Assembly (NCBI GenBank): GCA_022825235.1
Contig: JAJDYI010000086.1
Location: 1-64,000, forward strand
Direction: 5' to 3'
Length of the DNA: 64,000 nt
DNA from: Alphaproteobacteria bacterium
Lineage (GTDB): Bacteria; Pseudomonadota; Alphaproteobacteria; TMED109
The translations under genes and the position numbers were made by a program. The notes beneath the pieces were generated by a model, which was not told the origin of the DNA, ran no database searches, and was given only the letters and a program-made list of their open reading frames with translations. Numbering within the stretch: the first letter of the stretch is position 1; the number at the start of each line of letters is the position of its first letter. This document shows, piece by piece, positions 1 through 64,000 of the stretch.

Positions 1-368
1 CTATGATACCGATATAATCGCCATTGTCAATATACCATCCGCTATCTACATGGCTACAGTCATCCGCGCGAATGGCCACGCAAACCCCGCCAGCACAAGC
101 ACTTGGCTCGATCATCCGGTGGCAATCAGGGGGAACTTCAGTCTAGGCTTCGTGGTGGTTCGTGCGGTTCTCACCCGACGAGCAGATGTCCGGAAGTCAC
201 GTCCAGGCGTTTGGTGGGGCTAGGCCTCCCGGTAGCGGACCAACCGCAGGTTTCCGCCATCGTCCCTTGCAATGATGGCGTGCCGGCCGGACGTGCGTTC
301 AGGACTGCGGTGCTCCGGCTTGCTCCTGCGCACCGAGAAGGAGGCGTTTCCTGATGCCGGGCGCTGCG
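1..368. other. No gene recognised
   Basis: Short open frames exist on both strands, as expected at high GC, but none has a recognisable family or a convincing start. The first 60 bases are more AT-rich than the rest. The window edge may cut a gene. Confidence 0.4.
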
Positions 369-647
369 CTAGTCGATGTCTGGTACCACTGCCTCGAGAC
401 CTCCGGTATCGGCGGAAGTGCTTTCAAGGTGGCTGGCGACGTCCCGCAGGATGCCGGCGAGTGCATGCTGCGCCTGGTCGTCGTCGGATCCGGCCGGGAG
501 ATAGACGGTGACCGCCAGCAGGCCCGGGGTTCGCCTGCCATCCCCCGACTTCGTGGATCCTGAAATCAGAACGTCATACTTGTCTGTCGGGTGTCCAGTA
601 TCGGATTGGCACTGAACATCGACGTACCCGATCTCGAATTCGTGCAT
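369..647 (-). CDS. Small hypothetical protein, 92 aa
   Basis: I do not recognise the family. The product is a small acidic soluble protein that starts MHEFEIGYVDVQC, with no signal peptide, membrane segment or known motif. Its composition is balanced, with many Asp, Ser and Thr, unlike the Arg-rich shadows in the other frames, which supports real coding. The ATG lies just below a stretch with the purine-rich sequence GGAGGG on the same strand, a good ribosome binding site. It lies at the edge of a toxin-antitoxin-rich segment, so it could be a small accessory-island gene. No function is proposed. Confidence 0.6.
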   Translation of the reverse strand: MHEFEIGYVDVQCQSDTGHPTDKYDVLISGSTKSGDGRRTPGLLAVTVYLPAGSDDDQAQHALAGILRDVASHLESTSADTGGLEAVVPDID

Positions 648-1282
648 ACCGACCCTCCCTCCGTTTGATCTGGCACCCTAGCACGATGAGGGCCAGCATC
701 ACCTATCGAACGTAGTATCGCGATCTGAGAGGACGCAGGTGGCTGCGCACCTGCGATGAAGTATCGGCGGCGGGTTGCTACGTATCAAGAATCCCGCGAT
801 CGCGATCATGGCGTCACCGGTGACGATCGTTTGTGCCCGCGGTGCAGCCCGAGCGCGCTGGCGCGCACATGCGGTCCGAAATGTCAGCGCTGCCAGGGTG
901 TTGACGAATTGCGAGAGCGTTGCACGTCAGGCCAGGATCGGTGATAGGTCGGATCGGGATTGCGTCTTTTTTGCGCCCGGCGAGCGGAACCGCCAAAGCG
1001 CGCGCAAACATACCGGCACTGGGGGATGCCTTGGCGCTTACAACCTGAGGACCGGCACTCGCTGCCGGGTATTCGCCGTACGTCCTCGAAGCGAGGCCTC
1101 GTAAATCCGGGTGTCGCCTTGCCTCGCAAACGCAGGTGCCGTTCGGCACGTTTCACGGTCGAACACAGGCTGCGCGAACATCGCAGGAAGCTTCGGCTTC
1201 ACGGTGGCGGCCCGGCAGCGTTCAGTCCGCCCGCTCCGCATGTTCGCAACAGCACGCACGGACAGACGGATCGAGTAAAGAC
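648..1282. other. Gene-poor stretch, possible decayed sequence
   Basis: Several overlapping frames are open, but all are Arg/Ala/Cys-rich and match no family I recognise. With decayed toxin-antitoxin genes immediately to the right, this is probably relic DNA. I see no tRNA or clear repeat in it. Confidence 0.4.
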
Positions 1283-1576
1283 TCAAGCGGCTCTAGCGAG
1301 CCGCTTCACGCTCTTCTTGATGGCGGATCCGTTGTCCCGATTGGCAACCTCAAGCTCGAATTGGGACTGGAGATTGAGCCAGAACGACCCGGATACGCCG
1401 AAGGCCCGCTCGAGTCTGAGTGCGGCATCAGCCGTGATTCCGCGCCGGCCGCGCACGATGTCGCTTATGCGGTTCTGTGGAATGCCGAGTGCCTTCGACC
1501 AGCCGTTGGCGCTGAGTTCGTACGGCTCCATGAAGTCCTCGCGGAGGGTCACGCCCGGGTGTATGGGTCCGATCAT
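1283..1576 (-). CDS. HigA-family antitoxin (orphan, partner decayed)
   Basis: This 97-aa XRE helix-turn-helix protein has the typical HigA start MIGPIHPGVTLREDF. The HTH spans roughly residues 22-65 (LSANGWSKALGIP, then RISDIVRGRRGITADAALRLERAFG). HigA proteins bind and neutralise a RelE-fold HigB mRNA interferase and repress their own operon. Here the expected upstream higB survives only as a C-terminal scrap whose stop codon overlaps this ATG (TGA/ATG). The antitoxin is intact in length and may persist as an orphan or neutralise a related toxin. The neighbouring higBA pair is in the same orientation about 95 bp upstream. Confidence 0.85.
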   Translation of the reverse strand: MIGPIHPGVTLREDFMEPYELSANGWSKALGIPQNRISDIVRGRRGITADAALRLERAFGVSGSFWLNLQSQFELEVANRDNGSAIKKSVKRLARAA

Positions 1577-1650
1577 CGGTGATAGTCCGTTATCTCTACG
1601 TTGGTGGGGCTGACCGCTCGAACACGGTGCTGTACAGCTTCACGGCGCGT
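1573..1650 (-). pseudogene. C-terminal remnant of a HigB toxin
   Basis: Read on the minus strand, the frame ending at the TGA of 1573-1575 gives a tail ending VEITDYHR. This closely resembles the conserved HigB C-terminus (compare LNLEDYH in the intact higB next door). The stop overlaps the ATG of the HigA gene by two bases, the usual higB-higA junction. Upstream of roughly SPTN the frame loses similarity and runs into the end of the neighbouring antitoxin gene. The first three quarters of this toxin have therefore been deleted, probably by recombination between adjacent modules. The left limit given is approximate. Confidence 0.6.
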
Positions 1651-1670
1651 CAGCGTCGAAGTCCCGGTTG

Positions 1671-1976
1671 TCACGCTGGCCGGTAGCGTTCGACCGCGAC
1701 TTCGTCCGCCCGCGCCCGCATCCGGGCAGCGTCGTGCCAGGCCTGCATCCGCAGGAGCAGGTCCATACTGACATCGAATGCTTTCTCGATACGCAGGGCC
1801 ATTTCCGGGGACAGCGCGGCGCTGCCATTCAGCAGGGCGGACAATGTCGCCCGGCGCACATCGAGGACCTCTGCTGCCTGTGTCACGTTAAGGCCTAGTG
1901 GCTCGATTACCTCCGAGCGGAGGAAGGCGCCGGGATGCGTCGGCGTCATGGTCACCTTGATGCCTTCAGTCTCCAT
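1671..1976 (-). CDS. higA: HigA antitoxin
   Basis: This is a 101-aa XRE-family antitoxin. It carries the motif TPTHPGAFLRSEVIEPLG, then an HTH at about residues 30-72 (NVTQAAEVLDVRRATLSALLNG) and a dimerisation helix with LSPEMALRIEKAF. It is predicted to neutralise the HigB toxin encoded directly upstream and to repress the operon. Its ATG shares one base with the end of the toxin gene, so the two are translationally coupled. Length and motif order are normal for HigA. Confidence 0.92.
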   Translation of the reverse strand: METEGIKVTMTPTHPGAFLRSEVIEPLGLNVTQAAEVLDVRRATLSALLNGSAALSPEMALRIEKAFDVSMDLLLRMQAWHDAARMRARADEVAVERYRPA

Positions 1977-2266
1977 CAGTGGTAATCCTCCAGGTTCAGG
2001 CGCGTGATCGAGCCATCCTCCTCCTCGAAGGTGATCCGCCAGTTGCCCGAAGCGGCCACGCTCCAGACCCGCCGGCGCTCGCCCGACAGGCGATGTACGC
2101 GCCAGCCGGGTGGTGCGTCGGTGATGAAACTGTCCATGCGGTCGGCCAGGACCAGCGCGGTCAGGATGCTGCGTACCCTCTCCGCCAGGTCCGGCCGCAG
2201 GAAGCGGGGATCGTCGTCTTGCAGCAACCGACGTAATCCCCGGTGGCGGACGGAGCGAATGAGCAC
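1976..2266 (-). CDS. higB: HigB toxin (RelE-fold mRNA interferase)
   Basis: The 96-aa product belongs to the HigB/RelE family of ribosome-dependent endoribonucleases. Recognisable motifs are GLRRLLQDDDPRFL near the N-terminus, the central PPGWRVHRLSGERR and WSVAASGNWRITFEEEDG, and the C-terminal LNLEDYH. The gene precedes and overlaps higA by one base, the diagnostic order for this type II module (toxin first). Nothing looks missing, so the pair is likely functional. Confidence 0.92.
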   Translation of the reverse strand: MLIRSVRHRGLRRLLQDDDPRFLRPDLAERVRSILTALVLADRMDSFITDAPPGWRVHRLSGERRRVWSVAASGNWRITFEEEDGSITRLNLEDYH

Positions 2267-2284
2267 GGATTAGATGTACGGTAA

Positions 2285-2524
2285 TACCGTTCGGATGGCA
2301 AGGAACCCGGCCCGGCGGCGTCTATTGCCAAGGCGTTGGGCGATATCGCACCCGCCAAGGGCATGTCACGGGTCACGTGCGACGCAGGACTGCCCCAGGA
2401 AAACTTGTACAAGGCCTTTTCGGGAGAGCGCAATCTGACCCCGGATACGATTCTCCGGGCCGTCGACTCTCTGGGGCTGAAGCTACGCGCGGAAGTGCTG
2501 ACGGGAACGCTCGACAGTTTCTGA
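2285..2524 (+). pseudogene. Addiction-module antidote protein (5'-truncated)
   Basis: The plus-strand frame shows the core of the HigA-like addiction module antidote family: ALGDIAPAKGMSRVT, then GLPQENLYKAFSGERN and TILRAVDSLGLKLRAEV. In the family about 25-30 residues (a YL-rich helix) precede ALGDIA. Here an in-frame TAA at 2282-2284 interrupts that part, leaving YRSDGKEPGPAASIAK before the core. Only a TTG (2336) could start translation downstream, which would remove the N-terminal helix. It lacks an adjacent RelE-type toxin, so it is probably a relic. Confidence 0.6.
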
Positions 2525-2891
2525 AATTGGCGCCTGGTGCCACGGAGGGCGTTGAAGCTTACACATAAGATATTGTTAGAATTTATTGTATCGTGATATC
2601 GCCTGTCGTTTTACCCACAATCATTCCCACATATATTTCGCTTCCAGGGCTGCACGATGGCGCCGCCGCCGACGTGTCGGAAAGGGCGCCGCGAAGGAAG
2701 TTTCGCATCGGTAACACCATTAGCTGATGAGGTCGGAGCAGCGCGCCGCTTTCCGCTCAGGAGTAGGTCGATTTTGGGAATTTGCCCGATAGTGTCCGCG
2801 TCTCGGGGTGATTGCAGCCGGAGGACGGCCGGTGACAGGTCCAGGTTGCAAATTCGAAGGCATTGGGCGGAGTCGATAGTAGCGATAGGCC
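2525..2891. other. Intergenic stretch with AT-rich core
   Basis: I see no credible gene here. The part around 2560-2640 is clearly more AT-rich than its surroundings (TAAGATATTGTTAGAATTT), which may mark a promoter or an old insertion junction. Short open frames on both strands have no recognisable similarity. Confidence 0.4.
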
Positions 2892-3458
2892 TCAAGAAGC
2901 GGCGACAGGCGGTTGAGTGGCACGGGACCCAACGAGGTCACGGAGGCTGACGGGGGCCGAGGGTTCGAGGAGTCGTCGGTCGTGCCGGAGTTCGAGAGCC
3001 GCGTTGTACATGGCGGCAAGTTGCTCGTCTGCGCCCCCGGGGAACTCGCCCCGATACGCGCTGAACCAGCTTGCGACTTCGGACCAGCGCCACAGTCGGT
3101 ATCGACTGCGGGGGTCGGTGACTGGTTTCGGAAAGTTCCCAGGTCCGCGCGCACCGCTGACGAGAAGGCGTACGCTTTCGCGCGTCCGGTCGACGCGGGC
3201 CGCAATATCCGCCAGGGACGCCAGCCCAGCGTCCGCAATGCGGATGACTTCGACGCCCTCCAGCTTCTCTAGGTCATCGACGGCCGACAGGATGGCGTCA
3301 TCCAGCGCCCCGGCTTCGCGATCGAAATCGACGTACTGAACCCCGTCGCTGGAGCCGACCGTCGCGTCGTCACAACCGGCCTCGAACAGCCGGTCGATCA
3401 TGGGTTGGTCCTGAAGGTCGGGACCGTCGACGATCAGGGTGAAGTGATAGGTGGACAT
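2892..3458 (-). CDS. HTH-containing hypothetical protein, 188 aa
   Basis: The product begins MSTYHFTLIVDGPDL and contains a compact alpha/beta N-terminal half (residues 1-75, with CDDATVGSSDGVQYVDFDRE). A helix-turn-helix-like segment follows at about 80-105 (LASLADIAARVDRTRESVR, then LLVSGARGPG). The C-terminal part has RLWRWSEVASWF, which resembles wing or winged-helix contacts in small MerR/AlpA-like DNA-binding proteins. I believe this matches a family of uncharacterised actinobacterial and proteobacterial proteins, but I cannot name it. No signal peptide or membrane segment is seen. Among toxin-antitoxin genes it may be a regulator or an antitoxin. Its DNA-binding role is an inference from the HTH pattern. 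Confidence 0.75.
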   Translation of the reverse strand: MSTYHFTLIVDGPDLQDQPMIDRLFEAGCDDATVGSSDGVQYVDFDREAGALDDAILSAVDDLEKLEGVEVIRIADAGLASLADIAARVDRTRESVRLLVSGARGPGNFPKPVTDPRSRYRLWRWSEVASWFSAYRGEFPGGADEQLAAMYNAALELRHDRRLLEPSAPVSLRDLVGSRATQPPVAAS

Positions 3459-3750
3459 GTCGCTGTGCTCCTCTTCGTCAGCCCTCCCGATGAGGACACT
3501 GCGCGATGAAGCGCCTCAATTGCTTGGCATGGTTGCCGGAGTTTCGCGGCGTGGACCAGATGGACACCCGGCATTCGGAGGCTTCGCCGGCCGCGCCGCA
3601 TCGCATGACGCCCCATCGGTGACCGGATCGCGTCGCTTCGCTCCGGGTTGGCCGGCATGCCTGGACCCAGTGATTACTTTACCGAGAATCGGTGGCTACG
3701 TTGGATGATGATCGCCGGCTACGTTGGTGAAAATCGGCACTCATTCCGCT
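3459..3750. other. Intergenic with short direct repeats
   Basis: No gene is recognised. The 11-mer GGCTACGTTGG occurs at 3694-3704 and again at 3717-3727, flanked by similar ATCGG/AATCGG words. This might be the end of a lost insertion element. On the minus strand a frame containing HAKQLRRFIAQCPH is open but unassignable. Confidence 0.35.
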
Positions 3751-3948
3751 CTACTGTGACTTCGGAGAGTCAGTCATCTCTTCACGAATACGCCGCGCTG
3801 GATAACACACATGGTTGCGTTTGGAGGCCTCCTGCTTCATTCGAATGTCCTGGAACATCCTTCCCACGTCGTGGTCGAATCGGGCTGCATACTCGTCTCG
3901 AATCGCGTGCACTTCTGCAATGATTGGGTCAGGCTGTGTCGTCTGCAT
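3751..3948 (-). CDS. Small partner protein of the PIN toxin (putative antitoxin)
   Basis: This 65-aa acidic/basic helical protein starts MQTTQPDPIIAEVHAIRDEY, with later motifs GRMFQDIR and YPARRI. It overlaps the 3' end of the PIN-domain gene by 20 bp and follows it in the same orientation, so the two are translationally coupled. Small proteins of the type DPIIAEVHAIRDE commonly accompany this class of VapC-like PIN genes. I infer that it is the cognate antitoxin, although the toxin comes first, the reverse of classical vapBC. No AbrB or RHH DNA-binding motif is obvious. Confidence 0.75.
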   Translation of the reverse strand: MQTTQPDPIIAEVHAIRDEYAARFDHDVGRMFQDIRMKQEASKRNHVCYPARRIREEMTDSPKSQ

Positions 3949-4423
3949 GATCAGCCTCCATGAGTTCGTTGGGCGTGCAGATCACTGGCGGCTCGTAACC
4001 TGCCTGCCGGCATACCAGTTCAATCCGAGAGCGCATTGCCGCATTGGCGATATGCCTGAAGTTCCAAGTTACCAGATAATCAACGCCGTTCGCGACGGCA
4101 ATTCCAATATGCGCGGCATCTGCAGCGGCTTCGCGTGGAACCGCACCGCGATCAAGCAGAAGCCGGGTTAGTTCCTCGGAATTTTCGGTGACGTCAAGCA
4201 GGGTGACGGAATCCAGCATCTCCAGTCGGGCACGGGCAGCGCGCACGTTACCCGCCCCCGATTCTGTAACCACAAGCTCGGATGCGACGAGCTCGAATCT
4301 GGCGGAGGCCGTAGACCACCATTCGCGCGTCACCTCTTGGTAGGCCGCAACAACGACGTCCCGTGATTGTCGCGCCGTCAGGTAGCTTACGACCGATGTT
4401 TCGATGTACGCGACGGGTTTCAC
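3929..4423 (-). CDS. PIN-domain toxin (VapC-like)
   Basis: This PIN-domain ribonuclease homologue is about 164 aa. The GTG at 4423 is chosen as start because the conserved motif PVAYIETSVVSYL then sits at the N-terminus, as in homologues. The longer open frame to 4591 runs into the relic of another gene. Likely acidic metal ligands are E in YIETS, E in ASELVVTE, D in EAAADAAHI and D in NGVDYLVTWNF. VapC toxins cleave tRNA or rRNA. The gene overlaps the small downstream gene by 20 bp and probably forms a type II module with it. The Asp usual in the first motif is Glu here, as in the YIETS subgroup of PIN proteins. Confidence 0.85.
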   Translation of the reverse strand: MKPVAYIETSVVSYLTARQSRDVVVAAYQEVTREWWSTASARFELVASELVVTESGAGNVRAARARLEMLDSVTLLDVTENSEELTRLLLDRGAVPREAAADAAHIGIAVANGVDYLVTWNFRHIANAAMRSRIELVCRQAGYEPPVICTPNELMEADHADDTA

Positions 4424-4465
4424 CGGACCGTCTTCACGACTCGATCGCGCCGGACCGCCCAATAT

Positions 4466-4846
4466 CCGCCCTTGTGAGCGGAAGTTCGCTGCGATCCGTC
4501 GGGCACTGTCCGCGAAGTGCCGGATTTCCTCGCCCCGGCGCGGTTGGCCTGGAACAGCATGATCCCGGTATGACGGCCATTTCCTGAGCACTTGATCGCC
4601 ACCTGGTCGGTAACTTCATACAGTAGCGGGGACGTTGCGCCCAAACATCTCTCTGTTGACGTGCAGGTCGAAGGTCGTGTTGCCGAGAGCGGGCAGCATG
4701 CCACCCATGGCGGCGCGCACTTCCGTGGTGTAGGCGCGTTCGACGGCGCAGCCTATGCCCGGCATCACCATTTCTCCCTGTGTTATCGCGGACACCGAAC
4801 GCCCAATGTTCTCACGGGCGTCCTCCGGGCGCTTCATGCGCCTCAC
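4466..4846 (-). pseudogene. Frameshifted 3' remnant of a type ISP restriction-modification gene
   Basis: On the minus strand one frame (4616-4846) reads through LPALGNTTFDLHVN and ends RNVPATV. A second frame (from about 4610 down to 4468) continues with GGDQVLRKWPSYRDHA and then IRHFADSARRIAANF. Together these match, in the right order, the C-terminal signature of type ISP restriction-modification methyltransferase/nuclease proteins: the (F)WRNVPA segment, then GGYQVLKKWLSYRE, then the RRIAA helix. At least one frameshift and loss of everything upstream show that it is a relic. The PIN toxin gene starts about 45 bp beyond its end. Confidence 0.65.
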
Positions 4847-4860
4847 TTACGGGCTCTTCG

Positions 4861-5106
4861 TCACAGCCTGGGCCGTCGCCCGGCCGTGAGTTCGAGGTAC
4901 CCACCCTTCATCAGAAACCACGCCTTCTCCGCCAGCCGCCGGAACTGCGCGCGCAGCGCGCTCTCGCGGTGGAACCCCTCGCCGGCGATCGCATCCTCGC
5001 CGTGGACCGCGGCCGCCACCCGGCGCTGCGACTTCCGCGCCGCCAATCCCGCCACGGTGAGAATCGGCAGACCGACAAGGCCGCGGTCTCGCCAGACATG
5101 GCGCAT
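4861..5106 (-). CDS. Uncertain short ORF, 81 aa
   Basis: The frame encodes MRHVWRDRGLVGLPILTVAG, followed by a helical segment with FHRESALRAQFRRLAEKAWF. It is a basic product without a recognised domain, signal peptide or clear ribosome binding site. Competing frames are open over the same bases, so coding is doubtful. It sits just downstream of the surface lipoprotein gene on the same strand. Confidence 0.25.
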   Translation of the reverse strand: MRHVWRDRGLVGLPILTVAGLAARKSQRRVAAAVHGEDAIAGEGFHRESALRAQFRRLAEKAWFLMKGGYLELTAGRRPRL

Positions 5107-5172
5107 CAGTGACCACTGTCGCCGTCACCGCCGGATTTGCCGGCCGGGACACCGGAACGCCGCGCCCGGGGT

Positions 5173-6036
5173 CTACGGCTCCCGTTTGGCCCCGAACGCG
5201 CCGATGTAGTCCGTGGTGTCGAAGACGCCCCACGCCTCGGCGTGGTCCGGCCCGTGGAAGTTGCCCTCAAGCCAGTCGCCGCCGCCGGGCGTACCGTCGG
5301 CGAAGCGCCCCGCGCTGAGCGTCATGCTGGCCCATCCCGGCGCGCCGATGGTGTGGCCGGGCACGTCGATGGCCACGGCCACGCGCGGCTGCGACAGGTC
5401 CGCGATGCTCACCCTCGCGGTGCCCCGAAGCCGCGTGAAGTCGTCGGTCTCGACCGCCTCGGCGATGCCCGTCCAGGTGGCGCTGCCCATGCCCCCGGGA
5501 TTCGTGCCGGTGGCATCGCCCGTCGCCCAAGCCGTCGCCAGCGAGAATTCGCCGCTGAACGCATCCCCGTCGATGTCTCCCGACAGGGCGCCCGCCGCGA
5601 GTGTGACGGCCGCGAAGCCGTGCTCGCCCCAGAACCCATAACTCATCGCCTCAGGGGTGGCGGTCACCGTGACGCCGGACAGGGTCTCCGTGACCTCGAA
5701 ACTGCTCGTGGTCGTTGCAGTGTCGAACCCGCCCAGCGTGCTCAGGGTCGGCTCGCCGCCTCCAGCATCGGCGAAGGCCTCGGCGAGGTCCTGCACCGTC
5801 ACCCTCGTCACCGCCTCCGCCATCGTGCCCTCGACCGTCTCCCCTCCGGCGGTCAGGGACCAGGTCGCGCGCTGCCCGGTGAAGAGCAGCGTGTCGGCGC
5901 GCTCGAGGATCCCGCCGAGCCCGGCCGCGAGCGGGCCGCCGTCGCCGGAGCCGGACGAGGAACCCCCGCCGCAGGCGCCGAGGGTCAGGACGGCCGCCGC
6001 CAGCGCCGCCGTCAGTGATAACCGGGGTGTCGTCAT
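5173..6036 (-). CDS. TbpB-like surface lipoprotein
   Basis: The 287-aa protein has a lipoprotein signal peptide (MTTPRLSLTAALAAAVLTLG followed by ACGGG, Cys at about 22) and a Gly/Ser tether. Its C-terminal half (about 140-287) is an eight-stranded-barrel-like domain rich in G, F and T. Diagnostic pieces are ATAWATGDATG, WLEGNFHGPDHAEAWGVFD and the final YIGAFGAKR. That ending is the hallmark of the transferrin-binding-protein B beta-barrel superfamily found in Slam-dependent surface lipoproteins. The ATG at 6036 is preceded by GGAGGT at good spacing. It follows the autotransporter gene on the same strand after a 104-bp gap, suggesting a surface-exposed partner. No ligand can be named, and no Slam translocator gene is present here. 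Confidence 0.85.
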   Translation of the reverse strand: MTTPRLSLTAALAAAVLTLGACGGGSSSGSGDGGPLAAGLGGILERADTLLFTGQRATWSLTAGGETVEGTMAEAVTRVTVQDLAEAFADAGGGEPTLSTLGGFDTATTTSSFEVTETLSGVTVTATPEAMSYGFWGEHGFAAVTLAAGALSGDIDGDAFSGEFSLATAWATGDATGTNPGGMGSATWTGIAEAVETDDFTRLRGTARVSIADLSQPRVAVAIDVPGHTIGAPGWASMTLSAGRFADGTPGGGDWLEGNFHGPDHAEAWGVFDTTDYIGAFGAKREP

Positions 6037-6140
6037 GGAACTTGACCTCCGAAGCCGGCCGGGCGCGCCTGCGGGCATCCCCGCCGGCCGTCCGTGCACC
6101 ATTGCGCGGCCGCGCCGCACCCGCATCGACCGCCGGGCCA

Positions 6141-9100
6141 TCAGAACTGCAGCCCGAGGTCGATGCCCAGCACCTGTTCGGGGCGGGTTGCGCCGCCCTC
6201 GCGGTGATCGCCCATGACCTCCACGTCGAAATGCAGGTGCGGCGCCGCGAACCGCACGCCGATCCCGACGCGCTGACGATCCGTCTCCGCCAGACCCGTC
6301 AGGGCGAACGGGGTCAGCACCCCGTATGGCGGCAGGACGACGCCGTAGCCGACGCGCGCATCGAGCGCCGCCCCGGCCGGGGTCCCGGCCGCCGTCGGCA
6401 GCTCCTCGCGCCACAGCACGCCAGCGGCACCCGTTGCGGCGCCCCAGCGCGGGTTCAGCGCGAGCGACAGCCCGCGCCCCTGCGCCCCGGGGCCGACCCG
6501 TGCGGTGAGGCTCACGCCCTGCTCCTCCGCGCCGTCCTCGGAATGCGCCGCGAGCCAGCGCCCGCGCGCCTCGAGTTCGAGGCGCGGCGCCGTGTAGCGG
6601 AGGCCACCTGCCACCTCGAGGCCGGTCCCCTCCAGGCCGTCGCCGCCGTCGCGCCGCGCCGCCGCTTCGACGAACGGGATCAGCGCGGTGTCCCCGGCCA
6701 GCACGATGTGCCGCGAGGCCTCGAGCCCGGCCCGTGCCCGCCAGCTGTCGGCGGTGAGCCCGTGGATGGTGTCGGGGCCATCGTCGGTCTCCAGGCGCGC
6801 CATGTGGACGTCCGCCCGCGCCGCGAGGTCGATGCCGGCGAGCGCCGCCAAGTCGTGGCGCACGCCGATCGACGCCATCTGCATCGAGAGGTCGCTGGTT
6901 GCCTCAGGATCATCGTCGAGCCCGTGCCGGGCTTCGCCCTGCCCGGCGCCCAGCACGGCCTGCAGCTCCAGCCCCTCCGCCACGGTCCAGCGGCCGTACG
7001 GATAGATCGCCGTGAGCGAGGTCTCGAGGCGGCCCTGGCCGGCGCCCGCGCCGGCGTCCTCGAAGGCATACGTCGCTTCGCCCGTCCCGTGCGAGACCGC
7101 GACGCCGGCCACCCAGGCGCCGGCGCGCGCATCCACGCCGAGCCAGCCCGTGGTGAGATCGCCGTCGTAGCGCATCCCGGATTCCGGACGCCCCTCGAAG
7201 CTGCCGAGATCGCCGCGGCCCCAGAGCGACCAGCGCGCCGCCATCGGGTCGAAGCCCGCCGACCCCTCCGCCACGCCGAGCGCCAGCGAGAAGGCGCTTC
7301 CATGCAGGAGGTCCGCGGTTGCGAGACCCCGGGTCCGCCCGGCGCCCATGCAGCCGTCGGCGGCGCCGAAGTGCGCCGCACCGAACGCCGTCCGGGCGCC
7401 GTGGGCGCTGTGGGCGTCGACGGCGTCCGGCGGACAGAGCGGCGTGAAGCCGGCCATGGTGGTCCCCGTGGCCGCGCCGGGCGACACGGTCTGGCCGGCC
7501 AGCGTCAGGCTGCTCGCCGACATCGAGGCCGTGAGACGCGAACCGATGGTGTCGAGCGCACTCGTCACCGCGCGGCGCGCCACCGCCGAAAGCGCACCCT
7601 CCACTGCGGTCGTCACCTGCGCCGCGTGCGTATCCGCGACCACCGTGGCGGTCTCCGCGCTGGTCAGGCTCTCGGCGTTGCCCTCGTCGTCGGTGAAGGA
7701 GGCACGGACCTTCAGCGTGCGACCGAGGTCCGCATCGCCGATCCGGTAGGTCGCGCTGGTCGCGCCCGGGATAGTGGTCTCGGAGGTGCCGTCCACCCGG
7801 ATCCACTGCCAGGCATAGCTGGCACCGGCGAGCCCATCGGCGTCGGCGATCGTGCCCGGGCCTGCGGCCAGGGTCTGGCCCACCGCAGGCGTCCCCGCGA
7901 TTGCCGGCGCGCCCGTCGCCGGGGTGTTGGCCGGCGGCGGTCCACCACCACCACCCCCACCACCACCGCCGCCGCCACCACCACCGCCGGTTGTCGTCCC
8001 GTCGTCGTCGATGATCGTCAGCGGCACGGCGGCCGGACCGGCGCGGCCCGACTGGGTCACCGTCCCCGAAATCGTCACCCGCGCGTCCGGCGCGTCGGCG
8101 TCGTTGTCCACCGCGGTCACGGTGATGCCGTCGCCGGAACTCTCGGTCTGCCCGGCGGGAATGGTCAGCGTCGAGCCCGAGAGGTTCACAGCCGAGGCCG
8201 GGTTCGCGCCGACCGTGATCGTCGTCGCCGAGCCGGAGACCGAGGCGGACAGGGTGGCCCTCAGGGTTGCGCGGTTGCCAGACCCGCTTTCGGCGATCCG
8301 CGCCGGGGTCAGCACCAAGCGTACCGTGGGCGTGCCGGGGTCGGGTGCATTGGGGTCCGGGATGACGAACTCATCGCTCCAATCCCCGGGGCCCGCGCTG
8401 TTCACGGCCCGCACAATGTAGGTCTGTCCCACGATTTGTTCCGGAAAATCCTCGTATGTGCGGGTGTGGCCGAACGAGGGGGTGCCGGGCTCAAAAACAT
8501 TGCTGCCCGCTTCCTTGTACCGGTATTCGAAGTCGGTAATCTCGGTACCGCCGCTATCCGTCGGCCAGGTCCACCAAAGGCGCACGTCGCCGTCCTGGGT
8601 GCGGAATTCCGCCCTCAGGTTGGTCGGCGCGCTGGGGGGGCGTATCACTAGGAACTCCGCGCTCCACTCGCCGGTGCCTACGGGGGTCGAGGCCCGCACC
8701 TGGAAGGTCTGCCCCACGACTTGGTCCGGAAAATCCACGAACGTGTCGGTGGAGCCGAGCGCGACGAAGCCGGGAACAAAAGAGTTGCTGCCCGCCTCCT
8801 TGTACCGGTAATCGTAGTCAGTGATCGGACTGCCTCTTTCCGCCGGCGCGGTCCACGAAAGGCGCACGTCGCCGGTGGCGGGGAAGAACTCCGTCATCAG
8901 ACCCGTCGGCTTGCCCGGCGGCACCCCCCCGTCCGCGGTCGTCACCGCTGCAGTAGTTTCAGTGAAGAAGCTTCTGTTTTCGGAAGAGGCGTCATTGACG
9001 GAGCGGATGCGGAAATCGTAGTCGGTGTTGGGCAGCAGGCCGGCGCTGGCGTATCCGAGGGTGACCTCGGTGTCCGGGACAGCGACGAACTTGGTCCCAG

Positions 9101-9500
9101 CTTCGGGGTTGGCGGTCCAGTCGCCGGTAGCATCCAAGCGCCACTGGACCTCGTAGCCGGTCAACGTGCCGTGGCCCGCGCTCGTGACCGCGTCCCAAGA
9201 GAGCGTGACCTCAACGAGCATGTCGGACGCCGCCGCCGAGAAGCCGGAGACGTTCGCTGGCCGCTGATGATTCGCCTCGGCTTCCGGCGCGAAGGCGGAC
9301 AGGGCGAACGCTGCGAGAAGGAAGGCGCCCGCCGCACGGCGGGCAGCAGCACTTACGGAGCGGGCAAGGCCCCGGGCCGGGCGCAGGGATAGCTCGGCGC
9401 CTACTGTAATCCGCGAATTCATGCTTGCAGCGGTCGGAGATGAAGCCGGGCCTGGAGCTGCCCTGGTCCGGGTTTCGTAGCCGAGGATGTCTGCGAGCAT
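6141..9500 (-). CDS. Autotransporter with three FN3 domains, Ig-like domain and beta-barrel (copy 1)
   Basis: This large outer-membrane autotransporter is about 1119 aa. In order it has an N-terminal leader, a hydrophobic signal core (AGAFLLAAFALSAFAPEAEA), three fibronectin type III domains (each with LSW, then YRYKEAG and VGQTxxVRA), and a Calx-beta-like domain (ITVGANPASAVNLSG to VTAVDNDADAPDARVTISG). A linker of 16 consecutive Gly follows, then an Ig-like domain (YAWQWIRVDG) and a C-terminal barrel of about 390 aa ending GIDLGLQF with terminal Phe, as needed for BAM insertion. The ATG at 9500 has GAGG five bases upstream and is conserved in the paralogue. An ATG at 9422 would give a more normal signal peptide, so the start is uncertain. 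It is probably an adhesin or surface-display protein. Confidence 0.88.
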   Translation of the reverse strand: MLADILGYETRTRAAPGPASSPTAASMNSRITVGAELSLRPARGLARSVSAAARRAAGAFLLAAFALSAFAPEAEANHQRPANVSGFSAAASDMLVEVTLSWDAVTSAGHGTLTGYEVQWRLDATGDWTANPEAGTKFVAVPDTEVTLGYASAGLLPNTDYDFRIRSVNDASSENRSFFTETTAAVTTADGGVPPGKPTGLMTEFFPATGDVRLSWTAPAERGSPITDYDYRYKEAGSNSFVPGFVALGSTDTFVDFPDQVVGQTFQVRASTPVGTGEWSAEFLVIRPPSAPTNLRAEFRTQDGDVRLWWTWPTDSGGTEITDFEYRYKEAGSNVFEPGTPSFGHTRTYEDFPEQIVGQTYIVRAVNSAGPGDWSDEFVIPDPNAPDPGTPTVRLVLTPARIAESGSGNRATLRATLSASVSGSATTITVGANPASAVNLSGSTLTIPAGQTESSGDGITVTAVDNDADAPDARVTISGTVTQSGRAGPAAVPLTIIDDDGTTTGGGGGGGGGGGGGGGGPPPANTPATGAPAIAGTPAVGQTLAAGPGTIADADGLAGASYAWQWIRVDGTSETTIPGATSATYRIGDADLGRTLKVRASFTDDEGNAESLTSAETATVVADTHAAQVTTAVEGALSAVARRAVTSALDTIGSRLTASMSASSLTLAGQTVSPGAATGTTMAGFTPLCPPDAVDAHSAHGARTAFGAAHFGAADGCMGAGRTRGLATADLLHGSAFSLALGVAEGSAGFDPMAARWSLWGRGDLGSFEGRPESGMRYDGDLTTGWLGVDARAGAWVAGVAVSHGTGEATYAFEDAGAGAGQGRLETSLTAIYPYGRWTVAEGLELQAVLGAGQGEARHGLDDDPEATSDLSMQMASIGVRHDLAALAGIDLAARADVHMARLETDDGPDTIHGLTADSWRARAGLEASRHIVLAGDTALIPFVEAAARRDGGDGLEGTGLEVAGGLRYTAPRLELEARGRWLAAHSEDGAEEQGVSLTARVGPGAQGRGLSLALNPRWGAATGAAGVLWREELPTAAGTPAGAALDARVGYGVVLPPYGVLTPFALTGLAETDRQRVGIGVRFAAPHLHFDVEVMGDHREGGATRPEQVLGIDLGLQF
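7938..7988 (-). repeat. Poly-glycine-encoding triplet tract
   Basis: Sixteen consecutive Gly codons (mostly GGT and GGC) form a low-complexity trinucleotide tract inside copy 1 between the Calx-like and Ig-like domains. The paralogue has a shorter linker (PPPPPPGGGGGGG) at the same point, encoded by a G/C inverted repeat. The tract is likely to change length by replication slippage. Confidence 0.8.
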
Positions 9501-9860
9501 GGGAACCTCACGCGATTGCAACGCCAGCGGCGGCGCATCGGGTCCGCCGCCCACACGAAAGTCGCGCTGGCGCACGACCCGGCGCGACACGCATCGACCG
9601 CCGGCCCGCGACATTCCGCCTCGTCGTGCCGGCAGCGCAATTCTGCGTAGTTATAGCACTCTATGTAGTCAATATACGCACTACTATGATCACTGGCGAG
9701 GTCGCGCTAATAGAGGTCGAGTTGATCTGCCCCTCGGCACGCCACCGACAGCGCGGTGCACCGGGGTTCAGGGCGCTTGGTCAGGTCGCGCCGCGCGCCG
9801 CATGGGAGAGGAAGGAGCCCGGACGCAATCCGGCAATGCGGGGCGGGTGAACCCGGCGCT
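9423..9860 (-). repeat. Duplicated leader region, copy 1
   Basis: The region upstream of autotransporter copy 1 is clearly similar to the region upstream of copy 2 (13,215-13,650). Shared parts include the stretch around the start (GAGGTTCCCATG on the minus strand), the 15-mer CGCATCGACCGCCGG (9590-9604) inside a longer match, and a distal block near 9758-9860 with CACCGGGG, GGTCAGGTCG, TGGGAG and GAAGGAGC. The AT-rich core at about 9645-9695 is the likely promoter area on the minus strand, although no clean -35/-10 pair was found. A shorter copy of the 15-mer also occurs at 6122-6136, after copy 1. Confidence 0.65.
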
Positions 9861-9861
9861 A

Positions 9862-10196
9862 TGTAGGTCCTTCTCAACCCGTCAGGCGCCCATCCTGCGC
9901 GACAAGTCCGCCCTGGACCTCGGCCACTGGGCCGGCGAAGGGGTGGAAGGCGCCCGTGCCATCATCGTTGCCCGCAGGGGCGTCATCGCCACCGGCGGCA
10001 AGAAGGAATGCTCAGCCGGATCACCGGTAGGGCGCGTTGTGACGCGCCGTGTTCGACAACCCGCTCGTCGCCAGATCGCCCGCAAGCCGCGCGCGCCGCC
10101 GTCAGCGGCAAGTCCGAACCGGTACCGGCACATCACCGATCCATGCGTGCGCGGTAACCGGTGAATGGCCGCTCGGCGGGGTTACACGCCTGGCCG
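9862..10196. other. Intergenic between autotransporter copies
   Basis: No gene is assigned. A plus-strand frame with ILRDKSALDLGHWAGEG is open for about 80 codons but matches nothing I recognise. The region mostly separates the two paralogues and contains one hairpin (10,031-10,048). Confidence 0.4.
10031..10048. terminator. Hairpin downstream of autotransporter copy 2
   Basis: GGCGCGT and ACGCGCC form a perfect 7-bp stem with a four-base loop, about 150 bp past the stop codon of copy 2. No T-tract follows, so terminator function is only possible. Confidence 0.35.
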
Positions 10197-13100
10197 TCAG
10201 AACTGCAGCCCGAGGTCGATGCCCAGCACCTGCTCGGGACCGGCCGCGCCACCCTCGCGGTGATCGCCCGCGACCTCCACGTCGAAACGCAGGTGCGGTG
10301 CTGCGAACCGCACGCCGATTCCGACGCGCCGGCTGTCCGCGTCCGCGAGGCCCGTGCGGGCAAACGGGGTCAGCACTCCGTACGGCGGCAGGACGACGCC
10401 GTAGCCGACGCGCGCATCGAGCGCCGCCCTGGCCGGGGCACCGGCCGCCGTCGGCAGCTCCTCGCGCCACAGCGCCCCGGCGCCGCCCGTCGCGGCGCCC
10501 CAGCGCGGATTCAGCGCAAGCGACAGCCCGCGCCCCTGCACCCCGGGGCCGATCCGTGCGGTGAGGCTCACGCCCTGCTCCTCCGCGCCGTCCTCGGAGT
10601 GCGCCGCGAGCCAGCGGCCGCGCGCCTCGAGTTCGAGGCGCGGTGCGGTGTAGCGGAGACCCCCCGCCACCTCGAGGCCGCTCCCCTCCAGGCCGTCGCC
10701 GCCGTCGCGCCGCGCCGCCGCTTGGACGAACGGGATCAGCGCGGTGTCCCCGACCAGTACGATGTGCCGCGAGGCCTCGAGTCCGGCCCGTGCCCGCCAG
10801 CTGTCGGTGGTGAGCCCGTGGATGTAGTCCGGGCCGTCGTCAGTCTCCAGGCGCGCCACGTGGACGTCCGCCCGGGCCGCGAGGTCGATGCCGGCGAGCG
10901 CCGCCAAGTCGTGGCGCACGCCGATCGATGCCATCTGCATCGAGAGGTCGCTAGTTGCCTCAGGATCATCGTCGAGCCCGTGCCGGACTTCGCCCTGCCC
11001 GGCGCCCAGCACGGCCTGCAGCTCCAGCCCGTCCGCCACGGTCCAGCGGCCGTACGGGTAGATCGCCGTGAGCGAGGTCTCGAGGCGGCCCTGGCTGGCG
11101 CCCGCGGCGGCGTCCTCGAAGGCATACGTCGCATCGCCCGTCCCGTGCGAGACTGCGACGCCCGCGACCCACGCGCCGGCGCGCGCATCCACGCCGAGCC
11201 AGCCCGTGGTGAGATCGCCGTCGTAGCGCATCCCGGATTCCGGGCGCCCCTCGAAGCTGCCGAGGTCGCCCCGGCCCCAGAGCGACCAGCGCGCCGCCTT
11301 CGGGTCGAAACCCGCCGAGCCCTCCGCCACGCCGAGCGTCAGCGAGAAGGCGCCCCCGCCGAGGAGGTCCGCGGTCGCGAGGCCCCGGGTCCGACCGGCG
11401 CCCGTGCAGCCGTCGGCCGTGCCGAAGCGCGCCGCACCGAACGCCGTCCCGACGCCGTGGGCGTCGACGGCGCCCGGCGGACAGAAGGGCGCCAGGCCGG
11501 CCATGGCCGTCCACGCGGCCCCGCCGGGCGATACCGCCTCGCCGGCCAGCGTCAGGCTGCTCGCCGACATCGAGGCCGTGAGCCGCGAACCGATGGTGTC
11601 GAGCGCGCTCGATACCGCGCGGCGCGTCACCGCCGCGAGCGCGCCCTCCACCGCCGTCGTCACCCGCGCCGTGCGCGTATCCGCGGCCACCGTGGCGGTC
11701 GCCGCGCTGGACAGGCGCTCGTCGTTGCCCGCGTCGTCGGTGAACGAGGCTCGTACCTTCAGCGTGCGGCCGAGGTCCGCACCGGTGATGAGGTAGGCCG
11801 CATTGGTCGCGCCCGCGATGGCGCGCTCCGCGCCCCTGCTCTCGATCCGGACCCACTGCCACGCATAGCTGGCACCGGTGAGCCCGTCGGCGTCGGCGAT
11901 CGTGCCCCGGCCCGCGGTCAGGGTCTGGCCCACCGTCGCCGTGCCGGTGATTGTCGGCGCGCCCGTCGCCGGGGTGTTGGCCGGAGTTGCACCACCACCG
12001 CCCCCGCCGCCGGGCGGCGGGGGCGGCGGGGCCCTATCGCCATCGTCGTCCGTAATGGTCAGCGTCACGCCGGCCGGGGCGGTCGGGGCCGTGCTGCCCA
12101 CCACGGCCACCGTGCCCGAAATCGTCACCTGTGCATCCGGCGCGTCGGCGTCGTTGTCCACCGCGGTCACGGTGATGCCGGCGCCCGAGCTCGCGGTCCG
12201 GCCGGCGGGAATGGTCAGCGTCGTGCCTGAGAGGTCCACTGCCCCGACCGGGTTCGCGCCGACCGTGACCGTCGTCGCCGAGCCGGAGACCGCGGAGGAC
12301 AGGGTGGCCGTCAGGGTCGCGCTGTTGCCGGCCCCGCTCTCGTTGATCGAATTCGGCGTCAGGACGAGGGTCACCGCGGGCGCGTCGGGGTCAGGGACGA
12401 GGAACTCCTCGCTCCACGGGCCGTGGCCTTCGCTGTTCACGGCCCGGATCTGGTACGTCTGGCCCGCGACGCTCTCAGGAAAATCCGAGGACGTGGCGGA
12501 GGAACCGAGGTTGATGGCGCTGCGGAAATTGGCCGCGCCCGCATCCATGTACCGGTAGTGGTAAGTGGTGATCGGGGTGCCGCCCGTGAACACCGGCGCG
12601 CTCCACGACAGGGTCAGTCTCACTTGGCCGACGCTGGTGCGCGTCTCCGCCCTGAGGCCGGTCGGCGCCCCGGGTGGGGACACGACGGTAAGCTCCGCGC
12701 TCCACGGACCTTCGCCCGCACTCGTCACGGCACGCACCTGAATGGTCAGCCCCGCGATGATGCCCGGAAAATCCTGGGACGTGGCGGCAGAAGAGAGGTC
12801 GAATTCCCGGCTGAATGCTGTGTCGCCCGGTTGCTTGTACCGGTACTGGTACCTGGTGATCGGGCCGCCAGTGCCGAGGTCCGTCGGCGCGGTCCACGAC
12901 AGGACCACTGTCACTTGGCCGAAGTTGGTTCGCGTTTCCGCCCTGAGGTCGGTCGGCGCGCCGGGCGGCGCCGCGTCCGCCGGCGCGAAGGTGGACAGGG
13001 CGAGCGTCGCGAGAAGGAAGGCGCCCGCTGTGCGGCCGGCGAAGGCGGCTGCGGAGCGGAAAAGGCCTCGGTGTGCGTGCGAGGCTGGCGCGCTGCAGCG

Positions 13101-13292
13101 ATGGCGCTCCTTGTCTGCAGTGTCATTACGGCTCGACCCGTCTGGAAGGTCATGATGCGGCCAACGGCGCGGGCGCAGGGATGGCTCGGCGCTTACCGTA
13201 ATCCGCGAACTCATACTTGCAGCGGTCGGAGATGAAGCCGGACCTGGAGCCGTCCCGGTCTGTGGCTCGTTGCCGAGGACGTCTGCGAGCAT
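10197..13292 (-). CDS. Autotransporter with two FN3 domains, Ig-like domain and beta-barrel (copy 2)
   Basis: This paralogue of the downstream autotransporter is about 1031 aa. It has a long, poorly conserved leader, a signal core (AGAFLLATLALSTFAPADA), two FN3 domains (RYQYRYKQPGDTAF and YHYRYMDAGAANF), a Calx-beta-like domain (VGANPVGAVDLSG to DADAPDAQVTISG) and a Pro/Gly linker. An Ig-like domain (YAWQWVRIESRGAE) and a beta-barrel ending GIDLGLQF follow. The barrel is nearly identical to copy 1, while the passenger differs by one FN3 unit. The start at 13,292 (GAGGTTCCC before ATG) matches copy 1, with 13,214 as the alternative. The pattern suggests tandem duplication followed by passenger divergence, with gene conversion possible in the barrel. 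Confidence 0.87.
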   Translation of the reverse strand: MLADVLGNEPQTGTAPGPASSPTAASMSSRITVSAEPSLRPRRWPHHDLPDGSSRNDTADKERHRCSAPASHAHRGLFRSAAAFAGRTAGAFLLATLALSTFAPADAAPPGAPTDLRAETRTNFGQVTVVLSWTAPTDLGTGGPITRYQYRYKQPGDTAFSREFDLSSAATSQDFPGIIAGLTIQVRAVTSAGEGPWSAELTVVSPPGAPTGLRAETRTSVGQVRLTLSWSAPVFTGGTPITTYHYRYMDAGAANFRSAINLGSSATSSDFPESVAGQTYQIRAVNSEGHGPWSEEFLVPDPDAPAVTLVLTPNSINESGAGNSATLTATLSSAVSGSATTVTVGANPVGAVDLSGTTLTIPAGRTASSGAGITVTAVDNDADAPDAQVTISGTVAVVGSTAPTAPAGVTLTITDDDGDRAPPPPPPGGGGGGGATPANTPATGAPTITGTATVGQTLTAGRGTIADADGLTGASYAWQWVRIESRGAERAIAGATNAAYLITGADLGRTLKVRASFTDDAGNDERLSSAATATVAADTRTARVTTAVEGALAAVTRRAVSSALDTIGSRLTASMSASSLTLAGEAVSPGGAAWTAMAGLAPFCPPGAVDAHGVGTAFGAARFGTADGCTGAGRTRGLATADLLGGGAFSLTLGVAEGSAGFDPKAARWSLWGRGDLGSFEGRPESGMRYDGDLTTGWLGVDARAGAWVAGVAVSHGTGDATYAFEDAAAGASQGRLETSLTAIYPYGRWTVADGLELQAVLGAGQGEVRHGLDDDPEATSDLSMQMASIGVRHDLAALAGIDLAARADVHVARLETDDGPDYIHGLTTDSWRARAGLEASRHIVLVGDTALIPFVQAAARRDGGDGLEGSGLEVAGGLRYTAPRLELEARGRWLAAHSEDGAEEQGVSLTARIGPGVQGRGLSLALNPRWGAATGGAGALWREELPTAAGAPARAALDARVGYGVVLPPYGVLTPFARTGLADADSRRVGIGVRFAAPHLRFDVEVAGDHREGGAAGPEQVLGIDLGLQF

Positions 13293-13650
13293 GGGAACCT
13301 CACGCAATTCCAACGCCGGCGGCGACGCATCGGGTTCCGCTGCTCGCAAGAAAGCCGCGCTGGCGCACGTTCCAGCGCGACCCGCATCGACCGCCGGCCC
13401 GCGACATTCCGCCTCGTCGAGCCGGCAGCAAAATTGTACGCATTTATGTCATTGTAAGTATCGAAAATGCGCATGCATATGATATGTCGTGATGTTGCTT
13501 TGATAGGGGTTGAGCCGAGCTGCACGCCACAGGCGGACCGGCGCACCGGGGGTCACGGGTCCCGGTCAGGTCGAGCCGTGTGCCGTATGGGAGGGGAAGG
13601 AGCTTGGGCGCAGGCCGGCGATGCGAGGCGGGGAGAACCAGGCGCCGCGT
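13215..13650 (-). repeat. Duplicated leader region, copy 2
   Basis: This is the counterpart of 9,423-9,860, upstream of autotransporter copy 2. It carries the same 15-mer CGCATCGACCGCCGG (13,383-13,397) followed by CCCGCGACATTCCGCC. An AT-rich core lies at about 13,430-13,500 and the same distal block at about 13,535-13,640. Its conservation outside coding sequence shows that the duplication included the promoter and leader. Confidence 0.65.
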
Positions 13651-13778
13651 GGGCCCTGGGCGTGAGCGCGGCAGTTGATGGTGCGGCTATCAGGCCATTT
13701 GACGGGAACTGAGCATGGACGGGGCAGGTGGTCGGGGTGTTGCAAGCCCGTCTGGCGCGACACCGCCCTGACCGCCCT

Positions 13779-13802
13779 CCCGGCCACGCGAAAGTGGCCG
13801 GG
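13779..13802. terminator. Strong hairpin at the 3' edge of the group II intron
   Basis: CCCGGCCAC and GTGGCCGGG form a perfect 9-bp stem with a six-base loop directly next to the end of the intron's last domain. It may be a terminator-like hairpin of the target site. Class C introns favour such hairpins, but normally on the 5' exon side. Confidence 0.55.
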
Positions 13803-13836
13803 TAGACGGGGGCCTTGCGGCGCCCCGTCCCCCACA

Positions 13837-13870
13837 GACCCGAGCGTGCGCGATTGACGCACTCGGTTCC
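13837..13870 (-). ncRNA. Group II intron domain V
   Basis: The 34-nt sequence beginning GGAACCGAGTGCG and ending CGCTCGGGTC folds into a lower helix of about nine pairs. A two-base bulge and a short upper helix with a small loop follow, the architecture of the catalytic domain V. It sits about 20 nt after the stop codon of the intron-encoded protein, the expected position. Confidence 0.65.
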
Positions 13871-13887
13871 TCACATGACAGTTTCGC

Positions 13888-15224
13888 TCAGGCGGCGTAG
13901 ATGGACCGCGTGACCGTGGCTGGTGGCAGGGGGAGGCGTTTGAGGATGGCATTGAACCGCCCCCACTCGATTTCCCCGTTGCGGTGGCGCCGGCCGAGCC
14001 AGCGTCGCCAGCTTCTGACGACAGCCATCCGGAACCGGGAGAGCTGTTTGCCGTTGCCCGTCAGACCGTAGTAGGCGCAGTGGCCCCGGATGACACTGGC
14101 AAGATGCCGGTGCTGAACCCCAAGCGGCAGGTGGCGGTGTGGTTTGCACCACTCCCCAACCGACTTGACGGCCCGCGCAAGGCGCGTTCTGGCGGTGAAC
14201 TGCCGCACGACCCAACGTCCTTTCCGCGACCTGCCCCACAAGTGGGTGAAGCCGAGGAAGTCGAACTGGTCCTGTACATCGTGTCCACCTCCGCTCCCGG
14301 GCCGGAAGTCCACGAACCGCGTCTTGGTCGGGTGGAGCTTGAGCCCGTACCTCTCAAGACGCTGGCCCAGAACGGCCAGCACACGCTCACCGTCCCGGCG
14401 GTCCTTGAAGGCGATGACAAAATCATCGGCAAAACGCACGAGCCGGCAGGCTCCCACGCGCGGCTGCACGGTCTCCTGCATCCACACGTCCAGCACATGG
14501 TGCAGGACGATATTGGAGAGGCAGGGTGTGATACCACGCAGCCCTGAGGTGCGCCCGCTTCGGAGCGTTGCAGAACGCCCTTGTCGAGCACACCGGCCTT
14601 CAGCCATTTATCGATCATGCGGCGGATGACGCCGTCCCTGATCCGCAGGTCGAGAAGGTCCCGAAGATGCCTGTGGTCGATCGTGTCGAAGTAGGATTCG
14701 ACGTCGGCATCGATCACCCACCGCAGACCCTCCTCGGCCAGACCCGTCCGCAGATCGCTGAGTGCGTCATGGGCGGATCGACCGCGGCGGAAGCCATACG
14801 AGCACGGCAAGAAGTCCGTCTCGTAGATCGGCTCCAGGATCATCACGATGGCCCGCTGCGCGACCTTGTCTTCCAGGGTCGGGATGCCAAGGGGCCGCCG
14901 TCTCCCATCCGCTTTCGCGATGTAGTGACGACGGACCGGTGGAGCGCGGTAGCTGCCTGACCTGATCCGGTCCATGAGGTCCACAAGGTTGGCCTCAAGA
15001 TCCTTCTCGTAGTCAGCCGCCGTCATCCCGTCCACGCCCGTGGCCCCCTCCTTGCGGGTGAGGTCCCAGGCCCTGTACATCCACTCAAGGTCGATGTGGT
15101 GATGCAACGTGGTGAACACCATGTCCGGGCAGGCTCTCGCCTGTTCGGCTATCCGAGCTTGTTTCGTTGACACGTTGGCGAAGCGCGATGTCTTCACGTG
15201 TTTCCCTCCTTCGGTTCTGTCCAT
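13888..15224 (-). pseudogene. Group II intron reverse transcriptase/maturase, frameshifted
   Basis: The start is the ATG at 15,224 (MDRTEGGKHVKTS), preceded by intron RNA. The first frame holds RT0-RT4: GATGVDGMTAADY, RRHYIAKADGRRRPLGIPT, the FLPCSYGFRRGRSAHDAL block and WVIDADVESYFDTIDH. At APQG (about 14,531-14,546) the frame breaks. The next frame continues with ITPCLSNIVLHHVLD, the catalytic FADDFVIAFK and the maturase region (DFLGFTHLWGRS, then LRRWLGRR-like HRNGEIEWGRF). A net shift of two bases at GGCTGCGTGGTATCACA explains it. All catalytic residues are present, but no full-length protein can be made without recoding. An HNH endonuclease domain is not seen. Confidence 0.8.
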
Positions 15225-15739
15225 GCGACGCCCCGCTTTCCTCCAGCGGGTCCCGAAGGACACGGTTCCCCGCCTTCGCCGGTACTATCAGGGCGCTACG
15301 ACTTCCCGCTCCCGCATGTCCTTCGGCTCATTGTTTTCGCCAGCCGGCTCCGCAGGACGCCTGCTCGGGTTCGTGTCCGCGCACTGCGCTCCCGCCGTCC
15401 TTGCAGGCCCGGACGGCGGGCCGGGGTCTGGATTGTTCACAACTGGCCCTTCCCTTCTCCAGCGTGCTTTGCCCAACGGGCGAAAGCGGGACCTCCCAGG
15501 TTGCCTGGCGATCCATCCCGTGACTTTGCGACGGTCTCCGACCCCGGACGGCCCAGACCACCTCGCCAATAACGGTGGCCCCGGTGCTGCCCCCGCAACT
15601 GCAACCACGAAGGCACCGACATTGTGAGTTTCGAGGCTCGATAGCGCCGCTTCGTCACCCGCTGTGTACGCTTCACGACGGGCGTTGCCCCACGCCATGC
15701 AACACGCGCTTCCGGCTGGCGGACTGCGCCTTTGCCGGA

Positions 15740-15765
15740 CGGGAGTCGAACCCGCTGGATCGCTG
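15740..15765 (-). other. tRNA/tmRNA T-arm-like motif
   Basis: On the minus strand GCGGGTTCGACTCCCGT has a five-pair stem and the invariant TTCGACT loop, followed by CCGGC. No matching 5' acceptor strand or anticodon arm was found within a tRNA length, so it is not a complete tRNA. It may be an attachment-site scar between the intron and the integrase relic. Confidence 0.35.
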
Positions 15766-15856
15766 CGAAAGGGTTCAGATCATCTCTTTCTCCTTCCCAG
15801 GTCTTGGCCTGGCGCAATGCAGTTTTCAGTTGTCAGGAATGTGCAGATTTCGATTG

Positions 15857-15958
15857 TCATTCACAGCCGGGCGCGATGTGCAGGTACGGCGTACCGTCGT
15901 CGGCGTACCGGCCGGGCGCAGCTGTCCACTTCACCCTTGCGACGGTGAGGCGCCCCAT
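15857..15958 (-). pseudogene. N-terminal remnant of a tyrosine integrase
   Basis: The ATG at 15,958 opens a 33-codon frame reading MGRLTVARVKWTAAPGRYAD and then GTPYLHIAPG. This matches the N-terminal arm-binding segment (DUF4102 type) of phage and island integrases, which typically read LTxxxVKxAKPGRYADGGGLYL. A stop follows and the catalytic domain is absent. It lies about 140 bp from the 3' end of tRNA-Thr in the same orientation, the usual place of an island integrase. Confidence 0.65.
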
Positions 15959-16097
15959 GATCGTTCTGCCGTTTTTTCCGCGCGCAAAACGACGACATGC
16001 GGGAACCGTCAGGAACGGGTGGGGATGGTAACCTCTTGCTTTTGCAAGCCTTGCATCGACAGGACGGGAACGCGCGACAGATCCTGCAATTGGCGCA

Positions 16098-16173
16098 TGG
16101 TGCCGACGGAGGGACTTGAACCCCCGACCCACGCATTACGAATGCGTTGCTCTACCGTCTGAGCTACGTCGGC
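16098..16173 (-). tRNA. tRNA-Thr (CGU)
   Basis: On the minus strand the gene runs from GCCGACGTAGCTCAG through the anticodon loop TTCGTAA (anticodon CGU) to GGTTCAAGTCCC and CGTCGGCA, with CCA encoded. The acceptor stem GCCGACG/CGTCGGC is perfect. Its 3' end faces the integrase remnant, so it is a plausible attachment site for the left-hand island. Confidence 0.95.
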
Positions 16174-16236
16174 GATTTGCTCGCGGAAATCTACCCTAGC
16201 ACGTCCCGGCCTGCAGCCCGGGGGCAGGGGACGGCG

Positions 16237-17670
16237 TCACCCGGTCAGCTGACGGCCGGGCGGGTCTGCGGGCCGGGTGCCGGGCAGCCGGATCCGTATC
16301 CGCAGGCCGGGGCCGTTGTCCTCCAGGCTCAGGGCCCCCTCGTGCAGGCGGACGACCGCGGCCACCAGGGACAGCCCCAGTCCGCTGCCGGGGAGGTCCC
16401 GGCTCGTGCTGAGGCGGACGAACCGGTCGAGCACCCGCCGGCGTTCGGACGCCGGGATACCGGGTCCGTCGTCGGCGACGATGAGCTCGCCATCGCCCGC
16501 CGGGGTGACGCGGACGGCAACACGGATGCTGCCGCCCGGCGAGCTGTACTTGATGGCGTTGTCCAGCAGGTTCGACAGGCTCTGTGCAAGCAGGGTGCGG
16601 TGACCGGAGCACACGCACGGCGTCTCTTCCGCGTGGACGAAGAGTGCCAGGCCCGAATCGTCCGCGACGGGTTCGTAGATCTCCGCCAGCTCCCGCACCA
16701 GCAGGGCCAGATCCACCGGCTCGAACTTCGGCTTGACCCCGCTCTCCAGCTGCGCGATCTCCAGCAGTCCGTTGAAGGTTTCGATCAGCTGGTCCGCCTC
16801 GGCGATGGCCCGGTCCAGGGCGTGCTGCTGCTTGGCCGAGTCGTTGGCGTCGAGCAGCGCGGCCTCGAGGCCGCTCCGGAGGCGATGGAGGGGCGTGCGG
16901 AGATCGTGCGCGATGTTGTCGGTGACCTCCTGGAGGTTCTTCACCAGTCCCTCGATCCGCTCCATCATGATGTTGAACGTGCCGGCGAGACGGTCCAGCT
17001 CATCGCCGGATCCGCGCTCCGGGAGGCGCTGGGTCAGGTCGCCCACCAGTACGTTGCGGGCGGCGGAATTGATCCGGTTGACCCGCAGCAGGGTCTGGCG
17101 GGCGATGAGCGCGCCGCCGGCGAAACCGAGAACGAGGACGATGCCTCCGGCCCAGAGGAAAGACTCGGTGAAGCGGCCCTCGACCATGCGCAGCCCCTGG
17201 ATGTCCCGGCCCACGAGGATCTGCAGCCCCGGCTGGAGCAGCACGATCTGCGCCCGCGCCGCCCGGGTCTCGAGCAGCCCGCCGCGCTCCGGCAGCGAGT
17301 AGTTGAAATTGACCCATCCGTTGGGGTCGGCGTCGCCGGTCGGCCACGAGTCGAGGTTGCCGGTGGTCAGGGTCGGCTGGCCTGCGAACGAGAGCAGGTA
17401 GAGGCTGGTCGTCTGCCCGTAGCTCCGGTCTTCGACGAGGTGGCGGAGCGTCCTGGGTCCGCTCCGCCGCAGCTGGGCGGACAGGAACTGCAGCTCGCGC
17501 TGGATGCTCTCGTCGGTTTCGCGGTTCAGCAGTCCGACGGACATCGTGTGGACGAGGGTCAGCAGGGCGGAGCCCGTGACCGCCACCAGCACCAGGTAGA
17601 GCAGCGTGAGCTGGACCGCCGCCGTGCGCAGCAGCGAGAAGCGGGGCAGCGGCGGTACGGCGCCTGCCAT
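16237..17670 (-). CDS. Sensor histidine kinase (HAMP, HisKA, HATPase)
   Basis: This 477-aa inner-membrane sensor kinase has TM1 at about 20-43 (LTLLYLVLVAVTGSALLTLV), a periplasmic sensor of about 120 aa, and TM2 at about 172-192. A HAMP domain ends in RLPERGSGDELDRLAGTFN. The H-box contains DNIAHDLRTPLHRLR (phospho-acceptor His near 259). The ATPase domain shows NLLDNAIKYS (N box), DDGPGIP (G1) and GSGLGLSLV (G2). It is encoded immediately after an OmpR-type regulator, the stop and start sharing one base (TGATG), so the pair is coupled. The signal sensed is unknown. Architecture resembles TctE/QseC-like kinases. Confidence 0.93.
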   Translation of the reverse strand: MAGAVPPLPRFSLLRTAAVQLTLLYLVLVAVTGSALLTLVHTMSVGLLNRETDESIQRELQFLSAQLRRSGPRTLRHLVEDRSYGQTTSLYLLSFAGQPTLTTGNLDSWPTGDADPNGWVNFNYSLPERGGLLETRAARAQIVLLQPGLQILVGRDIQGLRMVEGRFTESFLWAGGIVLVLGFAGGALIARQTLLRVNRINSAARNVLVGDLTQRLPERGSGDELDRLAGTFNIMMERIEGLVKNLQEVTDNIAHDLRTPLHRLRSGLEAALLDANDSAKQQHALDRAIAEADQLIETFNGLLEIAQLESGVKPKFEPVDLALLVRELAEIYEPVADDSGLALFVHAEETPCVCSGHRTLLAQSLSNLLDNAIKYSSPGGSIRVAVRVTPAGDGELIVADDGPGIPASERRRVLDRFVRLSTSRDLPGSGLGLSLVAAVVRLHEGALSLEDNGPGLRIRIRLPGTRPADPPGRQLTG

Positions 17671-18356
17671 CAGCGGGTCGTGCCGGACGTGCGGAGCGAG
17701 TAGCCGGCCCCCCGGATGGTCTGCAGCAGCGGCTCGGGGAAGCCGCGGTCGATCTTCGCGCGCAGGCGGCTGATGTGGACATCGATGACGCGCGTCTTGG
17801 GCTCGAAGTGGTAGCCCCAGACCTTTTCCAGCAGCATCGTGCGCGTGACGACCTGGCCGGCGTTCTCGAGCAGGAACTCCAGCATCCGGAACTCGCGCGG
17901 CTGCAGCTCGATCGGCTTGCCGGCGCGCTGGACGGTGCGTTTCAGGCGATCGAGCTCGAGATCCGCCAGCCGCAGCGTCGAAGCCGTCACCTCCGACGAG
18001 TGCCGCCGCACCAGGGCGTCCAGCCGGGCCCGTACCTCGGCGAACGCGTACGGTTTGACGACGTAATCGTCGCCGCCCGCCTCCAGGCCGCGCACCCGGT
18101 GGTCGACTTCCCGCAGGGCCGACAGGAAGAGTACGGGGGTGTCGATTTTCTTGGCGCGCAGCTGCCGGACCATGGCGAGGCCGTCGAGTTCGGGCAGCAT
18201 GCAGTCGACGATCAGGGCGTCGGGCTGCGTCTCGAGAGCCCGGTCCAGACCGGTCATTCCATCCGGGGCGTGATCGACGACGTGGCCGAGCTCAGAGAGG
18301 CCTTTGACCAGGAATTCCGCCGCGACCCTGTCGTCTTCCACGATGAGAATGTGCAT
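17670..18356 (-). CDS. OmpR-family response regulator
   Basis: This two-domain regulator of about 228 aa starts at MHILIVEDDRVAAEFLVKG (18,356), chosen over an upstream ATG because it places the receiver domain at the N-terminus. The receiver has the acidic pair DD at 8-9, phospho-acceptor Asp in LIVDCMLPELDG and Lys in KPYAFAEVRARL. The C-terminal winged helix contains LQPREFRMLEFLLENAGQVV, RTMLLEKVWGYHF and VDVHISRLRAKID. It is co-transcribed with the downstream sensor kinase. The target genes are unknown. Confidence 0.94.
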   Translation of the reverse strand: MHILIVEDDRVAAEFLVKGLSELGHVVDHAPDGMTGLDRALETQPDALIVDCMLPELDGLAMVRQLRAKKIDTPVLFLSALREVDHRVRGLEAGGDDYVVKPYAFAEVRARLDALVRRHSSEVTASTLRLADLELDRLKRTVQRAGKPIELQPREFRMLEFLLENAGQVVTRTMLLEKVWGYHFEPKTRVIDVHISRLRAKIDRGFPEPLLQTIRGAGYSLRTSGTTR

Positions 18357-18820
18357 CGACGACGTCTCCTGTCCCTGCACACGATTTGGTGCCCTCGGAA
18401 GGTCCGTGCAAATCCAGCGCCTGCCACCTCCCGTGACGGGGGTCTCCGCCCTCGATCGGAATCCTCTTGTTTCGGCCCCGATCCTAGCCCGCCGGACCCC
18501 GCTTAGCGATGGTGCCCGCTGGGGCGCAGGGCGCGTCGATGCCGGGTTCCGCGCCGGCGTCGGCCCGGCGGCCGCTGCCGGCGCAACGCTTCAGGAGCCG
18601 CGCGCGCCGCACCGGGGCGATGGTCCGTGACCACCTGCCCCGCCGACACACCGGCTGGCCCGCCCGATCGTGCGTCGGGGGGCGCCGTCCTCGGGAAGCC
18701 GGCAGGCGCACGCCGCCCGGCCGTCGCCCGACGGGCGGGAGCTGGCCGGACGAAACGGGTATGTGATGGCGGCGGCGGGTTTCCGGCGCGGCTGCCGGCG
18801 GGCGCCCGGCGTTCCGGGCC
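18357..18820. other. Intergenic, no gene seen
   Basis: This GC-rich stretch lies between the two-component operon and hspQ. Open frames are Arg/Ala/Gly-rich and have no recognisable similarity. It probably holds the promoter of the regulator-kinase operon near its left end, but no clear promoter motif was identified. Confidence 0.45.
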
Positions 18821-19159
18821 TCAGTTGACGTTTTCGGACTTGAGGGTGTAGCGGCCCTTCTCGGGGCCGTCGAACAGTCGGGGAATCTGCGGATGCAGGC
18901 ACGGCTGCCTGCTCGTGTCCGGCAGCAGGTTCTGCTGGCTCACGTACGCGATGTAGGGACCGTCCTCGCTTTCCGCGAACAGGTGGTAGAAGGGCTGGTC
19001 CTTGCGGGGACGGAGATCTTCCGGGATCTGCTGATACCACTCCTCGGTGTTGTTGAATTCCGGGTCCACGTCGAAGACGACGCCGCGAAAGGGATAAATC
19101 CGGTGCCGGACCACCTGGCCAAGCCCGAACTCCGCCCGCACGTTCAGCGGCTTCTGCAT
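18821..19159 (-). CDS. hspQ: Heat shock protein HspQ
   Basis: The 112-aa protein begins MQKPLNVRAEFGLGQVVRHR (ATG 19,159), matching the HspQ/YccV family. The conserved block YPFRGVVFDVDPEFN and the motifs KDQPFYHLFAE and PYIAYVSQQNLLPD are intact. HspQ is a heat-shock protein that modulates Lon protease specificity and promotes turnover of mutant DnaA in enterobacteria. A longer in-frame extension to 19,231 lacks similarity and is rejected. It stands alone between convergent neighbours. Confidence 0.93.
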   Translation of the reverse strand: MQKPLNVRAEFGLGQVVRHRIYPFRGVVFDVDPEFNNTEEWYQQIPEDLRPRKDQPFYHLFAESEDGPYIAYVSQQNLLPDTSRQPCLHPQIPRLFDGPEKGRYTLKSENVN

Positions 19160-19252
19160 GATCGTGTCCTTTTGCGTGTACCGACAGGTACTAACCTGCC
19201 CGCAGTTTACCAGATGGGGTCCGGCCGACATAGGTTCAAGTCCGGGCCGGGC

Positions 19253-19840
19253 TCATGCCGCCAGCGCCTCCCGGACCATTTCGAGCCGGTCCTGGCCGAA
19301 GAACATCTCGCCGCCGACGAACATCGTCGGGATCCCGAACAGCCCGCGTTCCACGGCGGCGTCCGAACGCGCGCGGAGCTCGGCCTTGACGTCGTCCTCC
19401 TGCACGCGGCGCATCAGGAACTCGGCATCCAGCCCGCCTTCCCGGAGGCAGCGGACCACCTCTTCCGGTTTGCCGAGGTCGACGTCGTGCACCCAGAACG
19501 CGGGATAGATGACGTCGAGATAGGCATCGAGCTGCCCGGCCTGCTGGGCGGCGACGGCGCCGCGCATTAGGCCGATGGTGTTGATCGGGAAGGCGCTGTT
19601 GTAGACCAGCGGGACGCCGTAGCGGCGGGCGAACCGGGCCAGGTCGAGGGCCAGGTACCGTCCCTTGGCCGGAACGTCGGCCGGGGTCGCGTTGCCGGTC
19701 GCCTTGAAGATTCCGCCCAGCAGGACCGGGCAGTACTCGATGTCCGCACCGGTCTCGGCGGCAATCGCGGGCAACTGCGACCATGCGAGGTAGCCGCTCG
19801 GGCTTCCCACATCGAAATAGAACTCCACCCGCTTGGTCAT
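19253..19840 (-). CDS. DsbA-family 2-hydroxychromene-2-carboxylate isomerase-like protein
   Basis: The product is 195 aa and starts MTKRVEFYFDVGSPSGYLAW (ATG 19,840). The motif FDVGSPSGYLAW has Ser where thioredoxins have the first Cys, as in the kappa-class GST / HCCA isomerase group that uses glutathione. Further conserved pieces are VLLGGIFKATGN, LARFARRYGVPL and the C-terminal GIFGIPTMFVGGEMFFGQDRL-type loop (here RGLFGIPTMFVGGEMFFGQD). It is likely cytoplasmic. Its real substrate is unknown, since no aromatic degradation genes are adjacent. It diverges from the MmgE/PrpD gene with about 90 bp between them. Confidence 0.88.
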   Translation of the reverse strand: MTKRVEFYFDVGSPSGYLAWSQLPAIAAETGADIEYCPVLLGGIFKATGNATPADVPAKGRYLALDLARFARRYGVPLVYNSAFPINTIGLMRGAVAAQQAGQLDAYLDVIYPAFWVHDVDLGKPEEVVRCLREGGLDAEFLMRRVQEDDVKAELRARSDAAVERGLFGIPTMFVGGEMFFGQDRLEMVREALAA

Positions 19841-19931
19841 GGGCGTTGCCTCCACTGTCGAAGAGCCGGGCGCCGACCATATACTGGCCGGTCCCGCGTG
19901 GCGACACGACGCGCTCCGAGGAGCATCGCCG

Positions 19932-21212
19932 ATGCCCAGCCTGACCGAGCAGCTCGTGGAGTTCATCGAGGCCAAGCCGATTGGCGAGGCGGACCTCGAG
20001 AAGGCCTCCCAGTACGTCCTGGACGCCCTGGCGAACACCCAGGCCGGCCAGTCGACCGGGCCGGGCAGGATCATCCGGGCGTGGGGGGAGGGTGCGGGGC
20101 ACGATGCCGGCCGCGAGGCATTCCGGCTCGGCGCGCTCACGCACATCCTCGAAGCCGACGACCTGCACCGCGAATCGGTCACGCATCCGGGGTGCGTCGT
20201 GGTCCCGGCGGCGTGCGCGCTCGCGGGCTCCACGCGCGCCGACGGGCGGGCGTTCCTCACCGCGGTCCTGAAGGGGTTCGAGGCCATGTGCCGCATCGGC
20301 GCGGCGGTCGGCCCGACGCACTACCGGACCTGGCACAACACGGCGACCTGCGGTCCGTTTGGTTCCGCCTACGCGGCCGGCACGCTGCTCGGCCTCGGAC
20401 CGCCAGCGATGGTGCACGCGCTGGGCAATGCCGGCACGCAGTCGGCGGGGCTGTGGGAGTTCATCGCGACCGGAGCGATGAGCAAGCACCTGCACGCGGG
20501 CCGGGCCGCGGAGGCGGGCGTCGTGGCGGCCGAGCTGGCCGCGCACGGCTTCACGGGCGCCCCGTCGATCCTCGAGGGACCCCGCGGGTTCTTTGCCGCG
20601 GCCTGCCCGGACGCCGATCCGGAGGCGGTGCTGCGGGCTCCGGAAGCCCCGTGGCAACTCCACCGCACGTCGATCAAGCCGTGGCCGTCGTGCCGGCACA
20701 CGCATCCCGCCATCGACGCCGCACTGGAGCTGGCGCCGCAGGTGGACGGGCTCCAGCGGGTCGAGGCGCGCACCTACCGGGCCGCCGTCGACGTCTGCGA
20801 CAACGAGCGGCCGAGCACGGAATACGAGGCCAAGTTCTCCCTGCAGCACTGCATCGCCGCGGCGCTGACGGACAAGGAGGTCGTGTTCGCCAGTTTCGGG
20901 ACGACCGCCCGGGGGCGGCACGCCGACCTCGCCGGTCAGGTCGAGGTGGCGTCCGGTTCGCCGTACGACGAGGCCTACCCCCGCGCCTGGGGGGCGTCGG
21001 TCCGCGTCGTCCTGGGCGATGGCCGCGTGCTGGAGGCGACGCGCGAGCACGCGCTCGGCGACCCCGACGCACCGCTGTCCCCGCGCCGGCTGGAGGCCAA
21101 GGCGCGCGACCTGCTCGCCCTCGGCGGCGCGGACCCGGAGCCGCTGGTGAACCAGGTGCGGGCGCTCAGTGCCGGCGGGTCCCCGGCCGGCCTCGCCGGT
21201 CTCGTGGCCTAG
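19932..21212 (+). CDS. MmgE/PrpD family protein
   Basis: This 426-aa protein belongs to the family of 2-methylcitrate dehydratase PrpD and cis-aconitate decarboxylase. The family blocks LGALTHILEADDLHRESVTHPG, here AFRLGALTHILEADDLHRES, then GYEAMCRIG-type KGFEAMCRIGAAVG, and GTQSAGLWEF and HLHAGRAAEAGVVAAELA are clear. The ATG at 19,932 has GAGGAG upstream. There is no prpB or prpC nearby, so methylcitrate cycle function is not supported and the true substrate is open. Its end overlaps the end of the convergent cyclophilin-like gene by a few bases. Confidence 0.9.
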   Translation: MPSLTEQLVEFIEAKPIGEADLEKASQYVLDALANTQAGQSTGPGRIIRAWGEGAGHDAGREAFRLGALTHILEADDLHRESVTHPGCVVVPAACALAGSTRADGRAFLTAVLKGFEAMCRIGAAVGPTHYRTWHNTATCGPFGSAYAAGTLLGLGPPAMVHALGNAGTQSAGLWEFIATGAMSKHLHAGRAAEAGVVAAELAAHGFTGAPSILEGPRGFFAAACPDADPEAVLRAPEAPWQLHRTSIKPWPSCRHTHPAIDAALELAPQVDGLQRVEARTYRAAVDVCDNERPSTEYEAKFSLQHCIAAALTDKEVVFASFGTTARGRHADLAGQVEVASGSPYDEAYPRAWGASVRVVLGDGRVLEATREHALGDPDAPLSPRRLEAKARDLLALGGADPEPLVNQVRALSAGGSPAGLAGLVA

Positions 21213-21601
21213 CCGGTCTCGTCGACCTCGCTCGCCCGGCCGATCCAGACCGGATCCCCGTCCCTGACCTCCCGCAGGTCAGCCGGGTCGCCCGCGGCAT
21301 CGGCCCAGACATTGACGGCGCTCACCAGGCGAATCTCGTCGCCGCGCGACACCGGCGTCCGTCCGTACCCGATGGCGATGGCCGAACCGCCCGTCCAGTA
21401 CGCGATTTCGCCCTTTTCGACGACGTCGCGCGCATCGGCCTCCAGCGCCGCCGAGACGGGTACGTGGAAGTAGACCTCCTCGCCCCACGTCTGCGCGACC
21501 GACTGCTGCGGCAGTTCCCGGAGTATCGCCCTGGCGGTGGGCGTGTCCCGCGGCGTCAGCTCGAGTTCGATGGCGTTGATCCGGACCACGATGCGTTCCA
21601 T
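21209..21601 (-). CDS. Cyclophilin-like fold protein (TM1367/DUF3830 type)
   Basis: The 130-aa product starts MERIVVRINAIELELTPRDT. It carries the family pattern PTARAILRELP, TWGEEVYFHVPV, VVEKGEIAYWTGGSAIAIGYG, PVSRGDEIRL and VNVWADAAGDP. These small proteins share the cyclophilin fold but lack the residues of prolyl isomerases, and their biochemical role is unknown. Some occur beside amidohydrolase or transporter genes. Here it converges on and overlaps the MmgE/PrpD gene and is divergent from the molybdenum hydroxylase gene. Confidence 0.82.
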   Translation of the reverse strand: MERIVVRINAIELELTPRDTPTARAILRELPQQSVAQTWGEEVYFHVPVSAALEADARDVVEKGEIAYWTGGSAIAIGYGRTPVSRGDEIRLVSAVNVWADAAGDPADLREVRDGDPVWIGRASEVDETG

Positions 21602-21727
21602 CCGTCGTACCTCCCCGGGGCGTGGGACCATCGGGCGCACCGCCTGGTACACCTTGTCCGAAGCCTGCTGCCCCTTATCATGCGCCGTTGAGCGGGCGCG
21701 GACGAATGCCCCCAACAAGGAGCTTCC

Positions 21728-24037
21728 ATGGCCCAGTTCGGCATTGGTCAGCCCGTGGAACGGGCCGAGGATCCCCGATTCCTGACCGGCAGGGGACGTT
21801 ATACCGCCGACCTCTCGCTGCCTGGGCAGGCCTGGCTGCAGGTCGTCCGCTCGCCGATGGCCTGTGCGGACATTCGATCCGTCCGCACCGAGGCCGCCTT
21901 GCAGGCGGAGGGCGTGCTCGGCGTCTTCACCGCCAGCGACCTGGCGGAAGCGGGGGTCGGCCAGCTGCCGCCGCTGTATGTGGGCAAGAACCGCGACGGA
22001 TCGGACAACCTGGTGCCGTCCCGCCCGGCGCTCGCCGGGGAGCGGGTGTACTACGTGGGGGAACCCGTCGCCGTCGTGGTGGCGGAAACGGCGAATCTCG
22101 CGCGCGACGCCGCGGAGCTGGTCGAGGTCGACTACGAGGAACGCCCGGCCGTCACGGACACCGCCGGCGCCCTGGCGGACGGTGCTCCCCAGATCCACGA
22201 CGGCATTCCCGGCAACCTCTGCTTCGACTGGTCGCTCGGCGACGAGGCCGAGACGGACGCGGCCTTTGCAAAGGCGGCGCATGTGGTGTCGCTCGACCTG
22301 GTGAACAATCGCTTGGTCCCGAACCCGATGGAGTGCCGCGCCGCGGTCGCCAGCTACGAGGAAGGCAGCGGTTTCTCGATCACCTGCGGTTCCCAGGGCG
22401 TGCATCTGCTGCAGGGGCAGTTCGCGAGCATCCTGGGCGTGGAGGCCGATACGGTCCAGGTGCGCACCGACGATGTCGGCGGCGGTTTCGGGATGAAGAT
22501 CTTCCTGTACCCCGAGTACATCCACGTGCTGTTTGCCGCGCGGGCCCTGGGTCGCCCGGTCCGCTGGATTTCCGAGCGGTCCGAGGCGTTTCTTTCCGAC
22601 ACCCATGGCCGCGACCATGTGACCCGCGCCGAACTGGCGCTGGACGCCGATGCGCGGTTCCTCGGGTTGCGGGTGCGCACGGTCGCGAACCTCGGCGCCC
22701 AGTGCTCCAACTTCGGAATTTTCGTGCCGACGCTCGCCGGCACCATGATGCTGACGGGCTGCTACCAGACGCCCGCCGTGTACGCGAACGTGCTCGGCGT
22801 GTACACGAATACCCCGCCGGTGGATGCCTACCGGGGGGCCGGGCGCCCCGAGGCGGCGTTCGTGGTGGAGCGGATCGTGGAGAAGGCCGCGCGTGAGCTG
22901 GGTCTTGCACCCGACGAAATTCGCCGCCGCAATTTCATCCGATCCGACCAGATGCCGTACACCACGCCGATGGGCGAGATCTACGACACCGGCAACTTCG
23001 TCCAGAACATGGACGACGCCATCACCCGTTCAGACTGGGCCGGCTTCGAACAGCGCCGTGCCGAGTCGGAGCGCGGCGGCCGGCTTCGCGGGATCGGGAT
23101 GGCCAGCTACATCGAAGCCTGCTCGAGCGGCGCGCCCGAGGAGGCGACCATCGAGATCGGCGCCGACGGCCGCGCGCGCGTGCTGATCGGCACCCAGTCC
23201 AACGGGCAGGGCCATGAAACGGCCTACCGGCAGATCGTGTCCGAGCGGCTGGAGCTCCCGTTCGACCAGATCGACATCGTCCAGGGCGACACTGCGACGA
23301 TTGGCTACGGAGGCGGTACCGGCGGATCGCGCTCGGTCCCCGTCGGCGGTGCGGCGCTGTCCGATGCGGCGTTGCAGGTGATCGAACGTGGCCGGAACCT
23401 CGCTGCCGACCAGCTGGAGGCCTCGGTGGAGGACATCGAGTTCCAGGATGGCCGGTTCAGGGTGCCCGGCACCGATCTGGAGGTGTCTCTCGGCGAGGCG
23501 TCCCGGCGCGCCGCCGAGGCCGGCGACCCCCTCTCGGAAGCCGCCCGGTGGACCCCGCCGGCCGCGACGTTCCCGAACGGCACCCACGTGTGCGAGGTGG
23601 AGGTGGACCCGGAAACCGGGGCGCTGCGGATTGCCCGGTACACCGTGGTGGACGACTTCGGGACGGTCATCAACCCGCTGCTTCTCGAGGGCCAGGTCCA
23701 CGGCGGGATCGTCCAGGGGCTCGGGCAGGCGCTGCTCGAGCACACGCAGTACGATTCCGAATCGGGCCAGCTGCTGAGCGCGTCCTTCATGGACTACGCG
23801 ATGCCGCGCGCGGACGACGCGCCGCACATCGATTTCACCTACAATACGGTCCCATCGACCACCAACGCGCTGGGGATGAAAGGGGCCGGAGAAGCGGGCG
23901 CCATCGGTGCTCCGCCGGCCATCATCAACGCGCTTGTCGATGCCCTTCGCCCCTACGGCGTCGAGCACGTCGACATGCCGGCAACGCCGGAGCGTATCTG
24001 GTCGCTGATCGACACTGGCTCTCGTCGAGCCGCCTGA
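21728..24037 (+). CDS. Xanthine dehydrogenase/CoxL-family molybdopterin-binding subunit
   Basis: The 769-aa catalytic subunit has the a/b-hammerhead domain (RYTADLSLPGQAWLQVVRSP) and the Mo-binding domains. The motifs are GGGFGMKIFLYPE, AYRGAGRPEA (the form-II-type loop, not the AYxCSFR of true CO dehydrogenase) and GTQSNGQGHETAYRQ. TGGSRSVPVGG follows, and the C-terminal GAGEAGAIGAPPAIINAL carries the catalytic Glu. It probably oxidises an aldehyde, purine or other N-heterocycle. Neither the 2Fe-2S small subunit nor the FAD medium subunit is adjacent, which is unusual. AAGGAGC precedes the ATG. A TTG-started aminotransferase follows after 10 bp, so they may be co-transcribed. Confidence 0.9.
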   Translation: MAQFGIGQPVERAEDPRFLTGRGRYTADLSLPGQAWLQVVRSPMACADIRSVRTEAALQAEGVLGVFTASDLAEAGVGQLPPLYVGKNRDGSDNLVPSRPALAGERVYYVGEPVAVVVAETANLARDAAELVEVDYEERPAVTDTAGALADGAPQIHDGIPGNLCFDWSLGDEAETDAAFAKAAHVVSLDLVNNRLVPNPMECRAAVASYEEGSGFSITCGSQGVHLLQGQFASILGVEADTVQVRTDDVGGGFGMKIFLYPEYIHVLFAARALGRPVRWISERSEAFLSDTHGRDHVTRAELALDADARFLGLRVRTVANLGAQCSNFGIFVPTLAGTMMLTGCYQTPAVYANVLGVYTNTPPVDAYRGAGRPEAAFVVERIVEKAARELGLAPDEIRRRNFIRSDQMPYTTPMGEIYDTGNFVQNMDDAITRSDWAGFEQRRAESERGGRLRGIGMASYIEACSSGAPEEATIEIGADGRARVLIGTQSNGQGHETAYRQIVSERLELPFDQIDIVQGDTATIGYGGGTGGSRSVPVGGAALSDAALQVIERGRNLAADQLEASVEDIEFQDGRFRVPGTDLEVSLGEASRRAAEAGDPLSEAARWTPPAATFPNGTHVCEVEVDPETGALRIARYTVVDDFGTVINPLLLEGQVHGGIVQGLGQALLEHTQYDSESGQLLSASFMDYAMPRADDAPHIDFTYNTVPSTTNALGMKGAGEAGAIGAPPAIINALVDALRPYGVEHVDMPATPERIWSLIDTGSRRAA

Positions 24038-24047
24038 GAACATTCCC

Positions 24048-25268
24048 TTGTTTGATCCAACCGATCGGCCGGGACGCCCCGGCTGGCAATTCCTGCACAC
24101 GCCGGGGCCGACCAACATCCCCCGGCGGATCATGTCCGCGATGGCGGCGCCCCAGGCGGACCATCGAAGCCCGGAGTTCCTGGCCGTGGCCGAACGGGCC
24201 CACCGCCGGCTGAAGGAGCTGCTGGGGACGACGTCGCCGGTGGTGCTGATGAGTTCGCCGGGCCACGGGGCCTGGGAGGCGGCCCTGGTCAACCCGCTGG
24301 CTCCGGGCGACCGCGTGCTCATGGCGGAAACCGGTTTCTTCTCGCAGCGCTGGAAGGAGATGGCGGAGCGGCTGGGTCTCGAGGTCGACTACCTGCCGGG
24401 CGACTGGCGTACCGGGGTGGACGCGAACCGGGTCGAGGAGAGACTGCGCGCCGATGCCGCCGGGAGGATCAAGGCGGTATGCGTCGTCCACAACGAAACG
24501 TCGACGGGCGTGCTGAGCGATCTTCCCGGTGTTCGGGCCGCGATGGACGCAGCCGGGCACCCGGCACTTCTGATTGCGGATGTCATCTCATCCTTTGCCT
24601 CCAGTCCCTACTACCACGATGCGTGGCGGGTGGACGTCTGCGTCGGCGGGAGCCAGAAAGGCCTCATGCTGCCGCCAGGGCTCGCGTTCAACGTGCTGTC
24701 GGATCGGGCGCTGGAAGCGGCCCGGCAGTCGGGAGGGTGCCCGCGCTTTTTCTGGGACTGGAACGAGCACCTCGGGGCGGACGGAGCCCTGGGATTCATC
24801 TCCACGCCGGCCATCCCGCTCTGGTACGGGCTCGCTGCGGCCCTCGAGATGCTGTTCGAGGAGGGGCCGGAGACGGTGTTCGCGCGCCACCGCCGGTTGG
24901 CGGCGAGCGTGCGGGCGGCGGTCGCGGGCTGGAACCTCGAGCTCGTCAGCACGCGCCCGGCCGAGCACAGCGATACGGTGACGGCGATCCTGCTGCCCGA
25001 AGGCGCGCAGCCCGATGCGTTCCGGACCCTGTGTCGGGAGCAGTACGGGGTCTCGCTGGCAGCCGCCATCGGGCGCTGGGCTGCGAACGGATTTCGAATC
25101 GGTCACCTGGGCGCGCTGAGCGAGCCGATGGTCCTGGGTACGCTGGGCGCGACCGAACTCGCCCTGGCGGACGCGGGCATTCCCCATCAGAGCGGCGGTG
25201 CGGCGGCGGCGCTGGCCAGCCTGCGGGCGGATCAGCCCGGGGAGACCACCTTGCGGGCCGTCGGTTAG
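24048..25268 (+). CDS. Class V aminotransferase (serine-glyoxylate/alanine-glyoxylate type)
   Basis: This PLP enzyme of about 406 aa starts at a TTG (24,048) 10 bp after the molybdenum hydroxylase. Family marks are the N-terminal FLHTPGPTNIPRRIMSAM, the SSPGHGAWEAALVN block, VVHNETSTGVLSDL, DVISSFAS (Asp contacting the PLP ring) and the Schiff-base Lys in VGGSQKGLMLPPGLAF. These match serine-glyoxylate aminotransferases of the SgaA type, which transfer an amino group to glyoxylate. The C-terminus has GHLGALSEPMVLGTLGATE. The substrate could instead be another amino donor. A glyoxylate link to the GlcD-type oxidase elsewhere is speculative. Confidence 0.88.
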   Translation: MFDPTDRPGRPGWQFLHTPGPTNIPRRIMSAMAAPQADHRSPEFLAVAERAHRRLKELLGTTSPVVLMSSPGHGAWEAALVNPLAPGDRVLMAETGFFSQRWKEMAERLGLEVDYLPGDWRTGVDANRVEERLRADAAGRIKAVCVVHNETSTGVLSDLPGVRAAMDAAGHPALLIADVISSFASSPYYHDAWRVDVCVGGSQKGLMLPPGLAFNVLSDRALEAARQSGGCPRFFWDWNEHLGADGALGFISTPAIPLWYGLAAALEMLFEEGPETVFARHRRLAASVRAAVAGWNLELVSTRPAEHSDTVTAILLPEGAQPDAFRTLCREQYGVSLAAAIGRWAANGFRIGHLGALSEPMVLGTLGATELALADAGIPHQSGGAAAALASLRADQPGETTLRAVG

Positions 25269-25281
25269 CGGAGAGTTCGCG

Positions 25282-26250
25282 TCAGGCGAACGCCTCTTCC
25301 CAGGTACCGCGCGTCGCGGCCCGCGAGTACTCCGTCGACCGGTTCTCGAAGAAATTGGTGTGCTCGAGCGCGTTGAGCATCTCGTCCATCCAGGGCAGCG
25401 GGTTCGTGCCGGCTTCGAAGATTGCCTCCTGCCCGAGACGGCTCAGCCGCCGGTTGGCGATGTACCGGATATAGGCCTTCACCTCGTCGGCGGTGAGCCC
25501 CTCGACGCCGCCCAGTTCGAACGCCCTGTCGATGAAGGCGTCTTCGTGGTGGACGACGGTCTGACAGGCGTCACGCAGGTCGCGCGCGAGGTCATCGGTG
25601 TCGATGTCGGGGTTTTCCTGCAGGAAGGTCCGGTACAGCCGGACGATCGAGTTCGTGTGCAGGGTCTCGTCGCGGGCCGACCACGTGACGATCTGACCCA
25701 TGCCCTTCATCTTGTTGAACCTCGGGAAATTCAGCAGCACGGCGAAACTCGCGAATAGCTGTATCCCTTCGGTAAAGGCCCCGAACATGGCCAGGGTCCG
25801 GGCGATGTCTTCGCGGGTGTCGGTGCTGAAGCTCTGCATGTAGTCGTACTTGTCGCGCATTTCCTTGATGTTGAGAAACGCTTCGTACTCGACTTCCGGC
25901 ATGCCGATCGTGTCAAGGAGGTGGGAGTACGCCGCGATATGCACGGTCTCCATGTTGGAGAACGCGGCCAGCATCATCTGCACTTCGGTCGGTTCGAAGA
26001 CCCGCGCGTAATGCCGCATGTAGCAGTTGTTGACCTCGACATCCGACTGCACGAAGAAACGGAAGATCTGGGTCAGCAGGTTCCGCTCTTCGTCGGTGAG
26101 CTTTTCACTCCAGTCCTTGACGTCCTCTGCGAGTGGAACCTCTTCCGGCAGCCAGTGAATCCGCTGCTGCTGCAGCCAGGCCTCGTATGCCCACGGGTAG
26201 TGGAACGGCTTGTAGACGGGGTTAGCCTTGAGTAAGGACACCGCTGTCAC
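25282..26250 (-). CDS. nrdB: Ribonucleotide reductase beta subunit (class I)
   Basis: The 322-aa NrdB-like ferritin-fold protein provides the radical cofactor for the NrdA subunit. Visible metal-ligand motifs are Asp/Glu in SDVEVNNCYMRHYARV, the EXXH in SNMETVHIAAYSHLL, and the second EXXH in WSARDETLHTNSIVRLY. Late elements are YIANRRLSRLGQEAIF and the C-terminal TNFFENRSTEYSRA, the FFE(N/T)R signature. The tail ends TWEEAFA, not the usual acidic NrdA-docking tail. nrdA is not adjacent on either side, so the two subunits must be encoded apart. An incomplete NrdR-like word is present upstream but is not convincing. Confidence 0.93.
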   Translation of the reverse strand: MTAVSLLKANPVYKPFHYPWAYEAWLQQQRIHWLPEEVPLAEDVKDWSEKLTDEERNLLTQIFRFFVQSDVEVNNCYMRHYARVFEPTEVQMMLAAFSNMETVHIAAYSHLLDTIGMPEVEYEAFLNIKEMRDKYDYMQSFSTDTREDIARTLAMFGAFTEGIQLFASFAVLLNFPRFNKMKGMGQIVTWSARDETLHTNSIVRLYRTFLQENPDIDTDDLARDLRDACQTVVHHEDAFIDRAFELGGVEGLTADEVKAYIRYIANRRLSRLGQEAIFEAGTNPLPWMDEMLNALEHTNFFENRSTEYSRAATRGTWEEAFA

Positions 26251-26392
26251 TCCGCTCTGGCGGGCATGCGGGCAACCGGCAAGAGCCGTCTGCTGCTACA
26301 TGTGGGCCCGGTTGTCGCGCACGGCACAAGATACAGGGTCAGGAGCGGATTGTGAACGTTCGGCATCGTGCGCGCTCCGAGCCTGGTGCTGC

Positions 26393-27172
26393 CTAGCGAA
26401 ACGTCGCTTCGACGCGCCCGAGCGGGCCGAAATCGCAGACTGCGTGATCGCCCGGCTTCGCATGGACGGCGGCGTTGGCGATGTTTCCCGTCGTGACGAC
26501 ATCCCCGGCGCGGAGGGTTCCGCCCCGTCCCGTCACGCGGTTTGCCAGCCAGACGAGGGCCATCGCGGGATCATCCAGCGCATTGGACCCCACGCCGTCC
26601 GTCACGGGCTCGCCGTTCACCGTCACCACCACCTGGAGCTCCGGCCGATCGATGCCGGTCCAGTCCGCATGCCAGGGTCCGGCGACGAAGCAGCCGTGTA
26701 CGCCGTTGTCGACGATCGTCTCCGCCAGCGTGGGTGACCAGCCGCCTTCGAACCGGCAGTCCACGACCTCGATGGCCGGGGCCAGCGCGGCAGTGGCTTC
26801 CAGAACCTGCGGGAGCGTGAACGGCGCGTTGTCCGGCGTCAGGTCGGTACCGACCCGGAAGGCGATCTCCGGCTCGACGATCGGCGAGGCCAACGCCACC
26901 CCGGACAGGTCGGCCGGGCTGGTGAAGGTCGTCTCTTCATGCATGCGACCGAAGAACGGTTCGTCGGTTCCTGTCAACTGCTGCGCCCAGGGGTTCGTGC
27001 ATCCGATCTTCCAGCCGATCGCCGCGCGGCCGATGGCGGCGTTCAGGCCGGTCTGCAGGTCGTACGCGGAGTCAGGGTCCAGCGGAACGGCCGACGGAAA
27101 CTTCGTCATCGGGCGCCCGGACCGCCGCGCCGCGACCAGCGCCGTGACCAGCGACTCCCGCGACGTGCTCAC
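26393..27172 (-). CDS. 2-keto-4-pentenoate hydratase-like protein (FAH superfamily)
   Basis: The 259-aa protein has the MhpD-like pattern AAIGWKIGCTNPWAQQ, then VEPEIAFRVGTDLTP, AIEVVDCRF and GGTLRAGDVVTTGN. The pair of acidic residues in VEPEIAF and the Asp/Glu in EVVDCRFEGG are the expected metal ligands. Family members hydrate 2-hydroxypenta-2,4-dienoate or decarboxylate related acids in meta-cleavage pathways. Its start overlaps the stop of the upstream PhyH-type gene by 4 bp (ATGA), so both act in one operon. No dioxygenase for ring cleavage is nearby, hence the substrate is uncertain. Confidence 0.88.
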   Translation of the reverse strand: MSTSRESLVTALVAARRSGRPMTKFPSAVPLDPDSAYDLQTGLNAAIGRAAIGWKIGCTNPWAQQLTGTDEPFFGRMHEETTFTSPADLSGVALASPIVEPEIAFRVGTDLTPDNAPFTLPQVLEATAALAPAIEVVDCRFEGGWSPTLAETIVDNGVHGCFVAGPWHADWTGIDRPELQVVVTVNGEPVTDGVGSNALDDPAMALVWLANRVTGRGGTLRAGDVVTTGNIANAAVHAKPGDHAVCDFGPLGRVEATFR

Positions 27173-28197
27173 CGGGCAGCGACCTGGCGCACCGGCTCCG
27201 GCGCGGGGGCGAGTTCACCGATGCGCTGGGTTTCCCGGTCCGCATCCCGCACGTATGGATGTCCGACCCGGCCGTACGCGTTCCAGATACGGAAACCCAG
27301 CCGGTCCAGGAGCGCCCTCGGGGCGTCGTCGACGAGTTCGGGATCCAGTCCGAGCGTGTAGTTCTCCTGCGGCCGGAACTGCGGACCGCAGAAGGTGGCA
27401 AGCACCGCGAGCCGGGGTCCGCTCGACTCGTTCGCACCCGTTCCGTGCCAGAGCCTGCCATCCCACACGATGGCTGACCCCGCGCCGGCCTCTGCGGGCA
27501 ACGTGGGCACCGAATGGGGTGTCCCGGGCGGCGGCTGCAGGCCGGTCAGGTGGCTCTTCGGGACGAGCCGGGTCGCCCCGTTGGCCGCGGTGAAGTCATT
27601 CAGGCAGTACACCACGTTGACGGCGCAGGGCGGGTTGATCGGGCGCGCCAGGTCCCCGTCGTCGGGACCGTAGAATTCCCCCCGTTCGATGGCGCCGGGG
27701 ACATGCGGTTCATCGTGCCGCGGCAGTGGGCGGGGCAGCCACCACTGGTCCGTGTGGAGGCCCATGGTGAGGCCACCGGGCTTCGCGATGTTGGCGGTGA
27801 GACTCGACAGGAGGTATTCGGGGCCAAGCAGGGCTTCCACCAGGGGCGAGAGCCGCCCGTCGGTCACCAGGTCACGGAAAACGGCCCCCTTGTTGACGAG
27901 CATCCAGAGGCGCTGGTTGATGCCGCCGTTGGCCGCGGTGAACGTGTTCTCGCGCGCGTGTCGGTGCCGGTTCGACCAGTCCTGGCCCGGCCCTGAATCC
28001 TCGAACGCGATTCCCGCCTCGATTTCCGCCTCGGCCTGTTCCACGAGCCGGGCCCGGAGCGCGTGCAGCTCCCGAGCGTCCAGGATGTCCTCGAGGATGC
28101 AATAGCCGAGAGTTCTGAGGTCGCCCTGGGCCTGATCGACATCTCTGGTGGGCGACGCGGTGGGGTCGCCAGGCTGCCACGGTGCGGAAATTTCCAT
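27169..28197 (-). CDS. Phytanoyl-CoA dioxygenase (PhyH) family protein
   Basis: This 342-aa Fe(II)/2-oxoglutarate-dependent oxygenase is predicted to be cytosolic. The HxD pair lies in MGLHTDQWWLPRP and the distal His in DGRLWHGTGANES. The 2-oxoglutarate-binding Arg is likely in SGPRLAVLATF. Supporting blocks are NVVYCLNDFTAANGATRLVP and SHLTGLQPPPGTPH. It is the first gene of a two-gene operon with the hydratase-like gene. Members of this large family hydroxylate diverse small molecules, so no substrate is named. It is common in marine and symbiotic bacteria, which fits the general gene content here. Confidence 0.88.
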   Translation of the reverse strand: MEISAPWQPGDPTASPTRDVDQAQGDLRTLGYCILEDILDARELHALRARLVEQAEAEIEAGIAFEDSGPGQDWSNRHRHARENTFTAANGGINQRLWMLVNKGAVFRDLVTDGRLSPLVEALLGPEYLLSSLTANIAKPGGLTMGLHTDQWWLPRPLPRHDEPHVPGAIERGEFYGPDDGDLARPINPPCAVNVVYCLNDFTAANGATRLVPKSHLTGLQPPPGTPHSVPTLPAEAGAGSAIVWDGRLWHGTGANESSGPRLAVLATFCGPQFRPQENYTLGLDPELVDDAPRALLDRLGFRIWNAYGRVGHPYVRDADRETQRIGELAPAPEPVRQVAAR

Positions 28198-28713
28198 GTC
28201 GAACCCTTGCGCGAGTCAGGTGCCTGAAGCCGTCATGGTAACCGCTCGTACACGCGGCACCAACCGCGAGACCGGCTGCCGGCCGGGCAACGCGACATCG
28301 TCCTGTAGCCGACCGGGAACCCGGGGTTCCATGCGGCTGCCGCAACCTCTGCTGCAGTAAAATCAAGGTCCAGCGCGGGTTCGCGGTCGACGGAGCGCCT
28401 GACCGCTTGCCCGCCCGGGCGGACTTCCATCCGATCAGTTGGGGAGTTCGGGTCGGCGGTCCGTGTGAAATTCTGGCAGCCGGAATCGGCAGCCTGCCAC
28501 CTGTTTGAAGCGAGGCCTGCACGCGTCACCGCAATGGTGGGGCAGGTAGTCCCCGTGAAGCCGGCAGGTGAAGCCCGCGAAGGGGGCCCTCAGGCCGCGA
28601 CTTGATCTCGAAGCCGGGTCCCGCGGTGGGCGGCGGCGATGTTCCCGTCTCCATCCGGTCGCGTACCGGCCGCCAGGGTTCCCGCCCGCGAGCGCCAGCC
28701 CGGGCGTGTCCGC
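28198..28713. other. Intergenic, no gene seen
   Basis: This stretch lies upstream of the PhyH-hydratase operon and downstream of the TauD-type gene. Open frames here are Arg/Pro-rich shadows. A promoter for the PhyH operon is expected near 28,200-28,380 on the minus strand, but I cannot place it. Confidence 0.45.
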
Positions 28714-29586
28714 TCAGATCGTCGCGGCGCAGACTGTTGGGCGGCCACGCACGCTGATGCGCCAGAGCAGCCGCGAATCTGCCTTTGAGGTGGCAACATC
28801 AATCGGCGTCGCGGCATGCATGGTCATCAGCGTGTCCCAAACGACCAGGTCGCCCACGGCGTACCTGTGGCGGTAGATGTGGCGCTCCTGCAGCGCGTGA
28901 TCTCTCAGCTCGTCGAGCACCACTTCTGCCGCGTTGTCTGCCATGCCCTTGATCGCGTGGGCCCCGTGGCCGAGCGCATAGAGCGCCTGGCGGCCCGTCG
29001 TCGGGTGCCGCAGCACCAGCGGGTGGTACACGGGTGGCACGCGGCGGTCCTGGTCCTCGCTGATGATCGGATTTACGGGGGACTCGCCCTTCCGCGGCTT
29101 CCCGCGACCGTACTTGTGGGCCACCTCGAAGCCACTGAGCCGCTGCTGCAGCGTCTCGTCGAGATGGTCCCAGGCGGCAGCCATGTCGCAGAACTGCGTC
29201 TCCCCGCCGTTCTCGGGGGCAATGATCGAGTAAAGCATGGTCGCGCTCGCCGGAACCTTCTCGTAGGACTGATCGGTGTGCCAGAGCGCCGCGCCGTTGC
29301 GGATCTTCGGATCCTCGTCGCGCTTCTTGGTATTGCCGATCGTCATGAGCTCGGGATAGCCCGGCATGCGCATATGGTCGAGCACATGCGGGATGGGCGT
29401 GCCCCATTGCCGGCCGAAGCGCAGATAGCTCTCCTTGTCGAGCTTCTGATCGCGAATGACGATCACTCGGTACTCGTAGAGCGCACCGGTCAACGTGCGC
29501 ATGAGCGTCTCGTCGACGCCACCACCCACATCGACCCCGAGGACCTCTGCGCCGAATGCGGCATCCAGCGGAACGATGGTGGACAC
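28714..29586 (-). CDS. TauD/TfdA-family dioxygenase
   Basis: This Fe(II)/2-oxoglutarate dioxygenase of about 290 aa is taken from the GTG at 29,586 (VSTIVPLDAAFGAEVLGVDV), because the TauD N-terminal strand then begins at the right place. The facial triad is HTDQSYEKVPA (HxD) and the His of WDTLMTMHAATPID. The co-substrate Arg is in SRLLWRISVRG. Also typical are YEYRVIVIRDQKLD and GGETQFCDMAAAWD. Relatives act on taurine, chlorophenoxy acids or other sulfonates and ethers. The neighbouring genes do not reveal the substrate. It points the same way as the PhyH operon but is separated by 516 bp. Confidence 0.88.
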   Translation of the reverse strand: MSTIVPLDAAFGAEVLGVDVGGGVDETLMRTLTGALYEYRVIVIRDQKLDKESYLRFGRQWGTPIPHVLDHMRMPGYPELMTIGNTKKRDEDPKIRNGAALWHTDQSYEKVPASATMLYSIIAPENGGETQFCDMAAAWDHLDETLQQRLSGFEVAHKYGRGKPRKGESPVNPIISEDQDRRVPPVYHPLVLRHPTTGRQALYALGHGAHAIKGMADNAAEVVLDELRDHALQERHIYRHRYAVGDLVVWDTLMTMHAATPIDVATSKADSRLLWRISVRGRPTVCAATI

Positions 29587-29867
29587 GGCGGCTCTCCGCG
29601 GCAGGCGACTTCCCTCCGTGCGGGAGTCTACCCCCGGACCGCGCCCGCCGGGTACCGCGACTGCTGTCGCTCTGCCCACCGCACGGTTTCGTGCGCAGCT
29701 CAGATCAGGTAGCCATTTGACTGTCCGTTGCATTTCGTGAACACCGGCGCCGACCCGTAGGTGGCACCAATTCCTGCACGGTCAGCATTCCACACCGAGC
29801 TTTGCCCGGTGCTCGACACCTACCACCGGGGCGGCCAGTGCGTCGACATTCGCAGAGGGGATCACGC

Positions 29868-29909
29868 TTGTAAGTTTCAGCAAATTGACTATATTCAACG
29901 AATGTTGAA
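29868..29909 (+). promoter_or_regulatory. Promoter with palindromic operator for the AbiE-like operon
   Basis: TTGTAA (29,868-29,873) and TATATT (29,890-29,895), separated by 16 bp, resemble -35 and -10 boxes. Overlapping the -10 and expected start point is the perfect inverted repeat TTCAAC-GAAT-GTTGAA (29,894-29,909). AbiEi proteins are known to repress their own operon through inverted repeats, so this is a likely operator. The stretch is markedly AT-rich for this genome. Confidence 0.55.
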
Positions 29910-31020
29910 AACACCTCATTTAATGAACACAGCTGAGGTCCGTGCCGCCGACGCGGTTTGCGAACTGCTTGGAACCGTGCCGGGAGTGCAGGTCGAATCC
30001 GTGGAGCATGAGCGAAAAACCGACTGCGACTACGGCGACTTCGGCATGGATGGAATACTCGGTTTTGCCCACGGCGGCCGCCACTATGCGCTTGTCGTCG
30101 AGGTAAAACCGAACGGCGCCCCCCGTTTCGTCCGTTCCGGCGTCTACCGGCTCGAGAGCTGCGTGGCCCGATTGCGTCGATCAAGCGTGATCAGTACCGG
30201 TCGACACCTCATCCCCATCCTCGTCAGCCCCTACCTATCTCCGGAAGCCCGCGCCATCTGCATGGACCATGACACCGCCTATCTCGATCTGGTCGGCAAC
30301 GCGAGGCTCTCATTCGACACTGTCTACATTGAGCGCGCCGTCGCGGAGAAGCCAGTCTCCGAAGCCCGCGCGCTGCGCTCGATCTTCGCACCGCAAGCGG
30401 GGGCCATCCTGCGGGTCCTGCTGCGCGAGCCGGGACGCGCATGGCGTGTTGCCGATCTGGCGGCACAGGCCCGTGCGAGCTACGGCCATGTGAGTAATGT
30501 CCGCAAGGCTCTGTTGGCACGCGAATGGATCGAGGTCGGGGAAGACGGAGTCGTCCTCGTTCAGCCTGACGCTCTGCTGCAAAACTGGCGCGAGAGCCAT
30601 CGGCGCCCATCCGGGGAGTCCATAACCGGATATACCCATCTCCATGGCAGCCAGCTGGACGAGCGACTGCGCGAGACGCTCAATCCCCACCCCGAGCACC
30701 CGCGTGCCATCTACGCGCAGCACTCGGCCGCGCAGTGGCTTGCGCCGTTCGGCCGGAACTCCACCCATACGCTCTACGCCGACCAGCCGGGCGCCGACGC
30801 GCTGAAAGAGACGCTGAAGCTGACGCACGCCCCGAGGGGCGCGAACGTTGTACTGATCATCCCGACTGACGAGAGCCTATTTCACGACGCGAGCGAACCT
30901 AGCTCAAACGTGTTCTGCACCAGTCCCATCGTGACTTATCTCGATCTCTGGATCGGCAGCGACCGCGACCGGGAGGCGGCGGAACACTTGGCTGGCGAGT
31001 TCTTCCCATGGCTGAAGTAG
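29902..31020 (+). CDS. AbiEi-like type IV antitoxin/transcriptional regulator
   Basis: The predicted product is about 372 aa. The N-terminal part (MLKTPHLMNTAEVRAADAVC to about residue 140) contains a nuclease-like fold pattern with ALVVEVKPNGAPRFVRSGVY. A winged helix at about 175-235 follows (GAILRVLLREPGRAWRVADLA, then ASYGHVSNVRKALLAREWIEV). The C-terminal half resembles the AbiEi domain of type IV antitoxins. AbiEi represses the operon and counteracts the AbiEii nucleotidyltransferase. It overlaps the next gene by 13 bp. The start is uncertain: 29,902 lies inside the operator palindrome and 29,923 is the alternative, and neither has a good ribosome binding site. The large N-terminal domain is more than the minimal antitoxin. 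Confidence 0.78.
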   Translation: MLKTPHLMNTAEVRAADAVCELLGTVPGVQVESVEHERKTDCDYGDFGMDGILGFAHGGRHYALVVEVKPNGAPRFVRSGVYRLESCVARLRRSSVISTGRHLIPILVSPYLSPEARAICMDHDTAYLDLVGNARLSFDTVYIERAVAEKPVSEARALRSIFAPQAGAILRVLLREPGRAWRVADLAAQARASYGHVSNVRKALLAREWIEVGEDGVVLVQPDALLQNWRESHRRPSGESITGYTHLHGSQLDERLRETLNPHPEHPRAIYAQHSAAQWLAPFGRNSTHTLYADQPGADALKETLKLTHAPRGANVVLIIPTDESLFHDASEPSSNVFCTSPIVTYLDLWIGSDRDREAAEHLAGEFFPWLK

Positions 31021-31865
31021 ACCCGCAACACGCCTCCGACTACGGCGATCGCACGACGGTCGCGGTCAAGTCGGTGCTGATCGAGATTGGTCAGATCCTC
31101 GGCAGCTACCGGGGCAGATTCGCGGTGATCGGTGGCGCCGTCCCTTGGCTGCTGCTGAACGAGACCGACATGCCGCATATTGGAACCCTGGACGTGGATC
31201 TCAGTCTCGATGCCGAAGCCTTGGGTGGCGGCGAGTACGCCCAACTTGTCGAGTCCCTCTTGAGGAAAGGCTATCACCAGCATGAGACCCGGCCCCGCTT
31301 CCAGCTGGTGCGCACCGTGCCCGCCCGCGACGGCGGAGCCGACATCGACATCATCGTCGACTTCCTGATGCCGCGCGACGCCACGATCGCGAAGAATGTT
31401 CCTCCACTCGTGGCCGACTTCGCCGTTCAGCGCGCCGACGGCGCGGAACTCGCCTTGCGGTTCTATCAACTCGTCGCCATTGACGGCGACATGCCCGACG
31501 GTGGGAAGAACCGCGTGCAGATTGCCGTTGCGTCCATTCCCGCGCTGCTGGCCATGAAGGGCTACGCCCTCGCGAACCGGCACAAGCAGAAGGATGCCTA
31601 TGACATCTACTACAGTATCCGCAACTTCCCGGGCGGCATTGAGGCGCTCGTGGCGGCAGCCAGGCCGCTCCTTGAATTCGAGACGGCGATGACGGGCTAT
31701 CGCCATATTGCGGAGAAATTCCGGGCCCCGGATGATTTCGGTCCGACCAGCGTGCGGCAGTTCGTCGACCGTCCCGACATGCTCGCAGAACGTACCGCCG
31801 ACCAGTGGCAGCAGGACGCGTTCGGACAGGTCGACGCCTTTCTCACAGCCTCGGGCCTGAGGTGA
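31008..31865 (+). CDS. AbiEii-like nucleotidyltransferase (putative toxin)
   Basis: The 285-aa protein has the polymerase-beta-like nucleotidyltransferase core: the GG loop in FAVIGGAVPWLLL, then the acidic pair in IGTLDVDLSLDAEAL, and a third acidic residue likely in GGADIDIIVDFLMP. A helical C-terminal domain with LLAMKGYALANRHKQKDAYDIYY follows, the KxxDxxDI-type block seen in AbiEii/DUF1814 proteins. AbiEii-type enzymes modify tRNA or nucleotides and arrest growth when phage infection disturbs the antitoxin. It overlaps the AbiEi-like gene upstream and is followed by the endonuclease-like gene after only a few bases. The substrate here is not known. Confidence 0.82.
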   Translation: MAEVDPQHASDYGDRTTVAVKSVLIEIGQILGSYRGRFAVIGGAVPWLLLNETDMPHIGTLDVDLSLDAEALGGGEYAQLVESLLRKGYHQHETRPRFQLVRTVPARDGGADIDIIVDFLMPRDATIAKNVPPLVADFAVQRADGAELALRFYQLVAIDGDMPDGGKNRVQIAVASIPALLAMKGYALANRHKQKDAYDIYYSIRNFPGGIEALVAAARPLLEFETAMTGYRHIAEKFRAPDDFGPTSVRQFVDRPDMLAERTADQWQQDAFGQVDAFLTASGLR

Positions 31866-31901
31866 TTCGTGGCTGCGTCCTCACATGCCAGGATCCGCTC
31901 C

Positions 31902-32768
31902 ATGGACATCCCGATCATCGACAAGGTGTTCGGAATGGAGAGCGGCTTTGTGCTCAACTTTTCCAACCGGACGTTCGCAAACTTCTTTCACCAGGAGTTG
32001 GGCGTCGACATCTACGATGACCGGTGGGTAGCTCAGGGAACCAGCAAAGCGAACCGCCTTCGCTGCTATCTGCTGCGAGCCGACCGCCACACGGCGCTCC
32101 GAACCCTTGAGGCGTTCTGGGAATACCGGGAGGCGAGCAGCGTCACAGCGGACTATCCGGAACTCCAGGACTCGGTGCGCACCGCCTACTTCCGGATCAT
32201 CCATCGCCTCGGGGGCAAGCCGCCCGAGCCGGAGGCACCCGCCGCAAAGCAACAGGAACCGCGTGTCGATCCGGCCGTAACCGCCGCCCTCGCCGCCTGT
32301 TTGCTCGAAGTCTCCACCATGGACCCGCAGGCCCGCGGCTATGCATTCGAGAAGTTCCTCAAGGACGTCTTCGACGCCTACGGAATGGCCGCACGCGCCT
32401 CCTTTCGGCTCAGGGGCGAACAGATCGACGGCAGTTTCGTGCTCGGCGAGCAGACCTATCTGCTCGAAGCCAGATGGAGAAATGCCCGGGTCGATGGAGC
32501 AGACCTTCATGCCTTCGACGGCAAAGTCGAGGAAAAGGCGAGCTGGTCGCGCGGTCTCATCATCAGCCAAAGCGGCTTCACCACGGATGGATTGCATGCG
32601 TTCGGCCGTGGCAAGAGTGTCGTAAGCATGGATGGTCTCGATTTGCACGAGGTCCTTTCTGGCCGGCTTCACCTCGTCGATGTTATTGCCCAGAAAGTCA
32701 GGCGTGCAGCAGAGACTGGCATGGCGTACGTCCCGGTGCGCCACCTCGGTGTTTCACCCCGGCAATGA
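31902..32768 (+). CDS. Mrr-like restriction-endonuclease-fold protein
   Basis: This protein of about 288 aa starts MDIPIIDKVFGMESGFVLNF (ATG 31,902; a GTG at 31,869 is possible). The N-terminal 100 aa (FSNRTFANFFHQELGVDI, then SKANRLRCYLLRAD) is a conserved helical module. Residues of about 150-270 form a PD-(D/E)XK/Mrr-like domain: RGYAFEKFLKDVFDAYGM, GEQIDGSFVLGEQTYLLEARW, and SWSRGLIISQSGFTTDGLHAF. The metal Asp (QIDGS) and Glu (LLEARW) are present. The usual catalytic Lys of ExK is replaced by Arg. It is the third gene of the AbiE-like operon and a likely defence effector or DNA-binding sensor. Confidence 0.8.
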   Translation: MDIPIIDKVFGMESGFVLNFSNRTFANFFHQELGVDIYDDRWVAQGTSKANRLRCYLLRADRHTALRTLEAFWEYREASSVTADYPELQDSVRTAYFRIIHRLGGKPPEPEAPAAKQQEPRVDPAVTAALAACLLEVSTMDPQARGYAFEKFLKDVFDAYGMAARASFRLRGEQIDGSFVLGEQTYLLEARWRNARVDGADLHAFDGKVEEKASWSRGLIISQSGFTTDGLHAFGRGKSVVSMDGLDLHEVLSGRLHLVDVIAQKVRRAAETGMAYVPVRHLGVSPRQ

Positions 32769-33166
32769 GCCCTGTCGCATCCCCCTGGCGCGAAGCCGGG
32801 TTCCTGAGACGGTATGCGCCGAGCTGTCAGAATTCCGCCTCTTTCGCACGCGGTGATTCCGCCCGTCCCCAACCCGGCGGGCATGCCCGCGGGCGCACTC
32901 AAACACCTGGAACCACGGGAGTTGGATTCCGGGCCGCCATTCGGGGATTGCTCCAACAGATGCCGTCCGGCTTTGTTGCCAACCGGGTGCGCGCGAGGTC
33001 CATTCTCTCGCGCCCGGGGCCAAAGCAACTGCCTGGAGGAGACCTCGATTTGCCCCTGGTCTTTCGCCGCTTTGGCGCTTGGACCGATTGAGCGTGCAGG
33101 ATGGACGGGGCCACCGGGAAGCCTGGTCCGTTCGGAAGTTCGGGCCGCCGGTGCGGGGGCGGCCCG
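32769..33166. other. Intergenic, no gene seen
   Basis: This spacer lies between the convergent defence cassette and the Gld-type operon. Open frames are Arg/Pro-rich shadows. No strong terminator hairpin was found, although both transcripts end here. Confidence 0.45.
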
Positions 33167-34273
33167 TCAGTTCGCCGGCGCCTGTTCTTCCTCTTCCGCG
33201 ACCGTTTCCTTGATCAGCTCCGCCATGCGCCGCGAGAACTGCTGGCGCTTGGCGGGCGGCACCGCGAACGCCCACCTGGAGAAACGGGCATTGAGCTCGT
33301 CGACTTCCTGCTCCACGTCTTCCAACGTGGGCATCTCGGGAAGACCTACGATGTTCGGTCCGTCCTCGGGCAGCTCCTTGCGAACGGACGGCGCGTATTC
33401 CGCGTCGATCCAGAGCCAGTCGATTCCGTCCAGTTCCGCTGTCCGCAGTACCAGGCGGAGCCCGTCGAACGTCTCGACCGTCGTGGTCGGAGCATCGGAC
33501 GGCAGCTGCAAGTCCGAGCGCTTTTCGATCGCCACCGCCCTGACCCGCTCCAGCGCGGTCCCGTGCTGGTTGCCGACGTACGGGTTTTCCGGCTCGTAGC
33601 CGTCGGGGACGTTCTGCAATCCGAAGTACTGGTCGGAAAACAATTCCCGCTCGACCAGGACCTGTTCGCCGTCGGCATGTGCCGTCGCGAAACGCCGAAC
33701 CCGCCAGCGGGGCAGGTCCAGCACGGACGAGTCCAGCCAGCCCATCGGTTGACCGGGCAGGTCGAAATTCCGCCAGACCAGCCAGGCCTGGTCCTCGCCG
33801 GCCCGGCGCACGTAGCGCGCCTGCTGATTACCGCTCGCGTCGCGCCCGACGAGGAGCGCCGCCAGGGGGGTACCACCCGCGTCGACGAGGGACACCGCGA
33901 CGGCGCCGCCCTCGGTCGCGGTGGGGTCGTTGAGGCCCAGCGCGCCGTGCCGTTCCGGATCTGACGTTCGCGGCTCGAGCGTCTCGAGCACCGACAACGA
34001 CACCAGCACCTTCTTGACCCGGTCGGCTTCCACCGGATAGTCGGCGAGCTCCGGCAGTGTCCAGTCGCCGTCCTCGCCCCGGAGGATTCGGAAGGTTCCG
34101 TGTTCGCTCTCGACGCGCACACCCTGCACCGAATTGATCTCGTCCATCAGGGACGGGAACACGCGCTGGGGCTCGTTGGTGCTCTGCAGGCTCGAATCCC
34201 GCCAGAGGGTGGCGGCGACCGCCACCACCACCACCACCACGGTGCCGACCGCAAAGGCGACCAGGCGCCTCAT
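33167..34273 (-). CDS. DUF4340 domain protein of a Gld-type ABC operon
   Basis: The 368-aa protein has an N-terminal membrane anchor (LVAFAVGTVVVVVVAVAATLW) and a periplasmic beta-rich region with two DUF4340-like repeats. The pieces include GVRVESEHGTFRILRGEDGDW, ADRVKKVLVSLSVLETLEPRT and RWRVRRFATAHADG. The end is acidic (ETVAEEEEQ). DUF4340 proteins occur with GldG-like ABC components in many proteobacteria. Their function is unknown. Its ATG overlaps the stop of the GldG-like gene by 4 bp, so it is the last gene of the four-gene operon. Confidence 0.85.
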   Translation of the reverse strand: MRRLVAFAVGTVVVVVVAVAATLWRDSSLQSTNEPQRVFPSLMDEINSVQGVRVESEHGTFRILRGEDGDWTLPELADYPVEADRVKKVLVSLSVLETLEPRTSDPERHGALGLNDPTATEGGAVAVSLVDAGGTPLAALLVGRDASGNQQARYVRRAGEDQAWLVWRNFDLPGQPMGWLDSSVLDLPRWRVRRFATAHADGEQVLVERELFSDQYFGLQNVPDGYEPENPYVGNQHGTALERVRAVAIEKRSDLQLPSDAPTTTVETFDGLRLVLRTAELDGIDWLWIDAEYAPSVRKELPEDGPNIVGLPEMPTLEDVEQEVDELNARFSRWAFAVPPAKRQQFSRRMAELIKETVAEEEEQAPAN

Positions 34274-36174
34274 CGGGACTGCCTCCGCCGCCGCCGCACG
34301 ACCGGTACGATCAGGGCGGCGATGACGACCAGCATCGGCATGACGTAGCTGTTGAGGGCTTCGAGGCGCGCGGACAGTGCGTCGATGTCACTCCGGAGCT
34401 CGTACTGCACGTCGCGCAGGCGCTTGCGGATCGTGACGATCTGTTCGCGGAACTCAGCGATCGTTTCGCGCTGTTCGGCCGTCAGGATCGGCGCGCCCTG
34501 CTCCGCTTCCTGGGACACCGCGCCCTGCAGCTCCCGCAGCTTGTTCTCGGTCTCCTGCAGCTGTCCCTGCAGCGCGCGTTCGGTTTCGCGATATCGGGTT
34601 TCCGCCTCGCGCTCGAGGTCCTGCACGACCGTGAACGGCCGGACCGAGGAGCCGCGGCTCCGCAACCCGATCAGTTCGCCGCCGCCGGCCAGCGACTCCA
34701 GCGCATTGATCACGAACGAACCGTTGTCGGCCGTCGGCACGGAGCTCGCCCGTCCGAAGAACTCCCGCGTCGCCACCCACACGTTGTCGGCGAGGATGTC
34801 GGAGTCCGCCACGACGATGAGGTGCGCGGTGTCGGCAGCAGCCCGGTGTCCCGCCGGTGCGGCGGCAGGATCTTCGCCGGTGTCCGCATCACCCGGCGGG
34901 CCGTCCGGGAAGGCCGAGGGCAGCGCCCCGGTAACCCGCGCCGCCAGCACCCGCACCTCGGTGTCGGCCACGAAATCGGCCAGCAGCTGCGTCGGATCGG
35001 GCTGGACCTGGATGCGAAAGCGCTCGACCGACATCGATTGGGGCGAGGCCCGCACCAGGGAGGTGAATCCCGGCGCCGGGTTCTCCTCGGTGGGCCGCAG
35101 CCAGCCGGACGAATGCATGAACAGACGCTCCAGGTTGGCGGTAATGACGTCGTCCTTGCTGAACGACGGGTTGAGCAGGGCCAGCCAGAGGACGTAGTCG
35201 ACGACCTGCCCGCCCCCGAGGCTCACCTTTCGCGCCGCCAGGCGGTCGGCGACGACTTCGCCGGGAGCGAGCTCGAAACCCCATGGCTGGAAGAGGTCCG
35301 AGATGTTGGAGTAGGGGATGTAGATGCGGCGTTGCTGCGGGTCGATGTACGAGAACTCGATTTCCGAGAACGGGTCGACGAAGAAGATCGCACCGCGCCC
35401 GCTCATGACGAACTGGTCGATGAGGTAGAGCAGCTCGGGCTTCGGCTCCTTCGGGTGCACGACCATGAGGATGTCGATGTCGTCGCCGATCTCGGTCGGC
35501 GCGGGCCCCAGGTTCTCGACGTCGAACAGCTGCAGCAACTGCGCGTGGATCGCCCACGGCGGCACGTAGTCGGTCGGGGCGCTCTCTTCCGTCGGCAGCC
35601 CGCCGGCGACCGGCAGCGACGTCACCAGGCCCACCTTCACGCGCCGGGGATTGGCGAGGTCGTAAATGATCCGGGTCAGGTCGTATTCGAGGAATGCCTC
35701 CCGTTCACGCTCGAAGAAGGGAACGCGTTCCGTGTCGTCCGTGCTGTTGGTGGCCACCAGTCCGAAGTAGAGGCGTTCGCCGGCCGAGCTGATGGGAACG
35801 CCCTGCAGGTCGTAGACCACGGCGAGATCTTCCTCGTCCGAGAACGGGACCGGGTCGATGCGCTCGAGCTCGATCAGCCCGTCGGACGATGCGACGTACT
35901 GCTCGAGCAGCTCACGCACGCGGCGCTCGTAGTCGCGGATCGACGGGATGTCGCGGCTCAGCTGCTCCGAGAAGAAGAGGCGCAGGGAGATGGGTTCGGC
36001 CAGGTTGTCCAGCACGTGCTGGGTGCTGTCCGAAAGCGTGTAGAGCCCTTCGGCGGTCAGGTCGATCCGCGCGTTCCGGAGCAGGGCTCCGGACAGGACG
36101 TTTACGGCGATGAAGGCCGCGATCGTGAGGCCCAGCCAGGCGCCGGTGGCAAGCGTGCGTTGTTTCTGGAGCAT
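34270..36174 (-). CDS. GldG-like ABC transport system auxiliary protein
   Basis: The 634-aa protein has a first TM at about 13-33 (WLGLTIAAFIAVNVLSGALL). A large periplasmic domain of the GldG family follows (LYTLSDSTQHVLDNL, YERRVRELLEQYVA, MVVHPKEPKPELLYLIDQFV and FFVDPFSEIEFS). A predicted coiled coil covers about 510-590 (RYRETERALQGQLQETENKL), and a final TM (VMPMLVVIAALIVPVV) precedes a basic tail. In Bacteroidetes GldFG forms an ABC complex for gliding. In proteobacteria the homologues are uncharacterised export or cell-envelope systems. The gene starts 3 bp after the permease and overlaps the DUF4340 gene by 4 bp. Confidence 0.88.
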   Translation of the reverse strand: MLQKQRTLATGAWLGLTIAAFIAVNVLSGALLRNARIDLTAEGLYTLSDSTQHVLDNLAEPISLRLFFSEQLSRDIPSIRDYERRVRELLEQYVASSDGLIELERIDPVPFSDEEDLAVVYDLQGVPISSAGERLYFGLVATNSTDDTERVPFFEREREAFLEYDLTRIIYDLANPRRVKVGLVTSLPVAGGLPTEESAPTDYVPPWAIHAQLLQLFDVENLGPAPTEIGDDIDILMVVHPKEPKPELLYLIDQFVMSGRGAIFFVDPFSEIEFSYIDPQQRRIYIPYSNISDLFQPWGFELAPGEVVADRLAARKVSLGGGQVVDYVLWLALLNPSFSKDDVITANLERLFMHSSGWLRPTEENPAPGFTSLVRASPQSMSVERFRIQVQPDPTQLLADFVADTEVRVLAARVTGALPSAFPDGPPGDADTGEDPAAAPAGHRAAADTAHLIVVADSDILADNVWVATREFFGRASSVPTADNGSFVINALESLAGGGELIGLRSRGSSVRPFTVVQDLEREAETRYRETERALQGQLQETENKLRELQGAVSQEAEQGAPILTAEQRETIAEFREQIVTIRKRLRDVQYELRSDIDALSARLEALNSYVMPMLVVIAALIVPVVRRRRRQSR

Positions 36175-36177
36175 CGG

Positions 36178-36915
36178 TCAGCTGCCGCGTTTGGCGTCGA
36201 TGATGACGGTGTTCAGCAGGAGCGCCCCGACGATCAGGGATCCGAAGAACACCAGATCCCGAAGATCGATGACCCCGCGGCTGAGATCGTTGAAGTGCGT
36301 CAGGAAGCTGAACGACGCGATGGCGTCGAGCAGGGCCTGCGGCGTCCAGGCGGAAAAGAAGTTCAGGACGATCGGGAGGCCGCTCACCGTGAACAGGAAG
36401 CAGACGCTCACCGACACCACGAACGCGATGACCTGGTTGCGGGTGAGCGCCGACACGCACGAGCCGATCGCCAGGTACCCGCCCGCCATCAGGAAGCTTC
36501 CGACGTAGCTGCCGATGATGACGCCGTGGTCCGGGTCGCCGAGGTAGGCGACGGTGATCCAGAGCGGGAAGGTCAGGCTGAGCGCAATGCCGGTGAAGAT
36601 CCAGGCGGCCAGGAACTTCCCGACGACGGCCTGCCCGGCCGAGATCGGCAGCGTCATCAGGATTTCCAGCGTCCCGGTCTTGCGTTCCTCGGACCAGAGG
36701 CGCATCGCAATGGCCGACACCAGAAACAGGTACAGCCAGGGGTGCCACTGAAAGAACGCGTAGAGGTCGGCCTGGCCCCGGTCGAAGAAATTCCCCATGT
36801 GGAACGTCAGCAGCGAGGCGAGCAGCAGGAAGATTGCAATGAAGACGTAGGCGACCGGCGTGACGAAGTAGCTGACGAGCTCGCGTCTGAGGACGGCGAC
36901 GACGGGGTTCGTCAT
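36178..36915 (-). CDS. ABC-2 type permease (GldF-like)
   Basis: This 245-aa integral membrane protein has about six TM segments, among them YVFIAIFLLLASLLTFHMG, WIFTGIALSLTFPLWITVAY and SLIVGALLLNTVIID. EERKTGTLEILMTLPISAGQ is the coupling-helix motif of ABC-2 permeases. Its start overlaps the stop of the ATPase gene by 4 bp. It should form a transporter with the upstream ATPase and the downstream GldG-like protein. Confidence 0.9.
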   Translation of the reverse strand: MTNPVVAVLRRELVSYFVTPVAYVFIAIFLLLASLLTFHMGNFFDRGQADLYAFFQWHPWLYLFLVSAIAMRLWSEERKTGTLEILMTLPISAGQAVVGKFLAAWIFTGIALSLTFPLWITVAYLGDPDHGVIIGSYVGSFLMAGGYLAIGSCVSALTRNQVIAFVVSVSVCFLFTVSGLPIVLNFFSAWTPQALLDAIASFSFLTHFNDLSRGVIDLRDLVFFGSLIVGALLLNTVIIDAKRGS

Positions 36916-37643
36916 TCGCTCCTCCCGGTCAGCTTCCGGAACACGTCGTCGAGCGTGCCGGCGTTTCCGGCATCCGCCAGCAGGCTGGCCGGGGTGCCGT
37001 CGATCAGCTTGCGGCCGCGGGCGATGATCATCGCCCGTGTGCAGACCGCGTCGACCTCTTCGAGGATGTGTGTGGAAATCACGATTGCCTTGCTGCCCGA
37101 CATGGTCTTGATGAGCTCGCGGACCTCGTGCTTCTGGTTGGGATCCAGTCCATCGGTCGGTTCATCCAGGACCAGCACCCCCGGGTCGTGCAGGATCGCG
37201 AGCGCCAGGCCCACGCGGCGCTTGAATCCCTTCGACAGGGTCTCGACCTGCTGGTAGAGCACGCTTTCGAGCCGCAGCCGTTCGATCACGTATTCCGTGC
37301 GCTGCCGACGGATGCCGGCCTCCATCCCGCGCGCCGATGCCACGAAGTGAAGGATGGCGTCAACGGTCATCTCGCCGTACAGCGGGGCGCCTTCCGGCAG
37401 GTATCCGAGTTGGCGCTTGATTTCGCGGGGGTGGTCCTGAACATCGAAGCCGCCGATGCGGACGGTTCCCTGGCTCGGCGGCAGATAGCCGGCCACCATC
37501 CGCATGGTGGTGGTCTTGCCGGCGCCATTGGGGCCAAGAAACCCCAGGACTTCGCCCTGTTTGACGGTGAAGGAGATGTCGTCGACGGCAGTGAACGGAC
37601 CGAAGTTCCGGGTCAGCCGGTCGATTTCGAGCAGTGCTTGCAT
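36912..37643 (-). CDS. ABC transporter ATP-binding protein (GldA-like)
   Basis: This 243-aa ATPase has Walker A GPNGAGKTTT, the Q-loop region GYLPEGAPLYGEMTV, the signature LSKGFKRRVGLA (the LSGGQ equivalent), Walker B VLVLDEPTDGLDP and the H-loop STHILEEVDAV. The start MQALLEIDRLTRNFG (37,643) is chosen, because the longer upstream frame is Arg-rich and unlike any ATPase. It heads the operon ATPase-permease-GldG-DUF4340. The transported substrate is unknown. Confidence 0.92.
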   Translation of the reverse strand: MQALLEIDRLTRNFGPFTAVDDISFTVKQGEVLGFLGPNGAGKTTTMRMVAGYLPPSQGTVRIGGFDVQDHPREIKRQLGYLPEGAPLYGEMTVDAILHFVASARGMEAGIRRQRTEYVIERLRLESVLYQQVETLSKGFKRRVGLALAILHDPGVLVLDEPTDGLDPNQKHEVRELIKTMSGSKAIVISTHILEEVDAVCTRAMIIARGRKLIDGTPASLLADAGNAGTLDDVFRKLTGRSE

Positions 37644-37779
37644 CACTTTGAGATGGGTTCGGGGAGAGGGCAGGGCCTCGGACTGCCCGATGGAACATAG
37701 TGCCGTCGCCCGCAGGCGCAAGGCATCTGCCAGGTCAGGCGTTCCGCTTGTTCTCTGCGCGCCGGTCTTGGAGAGCGGA

Positions 37780-38445
37780 TCAGCCGGTCGCGTAGAGCGG
37801 AATGACGGCGCTGCGAATCGCGTGGTTCTGCGGTGACGCCAGGAAGGCGATCGTCCGCGCCGCGGCGTCGAGGGAAACCCAGGCCGAGTAGTCGGCGTCG
37901 GGCTGCGCCCGCCGGTTCTCCTCGGTGTCCAGGATCGAGGGAGCGATGGCGTTGATGAAGATGTTCTCGCTGCCGACCTCCTCACCAAGCGCTTCCGTCA
38001 TCGTGGCGACGGCACTCTTGCTGAGCGCATACGCGACCATTCCGGCCGCGTTCTTGGGCTCGAGTGCCGCCCGCGCTGCCACGTTCACGACCCTGCCCCC
38101 GCCGCCGCGCTCACGGAAGATCCGGATGGCTTCGCGGCAGCAGAGGAAACAGGAACGCGCGTTGATCCGCCACATGTGCTGAAGGAGGTCCTCCGGGGTA
38201 TCGCCGACATCTGCCATGGCGAACCCGCCCGCCAGATTGATCGACGCCCACATCGTCGGATGCCGCCGGTACCACAGGTGGACAGCCGACTCGCGGGCAA
38301 GGTCGGGGCCCCCGTCGACGGGATCCTTGGGCGCCTGGACATCGGCGTTCAGCGACCGCAGCAGATCGACGACCACGCGCCCGAGGTTGCCGGCCGCGCC
38401 CGTGACAACGACCACGCGACCCTCGTAGTCCACACCTATCGGCAT
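37780..38445 (-). CDS. Short-chain dehydrogenase/reductase
   Basis: The 221-aa SDR has the nucleotide-binding motif VVVVTGAAGNLGRVVVDLL near the N-terminus, NLAGGFAMADVGDTP (the NAG equivalent), VNVAARAALEPKN (Ser replaced by Ala in the usual catalytic Ser strand), and YALSKSAVATMTEAL with the YxxxK pair. The start is the ATG at 38,445. The apparent absence of the catalytic Ser is worth noting, since it may reduce activity or shift to another residue. No neighbouring pathway indicates the substrate. Confidence 0.88.
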   Translation of the reverse strand: MPIGVDYEGRVVVVTGAAGNLGRVVVDLLRSLNADVQAPKDPVDGGPDLARESAVHLWYRRHPTMWASINLAGGFAMADVGDTPEDLLQHMWRINARSCFLCCREAIRIFRERGGGGRVVNVAARAALEPKNAAGMVAYALSKSAVATMTEALGEEVGSENIFINAIAPSILDTEENRRAQPDADYSAWVSLDAAARTIAFLASPQNHAIRSAVIPLYATG

Positions 38446-38554
38446 TGGCTGGCTCCGGAACCGGGGTATTCTCGCGGTGCGGGGACCGCTCGTCGAACCG
38501 CCCAATGTCTACCGAATTCCCTCAAATGCAAGCGCGATCGCGCAGGAGGACCCG

Positions 38555-39106
38555 ATGGCCGCACAGACCCCGATCTGCGACTTCGGCTGGCAGGCGCCGG
38601 CGTTCGACCTGCCCGGTGTCGATGGCCGAAGCTGGACGTTTGCGGAGGTGGCCGGCCCGCGCGCGACGCTGGTGATGTTCATCTGCAACCATTGCCCGTA
38701 CGTCGTCGCGGCCGCGCGGAAGATCACGCGGGACGCCGAAGACCTCGGCGGGCACGGAGTCGGCATCGCGGCGATCATGCCCAACGACACCGAGGCGTAC
38801 CCGGCCGACGATTTCCCCCACATGCGCACGTTCGCCGCCGAACATCGCTTTCCGTTTCCGTACCTGATCGACCGTACCCAGGCCGTCGCGCGGGCCTACG
38901 GTGCCGTCTGCACACCCGATTTCTTCGGTTTCGACCGGAGCGGGGGGCTCCAGTACCGTGGCCGGCTGGACGATGCGCGCGCCGACGCGCGCGACGGAAG
39001 CAGGCGGGACCTCTACGAAGCCATGAAGGCCATTGCAGCGGGCCGCGGGGGCCCAGAGGAGCAGCACCCGAGCATGGGATGCACCATCAAGTGGAGGGCA
39101 TCCTGA
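38555..39106 (+). CDS. Thioredoxin-fold protein (AhpC/TSA-like)
   Basis: The 183-aa protein has the peroxiredoxin/TlpA-like pattern APAFDLPGVDGRSWTFAEV, then LVMFICNHCPYVVAAARKI with a CNHCP motif. Later blocks are IMPNDTEAYPADDFPHMR, GAVCTPDFFGFDRSGGLQYRG and PSMGCTIKWR. The NHCPYV subfamily is widespread, cytoplasmic and poorly characterised, and probably reduces peroxides or disulfides. The ATG at 38,555 follows AGGAGG-like GCAGGAGGACCCG. The downstream ferredoxin-reductase begins 4 bp after its stop, so the two are likely co-transcribed and could share electrons. Confidence 0.88.
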   Translation: MAAQTPICDFGWQAPAFDLPGVDGRSWTFAEVAGPRATLVMFICNHCPYVVAAARKITRDAEDLGGHGVGIAAIMPNDTEAYPADDFPHMRTFAAEHRFPFPYLIDRTQAVARAYGAVCTPDFFGFDRSGGLQYRGRLDDARADARDGSRRDLYEAMKAIAAGRGGPEEQHPSMGCTIKWRAS

Positions 39107-39109
39107 CGG

Positions 39110-40174
39110 ATGCCGGCTGAGGCGCGCGTTCGGATCGACGGGACCGATCTCACCTTTCCGGCCGCGCCGGACCGGCCGGTCCTCGATTCCGCGCTGGCCG
39201 CGGGCGTCCGTCTGCCGCACAACTGCCGGGGAGGAATCTGCGGAAGCTGCCGGGCGACGGTGCTGTCCGGCACGCTCGATGCGGACAGTTCGGTCCAGTT
39301 CGCCCTGACCGACCAGGAACGCGAGAAGGGAGTCTGGCTGCTCTGCCAGGCGCAGCCCGCGGCCGGGGAGGTCGTGGTCCGGGTCCATGCTCCTCTGCCC
39401 CGCCAGCCGAAGGCGGCCGATTCGCGGCCCCAGACATACCTGTGCGAGTCGGTCGCGACCCGTCCGGTCACGCCGCGCGTCCGTGAGCTGGTCTTTGCGC
39501 TACCGAAGACGGCCCGTTTCGTCTTCAAGGCCGGCATGCACGTGGAGGTTGCCGTGCCGGGTATCGAGCCGCCACGCACGTACTCGATGTCCGACCCGCC
39601 GGGGCCGGACGGGGAGCCCGTCGACGGCCTGCTCCGGTTTCTGGTCGCCCGTCAGGCGCCGGGAGCCGCGAGTACATGGCTGCATGAGACCCTGCGCCCG
39701 GGCATGGTGACGTCCCTGACCGGCCCGTTCGGAACGTTCGGATTGCCTGCCCAGGTGCCTGGCCCGATCCTGGGTCTCGCCGGCGGGACCGGCATTGCGC
39801 CCGTGCTCGCCGTCATCGAGGAGGCGCTGTCCGGCGGTTTCAGTGCCCCGGTCACGGTGGTGCTGTCGGTCCGCGACCGGGAGGAGATCCTGGCCATGGA
39901 CGCCTTCAGCCGGATTGCCCGACGGCATGACAACTTTGCCTGGAAGGTGACGCTGACCCGCGAGGATCCACCGCCGGGCAGCCGCTTCATCACCGGTCGC
40001 GTGCCGGACATGCTGCATCGCGTGCACGGACAGCTGTCGCACCACGCGGTCCTGATCGCCGGTACCCCGGGGTTCGTCGATTCGTGCCAGGCCCGCGTGC
40101 TGGAACTCGGTGCCGAGCCGGATCGGATTGCCGTGGATGCGTTCCTGCCGGCAAGCCCCGCCGCGTCGGAATAG
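39110..40174 (+). CDS. 2Fe-2S ferredoxin / FAD-NAD(P)H reductase fusion
   Basis: The 354-aa flavoprotein has a plant-type ferredoxin domain at the N-terminus (LPHNCRGGICGSCRATVL gives three Cys, the fourth in WLLCQAQP). The FAD domain has RTYSMSDPPG and the NAD-binding domain has GLAGGTGIAPVLAVIEEAL, ending with GTPGFVDSCQARVLELG. This arrangement matches electron-transfer components of oxygenases (phenol hydroxylase P5, CDP-glucoseen reductase types). It passes electrons from NAD(P)H to a partner oxygenase or to the thioredoxin-fold protein encoded just upstream. No oxygenase is adjacent. Confidence 0.9.
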   Translation: MPAEARVRIDGTDLTFPAAPDRPVLDSALAAGVRLPHNCRGGICGSCRATVLSGTLDADSSVQFALTDQEREKGVWLLCQAQPAAGEVVVRVHAPLPRQPKAADSRPQTYLCESVATRPVTPRVRELVFALPKTARFVFKAGMHVEVAVPGIEPPRTYSMSDPPGPDGEPVDGLLRFLVARQAPGAASTWLHETLRPGMVTSLTGPFGTFGLPAQVPGPILGLAGGTGIAPVLAVIEEALSGGFSAPVTVVLSVRDREEILAMDAFSRIARRHDNFAWKVTLTREDPPPGSRFITGRVPDMLHRVHGQLSHHAVLIAGTPGFVDSCQARVLELGAEPDRIAVDAFLPASPAASE

Positions 40175-40223
40175 CCGCCCGCGTTCCTCGAAGACGCCGC
40201 GCCGGGTTGCGGCTCACCAAACG

Positions 40224-40238
40224 TTAACAAAAGTTTAC
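40224..40238 (-). promoter_or_regulatory. CpxR-like box upstream of htrA
   Basis: On the minus strand the sequence reads GTAAA-CTTTT-GTTAA, one mismatch from the CpxR consensus GTAAA-N5-GTAAA. It lies about 120 bp before the Deg protease start in an AT-rich patch. In enterobacteria degP is a Cpx target. No CpxR homologue has been demonstrated here, so this is suggestive only. Confidence 0.3.
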
Positions 40239-40356
40239 ATGGTGGCAATGTCGCGACAACGTCGGGGCAACACTGCCGACAAGCAGGCTCCTTAAGTTGG
40301 AATCCCGAGGCGCCCGGCTTCCGCCGGGACCTCCGTTTCTTCCATAGGGAACCTGC

Positions 40357-41754
40357 ATGTCAAGAAACGTTCTTCGGTCGCTGGCCACGTTGGTGGTGGC
40401 CTTCACGTTCGCGGTGCCAGCGATGGCGGCCGTCCCCACTCTGGCGCCGGTGGTTGAGATGGTCCAGCCGGCGGTTGTGGCCATCGAGGTGGAGCCGGCG
40501 GCGCTTCCCGCAGCCCGCGAGGGGCGTCGGTCACTCCCGCGCAACGGGCCGTCCGGCCCCGATTCGTTCTTCGAGCGCGAGTTCGGCAAGCATCTGCCTT
40601 GGCCTCCCGGGATGCCCGCGATCCCCGATCAGTCACTCCGGCGGCACGGCGGATCCGGGTTCTTCATCGACACGGAAGGTCATCTCGTGACCAACGCCCA
40701 CCTGATTGGCGAGGATCGTGAGATTCGGGTTCACACCGCTGACGGCGACATCCTGGAGGCGGAGGTGGTCGGGCAGGACCGGCACAGCGACATCGCTGTG
40801 CTCAAGGTCGAGCTTGATCGACCGGTCCCGTACGCCACGTTCGCGGACTCCGATGCCGTGCGTGTGGGCGACTGGGTGTTCGCCATCGGGAGTCCCTACG
40901 GTTTTCGCGGCACCGTTACCACGGGCATCGTCTCGGCCCGCGGCCGCGACATCGGTGCGGGGCAGTACGGCGACTTCCTGCAAATCGATGCGCCGATCAA
41001 CCGGGGCAATTCCGGCGGTCCGACCTTCGATCTCGAAGGACGCGTGGTAGGGGTCAACACCGCGATCTATTCGCCGACCGGCGGCAGCGTCGGGATCGGT
41101 TTCGCTGTTCCATCGAACACCGTCCGCCTGATCGTCGCGGACCTCATGGACGACGGCAAGGTCGAGCGGGGCTGGCTCGGCGTCCAGATTCAGCCGCTCG
41201 ACAGGGATCTCTCGGAAGCCCTCGGTCTCGATGAGCCGCACGGCGCGCTGATCGCCGACGTATCTGAAGGGAGCCCGGCGGCCGCTGCGGGGCTGGAGCC
41301 CGGCGGCATCGTGACGGCAGTCGATAACGCGCGAGTGAAAGGCGCGCGCGACCTGGCCCGGCTGGTCGGCCTGACGTCGCCTGGCGAGGAGATCACGCTG
41401 ACGGTCTGGCGGGACCGGCGCGAACAAAGCATCACGGTTCGCCTGGGCGGCTGGCCCGGTTCCGGTCCGTCCGCGCCCCCGGCCAGCGCGGGTGCACACC
41501 TGGGCCTGCAGTTCGGTCAGGACGGTGGTGCCGGCGCGGTCATTGAAGAGGTCGAGCCCGCGAGTCCTGCGTCGGTCAAGAACCTGCTGCCCGGAGACCG
41601 AATCCTGAAGGTGGACGGCGTTCCGGTGTCGGACGCCGCCGACGCGAGCCAGCGGCTGGCGGCGGCATGGAATGCGAAGCAGCAGTTCGTCGTCCTCGAG
41701 GTGGCGCGCGGACCGGAGGTCCGGTTCGTGGCCCTGCGTTTGCGGCACGCGTAG
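40357..41754 (+). CDS. Periplasmic serine protease HtrA/Deg
   Basis: The 465-aa protein has a cleavable signal peptide (LATLVVAFTFAVPAMAA), a trypsin-like domain with His115 (VTNAHLIG), Asp145 (DRHSDIAVLK) and Ser219 (NRGNSGGPTFD), and two PDZ domains (about 265-350 and 375-460). Deg proteases degrade misfolded periplasmic proteins and can act as chaperones. The overall design matches DegQ/DegP. A good AT-rich promoter region lies upstream and a strong hairpin follows the stop. It is transcribed alone. Confidence 0.93.
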   Translation: MSRNVLRSLATLVVAFTFAVPAMAAVPTLAPVVEMVQPAVVAIEVEPAALPAAREGRRSLPRNGPSGPDSFFEREFGKHLPWPPGMPAIPDQSLRRHGGSGFFIDTEGHLVTNAHLIGEDREIRVHTADGDILEAEVVGQDRHSDIAVLKVELDRPVPYATFADSDAVRVGDWVFAIGSPYGFRGTVTTGIVSARGRDIGAGQYGDFLQIDAPINRGNSGGPTFDLEGRVVGVNTAIYSPTGGSVGIGFAVPSNTVRLIVADLMDDGKVERGWLGVQIQPLDRDLSEALGLDEPHGALIADVSEGSPAAAAGLEPGGIVTAVDNARVKGARDLARLVGLTSPGEEITLTVWRDRREQSITVRLGGWPGSGPSAPPASAGAHLGLQFGQDGGAGAVIEEVEPASPASVKNLLPGDRILKVDGVPVSDAADASQRLAAAWNAKQQFVVLEVARGPEVRFVALRLRHA

Positions 41755-41769
41755 CCACGCGCGCCGCAT

Positions 41770-41811
41770 GCGGGCGGTGATCGATTCCAGCCCGTCACGA
41801 TCACCGCCCGC
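41770..41811. terminator. Bidirectional hairpin terminator
   Basis: GCGGGCGGTGATCG (41,770-41,783) pairs perfectly with CGATCACCGCCCGC (41,798-41,811), a 14-bp stem with a 14-nt loop. It sits 16 bp after the protease stop and between convergent genes. There is no long T-tract on either side. Confidence 0.7.
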
Positions 41812-42049
41812 TCACCACTTGAGCGTGGGCAGATCCTCCCGTTGCCCGCCTGTTGCGGCCCCGGTCACCGACGGACCGGGGCCGTTTCGTGCGCTTGGCC
41901 CGGATTGCCTGAAGCTCGCGGAAATCGACTTGGCAGAGCATTCGCCCCGCGCCGTTGATCGTGACCGGTCAGTGAAGCAGGCGACGGGGGTTCCGGACAT
42001 GCGGTGGCCGGGAGCATCGGCGGGCACCGGCGCAAGCGGTGCCGGTCGG

Positions 42050-42841
42050 TCAGACGACTGGCCGCTCCAGTCCGGCGGGGGAGCGCGTAAACACCTCGAA
42101 TCCGTCATTGGTCACGCCGAGCGTATGTTCGAACTGCGCTGACAGGGAGCGGTCGCGCGTGACCGCCGTCCACTGGTCCGCGAGAATTCGCACATCCGGC
42201 TTGCCGACGTTGATCATGGGCTCGATGGTGAAGAACATGCCCTCGCGCAACGTCAGTCCGGTGTTCGGCGTGCCGTAGTGAAGGACGGAAGGAGCGTCGT
42301 GAAACACCCGGCCGATCCCGTGCCCGCAGAACATCCGGACGACCGAGTACCGTTTGACCTCCGCGCACGTCTGGATGGCGTGTCCGATGTCGCCGAGGGT
42401 GGCGCCGGGCCGCACTGCCCGGATGCCCGCCCACATGGCTTCGAACGTCGTGTCGGTGAGGATACGCGCCTGCAGGGACGGCTTGCCGACCCAGAACATG
42501 CGGCTGGTGTCGCCGTGCCACCCGTCAAGGATGACGGTGACATCGAGGTTGAGGATGTCGCCGTCCTTGAGACGCGTGTTGTCCGGGATCCCGTGACACA
42601 CGACGTGGTTGATGGAGGTGCAGACCGACTTGGGGAACCCCTTGTAGTTCAGCGGTGCCGGGACGGCGCCGTGGTCCACGATGAAGTCGTGGCACAGGCG
42701 GTCGAGCTCCTCGGTGGTGACCCCTGCCGTGATTCGCGGCGTGATGAAGTCGAGAACCTCTGCCGCGAGCCGGCCGGCCCGGCGCATGGCGACGAACGCC
42801 TCGGCATCGTGGATGCGGACCTGTTCGCGCGGATGGTTCAT
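42050..42841 (-). CDS. map: Type I methionine aminopeptidase
   Basis: The 263-aa enzyme removes the initiator Met from nascent proteins. Metal-ligand motifs are visible: CTSINHVVCHGIPDN (His), DILNLDVTVILDGWHGDTSRMF (two Asp), CGHGIGRVFHDAPSVLH (His) and GMFFTIEPMINVG (Glu), with a last Glu in AQFEHTLGVT. The ATG at 42,841 overlaps the stop of sfsA by 4 bp. An N-terminal Arg-rich extension in the open frame is not coding. Confidence 0.95.
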   Translation of the reverse strand: MNHPREQVRIHDAEAFVAMRRAGRLAAEVLDFITPRITAGVTTEELDRLCHDFIVDHGAVPAPLNYKGFPKSVCTSINHVVCHGIPDNTRLKDGDILNLDVTVILDGWHGDTSRMFWVGKPSLQARILTDTTFEAMWAGIRAVRPGATLGDIGHAIQTCAEVKRYSVVRMFCGHGIGRVFHDAPSVLHYGTPNTGLTLREGMFFTIEPMINVGKPDVRILADQWTAVTRDRSLSAQFEHTLGVTNDGFEVFTRSPAGLERPVV

Positions 42842-43557
42842 GAACCGCCTCCAAGCGGGTCCGTCATGACGAGGGAGTCCGCGACCGTAATGGCTTGGAC
42901 GGTCAACCGACACCCATACGCTAGCATCTCGACACCGGCGTCTCGGGCGGCGCGGAATGCATCCGCATACGCCGGGTCGATGTCGCCCGCGAGGCGGAAG
43001 GATGAGCAGTCTTCCCGCTGCACCAGATAGAGCATGACGGCCCGGTCGCCAGCCGCGACCCGCCGGGCGAGCTCCGCGAGATGCTTGCGGCCGCGATCCG
43101 TCACGGAATCGGGAAACTCCGCGATGGCCGGCTCCCGCGACATGTGCACGTTCTTGACCTCGACGTAGCAGCTTCGGCGGCGGCGATCTTCCAGCAGCAG
43201 GTCGATTCGGGAACGGGTTCCGTAGCGCACTTCCCGCCGGATCGATGCGTAACCGGCGAGCGGTTCGAGCCGGTTGTCTCGGATGGCTTCCTCGGCCAGT
43301 GCATTGGGGCGCCCGGTATTGACGCCGACCAGGGTCGGTCCGAGCCGGAGCAATTCCCAACTGTAGCGCAGCTTGCGCTTCGGGTCGCTGTTCGGCGCAA
43401 GCCAGGTTTCGGTGCCGGCGTCGGTCAGCCCGAGCATCGAGCCCGGATTGGCGCAGTGGGCCGTGACGAGCCGTCCGTCCGCCAGCTCGTGGTCACTCAG
43501 GAATCGCTGGTAGCGACGCACGAGGGTGGCTCGCACGAGTTCGACGGGAAACTGCAC
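42838..43557 (-). CDS. sfsA: DNA/RNA nuclease SfsA
   Basis: The 239-aa product is taken from the GTG at 43,557 (VQFPVELVRATLVRRYQRF). SfsA signatures are present: HCANPGSMLGL, APNSDPKRKLRYSWELL, GVNTGRPNALAEEAI, RREVRYGTRSRIDLLLE and CYVEVKNVHMSREP, the PD-(D/E)XK-like catalytic region with Asp and ExK. FPDSVTDRGRKHLAEL is also diagnostic. SfsA was named for sugar fermentation stimulation and now has nuclease activity assigned. sfsA and map overlap by 4 bp, so they form an operon. Confidence 0.93.
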   Translation of the reverse strand: MQFPVELVRATLVRRYQRFLSDHELADGRLVTAHCANPGSMLGLTDAGTETWLAPNSDPKRKLRYSWELLRLGPTLVGVNTGRPNALAEEAIRDNRLEPLAGYASIRREVRYGTRSRIDLLLEDRRRRSCYVEVKNVHMSREPAIAEFPDSVTDRGRKHLAELARRVAAGDRAVMLYLVQREDCSSFRLAGDIDPAYADAFRAARDAGVEMLAYGCRLTVQAITVADSLVMTDPLGGGS

Positions 43558-43665
43558 GGACAGGGCTCCAGTCAGGCTTCGGGTGGCTGCTGCGGCGGAG
43601 ACTAGACGATCGGCGCACGTCGATTCGCGACCGGCTAGCATGCGGGCGATCCTCCGGAGCGAGCC

Positions 43666-44421
43666 ATGCCCCAAGACGCCCCAACTGCAGCAATGCTCGT
43701 GATCGGTAACGAGATTCTCTCCGGTCGCACGCAGGACAAGAACGTCGCGCACGTCGCGAAACGGATGTCGAACCTCGGCGTTCGGCTCATGGAGGTGCGG
43801 GTGGTGCCGGACGTGCGGGAGCGGATCGTCACGGCAGTTCAGGAACTGTCCGCGGCCTGGGACTATCTCGTCACGACCGGCGGCATCGGGCCTACGCACG
43901 ACGACATCACGACGGAATGCGTGGCGGACGCGATGGGTGTCGAGGTAGAGCGGAATGCCGAAGCGCACCGCCGCCTCCGCGCGCATTACGCGGGCACGGA
44001 GATCGAGCTCAACGAGGCCAGGCTCCGGATGGCGAACATCCCCGTGGGGGCCACCCTCATCGACAATCCGGTGTCCGCCGCGCCTGGCTTCCGGCTTGGA
44101 AACGTCTTCGTGCTCGCCGGCGTCCCGGCCATCATGCAGGCCATGCTGGCGGTCCTGGAACCGCAGCTGGTCCGCGGTCCGCCGCTCCGTTCGCACACCT
44201 TCGTGGTGCACCGCCCGGAGGGCGCGGTCGCGGAGCCCCTGGCCAGCGTTGCGACCGAGTTCGCCGACGTTGATATCGGTTCCTACCCCTTCTATCGCCC
44301 CCCGGACATCGGGACCAGCCTCGTGCTGCGCACCGTCGACCCCGAGCGGCTTGCGCTGTGTGCCGACGCGGTGCGCCGGTTCCTGACCGAACTGGGAGCG
44401 CCCTTCCGCGAGGAAGCTTGA
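43666..44421 (+). CDS. CinA N-domain / molybdopterin-binding-like protein
   Basis: The 251-aa protein has the MoaB/MogA-like fold of the CinA N-domain: AMLVIGNEILSGRTQDKN, DYLVTTGGIGPTHDDITTE and then ELNEARLRMANIPVGATLID. NPVSAAPGFRLGNVFVLAGVP completes the substrate-binding loop. It lacks the C-terminal nicotinamide-nucleotide amidase domain of full CinA, as is common for the short form in proteobacteria. The likely role is in nucleotide or pyrophosphate metabolism. Start MPQDAPTAAMLV follows a GAGCG-type ribosome binding site. It ends 28 bp before tRNA-Leu. Confidence 0.9.
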   Translation: MPQDAPTAAMLVIGNEILSGRTQDKNVAHVAKRMSNLGVRLMEVRVVPDVRERIVTAVQELSAAWDYLVTTGGIGPTHDDITTECVADAMGVEVERNAEAHRRLRAHYAGTEIELNEARLRMANIPVGATLIDNPVSAAPGFRLGNVFVLAGVPAIMQAMLAVLEPQLVRGPPLRSHTFVVHRPEGAVAEPLASVATEFADVDIGSYPFYRPPDIGTSLVLRTVDPERLALCADAVRRFLTELGAPFREEA

Positions 44422-44449
44422 GGGATCGGTATGATGCCCGCCGGGGCCT

Positions 44450-44762
44450 GCGGGCGTGGCGGAATTGGCAGACGCGACGGACTTGCGGGACGTTGAGTGC
44501 CTGCCGGGAAACCGGCAGTGCAGAACCGCTCAAATTCGGGGAAGGCTGACCGGCGGTGCCGATGCTGATCCCGAGCCAAGCCTGCATCCCTGCAGGAAGG
44601 TGTAGAGACTAGACGGGCGGCGCCTGGGGCCGGCTCTGCGGTGACGGCGAAGGGATAGTCCAGACCACGAACGTGCCTTGGGCGCGGCGGCGAAAGCCGA
44701 AGTGGTACGAAAATCCGTTTCTCCGAAGGAGAGTGAGGGTTCGAGTCCCTCCGTCCGCACCA
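44450..44762 (+). tRNA. tRNA-Leu (UAA) interrupted by a group I intron
   Basis: The 5' exon (44,450-44,484) begins GCGGGCGTGGCGGAATTGG and ends CGGACTT. The 3' exon (44,710-44,762) begins AAAATCCGT and ends CCGTCCGCACCA. Joined, the anticodon arm is ACGGA-CTTAAAA-TCCGT, giving anticodon UAA. A long variable arm (TTCTCCGAAGGAGAG) confirms a class II Leu tRNA, and the acceptor GCGGGCG/CGTCCGC pairs with one G-U. The terminal CCA is encoded. The gene is split between U34 and A35. Confidence 0.92.
44485..44709 (+). ncRNA. Group I intron in tRNA-Leu(UAA), 225 nt
   Basis: The intervening sequence has group I landmarks. The 5' exon end ACTT can pair with an internal guide GAGT, giving the U-G pair at the splice site. 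Core-like segments include CTCAAATTCGGGGAA, GATCCCGAGCCAAG, GTAGAGACTAGACGGGC and GATAGTCCAGACC. The last base before AAAATCC is G (omega G). It carries no open reading frame. Insertion site and core words closely resemble the cyanobacterial and plastid tRNA-Leu(UAA) introns. Confidence 0.88.
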
Positions 44763-44943
44763 CGCCCCGACATATCGGCGCCGCGAGAGCGCCGGAAGGG
44801 AGTAGGGTCGACACGGCCCTGGACGACCGGTTGTCTCGGCCGGGTCAGGTCCAGGGGGGTCGGTCTTGCCGGGTGTACGGCGGGCCCGCGTTCCGTGGCG
44901 GACAGGGCCGGTCGGATCGGCGGAGCGCTCGAGAAGACCCGTC

Positions 44944-45174
44944 CTACGAGAGCTTCTTTCCGTACGCCTCCAGAACGCCCTGATAGCCGGCGATCCGTTG
45001 GCGGCCGAGTTCTTCCAGCGCTTCCTCCACCTCTTCCGGTTTGAATCCGTGGGAACGATGGAAGGCGTCCCGGTCTTTCAGGTAGGCGGCTTCCATCTCG
45101 GCGTCGTGTTCCATCTTCTCGTGCAGATCGCGGAGCCGCTCCAGCATGGGCCGGTCGTCGGAGGTCTGGGACAT
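44944..45174 (-). CDS. Small hypothetical protein, 76 aa
   Basis: This is an acidic, fully helical small protein starting MSQTSDDRPMLERLRDLHEK, with MEHDAEMEAAYLKDRDAFHR and EEVEEALEELGRQRI. The length and amphipathic pattern suggest a soluble cytoplasmic coiled-coil-like protein. I do not recognise a family. The ATG at 45,174 is chosen because residues upstream in the open frame are low-complexity. It is downstream of two exported-protein genes on the same strand and may belong to their operon. Confidence 0.7.
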   Translation of the reverse strand: MSQTSDDRPMLERLRDLHEKMEHDAEMEAAYLKDRDAFHRSHGFKPEEVEEALEELGRQRIAGYQGVLEAYGKKLS

Positions 45175-45199
45175 GAATGGTTCTCCCTGGGGGATACGG

Positions 45200-45553
45200 T
45201 CAATCGAGTGGTAGGCGCTCGCCATTGCGGTACCGCGCGAGCTCGCGGTTGGAATACGCGGACCGCACGGACAGAAGGTACGGGACGGCTTCGCCGCCGG
45301 CGCTGATCGAGCAGGACAGCAGGGCCTCGAGACCGTCCTGGCCCGCGGGTCCCATGTCGTCCCAGCGATCGGCATCGATGCGCATGGTGTACCGGAGCGC
45401 ACCGCCCTCCGCGGACGCCCAGAACGCCAGGGTATTGGTCGCGAGGAGCTCCTGGACCTCGGCCCGGCACTCGGGCCAGGCCGGAGGCGAGGCCGTGGCG
45501 CCGGCCGCCGCCAGCGTCAGCGCGACTGCCCCGAGCCAGCCCGCGATCTTCAT
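45200..45553 (-). CDS. Exported hypothetical protein, 117 aa
   Basis: A cleavable signal peptide is clear (MKIAGWLGAVALTLAAAGAT, cleavage after ATA or TAS). The mature part has two Cys (WPECRAEVQELL and LLSCSISAGG), which could form a disulfide in the periplasm. No family is recognised. It overlaps the upstream Sel1-repeat gene by 4 bp (ATGA), so it is translated together with it. Confidence 0.75.
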   Translation of the reverse strand: MKIAGWLGAVALTLAAAGATASPPAWPECRAEVQELLATNTLAFWASAEGGALRYTMRIDADRWDDMGPAGQDGLEALLSCSISAGGEAVPYLLSVRSAYSNRELARYRNGERLPLD

Positions 45554-46143
45554 GGCGCGGGATACTCCGCGGCCAGGTCACGGCTCCGGGCGCGTGCGAA
45601 CGCGAAATCATTCGTGTCAAATCTGCCCAGCACGTTGTCCCGGTTGTGCGCGCCGCTGCTGCTTCCGCGTTCGGCCGCAAGCAGAAAAAATGCCAAGCCT
45701 TCGAGTTGGTCCTCCTCGACGCCGATACCGTGGAGGAACATGTATCCGATGCTGCTGAGCGCGTCGGCATCGCCGTACCGGGCCGCCCGACGGTACAGCC
45801 CAATGGCCTTCACCTCGTCGCGCTCGACTCCCTTGCCCTCGAAATGCAGCAGGCCGAGGTTGTACAGGGCGCTGGCGTGGTTCTGGTCGCCGGCCATGCC
45901 ATACCACCTGGCCGCTTCGCGATAGTCTTGCGGAACGCCTTGGCCGGTGTCGTACAGGATCCCCAGGTTGTATTGCGCATCGGGGTCTCCGGTCTCCGCC
46001 AGCGGCTGCAGGGCTGCCACGAGTGCCACGGCATCACCATCATCAAAGGCACGCCGCACTTCGGCCCAGTCGGCGCTCGCCGGCACGGTTGCCGCCACGG
46101 CAAGCGCGATGGACAGGAATCCCGCGGCCCTGAGATGGATCAT
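45550..46143 (-). CDS. Exported Sel1-repeat (TPR-like) protein
   Basis: This 197-aa protein has a signal peptide (FLSIALAVAATVPASAD) and four Sel1-like repeats of about 36 aa: TGDPDAQYNLGILYDTGQGV, QNHASALYNLGLLHFEGKGV, YGDADALSSIGYMFLHGIGV and a terminal partial unit. Sel1 proteins are solenoid scaffolds that bind other proteins. It is in the periplasm or on the cell surface and coupled to the downstream exported protein. The partner is not evident. Confidence 0.85.
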   Translation of the reverse strand: MIHLRAAGFLSIALAVAATVPASADWAEVRRAFDDGDAVALVAALQPLAETGDPDAQYNLGILYDTGQGVPQDYREAARWYGMAGDQNHASALYNLGLLHFEGKGVERDEVKAIGLYRRAARYGDADALSSIGYMFLHGIGVEEDQLEGLAFFLLAAERGSSSGAHNRDNVLGRFDTNDFAFARARSRDLAAEYPAP

Positions 46144-46182
46144 GCGTTGTGCTCCTTCTCCCGGGCCGTCGAAGCCTCGCGC

Positions 46183-46257
46183 TGGTGCCGGCGGCAGGAT
46201 TTGAACCCGCAGCCTTCCGCTTACAAGGCGGGTGCTCTACCGTTGAGCTACGCCGGC
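46183..46257 (-). tRNA. tRNA-Thr (UGU)
   Basis: On the minus strand the gene starts GCCGGCGTAGCTCAACGG, has the anticodon loop CTTGTAA (anticodon UGU), and ends GGTTCAAATCCTGC and CGCCGGCA, with CCA encoded. The acceptor stem GCCGGCG/CGCCGGC is perfect. It is the second threonine tRNA in the window. Confidence 0.93.
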
Positions 46258-46379
46258 TCAGGTCCCCGAGTGAGATGGAAGTATAGGGCCAAGGCGGCCG
46301 GAATTTGCCCCGCGTCAGGCGGGGTTACGGTATGCTACTCTAGGGACTTGTCCCCGTTCCCCGCAAAGGCTCTCTCTTG

Positions 46380-47363
46380 ATGCAGCAGAATATTGCCGCG
46401 GTGTCGCCGCCGGCTGAGGAAGGCTTCGCGGCTCGTCTGATGGCGACGATGGCGACCACCATCGTCGGGCAGCGCGAGATGCTGGAACGGATCGTGATCG
46501 CGCTGCTGTCGAACGGACACGTCTTGATCGAAGGGGCACCGGGGCTTGCCAAGACGAGAGCCGTGACCACGCTGGCAGCAGCCATCTCAGCGAGCTTTCG
46601 CCGGATTCAATTCACGCCCGACCTGCTGCCCGCCGACCTCGTGGGCACCATGATCTACGAACCCAAGCAGGGGGAATTCCGTATCCGGCGTGGCCCCATC
46701 TTCGCCAATATCGTGCTCGCGGATGAGATCAACCGGGCGCCCGCGAAGGTCCAGAGCGCGCTCCTGGAAGCGATGCAGGAGCGCCAGGTCACCATCGGCG
46801 ACCAGAGCGAGCCGCTCCCGGCGCCCTTCATGGTGCTCGCGACCCAGAACCCGATCGAGCAGGACGGCACCTATCCGTTGCCCGAGGCGCAGATGGACCG
46901 GTTCATCTTCATGCTGCGGACCGAATACCCGGATCGCGAGCAGGAGATCGCCATCATGGACATGGTGGCGTTCACCGCCGAAGGATCCATGCCTGACCCC
47001 GTGGTCTCGATCGACGAGATCGTTCAGGCTCGCGCGGCGGTCGATCGGGTCCGAATCGAGGAATCCGTCAAGGAATACATGGTCGACCTGGTGCGGGCGA
47101 CCCGGCATATCGACCAGGTCGACGCCGCCTTGGACCCGTATGTCACCTTGGGTGCGAGCCCCCGTGCGACGATTTATCTCGCGATTGCGTCGCGAGCCCG
47201 GGCTTACCTGCAGGGGCGTAACTACGTTACACCGCAGGACGTCAAGGCGATTGCACCCGATGTGCTGCGACATCGGATTCTCACGTCATATGAAGCCGAG
47301 GCTGACGGCGTCACCACCGACGACCTGATCAAGAGGATCCTCGAACACCAGCCTGTTCCGTAA
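46380..47363 (+). CDS. MoxR-family AAA+ ATPase
   Basis: The AAA+ chaperone-like ATPase is about 327 aa. Walker A is GAPGLAKTRAV, Walker B is NIVLADEINRAPAKVQSALL, and sensor 1 includes FMVLATQNPIEQDGTYPLPEAQ. The lid region has RFIFMLRTEYPDREQE and VTPQDVKAIAPDVLRHRI. MoxR proteins activate vWA-domain partners. It is the first gene of the MoxR-DUF58-Bat operon. ATG at 46,380 is preferred over the TTG three bases upstream. Confidence 0.94.
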   Translation: MQQNIAAVSPPAEEGFAARLMATMATTIVGQREMLERIVIALLSNGHVLIEGAPGLAKTRAVTTLAAAISASFRRIQFTPDLLPADLVGTMIYEPKQGEFRIRRGPIFANIVLADEINRAPAKVQSALLEAMQERQVTIGDQSEPLPAPFMVLATQNPIEQDGTYPLPEAQMDRFIFMLRTEYPDREQEIAIMDMVAFTAEGSMPDPVVSIDEIVQARAAVDRVRIEESVKEYMVDLVRATRHIDQVDAALDPYVTLGASPRATIYLAIASRARAYLQGRNYVTPQDVKAIAPDVLRHRILTSYEAEADGVTTDDLIKRILEHQPVP

Positions 47364-47367
47364 CGGG

Positions 47368-48279
47368 ATGGATACGGACAGCCGCCCCTCTGCCTCCGGC
47401 CGCGGGGCACTACGCCTCCGGATTCGTCCCAAACGTCCCATCGATGGGGCGGTTACCGGCGAGTTCCTGAGCGTCTTCAAGGGGCGTGGATCGGAGTTCG
47501 AGGAACTCCGGGAATACACGCCGGGCGACGATGTCCGCACGATCGACTGGAAGGTCACGGCGCGGGCCGGCCGGCCCTTCGTGCGCCAGTACATCGAGGA
47601 GCGCGAACTGACCGTGATCGTGGCGGTCGACCTCAGCGCATCGCTCCGGAGTGGAAGTGGCGCACTGAACAAGGATGCGATGGCCCGAGCGGCTGCGGCG
47701 TCGATCATGTACGCGACCATCGGGAACAATGACCGGGCCGGCTTGCTCCTGTTCAGCGACCGGGTGGACTCGTGGACACGTCCCCAGAAGGGTAAGGGTC
47801 ACGCCGTGTACCTCGAGGAACGGTTGCGGCGCGCCCGCCCGGACGGGCGCGGCACCGACCTCCGGGGGGCGCTGATCCGGCTCGGGATCGTCGCCAAGCG
47901 GCGCTCGCTCCTCTTCGTCCTGTCGGACTTCATGGCCCCTGATTTCGAACGCCCGCTCCGCGCGCTTGCGCTGCGCCACGACGTCATTCCCGTCGTCTTC
48001 CGGGATCCGCTGGACGATGCCCTGCCCGCGGCAGGCCTGGTGACCATCCGCGACCTGGAAACGGGCGAGGCGCGGCTGGTGGACTTCGATCATCCGCGTG
48101 TCCGGGCCCACTATGAAGCCGCCGCGCTGCGCCGGCTCGAGGAACGCTGGCGGGTATTCACGACATTGGGACTCAAGCCGCTCGAGATCATGGGCGGCAG
48201 TGATCCGGTGCAGGCGCTGATTCAGTATTTCATGCGGCGAGCGGGGGTGGACGCCGGCCGGGCGGCGGCTTCGGCATGA
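47368..48279 (+). CDS. DUF58 protein of the Bat operon
   Basis: The 303-aa soluble protein has the DUF58 signature GRGSEFEELREYTPGDDVRT and IDWKVTARAGRPFVR, followed by a vWA-like fold with VAVDLSASLRSGSG (MIDAS-like DxSxS) and LFVLSDFMAPDFE. DUF58 proteins work with MoxR ATPases. The start lies 4 bp after the moxR stop, and its end overlaps the next gene by 4 bp. Confidence 0.92.
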   Translation: MDTDSRPSASGRGALRLRIRPKRPIDGAVTGEFLSVFKGRGSEFEELREYTPGDDVRTIDWKVTARAGRPFVRQYIEERELTVIVAVDLSASLRSGSGALNKDAMARAAAASIMYATIGNNDRAGLLLFSDRVDSWTRPQKGKGHAVYLEERLRRARPDGRGTDLRGALIRLGIVAKRRSLLFVLSDFMAPDFERPLRALALRHDVIPVVFRDPLDDALPAAGLVTIRDLETGEARLVDFDHPRVRAHYEAAALRRLEERWRVFTTLGLKPLEIMGGSDPVQALIQYFMRRAGVDAGRAAASA

Positions 48280-49352
48280 CACGTTTCTGGGCGGTGGTCG
48301 CGGTGCTCGTGGGCATGGCGTCACCGGCCGCTGCCGGCGTCGAGGACGACATCGAGATTCGCCTGGCTGCCGAGCCCGAAGCGGTGCGCCCCGGCCAGGA
48401 GTTCACACTGTCGATCTACACGGACATGCCGTGGGACATCGGCGTGCACGTCCCGCGCTACTTTCATTCGATCGGACCGTTCACGATCATCGAGGGCTAT
48501 CAGGCCAAGCCCGTCCCCGTGGCCGAACGCCGCCGTTCACACGCAACCTATCGGCTGCAGGCGCCCGCCGAGACCGGAAGCTACGAGATTGAGGGGATGA
48601 CCGCCTACGTGCAGCTGGTGCGCCTGCAGCGCCCCGGAGACTGCGAGCGGGGTCCGGACCGGGAGTTCGTGACGGTTCCTGGGGCCGGTAGCCCGTTCGA
48701 TGAGTGCAAGGAAGGGCGCCGCTTCAATCTCGTGATGCAGGGCGATCGGTTCGAGATGACGTCACCGCCGTTGGTCGTGGTGGTGTACGACCACGTCCCG
48801 CCGGAAGCGAACACGATGGCCCCCCGGTCCCTCGCGCCACCAGTACCGCTGCCGCCGGCAGCAGAGTTTGCGGCGTGGAGATGGGTAGCGGGAGCCGTCG
48901 GGCTCGCTGCTCTGGCCGGGGCGGCGGTCTTGCTGCGGCGCCGCCGCCGCCCCGTTGCCGCGTCTCCGGAGCCGGTGCCCGAAGGCCAGCCGGTCCCGGC
49001 CGGGGACATCGCTCGTGCCGCCCTGGCCCGTCTGCGCGACGGCCTGGCGGGGGAGGGACGCCCCGCCCCGGCCGCACCGTTCGAACTCGCCACCGTGCTG
49101 CGGACCTATATCGACCAGCGCCTGGGACTGCCGGCCCCGCGCCGCACCACGGAGGAGACGGTTTCCCAACTGCCTGTGGTGGCGCACGGGGCAGGGCTGT
49201 CGACAGGGACGCTGGCACAGCATGCAGAGGCGACGCTCGCCATTTGCGACCTTGCGAAGTTCGCCGGGCGTGCAGCGACGCGAGAGGACATGGAGACGGC
49301 GCTCGGCGCGGCCGAGGCATTCGTGTCGGCGAGTCGGGAGCAGCCGGCGTGA
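48276..49352 (+). CDS. Membrane-anchored hypothetical protein of the Bat operon (DUF4381-like)
   Basis: The 358-aa protein has a signal peptide (FWAVVAVLVGMASPAAAG). A beta-rich periplasmic domain with paired Cys follows (RPGDCERGPDREF and FDECKEGRRF), then one TM at about 207-228 (WVAGAVGLAALAGAAVLL). The cytoplasmic tail contains DIARAALARLRDGL and the helical GTLAQHAEATLAICDLAKF typical of DUF4381. It takes the place of the DUF4381 gene usual in MoxR-DUF58-BatA operons, but with an extra periplasmic domain resembling BatD. It overlaps the neighbours on both sides (ATGA and GTGA). Confidence 0.82.
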   Translation: MTRFWAVVAVLVGMASPAAAGVEDDIEIRLAAEPEAVRPGQEFTLSIYTDMPWDIGVHVPRYFHSIGPFTIIEGYQAKPVPVAERRRSHATYRLQAPAETGSYEIEGMTAYVQLVRLQRPGDCERGPDREFVTVPGAGSPFDECKEGRRFNLVMQGDRFEMTSPPLVVVVYDHVPPEANTMAPRSLAPPVPLPPAAEFAAWRWVAGAVGLAALAGAAVLLRRRRRPVAASPEPVPEGQPVPAGDIARAALARLRDGLAGEGRPAPAAPFELATVLRTYIDQRLGLPAPRRTTEETVSQLPVVAHGAGLSTGTLAQHAEATLAICDLAKFAGRAATREDMETALGAAEAFVSASREQPA

Positions 49353-50380
49353 GCTTTGCGGAGCCGTGGTGGCTGGCGCTGCTGTCCCTCCCGTTGCTCG
49401 CGGTGCTCCGCGCGCTGCCGAGGGCGGCCCGCCGCCTGGGTGCAGGCGCCGTCGGGGTCGCGTCGCTGGAGAGCTTTCGTGGCGCTCCGGTGGGGGCGCG
49501 AGTCCGGGCCGCTCGGTTGCTGCCCGCGCTTTCCGCGCTCGCGTGCGTCGCGCTGATCGTGGCCCTGGCGCGACCGCAGGCTGGCTTCGAGGTGACGGAG
49601 CGGGTCACAGAGGGCATCGCGATCGCCATGGTCGTCGACGTGTCCAGCAGCATGTCGGCGCTGGATCTCGGCGGCGAGGATGGGGCGGACCGAAACCGGC
49701 TGGAGGTGGTCAAGGATACGTTTCGGGACTTCATCGCCGGCGAGGGAGACCGCCTGCCCGGCCGCGCATCCGACCTGGTGTCCCTCGTGACGTTCGGTCG
49801 CTACGCGGACACGCTGACGCCGCTCACGCTCGATCATGAGTCATTGCTGCAGTTGAGCGCATCGCTGCGGCCGGTGCATCTGCCCGAAGAGGACGGTACG
49901 GCGATCGGTGACGCGATCCTGTCCGGGCTCGATTCGCTGGCTGGCGGCGAGCACGCAAGCTCGGTCGTCATCCTGCTGACCGACGGAAGCCACAATGCCG
50001 GAACCGTCGAGCCGATGGTGGCGGCGGAGGCGGCGCGGGCGCTTGGCGTGCGTATCTATGCGATCGGCGCGGGAAGCCAGGGTCGCGTCGCCATGCCGGT
50101 CAGTCCAGGGAGTTCCGAGACCCGCATGGTGCAGGTCTTCATCGACGAATTCACGCTGACCAGGGTGGCCGAGGCCACCGGCGGCCGCTACTACCGCGCG
50201 ACCGATGCGGAGGGTCTCCTGGCGGTCTACGAAGAGATCGACCAGCTGGAAAAGGGCCGGAACGTCGCTCGCCATTACCAGCGGCGAGTCGATTTCTATC
50301 CCTGGTTCCTGGCGTTGGCCATGATTCTCGTGTTGCTGCGTGCGGGCCTGGACGCCACCGCACTGCGCGTTGCACCGTAG
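49349..50380 (+). CDS. BatA-like vWA membrane protein
   Basis: The protein is about 343 aa and starts at a GTG that overlaps the previous stop (GTGA). It has an N-terminal TM (WWLALLSLPLLAVLRAL) and a second TM (LLPALSALACVALIVALA). The vWA domain has an intact MIDAS (VVDVSSSMSALD, then Thr in EDGTAIGDAI, Asp in LLTDGSHNAG), and a C-terminal TM follows (FLALAMILVLLRAGL). This is the standard BatA arrangement. Bat proteins have been linked to aerotolerance and envelope stress, and the MoxR partner is upstream. Confidence 0.92.
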   Translation: MSFAEPWWLALLSLPLLAVLRALPRAARRLGAGAVGVASLESFRGAPVGARVRAARLLPALSALACVALIVALARPQAGFEVTERVTEGIAIAMVVDVSSSMSALDLGGEDGADRNRLEVVKDTFRDFIAGEGDRLPGRASDLVSLVTFGRYADTLTPLTLDHESLLQLSASLRPVHLPEEDGTAIGDAILSGLDSLAGGEHASSVVILLTDGSHNAGTVEPMVAAEAARALGVRIYAIGAGSQGRVAMPVSPGSSETRMVQVFIDEFTLTRVAEATGGRYYRATDAEGLLAVYEEIDQLEKGRNVARHYQRRVDFYPWFLALAMILVLLRAGLDATALRVAP

Positions 50381-50389
50381 GGACGGGGC

Positions 50390-51385
50390 ATGGAGTTCGA
50401 GTACATCTCCCTGCTTGGCATCGCACCGCTTGCAGCCGCGAGCGTCCTGCTGCTGCACAGCCATGCGGCGCGGGCGCGGGCGCGGGCGGTAGCTGTCTTC
50501 CATCCGGGCTCGGGTCAACTGTCGGCCGTGGTTGTGGCCCGGCGACGGGCCACGTGGGCGGCGGCGGCGGCCGTCGTTCTTCTGGGCCTCGCCCTTGCCA
50601 GGCCGCTCGGAGGCTTCGAGGAGGGAGTCGCGTCGCGCGAGGGTCGTGACGTCCTGGTGGTCCTGGACGTGTCGCTCAGCATGTACGCCCGCGATCATGA
50701 CGGTGCCTCCCGGTCGGATGCCGGGCGGGCTGCCGTCGAACGATTGGTCGACCGGCTTGCTGCCGACGGCGGCCACCGCCTCTCGCTCCTGGCGTTCGCC
50801 GGACGAGCGAGCCAGCTGCTGCCGCCGGCGCTCGACTACGAAACGTTCCGGACACGCTTCGACGCCCTGGGCCCGCATGACATCGCGCGCCGGGGAACCC
50901 GAGTGGATACCGGCTTGGCGGCGGCGCTGGGCAGCATCAAGACCGGCAGTGAGGCCTTCACGGACGTCGTCCTGGTCTCGGACGGAGAGGACCACGGTAC
51001 CGCGCTTCGGGCCGCCGGTCGGAACCTGCGCGGCACTGGCGTGACCGTGCACGTGCTAGCGGCGGGCATCCCGCACCTCCCGGCACCGGTCCGCATTCCG
51101 GGCGCGGATGGAACCGACGCCCCCCTGCTGTACCAGGACGAACCCGTTCGGAGCCGGGCCGATCACGCGAGCATGCGCGATCTCGCCGCGTTCAGCAGTG
51201 GCACGTTCTGTGCCCTCCATCAGGCCGACTGCGTCGGCGACGTGTTCGCGGCCATTGACAGCGCACCCAGGCGGGCCTTTTCGGCCGAAGGCCGGGAGGA
51301 ACGGCGCCGGCCGCTGTATCACTGGTTGGCACTGCCGGCATTGTTCCTGCTAGCGGGTGGAGCCATGTGGGGGCGCGCGCGATGA
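50390..51385 (+). CDS. BatB-like vWA membrane protein
   Basis: The 331-aa protein has an N-terminal TM pair (LLGIAPLAAASVLLLHSH, AAAAAVVLLGLALARPLGG), a vWA domain with VVLDVSLSMYARDHDG as MIDAS motif 1 and VVLVSDGEDHG later, and a C-terminal TM (LALPALFLLAGGAM). The second MIDAS Thr lies in RRGTRVDTGLA. It is typical BatB, shorter than BatA, and overlaps the TPR lipoprotein gene by 4 bp. Confidence 0.92.
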   Translation: MEFEYISLLGIAPLAAASVLLLHSHAARARARAVAVFHPGSGQLSAVVVARRRATWAAAAAVVLLGLALARPLGGFEEGVASREGRDVLVVLDVSLSMYARDHDGASRSDAGRAAVERLVDRLAADGGHRLSLLAFAGRASQLLPPALDYETFRTRFDALGPHDIARRGTRVDTGLAAALGSIKTGSEAFTDVVLVSDGEDHGTALRAAGRNLRGTGVTVHVLAAGIPHLPAPVRIPGADGTDAPLLYQDEPVRSRADHASMRDLAAFSSGTFCALHQADCVGDVFAAIDSAPRRAFSAEGREERRRPLYHWLALPALFLLAGGAMWGRAR

Positions 51386-52227
51386 TGTGCTGCTGGTTCC
51401 GCCGGAGCGCCGTCATGGCCCTGCTCGCGCTGACCGGTTGCGGGGAGGAGGATCTGGCGCGCCAGGAGATGGACTTGGGCATCCAGGCGTATGCGAACGG
51501 CGACTTCGCCGCGGCACTGGAGCGGTTCGAGGCGGCCGAACGGGCCGGGGGCGAGACTCCCGAAACGCTGTTCGGGCGCGGCGTGGCCGCGTTCGCGTCG
51601 CATGACAACGCGGCAGCGGACCAGTACTTCACCCTGGCCCTGGAGACCGCCCCTGCGGAGTTGCGCGCCCTGGTGCACTACAACCTCGGTTCGGTTCGCT
51701 ACCGGCAGACGGTGAACGCCGTGATGAGCTTCCTCAACGGGGATCCGTACCTGCAGGAGGCCATCGAGCAGTATCGGGACGCGCTCACGATCGACCCGAA
51801 TCTCGAAGACGCCGCCTACAACCTCGAATTGGCAATGCGCTTGCAGGACGAATTGGCCCGGCGGCTGTTGGTGACCGCCGGCACCGAAGGCATGGACGAA
51901 GGAGAGGCCCGCACCGATCTCGGAGTCGAAACGCCGGAAGGCTGGGATCCTGGAGACGTGAAGGCCGCTCAGCCGCAGGCGAACGAGGGCCAGTCACGGG
52001 CCCGGCAGGGAGGCGATCCGGGGGAAGGCGGCCGGAAGGCGGGTCAGGCGACCGGCGCCGACGATGCGCAGAAAATCGATCTCACGAGCGCAACCGCCCG
52101 CGAAATGACCGCCGAGGAAGCCGAGGAACTGATCGAGATGGTTCAGGGACAGCCTGGCAAGCAGTCTGAACGGGCCTCCAGTCGGGAGGCCCGGATGCGG
52201 GCCGGCGGCGACGTTCCGACGTGGTGA
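51382..52227 (+). CDS. BatC-like TPR lipoprotein
   Basis: This protein of about 281 aa has a lipobox (VMALLALTGCGEED, Cys near 22). TPR units lie at about 30-150 (EMDLGIQAYANGDFAAALERF and YRDALTIDPNLEDAAYNLEL). A low-complexity acidic/Gln tail and ALTSATAREMTAEEAEEL-like helix (TAREMTAEEAEELIEMVQG) follow, which match the BatC end that contacts vWA partners. The start overlaps BatB (ATGATG). It is the last gene of the operon on this side; BatD is absent. Confidence 0.88.
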   Translation: MMCCWFRRSAVMALLALTGCGEEDLARQEMDLGIQAYANGDFAAALERFEAAERAGGETPETLFGRGVAAFASHDNAAADQYFTLALETAPAELRALVHYNLGSVRYRQTVNAVMSFLNGDPYLQEAIEQYRDALTIDPNLEDAAYNLELAMRLQDELARRLLVTAGTEGMDEGEARTDLGVETPEGWDPGDVKAAQPQANEGQSRARQGGDPGEGGRKAGQATGADDAQKIDLTSATAREMTAEEAEELIEMVQGQPGKQSERASSREARMRAGGDVPTW

Positions 52228-52228
52228 C

Positions 52229-52630
52229 CTAGAACGTGGTCATCACCTCGAGCGAATCGCGTTTGGTCCAGCCTACGAATTCCACACGTGTGGCGCGCCC
52301 GCCCCGGTTCGGCACTTCGGGAGCCCGCAGCCGCCGGTAGCGCTCGACCAGGAATTGGACCTCGACCAAATCGCCGTCCTCGGCGATGATTCCGATCCAG
52401 GGCGCCATGATGTCTTCGACGTCGTCGAGAGTGACTAGCGCGCAAGGCAGGTCGCCCGGCGTATCCGTTTCCGCGAGGCGGGTCTCGAGACTCCGGAATG
52501 CTTCCGCCGTCCGGCAGATCCAGGTCGGCTCGTCGAACGTGAAGTAATCGGGGAACGTGTTCTGCTGCGCGGTGGCCGGCAACGCGACCCCCAGCAGGAC
52601 GAGGCACGCAAACGTCCGAAGTAGGGTCAT
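52229..52630 (-). CDS. Exported protein of the quinoprotein operon, 133 aa
   Basis: A signal peptide is present (LLRTFACLVLLGVALPATAQ). The mature part contains DYFTFDEPTWICRTAEAF and GDLPCALVTLDDVEDIM, two Cys that could pair, and a C-terminal strand RVEFVGWTKRDSLEVM. I do not recognise a family. Its start overlaps the cytochrome c gene by 4 bp, so it is probably a small periplasmic accessory of the PQQ dehydrogenase system, by position in the place of the MxaJ/XoxJ type but much shorter. Confidence 0.75.
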   Translation of the reverse strand: MTLLRTFACLVLLGVALPATAQQNTFPDYFTFDEPTWICRTAEAFRSLETRLAETDTPGDLPCALVTLDDVEDIMAPWIGIIAEDGDLVEVQFLVERYRRLRAPEVPNRGGRATRVEFVGWTKRDSLEVMTTF

Positions 52631-53031
52631 TTCCAGTTCGCTCCTTCAATCGAGACGGTTTCAAGAAACGCCCCGATCTGGCTGATCTGATCAAAATCCA
52701 GATATTCCCCGAACGGCGGCATCTTGGGGAGCTTCCCGACCGCTACGACCTCAATGAACTTCTCGTAGCCCCGCCACCACATGCGGAGGTCGAAGCCCCA
52801 CTTGCCCCACCGGGGTGACACGCCGTCGGCCTTGACCCCGTGGCATTGCACGCACCAGCGGCCATAGAGAAATGCCCCGGCCTCGATCGCTTCAGCGTCG
52901 CCGGACATGGGGTTCCCGGATTCGATCTCGACGGGATCAGGCACTTCGTCGTTTGCGGCGAGCGCGGGTGTGAACGGGCCTGCCAGCAGCGCTGCAGTCA
53001 GCACTACACAAGAAAAAGGTAACGGTTTCAT
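52627..53031 (-). CDS. Periplasmic cytochrome c
   Basis: The 134-aa class I cytochrome has a signal peptide (SCVVLTAALLAGPFTPALA) and one heme site (YGRWCVQCHGVKADG). The distal Met is likely in GKLPKMPPFGEYL. It is the probable direct electron acceptor of the PQQ dehydrogenase encoded upstream, as with cytochrome cL/XoxG partners. The spacing from the dehydrogenase is about 100 bp and the downstream accessory overlaps by 4 bp. Confidence 0.88.
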   Translation of the reverse strand: MKPLPFSCVVLTAALLAGPFTPALAANDEVPDPVEIESGNPMSGDAEAIEAGAFLYGRWCVQCHGVKADGVSPRWGKWGFDLRMWWRGYEKFIEVVAVGKLPKMPPFGEYLDFDQISQIGAFLETVSIEGANWK

Positions 53032-53131
53032 GGAAATCCAGGCCGGGATCACCCGGTCTCCCGGCGATGCGGTTTCAAGGAAAAGCGGGTGGCGGCCCGT
53101 GGCCGCCACCCGCGAGTCTGATGACGAACCC

Positions 53132-54913
53132 TTACTTCAGGGTAAACGTCACTACGAGCGCGCTGCGCTGGTAGTCCAGGGTCTCCCCGGCAAATGCGCC
53201 AGCGAGCATGCCGCCGCCGACGTACGTCCCGTGACCCGTGGCCACTGAAATGTACTGCTTGCCGTCGACGCCGTAGGAGATGATCCCGCCGTTCGTGCCA
53301 GAACCAAGGTTGAACGTCCAGAGGACGTCACCCGTCTCGCCATCGATGGCTTCGAGGTTGCCGAGGTAGTCCGCGTTGAACAGCAGCCCGCTGCCCGTCG
53401 TGAGAAGGGCGGAGTGCGGGATGATGTCGTAGCGGCGTTCCCACTTGATCTCACCAGAGACCGGCTCGCGCGCGACGAGGCGCCCGTGGGCCTTGTCAGT
53501 CTCGGGGTCGGCCTGGATCCACTCGGCGGCCATGTAGACCTGTGCGTACGGCTCGGTGATCCGCGTGGCTTCACCGAAGCTGATCGGGCCGGAACCGTCC
53601 TTGTGGGCGATGGTCAGCCACATGCACCATTCCTGGACCGTCCGGAACGAGATACCGCTGTTCGGGTCGAAGGAACCGGCGTTCCAGCTGTGCCCGCCGT
53701 CGATGGCCGGGCAGACCAGGGTCTTCTCGCCGGCAACCGGCCAGAGCATGTTCTCGAATTCGCCCGTTTCCAGGTTGAATCCGGAAGTCCAGTTCTGGTG
53801 GTTCATCGCGGAGTAGACAGCAATCGGCTGACCGGTGGCCGCGTCATGGACGTGGTTGAAACCGCTCTTGCCCGGGTGGAGGACCATCCGGCGACCGTCT
53901 TTCTCGAAGATCACGTACTCGCCAGGAGAGGCGTCGTAGTCGTACGGGTCGCTGGGAGCTTCCTGGAAGTACCAGTTGAGCTTGCCGGTGTCGAGGTCAA
54001 GCGCGACGGTCGACGACGTGTAGAGGTTGTCGCCGGGGCGGTGCGCGTCCACGTTCGGGTCACGGCAGTCGGCGCCACAGTAGTCGTAGTCAGGGTTCGG
54101 GTTACCGGTACCCATGATGATCTGGTTGTTCGCGAAGTCGACGGTGCCGGGCTGCCAGGAGCCGCCGCCGCCGTACAGCCACGAGTCGCCACCCCAGGTC
54201 GCGAGCGCCGCGTCGTCGCCACGTCCGGTGGTGTAGAACACCCACACGACCGACCCGTCCTGCGGGTTGATCCCGAAGATCCGGCCCTCGACGGGGTACT
54301 CACCACCGTTCTGGCCGATCACCATCAGGTCCTCGCTGACGTAGGTAGCCGCGCCACTGAAACCGGCAGTGATCTTGGCGGAGTCGACGATCTGCTGATC
54401 CCAGATGACGGAACCGTCATCCTGGCTGAGCGCCACGATCCGGCCGTCCGCCAGACCCATGTAGACGCGCCCGCCGCCCACGGCCGTGCCGCGGGTGTGT
54501 GCGAATGCCGAGCGGGCCACGACGGCCTGGTTCATCTCAGGGACGTAGGCCCACAGACGCTGACCGGTGGCCGCGTCTAGCTTCATCACTGAAGACGGGT
54601 TGTAGGCAACGTACATGGCCCCGTCGAGCACGATCTGCGTGCTGTGGAGGCCACCGGCTGACTGCTCGGCGCCACCCGGCTGGAACAGCCAGGCCACGTT
54701 GAGGTCACCAAGGTTGTCCTTGTTGATTTCTGTCAGCGGCGAGTGACGGTAGGCCTTGTCGACGGTGCGGTGATAGGCGCACCAGTTTTCATCAGCGCAA
54801 TTGACGATCTCGTTTCCGTGGTCCATCGCCGAAGCCGACGACGCAACCATCGCTGAGACCATTGCCACAGTGGCAGCAGACCCGAGGCCTGTGCCGATGC
54901 GGGAAAGGGTCAT
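53132..54913 (-). CDS. PQQ-dependent alcohol dehydrogenase (quinoprotein, possibly lanthanide-type)
   Basis: The 593-aa periplasmic eight-bladed propeller starts at ATG 54,913 with a signal peptide (VAMVSAMVASSASA). Metal ligand motifs are Glu in NGGEYPVEGRIFGI, Asn in MGTGNPNPDYDY and Asp in DPYDYDASPGE, where the catalytic Asp is followed two residues later by a second Asp. That DYD pattern is associated with lanthanide-dependent enzymes, in contrast to calcium types with Ala. Trp-docking repeats such as GDVLWTFNLGSGTNGGI are present. The usual vicinal CC pair is not obvious, so substrate range is unclear. The cytochrome and accessory genes follow. Confidence 0.9.
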   Translation of the reverse strand: MTLSRIGTGLGSAATVAMVSAMVASSASAMDHGNEIVNCADENWCAYHRTVDKAYRHSPLTEINKDNLGDLNVAWLFQPGGAEQSAGGLHSTQIVLDGAMYVAYNPSSVMKLDAATGQRLWAYVPEMNQAVVARSAFAHTRGTAVGGGRVYMGLADGRIVALSQDDGSVIWDQQIVDSAKITAGFSGAATYVSEDLMVIGQNGGEYPVEGRIFGINPQDGSVVWVFYTTGRGDDAALATWGGDSWLYGGGGSWQPGTVDFANNQIIMGTGNPNPDYDYCGADCRDPNVDAHRPGDNLYTSSTVALDLDTGKLNWYFQEAPSDPYDYDASPGEYVIFEKDGRRMVLHPGKSGFNHVHDAATGQPIAVYSAMNHQNWTSGFNLETGEFENMLWPVAGEKTLVCPAIDGGHSWNAGSFDPNSGISFRTVQEWCMWLTIAHKDGSGPISFGEATRITEPYAQVYMAAEWIQADPETDKAHGRLVAREPVSGEIKWERRYDIIPHSALLTTGSGLLFNADYLGNLEAIDGETGDVLWTFNLGSGTNGGIISYGVDGKQYISVATGHGTYVGGGMLAGAFAGETLDYQRSALVVTFTLK

Positions 54914-55044
54914 GTAATTCCTCCCAAGGATGGCGTCTGGCCAGACGGTACTGTCGTACCGGCCAGCAAACCCTTCCATCGTAAGCAGAAGGGCGGTTCT
55001 CCGCAATGCATCAGGCGCGGGCGCACGCGGTGCCCGGTGCCGGC

Positions 55045-55731
55045 CTAGGTGTCGAAGGCCGCCAGGACCACGCGCAGCGGAATCACCACGGCGTGCCGGG
55101 GGTTGGCGTTGGGCTGGATTCGAATCCGGCGATTGACTGCACCTGGGGCAGCTTTCAGCGTGGAGAGCCACGCGCGGCCCTGCCACCGCGTGCCCACGAA
55201 GAAGTCGTTCAGTGCGGCGTGGCGGGCTGCGAAGGCGACCTGCGCCTCGCCCTCCAGGACCCAGGGGCGGATCCCGATTGCGACCAGCGCCTCCGTCTCG
55301 TCCGCCCGGATGGCGTCGGCGATGCTCGAGCCCGTGCGTTCGCTGGCGCGGCAGCGCCCGAGGTGCAGGAGACACGCTTGCCAGCCGGACGGTGCAGCCG
55401 GGGCGAGGTCGGGCGGCTCGACGTCCGGCCAGGCGGTCGCCTGCTCGCCGAACGTCGCGGCACCGGGGAGGGGATTGAACGGGAAAGGCAGGAGATCACT
55501 TCGATAGAGCAGGAAATCGAGGATCGACCCGAGCAGTGCCTTGATCGCGTCGGCCAGTTGCGCGACGCGCGGATTGCTTCGGCTCCCCCAGAGGTGGAAC
55601 CCGAACTGCGCCACCGCCAGCAGCAGCAGCAGGGGAAGCAGTACGTAGCCGACCGCTCCGAACGCGATCATGGCGAGCAGCCGTTTCCACGGCTGCTCGG
55701 GACCTAGCACCATGGGCGGGTCCGCAGGCAT
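55045..55731 (-). CDS. DUF4389 membrane protein
   Basis: The 228-aa protein has one or two TM segments near the N-terminus (AMIAFGAVGYVLLPLLLLLA). The family pattern is LAVAQFGFHLWGSRSN, then ALLGSILDFLLYRSDLLPFPF. The C-terminal part is an unassigned soluble domain with WQACLLHLGRCRASER and ALNDFFVGTRWQGRAWL, longer than the core DUF4389 proteins. Its function is unknown. It diverges from the GlcD-type gene. Confidence 0.8.
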   Translation of the reverse strand: MPADPPMVLGPEQPWKRLLAMIAFGAVGYVLLPLLLLLAVAQFGFHLWGSRSNPRVAQLADAIKALLGSILDFLLYRSDLLPFPFNPLPGAATFGEQATAWPDVEPPDLAPAAPSGWQACLLHLGRCRASERTGSSIADAIRADETEALVAIGIRPWVLEGEAQVAFAARHAALNDFFVGTRWQGRAWLSTLKAAPGAVNRRIRIQPNANPRHAVVIPLRVVLAAFDT

Positions 55732-55910
55732 GGCGATCTCCCGGCAACTGCCATGACGTGCCCCATTCTGCGCATTTGGTCCGAGAATTCCAAAATCGGG
55801 CCCACAGGCCGGCAGAAGTGGCCCCGTCGGCCGGCCGGAACCGATCTCCCGGGCCCGGCCATCCCGACTCGGTTAGGATCGGGCACAACAACCATGTGAG
55901 GATGCGATCG

Positions 55911-57353
55911 ATGCCAACGCGCGCTGCCGTTTCCCGGCGACGGATCCCGTCGGGCGCACGGATGGTCGAAGAGTTCAGGGAGTTTCTCGGCGAACGCGTC
56001 TCGACGGCGCCGGCGATCCTGGACCAGCATGGCCGCGATGAGTCCTATCACGCGGGGCATAGCCCGGACGTGGTCGTGTTCTGCGAGACCACCGAGGAAG
56101 TGGCCCGCACTGTCGCCTTGTGCGCACGGGACCGCATCCCCGTCATTGCATTCGGGACCGGTACCTCGCTTGAGGGGCACGTAGCGGCTCTGGAAGGCGG
56201 GGTGTGTATTGACCTGAGCCGGATGGACCGGGTGGTCTCCGTCAATCCCGAGGATCTCGACTGCACGGTCGAGGCCGGCGTCACCCGGCGGCGCCTGAAC
56301 GAGCACCTGCGCGACACGGGCCTGTTCTTCCCCGTGGATCCGGGGGCAGACGCCAGTCTCGGCGGAATGACGGCGACCCGTGCGTCCGGCACGAATGCGG
56401 TTCGCTACGGCACCATGCGCGAGCTCGTGCTCGACCTGAAGGTCGTCCTCGCCGATGGCCGCGTCATCCAGACCGGCACGCGGAGCCGCAAGTCCGCGGC
56501 CGGCTACGACCTTACGCGCTTGTTCGTCGGGTCGGAAGGAACGCTCGGCATAGCCACGGAGGTGACGCTCCGCTTGTTCGGTCTCCCCGAGTCGATCGCT
56601 GCCGCCGTCTGTTCGTTCCCGTCGGTGGATGCGGCCGTCCAGACCGTGATCGCCACTGCTCACGCGGGCGTGCCGGTCGCCCGTGTGGAACTGGTGGATG
56701 CGCTGTCGATGGAATGCGTTAACCGTTGGGCCAAGACGGACTACGCGGAAACACCCGCGTTGTTTCTCGAGTTTCACGGCACGCCTGCCTCCACGGCCGA
56801 GCAGGCGAAGACCGTGTCGGAACTTGCGCGCGAATTCGGTGGCCGGGATTTCGCCTGGAGCGCCAACCAGGAGGAACGCAACCGGCTGTGGCGCGCGCGG
56901 CACGACCTACTGTACGCGCTGATGGCGCGGTGGCCGGGCTGCAAGTCGCTTACCACAGATGTGTGCGTGCCGATTTCGCGGCTGGCCGAATGCGTGGCGG
57001 AGACGAACGCGGACATCGCGGCCAGCACCTCCATCCCTGCGCCGATTGCCGGTCACGTGGGGGACGGCAATTTTCATGTCGCCTTCATGGTGGACCCCGA
57101 CAGCGGCGAAGAAATCGCTGAGGCGTCGGCACTGCACGATCGCCTGATCCGCCGCGCCCTGGAGATGGGAGGCACCTGTACGGGTGAACACGGCATCGGC
57201 TACGGCAAGATGGAGTACCTGGAGATCGAACGCGGGGATGGGGTCGGCGTGATGCAGGCGCTCAAGCATGCCCTGGATCCCCAGAACATTATGAATCCCG
57301 GGAAGATCGTGCCGTTTCCCGACCAACGCGAGGTTCTGTCGCACGTGGCTTAG
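55911..57353 (+). CDS. FAD-linked oxidase, GlcD/D-lactate dehydrogenase type
   Basis: The enzyme is about 480 aa. The ATG at 55,911 has GAGG nine bases upstream, and an ATG at 55,902 is an alternative. The PCMH FAD domain has VIAFGTGTSLEGHVAAL, ASLGGMTATRASGTNAVRYG and LFVGSEGTLGIATEVTL. The C-terminal domain has HVGDGNFHVAF (metal/substrate His) and GTCTGEHGIGYGK, ending IMNPGKIVPFP. It oxidises D-lactate, glycolate or a similar 2-hydroxy acid and passes electrons to the respiratory chain. GlcE and GlcF partners are not adjacent. Confidence 0.92.
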   Translation: MPTRAAVSRRRIPSGARMVEEFREFLGERVSTAPAILDQHGRDESYHAGHSPDVVVFCETTEEVARTVALCARDRIPVIAFGTGTSLEGHVAALEGGVCIDLSRMDRVVSVNPEDLDCTVEAGVTRRRLNEHLRDTGLFFPVDPGADASLGGMTATRASGTNAVRYGTMRELVLDLKVVLADGRVIQTGTRSRKSAAGYDLTRLFVGSEGTLGIATEVTLRLFGLPESIAAAVCSFPSVDAAVQTVIATAHAGVPVARVELVDALSMECVNRWAKTDYAETPALFLEFHGTPASTAEQAKTVSELAREFGGRDFAWSANQEERNRLWRARHDLLYALMARWPGCKSLTTDVCVPISRLAECVAETNADIAASTSIPAPIAGHVGDGNFHVAFMVDPDSGEEIAEASALHDRLIRRALEMGGTCTGEHGIGYGKMEYLEIERGDGVGVMQALKHALDPQNIMNPGKIVPFPDQREVLSHVA

Positions 57354-57486
57354 GCAGTTCTCCCGACCGGCCGGAACGATGACACGTGCGTTCCGCGCAT
57401 GGCTGGTATGATGTTTCGGTCCGGCTCCTCCCGGCGCGGCATCTGAGCGGCACCGGGGCATCCGGAGCCGGCAACGGAGGAGACAC

Positions 57487-58050
57487 ATGGACTTCAGTTA
57501 CCTGAGCAGGCGGACGTTCCTGCAAGGTACGGGTACCACCGCGGCTGGGGTCGCGATCACGGGTACCCTCGGTGCTGGCGGCATCGCGGTCGCGGAAGAC
57601 GCGTCCTGGGCCTTCGAGCCGAAGGCCCTCGACGAAACCACGATCCGCGGTCTCATCGCGATGGCGCGGCAGCTCTATCCGCATGATTTTCTGGACGACG
57701 GCCCGTACGTGAAAGTGGTTGCCGACCTCGACGCCAGCGCTGCCGAGGACGCGGACCTGCAGAAATTGCTCACTGACGGGGTAAGCGGATTGGGCGTCGT
57801 GGTGTCTGGCGACGCTTCCCACGACGTAGCCTTCCACGCGCAGAGCCGGGGGCTGCAGTTGCGGGCGATGAAGCGCGAAGAGGCAGACAACAACGCGTTC
57901 TTCGAGGCAGTGCGCGGCGCGACCCTAGGCGGGCTCTACGGCAATCCCGAAGTTGCAGCCGCACTGGGCTTCGAGGGATCCGCAGTCGAACACGGTGGTT
58001 ACCTGGACCGCGGTTTCGACGACATCGACTGGCTGCCGCAGTCTTCCTGA
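57487..58050 (+). CDS. Gluconate 2-dehydrogenase subunit 3-like protein (Tat-exported)
   Basis: The 187-aa protein begins MDFSYLSRRTFLQGTGTTAA, a twin-arginine signal (SRRTFLQG). The mature part has LIAMARQLYPHDFLDDGPY and, near the end, GATLGGLYGNPEVAAALGF, the family signature of the small gamma subunit. This subunit carries the FAD-binding GMC subunit through the Tat system as a hetero-complex. The GMC oxidoreductase gene follows after 20 bp. Confidence 0.9.
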   Translation: MDFSYLSRRTFLQGTGTTAAGVAITGTLGAGGIAVAEDASWAFEPKALDETTIRGLIAMARQLYPHDFLDDGPYVKVVADLDASAAEDADLQKLLTDGVSGLGVVVSGDASHDVAFHAQSRGLQLRAMKREEADNNAFFEAVRGATLGGLYGNPEVAAALGFEGSAVEHGGYLDRGFDDIDWLPQSS

Positions 58051-58070
58051 CTGCAGAGGGGGGATGAACA

Positions 58071-59651
58071 ATGGCTCGTACATACGACCTGAACGACGAT
58101 AGCGTCGTCGTCATCATTGGTTCTGGAGCCGGCGGCGGCACGCTGGGACACGAACTTTCGGAAAAAGGCATCGACGTGGTCTGCCTGGAGGCCGGGCCGC
58201 GGCTGGACCTCGGCGACATCGTGAACGATTGGGGCACGATGGGCGCGAGGCTGAGCTGGAACGACAAGCGGATCGGCACAGGCGTGCTGAATCCGGGATA
58301 CCCGCTGTGGGTGTGCAAGACAGTCGGCGGAACCACAGTGCACTGGGCGGGCGCCAGCCTGCGCTTCCAGGAACACGAGTGGAAGGTCCGTACGGTGTAC
58401 GGAGACGTTCCGGGTGCCACCCTGCTGGACTGGCCCATCGACGCGGCCGAGATGGACCCGTACTACTCCCGGGCCGAGGACAAGCTGGGGACCACGGGCA
58501 CGCACGGGATTCCGCGGCTCCCGGGCAACAACAACTACAAGGTCATGGAGTACGGCGCGAAGAAGCTTGGCTACCAGACCGTGCACACGGGCAACATGTC
58601 GATCAACCCGGAGCCGCGCGACGGCCGCCCAGGTTGCGTGCAGCTCGGATTCTGCATGGCAGGGTGCGCGATCGGCGCCAAGTGGTCGGTGCTGTATTCC
58701 GAGGTTCCGAAGGCGGAAGCGACCGGACACTTCGAGCTCCGTCCCGAATCGATGGTGGTTCGCGTCCTGCACGACGATTCCGGCAAGGCGACCGGCGTTG
58801 AGTACCTCGATGCCGACGGCAACCTCCAGATGCAGAAAGCGCGGGTCGTTGCCGTCGCGGGCAACTCGGTGGAAACGCCGCGCCTCCTGCTGAACTCCGC
58901 CAGCGGGATGTTCCCGGATGGCCTGGCAAACTCGTCCGGACAGGTCGGGCGCAACTACATGCGGCACCTGACCGCCACCGTGTACGCCGTGATGCCCGGA
59001 GCAGTGCACTTTGACCGTGGCACCCAGATGGCCGGAATCGTGATGGACGAAGTCCGTAACGACACCAGCCGCGGATTCGCCGGCGGTTACCTGATGGAAA
59101 CCTTGCCCGGCTTCGGCGTCGCTGCCATCGCAGGCAACGTCGGTGGGATGGCGGTCGATACCCCAGGGACATGGGGACGCGACTACACCCGCGAGGTGAT
59201 CGAGAACTACCGGAACATGGCCGGGATGTGGCTGGTTGGTGAAGACATGCCGCAGGCTGACAACCGGGTCACGCTCCACGACACGGAGAAGGACCAGTAC
59301 GGTCTTCCGATTCCGGTGGTGCATTTCGACGAGCACCCGAACGACCTGGCCATGCGGAACCACGCGTACCGGATGGGCAGCGCCGTCTACGAGGCGGCTG
59401 GGGCCAGCAAGACCTACGAGCTCCCGCCGTTCCCGGGCACGCACAACCTCGGCACGTGCCGCATGAGCGCGAATGCGGCAGACGGCGTGTGTGGTCCCAC
59501 CGGGGCGACGCACGACATCCCGAACCTGTTCATTTCCGACGGCAGCCAGTTCACCACTGGCGCCGCGGAGAACCCGACGCTGACGATTGTCGCGTTGGCG
59601 ATCCGGCAGGCGGAACTCATGGCCGAGGCCATGCGGACCAACTCGATCTAG
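58071..59651 (+). CDS. GMC-family oxidoreductase (gluconate dehydrogenase-like large subunit)
   Basis: The 526-aa flavoprotein has the dinucleotide motif VVIIGSGAGGGTLGHELSEKG, then GGTTVHWAGASLRF, an interior Cys cluster (VQLGFCMAGCAIGAKW) and the C-terminal GTHNLGTCRMS (catalytic His) with NLFISDGSQFTTGAAENPTL. It has no signal peptide and should be carried out by the Tat-signalled partner encoded upstream. The third, cytochrome c subunit of the usual trimer is absent next to it. The substrate could be gluconate, 2-ketogluconate, fructose or another polyol. A strong hairpin follows. Confidence 0.9.
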   Translation: MARTYDLNDDSVVVIIGSGAGGGTLGHELSEKGIDVVCLEAGPRLDLGDIVNDWGTMGARLSWNDKRIGTGVLNPGYPLWVCKTVGGTTVHWAGASLRFQEHEWKVRTVYGDVPGATLLDWPIDAAEMDPYYSRAEDKLGTTGTHGIPRLPGNNNYKVMEYGAKKLGYQTVHTGNMSINPEPRDGRPGCVQLGFCMAGCAIGAKWSVLYSEVPKAEATGHFELRPESMVVRVLHDDSGKATGVEYLDADGNLQMQKARVVAVAGNSVETPRLLLNSASGMFPDGLANSSGQVGRNYMRHLTATVYAVMPGAVHFDRGTQMAGIVMDEVRNDTSRGFAGGYLMETLPGFGVAAIAGNVGGMAVDTPGTWGRDYTREVIENYRNMAGMWLVGEDMPQADNRVTLHDTEKDQYGLPIPVVHFDEHPNDLAMRNHAYRMGSAVYEAAGASKTYELPPFPGTHNLGTCRMSANAADGVCGPTGATHDIPNLFISDGSQFTTGAAENPTLTIVALAIRQAELMAEAMRTNSI

Positions 59652-59664
59652 GGTTTGTTTCGAG

Positions 59665-59697
59665 GACAGGGGGCGCGGCAACGCCGCGCCCCCTGTC
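59665..59697 (+). terminator. Rho-independent-like hairpin
   Basis: GACAGGGGGCGCGGC and GCCGCGCCCCCTGTC form a perfect 15-bp stem closed by the loop AAC, starting 14 bp after the GMC gene. The following TTCC is a weak T-tract. It probably ends the two-gene transcript. Confidence 0.75.
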
Positions 59698-59713
59698 ATT
59701 CCCGGGCGTCGCG

Positions 59714-59727
59714 AACCTCCGGAGGTT
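59714..59727. promoter_or_regulatory. Perfect 14-bp palindrome
   Basis: AACCTCCGGAGGTT is self-complementary, with flanking CG/GCG. It may be part of the same termination region or a regulator site. No function can be assigned. Confidence 0.35.
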
Positions 59728-59861
59728 GCGACACCGGGTCGGGCCTGAACCGGCGGTCCCTGAACTCGCGCCGTCAGCGCTGCCGTGGCGGGCACCCGTT
59801 CGCGGGTGCTGGGGGGGTGCCGCTACCCGTCGCACCGTGCCTCCTCGCGGTTTGCTCACCG

Positions 59862-59883
59862 ACCTAGAGTCAACCTAGAGTCA
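59862..59883 (+). repeat. Tandem 11-bp direct repeat upstream of the STAS gene
   Basis: ACCTAGAGTCA occurs twice head to tail. It ends about 33 bp before TTGACG (59,916-59,921), a good -35 word whose 17-bp-spaced -10 candidate TACTCA is weak. This layout suits a promoter that needs an activator bound at the repeat. Confidence 0.4.
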
Positions 59884-60007
59884 TTCGGGAAGGTGCCTGA
59901 TTGCGCTATCGAACATTGACGCAAATTGGCTGGCGTGGTACTCAACACCATGATGTGGCGTCGTCCGGCACGGTCGGGCCGGAACGCCTCCAGAAGGAGT
60001 AGTCGCC

Positions 60008-60343
60008 GTGGAAATGAAGAGTACCAAAGAAGGAGACGTGCTCATTTTCGAGCCTGAAGGCCGCATCGATGGAACCAATGCCAGAGATGTTGAGACGGCT
60101 TTTCTTGACAAGGTGCGTGGTGGCGAATTGGTCATCCTCGTCGATTTCTCAGAAGTCGACTTCATTTCGAGTGCGGGGCTCCGGGTTCTGTTGATGGTGG
60201 CTAAGGAAGTCAAGGCCAGGTCCGGACGAATCGAGCTGTGCTCCATGCGGGACTACCTGAAGGAAGTATTTGAAGTAAGCGGCTTTAACGCCATCTTCCA
60301 GATTCATGAGGCCCGAAGCGACGGGCTGGCATCGCTGTCGTAG
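60008..60343 (+). CDS. STAS-domain anti-sigma factor antagonist
   Basis: The 111-aa protein begins at GTG 60,008 (ATG 60,014 is possible) after AAGGAG. It has the SpoIIAA-like pattern VLIFEPEGRIDGTNARDV, VILVDFSEVDFISSAGLRVL, with the phosphorylatable Ser in FISSAG, and FEVSGFNAIFQI. Such proteins bind unphosphorylated to a switch kinase and free a sigma factor or act in other partner-switching pathways. No kinase or phosphatase gene is next to it. A related scheme in proteobacteria controls biofilm or surface growth. Confidence 0.92.
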   Translation: MEMKSTKEGDVLIFEPEGRIDGTNARDVETAFLDKVRGGELVILVDFSEVDFISSAGLRVLLMVAKEVKARSGRIELCSMRDYLKEVFEVSGFNAIFQIHEARSDGLASLS

Positions 60344-60350
60344 CAGTCCA

Positions 60351-61169
60351 TCAAGCCAGATGATTTAGCGGGCCCCGCCCGCCGCCCAGTTCAGGTGCAG
60401 TCCGAATCGCGCGTTGCACGTAGGCGTGCCCTTCTGACGTCGCGTCAATCAATGTCTGTCCGTTGGCGATCCCGGCCGCGATGGCGCTCGCCAACGTGCA
60501 GCCGGTCCCATGCGTGTGCGGGGTGTCCAGTCGGTCGGCTGCGAACTCTCGGACCTCCGCTTCGGTGATCAGCAGGTCGGTGACCACCGCGCCGCCGATG
60601 TGCCCACCGGTGATCAGCGCCGCGTGCGCGCCCATCGCGAGCATGCGCCGGCCGGCTGCCAGCATTTCGTCCTGATTGGTGACCGGGCGACCGGTCAGTC
60701 GCGCCGCTTCCGGGGCATTGGGCGTGACCAGGTATGCCCGGCGTACCAGCCGTTCACGGAGCGTTGCTTCCGCGTCCGGCTCGAGCAACGTATCACCCGA
60801 ACTCGCGGTCAGCACGGGATCGACGATGAGCGGCGTCCCGGCCGCACAACCGGCGACGGTTTCAAGCACGGCCTCGATCGTTGCCTTCGTGCAGAGCATG
60901 CCGGTCTTGATCGCATCCGCTCCGAGATCCTCGAGCGCCGTCCGCATCTGCAGCGCGACGAGATCCGGGGGAACGTGCAGGGTTCGGTGGATTCGGTGCG
61001 TATCCTGCGCGGTGACCGCCGTGACCGCCGACATCGCATAGACGCCCATCGACGTGGCGGTCTTCAGGTCGGCCTGAAGCCCGGCGCCGCCACCCGAATC
61101 AGACCCGGCCACCACCAGCAGCCGGCCGAGCCGGCTGCCACTTCGCCGGGTGTGTGGGCGTTGCGTCAA
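60351..61169 (-). CDS. thiD: Hydroxymethylpyrimidine/phosphomethylpyrimidine kinase
   Basis: The 272-aa ThiD enzyme of thiamine synthesis phosphorylates HMP and HMP-P. Motifs are VVAGSDSGGGAGLQADLKT, AVTAVTAQDTHRI, DAIKTGMLCT, VDPVLTASSGDTLL, VTPNAPEAARLTG and the C-terminal THGTGCTLASAIAAGIANG with the anion hole and catalytic Asp equivalent region. Its start overlaps the end of glmM by 4 bp, so it is translated after glmM. No other thi gene is in the window. Confidence 0.94.
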   Translation of the reverse strand: MTQRPHTRRSGSRLGRLLVVAGSDSGGGAGLQADLKTATSMGVYAMSAVTAVTAQDTHRIHRTLHVPPDLVALQMRTALEDLGADAIKTGMLCTKATIEAVLETVAGCAAGTPLIVDPVLTASSGDTLLEPDAEATLRERLVRRAYLVTPNAPEAARLTGRPVTNQDEMLAAGRRMLAMGAHAALITGGHIGGAVVTDLLITEAEVREFAADRLDTPHTHGTGCTLASAIAAGIANGQTLIDATSEGHAYVQRAIRTAPELGGGRGPLNHLA

Positions 61170-62530
61170 GCGGCGGTCCGGCTGGCCGTGGCAACTGCGG
61201 CGGAAATCAGATCGATGATGTCTCGGGCGGCCGGCTCATCCGAGGTCTCGACCAGGACGCGCAGCAACGGTTCGGTACCCGATGTCCGCACGACGAGACG
61301 GCCCTTCCCCCGGAGGCGCCGTTCCGCTTCCGTGACCGCCGACCGAACGGACGGGATGACGAGCGGGTCCTCGTTCCGGCCCTTCGGCAGATGGACGCTG
61401 GACAGGTGCTGCGGAACGGCTTCGTATCGGGGCAACAGACCGGATAGGGGGGAACCCGTGCGGGCCATGACGGCAAGCGCCTGCAGCGCCGAGGCGAGCC
61501 CGTCTCCCGTCTCGCTGTGGTTGCCCAGGATGATGTGCCCGGAAGGTTCGCCGCCGACGTTGCATCCGTGCGACCGCATCCATCGCGATACGTGGCGGTC
61601 CCCGACCGGCGCGCGAAGGAGGCTCAAGTGAAGCGTGCCCAGGAAACGTTCGAACCCGAGATTGGAGAAAGGCGTCCCCACCACCGCACCGCCGGCAAGT
61701 TTCCCGGCCTCCAGCCACTCGCGTGCAATCAGCCCGATCAGCCGGTCGCCGTCCACGATCCGACCCTGTTCGTCGGCTAGGACGCAGCGGTCGGCATCGC
61801 CGTCCAGCGCGATTCCGAGGTCTGCTCCGGTTTCCCGGACCCGGGCGGCCATGGCCTCCGGGGCCGTCGATCCGCAGTCACGGTTGATGTTCTTGCCGTC
61901 GGGCGCCACGCCCATGGCCACGACTTCAGCACCGAGCTCCCAGAGCACCTGCGGCGTGACGCGCCAGGCCGCACCGTTGGCGCAGTCCACCACGACCTTG
62001 AGACCGTCCAGTCTGAGGTTGGATGGCACGGTGGCCTTGACCCATTCGTTGTACCGGCCAACGGCATCGTCAATCCGCTTGGCCCGGCCGATGTGCGCCG
62101 CCACCGCCAGCGAGTTCGGCGCCGGCATCTCCTGCAGGCGCTCCTCAAGTGAACGCTCGACGTCTTCGGAAAGCTTGCGGCCGTCCTGGCCAAACAGCTT
62201 GATGCCGTTGTCCTGCCACGCATTGTGCGAGCCCGAGATCATGACGCCCAGATCACACCGCATGGAACGGACCAGCATGGGAATCGCCGCCGTCGGGATG
62301 GGGCCGACGAGGAACACGTTCATACCGATGGACAGGAAGCCGCTGGTCAGGGCCGTTTCCATCATGTAGCCCGACAGCCGGGTGTCCTTCCCGATGACGA
62401 CGTGGTGGCGATGGTCGCCGCGCGTGAACTCCGCACCGGCAGCGATACCGATGCGCTGGACGAAGTCCGGTGTCAGCGGCGGCTCGTTGGCACGGCCACG
62501 AATGCCATCGGTTCCGAAGATGCGTCCCAT
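61166..62530 (-). CDS. glmM: Phosphoglucosamine mutase
   Basis: The 454-aa enzyme interconverts glucosamine-6-P and glucosamine-1-P for UDP-GlcNAc synthesis. The N-terminal IFGTDGIRGRAN is characteristic. The active-site Ser101 lies in GVMISGSHNAWQDNG, where most homologues have ASHNP. The metal loop IALDGDADRCVLAD and the sugar loop GGEPSGHIIL are intact, as is RTSGTEPLLRVLVE near the end. It heads a two-gene unit with thiD. The Gly/Ala change around the phospho-Ser is unusual but the Ser is kept. Confidence 0.94.
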   Translation of the reverse strand: MGRIFGTDGIRGRANEPPLTPDFVQRIGIAAGAEFTRGDHRHHVVIGKDTRLSGYMMETALTSGFLSIGMNVFLVGPIPTAAIPMLVRSMRCDLGVMISGSHNAWQDNGIKLFGQDGRKLSEDVERSLEERLQEMPAPNSLAVAAHIGRAKRIDDAVGRYNEWVKATVPSNLRLDGLKVVVDCANGAAWRVTPQVLWELGAEVVAMGVAPDGKNINRDCGSTAPEAMAARVRETGADLGIALDGDADRCVLADEQGRIVDGDRLIGLIAREWLEAGKLAGGAVVGTPFSNLGFERFLGTLHLSLLRAPVGDRHVSRWMRSHGCNVGGEPSGHIILGNHSETGDGLASALQALAVMARTGSPLSGLLPRYEAVPQHLSSVHLPKGRNEDPLVIPSVRSAVTEAERRLRGKGRLVVRTSGTEPLLRVLVETSDEPAARDIIDLISAAVATASRTAA

Positions 62531-62611
62531 AGCCCTTCCCGAAACGCTACTGTGGCGCCTTTCTACAGACGGGGCCGTGACCCGTAAACGGGAGCCCGGG
62601 GGGTGTCAGGA

Positions 62612-63829
62612 ATGAAAATTACTGCGATCGAGACCGTCTCGCATGCGCGTTTTCCCAACCTCCTGTGGGTGCATGTGCACACCGACGAGGGGATCACCGG
62701 CTTGGGTGAGACCTTTTACGGGACGGGTTCCTCCGAGGGTCACATCCACGCATATGCGTCCAAGCTCCTGTTGGGCGAGGATCCGCTCCAGATCGACCGC
62801 CACAGCAAACGGCTGGTGTCCTACATCGGACACTCCGGCTCCGGAGCGGAGGTCCGGGGCAATTCGGCATTGGATGTGGCGCTGTGGGACATCTGGGGAA
62901 AGGCGACCGGGCAGCCCATCTACCAGCTCCTGGGCGGACGAAGCCGGGACGCCATCCGCGTCTACAACACCTGCGCCGGCTACCAGTACGTCCGGACCCA
63001 CTCCAAGCAGTCCACCGACAGCTTCAACCTGCCCGGCGATCAGCCGGAGGGACCGTACGAAGACCTTCAGGCGTTCCTGACCGATGCCGGCGCACTGGCC
63101 AAGAGCCTGCAGGCCATGGGCATCACGGGGATGAAGATCTGGCCGTTCGACTATGCGGCCGAAGCCTCCGGCGGACATTACATCTCGCCGGCAGACTTGA
63201 GCCGCGCAGTGGAGCCGTTCCGGAAGATTCGTGACGCCGTGGGCGACAGCATGGACGTCATGGTCGAACTTCACGCCATGTGGGACCTTCCGCAGGCCAA
63301 ACGGATCGCCGCGGCATTGGAGCCCTGCAATCCGTTCTGGTTCGAGGATCCGATCCGCATGGACAGTCTGCGGAGTCTGAAGGACTTTCGCGATTCCACG
63401 CGGGTTCCCACCACGGCCAGCGAAACCCTCGGCAGCCGGGGCCAGTTTCGCGAACTCCTGGAACTCGGCGCATGCGACTACGTGATGTACGACATCGGCT
63501 GGGTCGGCGGACTTTCCGAGGCCCGCAAGATCGCCGCAATGGCCGAAGCCTGGCATCGCCCGGTCGCGCCCCACGACTGCACCGGGCCGGTCATCTTCGC
63601 CGCTTCGGTCCACCACGTGATCAACGCGACCAATGCCCTGGTGCAGGAAGTGGTCCGCGCCTTCTACTACGGCTGGTTTCAAGAGGTCGTGACCGACCTG
63701 CCGCCGCTCGAGAATGGATTGCTGCGGCCGCTGGAAGGGCCCGGTCTCGGGCTGAATCTCCGGCCCGAGTTTCTCGACGACCCGGATTGCCGGGTGCGGA
63801 GAACGGACGCTCGCGGCACCACCGGGTGA
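62612..63829 (+). CDS. Enolase-superfamily dehydratase (mandelate racemase/muconate lactonizing type)
   Basis: The protein is about 405 aa. ATG 62,612 is chosen, while a GTG at 62,603 is possible. It has the capping domain (NSALDVALWDIWGKATG, YQLLGG) and a barrel with the likely catalytic Lys region GMKIWPFDYAAE. Metal ligands are in VMVELHAMWD, WFEDPIRM and TTASETLG. The catalytic His is in PVAPHDCTGP, as in galactonate dehydratase-like enzymes. It should abstract the alpha proton of an acid sugar. The substrate is unknown. It is divergent from glmM. Confidence 0.9.
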   Translation: MKITAIETVSHARFPNLLWVHVHTDEGITGLGETFYGTGSSEGHIHAYASKLLLGEDPLQIDRHSKRLVSYIGHSGSGAEVRGNSALDVALWDIWGKATGQPIYQLLGGRSRDAIRVYNTCAGYQYVRTHSKQSTDSFNLPGDQPEGPYEDLQAFLTDAGALAKSLQAMGITGMKIWPFDYAAEASGGHYISPADLSRAVEPFRKIRDAVGDSMDVMVELHAMWDLPQAKRIAAALEPCNPFWFEDPIRMDSLRSLKDFRDSTRVPTTASETLGSRGQFRELLELGACDYVMYDIGWVGGLSEARKIAAMAEAWHRPVAPHDCTGPVIFAASVHHVINATNALVQEVVRAFYYGWFQEVVTDLPPLENGLLRPLEGPGLGLNLRPEFLDDPDCRVRRTDARGTTG

Positions 63830-64000
63830 CGGGAGCGGCGGGGCCGGTTCGCCCGCAGACGGCCGAGCGCCCCGATTTGTCACCGGTTGTATCCGGCGCC
63901 TGGGGCAGCGCGGTTCCTCCGGTGGCCGGTTACCTGGCTGGCGGGGGCGTTCGCTTGACCTGGCCAGGGTGGTCGTTGCGATCTGGTCCCCCTTCGGCCA
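63830..64000. other. Intergenic, window edge
   Basis: No gene recognised before the window end. A hydrophobic-looking composition after 63,920 could be the start of the next gene, but the evidence is too short. Confidence 0.3.

Follow-up and report, generated by a model that had tools for sequence, protein, structure and literature searches.

A small group I intron interrupts the tRNA-Leu(UAA) gene of an alphaproteobacterium

The window analysed here is a stretch of 64,000 nucleotides from an alphaproteobacterial genome, a 3.85-Mb MAG that is 96.3% complete. It carries a tRNA-Leu(UAA) gene whose sequence runs GCGGGCG...GGACUU, then through an intron of 225 nt, and then AAAAUCCG...GUCCGCACCA. 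The anticodon loop reads C-U-U/A-A-A-A, the slash marking the junction, which places the intron between U34 and A35 of the anticodon. The gene, its parts and its upstream neighbour are as follows.

43666 to 44421, + strand: CinA-like gene (MoCF_biosynth and FLAD1_M), just upstream of the tRNA; it marks the orthologous locus with or without the intron.
44450 to 44762, + strand: tRNA-Leu(UAA) gene, split by the intron, CCA encoded (from the sequence, and ARAGORN on the joined exons).
44450 to 44484, + strand: 5' exon, ending at U34, with the acceptor, the D arm and the anticodon stem ACGGA (sequence, ARAGORN).
44485 to 44709, + strand: group I intron, 225 nt, with no endonuclease ORF (sequence, Rfam match, covariation).
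44710 to 44762, + strand: 3' exon with encoded CCA (sequence, ARAGORN).

When the 225 nt are taken out, ARAGORN folds the joined exons into a complete tRNA-Leu(taa) of 88 bases; from the unspliced gene it returns no tRNA, either alone or in a scan of the whole window. Folding the spliced tRNA by minimum energy yielded no cloverleaf, and ARAGORN was used in its place. Running ARAGORN with introns allowed gave many genes wrong anticodons, and we replaced it with a junction search. Both the identity of the gene and the position of its intron are thus as the sequence-only reading had described them.

The other leucine tRNAs in the genome have the anticodons CAA, UAG, GAG and CAG, and no second UAA isoacceptor was found in the assembly, whose incompleteness leaves room for an unseen intact tRNA-Leu(UAA). 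Because no other UAA isoacceptor was found, the reading of UUA probably needs splicing of this intron. Demand for the tRNA is low, though probably not nil, since among the 11,805 codons of 28 window ORFs picked by GC3 UUA occurs only once. So slight a use of UUA means that loss of the gene might be tolerated, and the locus could be a decayed tRNA pseudogene with a dead intron. This we regard as extremely unlikely, given that the joined exons form a complete cloverleaf, that the intron core is kept in five genus mates and that the assembly offers no substitute tRNA. A truly decayed copy also looks quite different: one other genome (G036) holds an intact tRNA-Leu(UAA) intron together with a second copy (L078) that lacks a complete tRNA and is apparently decayed.

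The secondary structure of the intron, P2 to P9, was drawn manually from the window's sequence and then scored on 47 related introns, with the following elements.

44493 to 44494, + strand: UU able to pair with the first AA of the 3' exon, P10 (from the sequence).
44495 to 44498, + strand: P1 guide GAGU, pairing with exon ACUU, with G44495 as the partner in the splice-site U.G pair (sequence; the guide covaries with the insertion site across tRNAs).
44499 to 44521, + strand: P2 hairpin with a GAAA loop at 44508-44511 (covariation, helix 1).
44526 to 44531, + strand: 5' strand of P3, partner 44615-44620 (helix 2, 99.3% paired).
44536 to 44574, + strand: P4 (44536-44540 with 44570-44574) around P5 (helices 3-5; P5 extension weakly supported).
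44576 to 44600, + strand: P6 and P6a (helices 6-7).
44607 to 44611, + strand: 5' strand of P7, partner 44656-44660, the guanosine-binding helix, pseudoknotted with P3 (helix 8, 100% paired, double changes).
44615 to 44620, + strand: 3' strand of P3 (covariation).
44622 to 44648, + strand: P8 (helices 9-10).
44656 to 44660, + strand: 3' strand of P7 (covariation).
44664 to 44706, + strand: P9 domain of two hairpins, the second with a GAAA loop at 44692-44695 (helices 11-14).
44709, + strand: terminal G of the intron (invariant in 47 of 47 aligned introns).

The Rfam model Intron_gpI (RF00028) matches positions 44524-44621 with 26.0 bits (E 6.2e-4 in a 2.5-kb search), which falls under the gathering score of 50 for this general model and, taken alone, is only suggestive. 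The covariation in the drawn structure points the same way. Across the 47 introns 89.5% of cells are paired, a share that drops to 72.8% in shuffled controls and to 31-45% if one side is shifted, and both sides have changed in 48 of the 59 pairs, with 431 doubly changed cells observed against 142 expected. P3 is paired in 99.3% and P7 in 100% of cells, and P7 shows double changes such as those in Methylibium, where C-G becomes G-C and U-A becomes C-G. The weak spots of the drawing are the P5 extension, which is 55% paired, and part of P9a, which is poorly supported. The guide also covaries with the exon, reading GAG against CUU in Leu, GGG against CCU in Arg and GCC against GGU in Thr. Over 126 introns the mean contiguous P1 pairing is 3.62 bp with the intron's own exon and 1.86 bp with exons of other sites, a count that let the guide shift by up to 3 bases and so carries a mild bias.

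The intron therefore has the P3-P8 core with the P3/P7 pseudoknot, the U.G pair at the splice site (the U before the intron with G44495) and the terminal G (G44709) of a group I intron. This bears out the earlier identification, which had also pointed to the U-G pair and the final G; of the two things that could have undone it, lack of a match to a group I model and a cyanobacterial contig, neither was found, and the host is indeed proteobacterial. The marks of subgroup IC3 are all present: the intron is small and sits in the anticodon loop, its P5 and P6 are short, and P2 and P9 each carry a GAAA loop. In IC3 tRNA introns the two GAAA loops make tertiary contacts with P8 and P5. The same tRNA, the same junction and the GAG guide place the intron in the tRNA-Leu(UAA) class, and its 225 nt hold no frame for an endonuclease of the kind that a homing intron would encode.

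The intron lies at the same locus in five of six genus mates, at 92-97% identity, each time behind the same CinA-like gene; the assembly of the sixth (G003) contains no tRNA-Leu(UAA). Introns of this type occur in 7 of 28 genomes of the family, all seven in the window's genus, and none was found in the other genera of the family. In sister genera the tRNA-Leu(UAA) gene is uninterrupted at the corresponding locus, and it adjoins the CinA-like gene in four cases (L282, L284, L285, L286). In other families the same neighbour accompanies both intronless genes (L019, L020, L024) and intron-bearing ones (L202, L247, L252, L254). Because the CinA-like gene flanks genes of both kinds across families, the tRNA locus is apparently old and vertically inherited in the class, while the intron comes and goes.

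In order to address where the intron came from, we compared it with its relatives by identity and by phylogeny. Identity is 96% with the intron of G006; for other alphaproteobacterial Leu introns the figure is 78%, for the best acidobacterial Leu intron 80%, and for the closest of ten cyanobacterial introns 55%. In the tree 31 cyanobacterial Leu introns form one clade (support 100/100) with the window intron outside it, and the window intron falls within a set of 47 that are mostly alphaproteobacterial and acidobacterial (95/82). The sequence-only reading had left a choice between horizontal transfer and an independent lineage of an old intron. A recent transfer from cyanobacteria now appears unlikely, because identity is 55% compared with 78-80% and because the cyanobacterial introns form a clade of their own; a separate, old, non-cyanobacterial lineage is favoured by these sequence comparisons. 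Either old descent or old transfers may lie behind this lineage.

Recent transfer from a cyanobacterium, or from a plastid, would account for the shared tRNA and insertion position, and AU tests on a short alignment of about 220 columns do not reject trees in which the window intron is made sister to the cyanobacterial clade (p 0.10 and 0.28). Besides the identities and the separate clade, the details of the sequence run against it: P4 of the window intron has G-C where the aligned cyanobacterial rows have A-U, and its P9 pairing, ACCAC/GUGGU, is non-cyanobacterial. Taken together, we consider such a donor very unlikely indeed.

A further group I intron of this family lies in the genome's tRNA-Thr(GGU) gene, after U36 (L061:271-573, - strand, contig C12). 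The Thr(GGU) intron is present in all genus mates (L062-L067), and similar ones occur in other alphaproteobacterial families (G150, G202, G297 and probably G114); we found no report of tRNA-Thr(GGU) as a group I intron host in the literature searched. The two introns of this genome are 69% identical. Their co-occurrence and common family would fit a copying event within the genome, in either direction, by reverse splicing, and AU tests on the same roughly 220 columns, a short alignment, do not reject a forced sister relation between them (p 0.30 and 0.23). However, in the tree the Thr introns join their counterparts in tRNA-Thr(GGU) from other alphaproteobacterial families (97/97) while the Leu intron sits among other introns, and the guides differ, GCC in Thr and GAG in Leu, which makes copying very improbable.

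The sequence-only reading had also held that group I introns in tRNA-Leu(UAA) are rare outside cyanobacteria, and this did not survive the genome searches. A genome-wide search with RF00028 reported nothing, not even the window intron, and this insensitive model was replaced for genome counts by R1, a core model of the intron family; R1 was trained with the window sequence included, so its score of 133 bits for the window intron is not independent. In counts that pool all host RNAs and lose some introns to fast filters, R1 introns were found in 50 of 385 alphaproteobacterial genomes, 41 of 398 genomes drawn from the host's phylum, 10 of 199 Acidobacteria and 64 of 194 genomes of the cyanobacterial phylum. 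Of the 50 alphaproteobacterial genomes, no fewer than 18 have the intron in tRNA-Leu(UAA), three of them in the window's genus and one (G105) suspect. Further hosts are tRNA-Arg(CCU), Lys, Thr(GGU), Thr(CGU) and Leu(CAA), and R1 hits in other members of the host's phylum include introns in tRNAs with a CAU anticodon. Named genomes scanned with a pattern yielded 110 DNA stretches, 88 of them with a full-length (>150 nt) tRNA-Leu(UAA) intron, spanning Cyanobacteria, Acidobacteria, Alpha- and Gammaproteobacteria, Binatota and Clostridia, and a Chloroflexota MAG likewise has one of this type. One published account names cyanobacteria, together with a small number of alpha- and betaproteobacteria, as bearers of group I introns in tRNAs (PMC4033280). 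The supposed rarity mirrors that literature and not the genomes, and introns of this kind are far commoner outside cyanobacteria than was first assumed.

Among known systems, the cyanobacterial and plastid tRNA-Leu(UAA) intron shares with the window intron the tRNA, the U34/A35 site, the helices, the GAG guide and the terminal G, and the cyanobacterial introns differ from it in sequence at P4, at the P7 flank and at P9. Vepritskiy et al. reportedly described in 2002 a tRNA-Leu(UAA) intron in a deep-subsurface gammaproteobacterium, which would share the tRNA and a proteobacterial host, though a host of another class. The alphaproteobacterial tRNA-Arg(CCU) introns of Agrobacterium and Bartonella (BbgpI; PMC7717549) have the same core and are neighbours of the window intron in some trees, but they sit in another tRNA, after U36, with the guide GGG. 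Self-splicing has been demonstrated for BbgpI, and the related alphaproteobacterial intron in tRNA-Arg(CCU) splices in vivo as well as in vitro (PMC7717549). The tRNA-Ile(CAU) group I intron of Azoarcus, also found in Acidovorax and Burkholderia (PMC8450103), is likewise a small tRNA intron, assigned to the same type by class, in another tRNA and at another site.

All in all, the locus very probably holds a working small IC3-like group I intron in what is apparently the sole tRNA-Leu(UAA) of the genome, belonging to an old proteobacterial and acidobacterial line and probably inherited vertically at present. After transcription the intron would fold as drawn, a folding upheld by the covariation. 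By the chemistry of its family, it would then bind guanosine at P7, the guanosine would attack and cut after U34 of the P1 U.G pair, and a cut behind the terminal G would join U34 to A35. The mature tRNA would be aminoacylated and would read UUA and partly UUG. The ancestor of the genus would already have carried the intron, at a locus that has otherwise been passed on vertically. Since the intron has no endonuclease of its own, its inheritance today is probably vertical.

Several other introns met in the searches deserve mention. In a Chloroflexota MAG (L161:7181-7963) the tRNA-Leu(UAA) intron carries an HNH-like ORF of 155 aa in its P6 region; judged by its match to HNH_3 (E 1.7e-4, under the curated cut-off), it is possibly a homing endonuclease in a tRNA-Leu intron. 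Introns in tRNA-Leu(CAA) lie after U33 and have the guide GGU and not GAG (L243 in G081, L226 in G294, L238 in G199); two of these three are 355 and 431 nt long. In tRNA-Lys(UUU) the intron follows position 34 in G083 and G038 (L027, L215) and position 35 in other Lys introns, and the insertion point has apparently shifted inside the anticodon. The cyanobacterial-like tRNA-Leu(UAA) intron with a core of 28% GC in G105 (L239), a nominally alphaproteobacterial assembly, is probably contamination or plastid DNA.

The case is evenly balanced for a broader view in which the cyanobacterial and plastid Leu intron is one branch of a wider bacterial family that occupies this one site in six phyla or more, switches between tRNAs (Leu, Arg, Lys, Thr and those with a CAU anticodon) by change of guide and has, in at least one lineage, an HNH-like ORF that could help it spread. 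There is a practical gap as well, in that standard tRNA finders miss such intron-split genes, and a required tRNA therefore appears absent from the genome. The window intron is ordinary for its kind, and its potential interest to specialists lies in the wide distribution of these introns and in the second host tRNA. The textbook tRNA-Leu intron of cyanobacteria and plastids is not special to cyanobacteria, a point of relevance to the long debate over whether such introns are ancient or have spread sideways.
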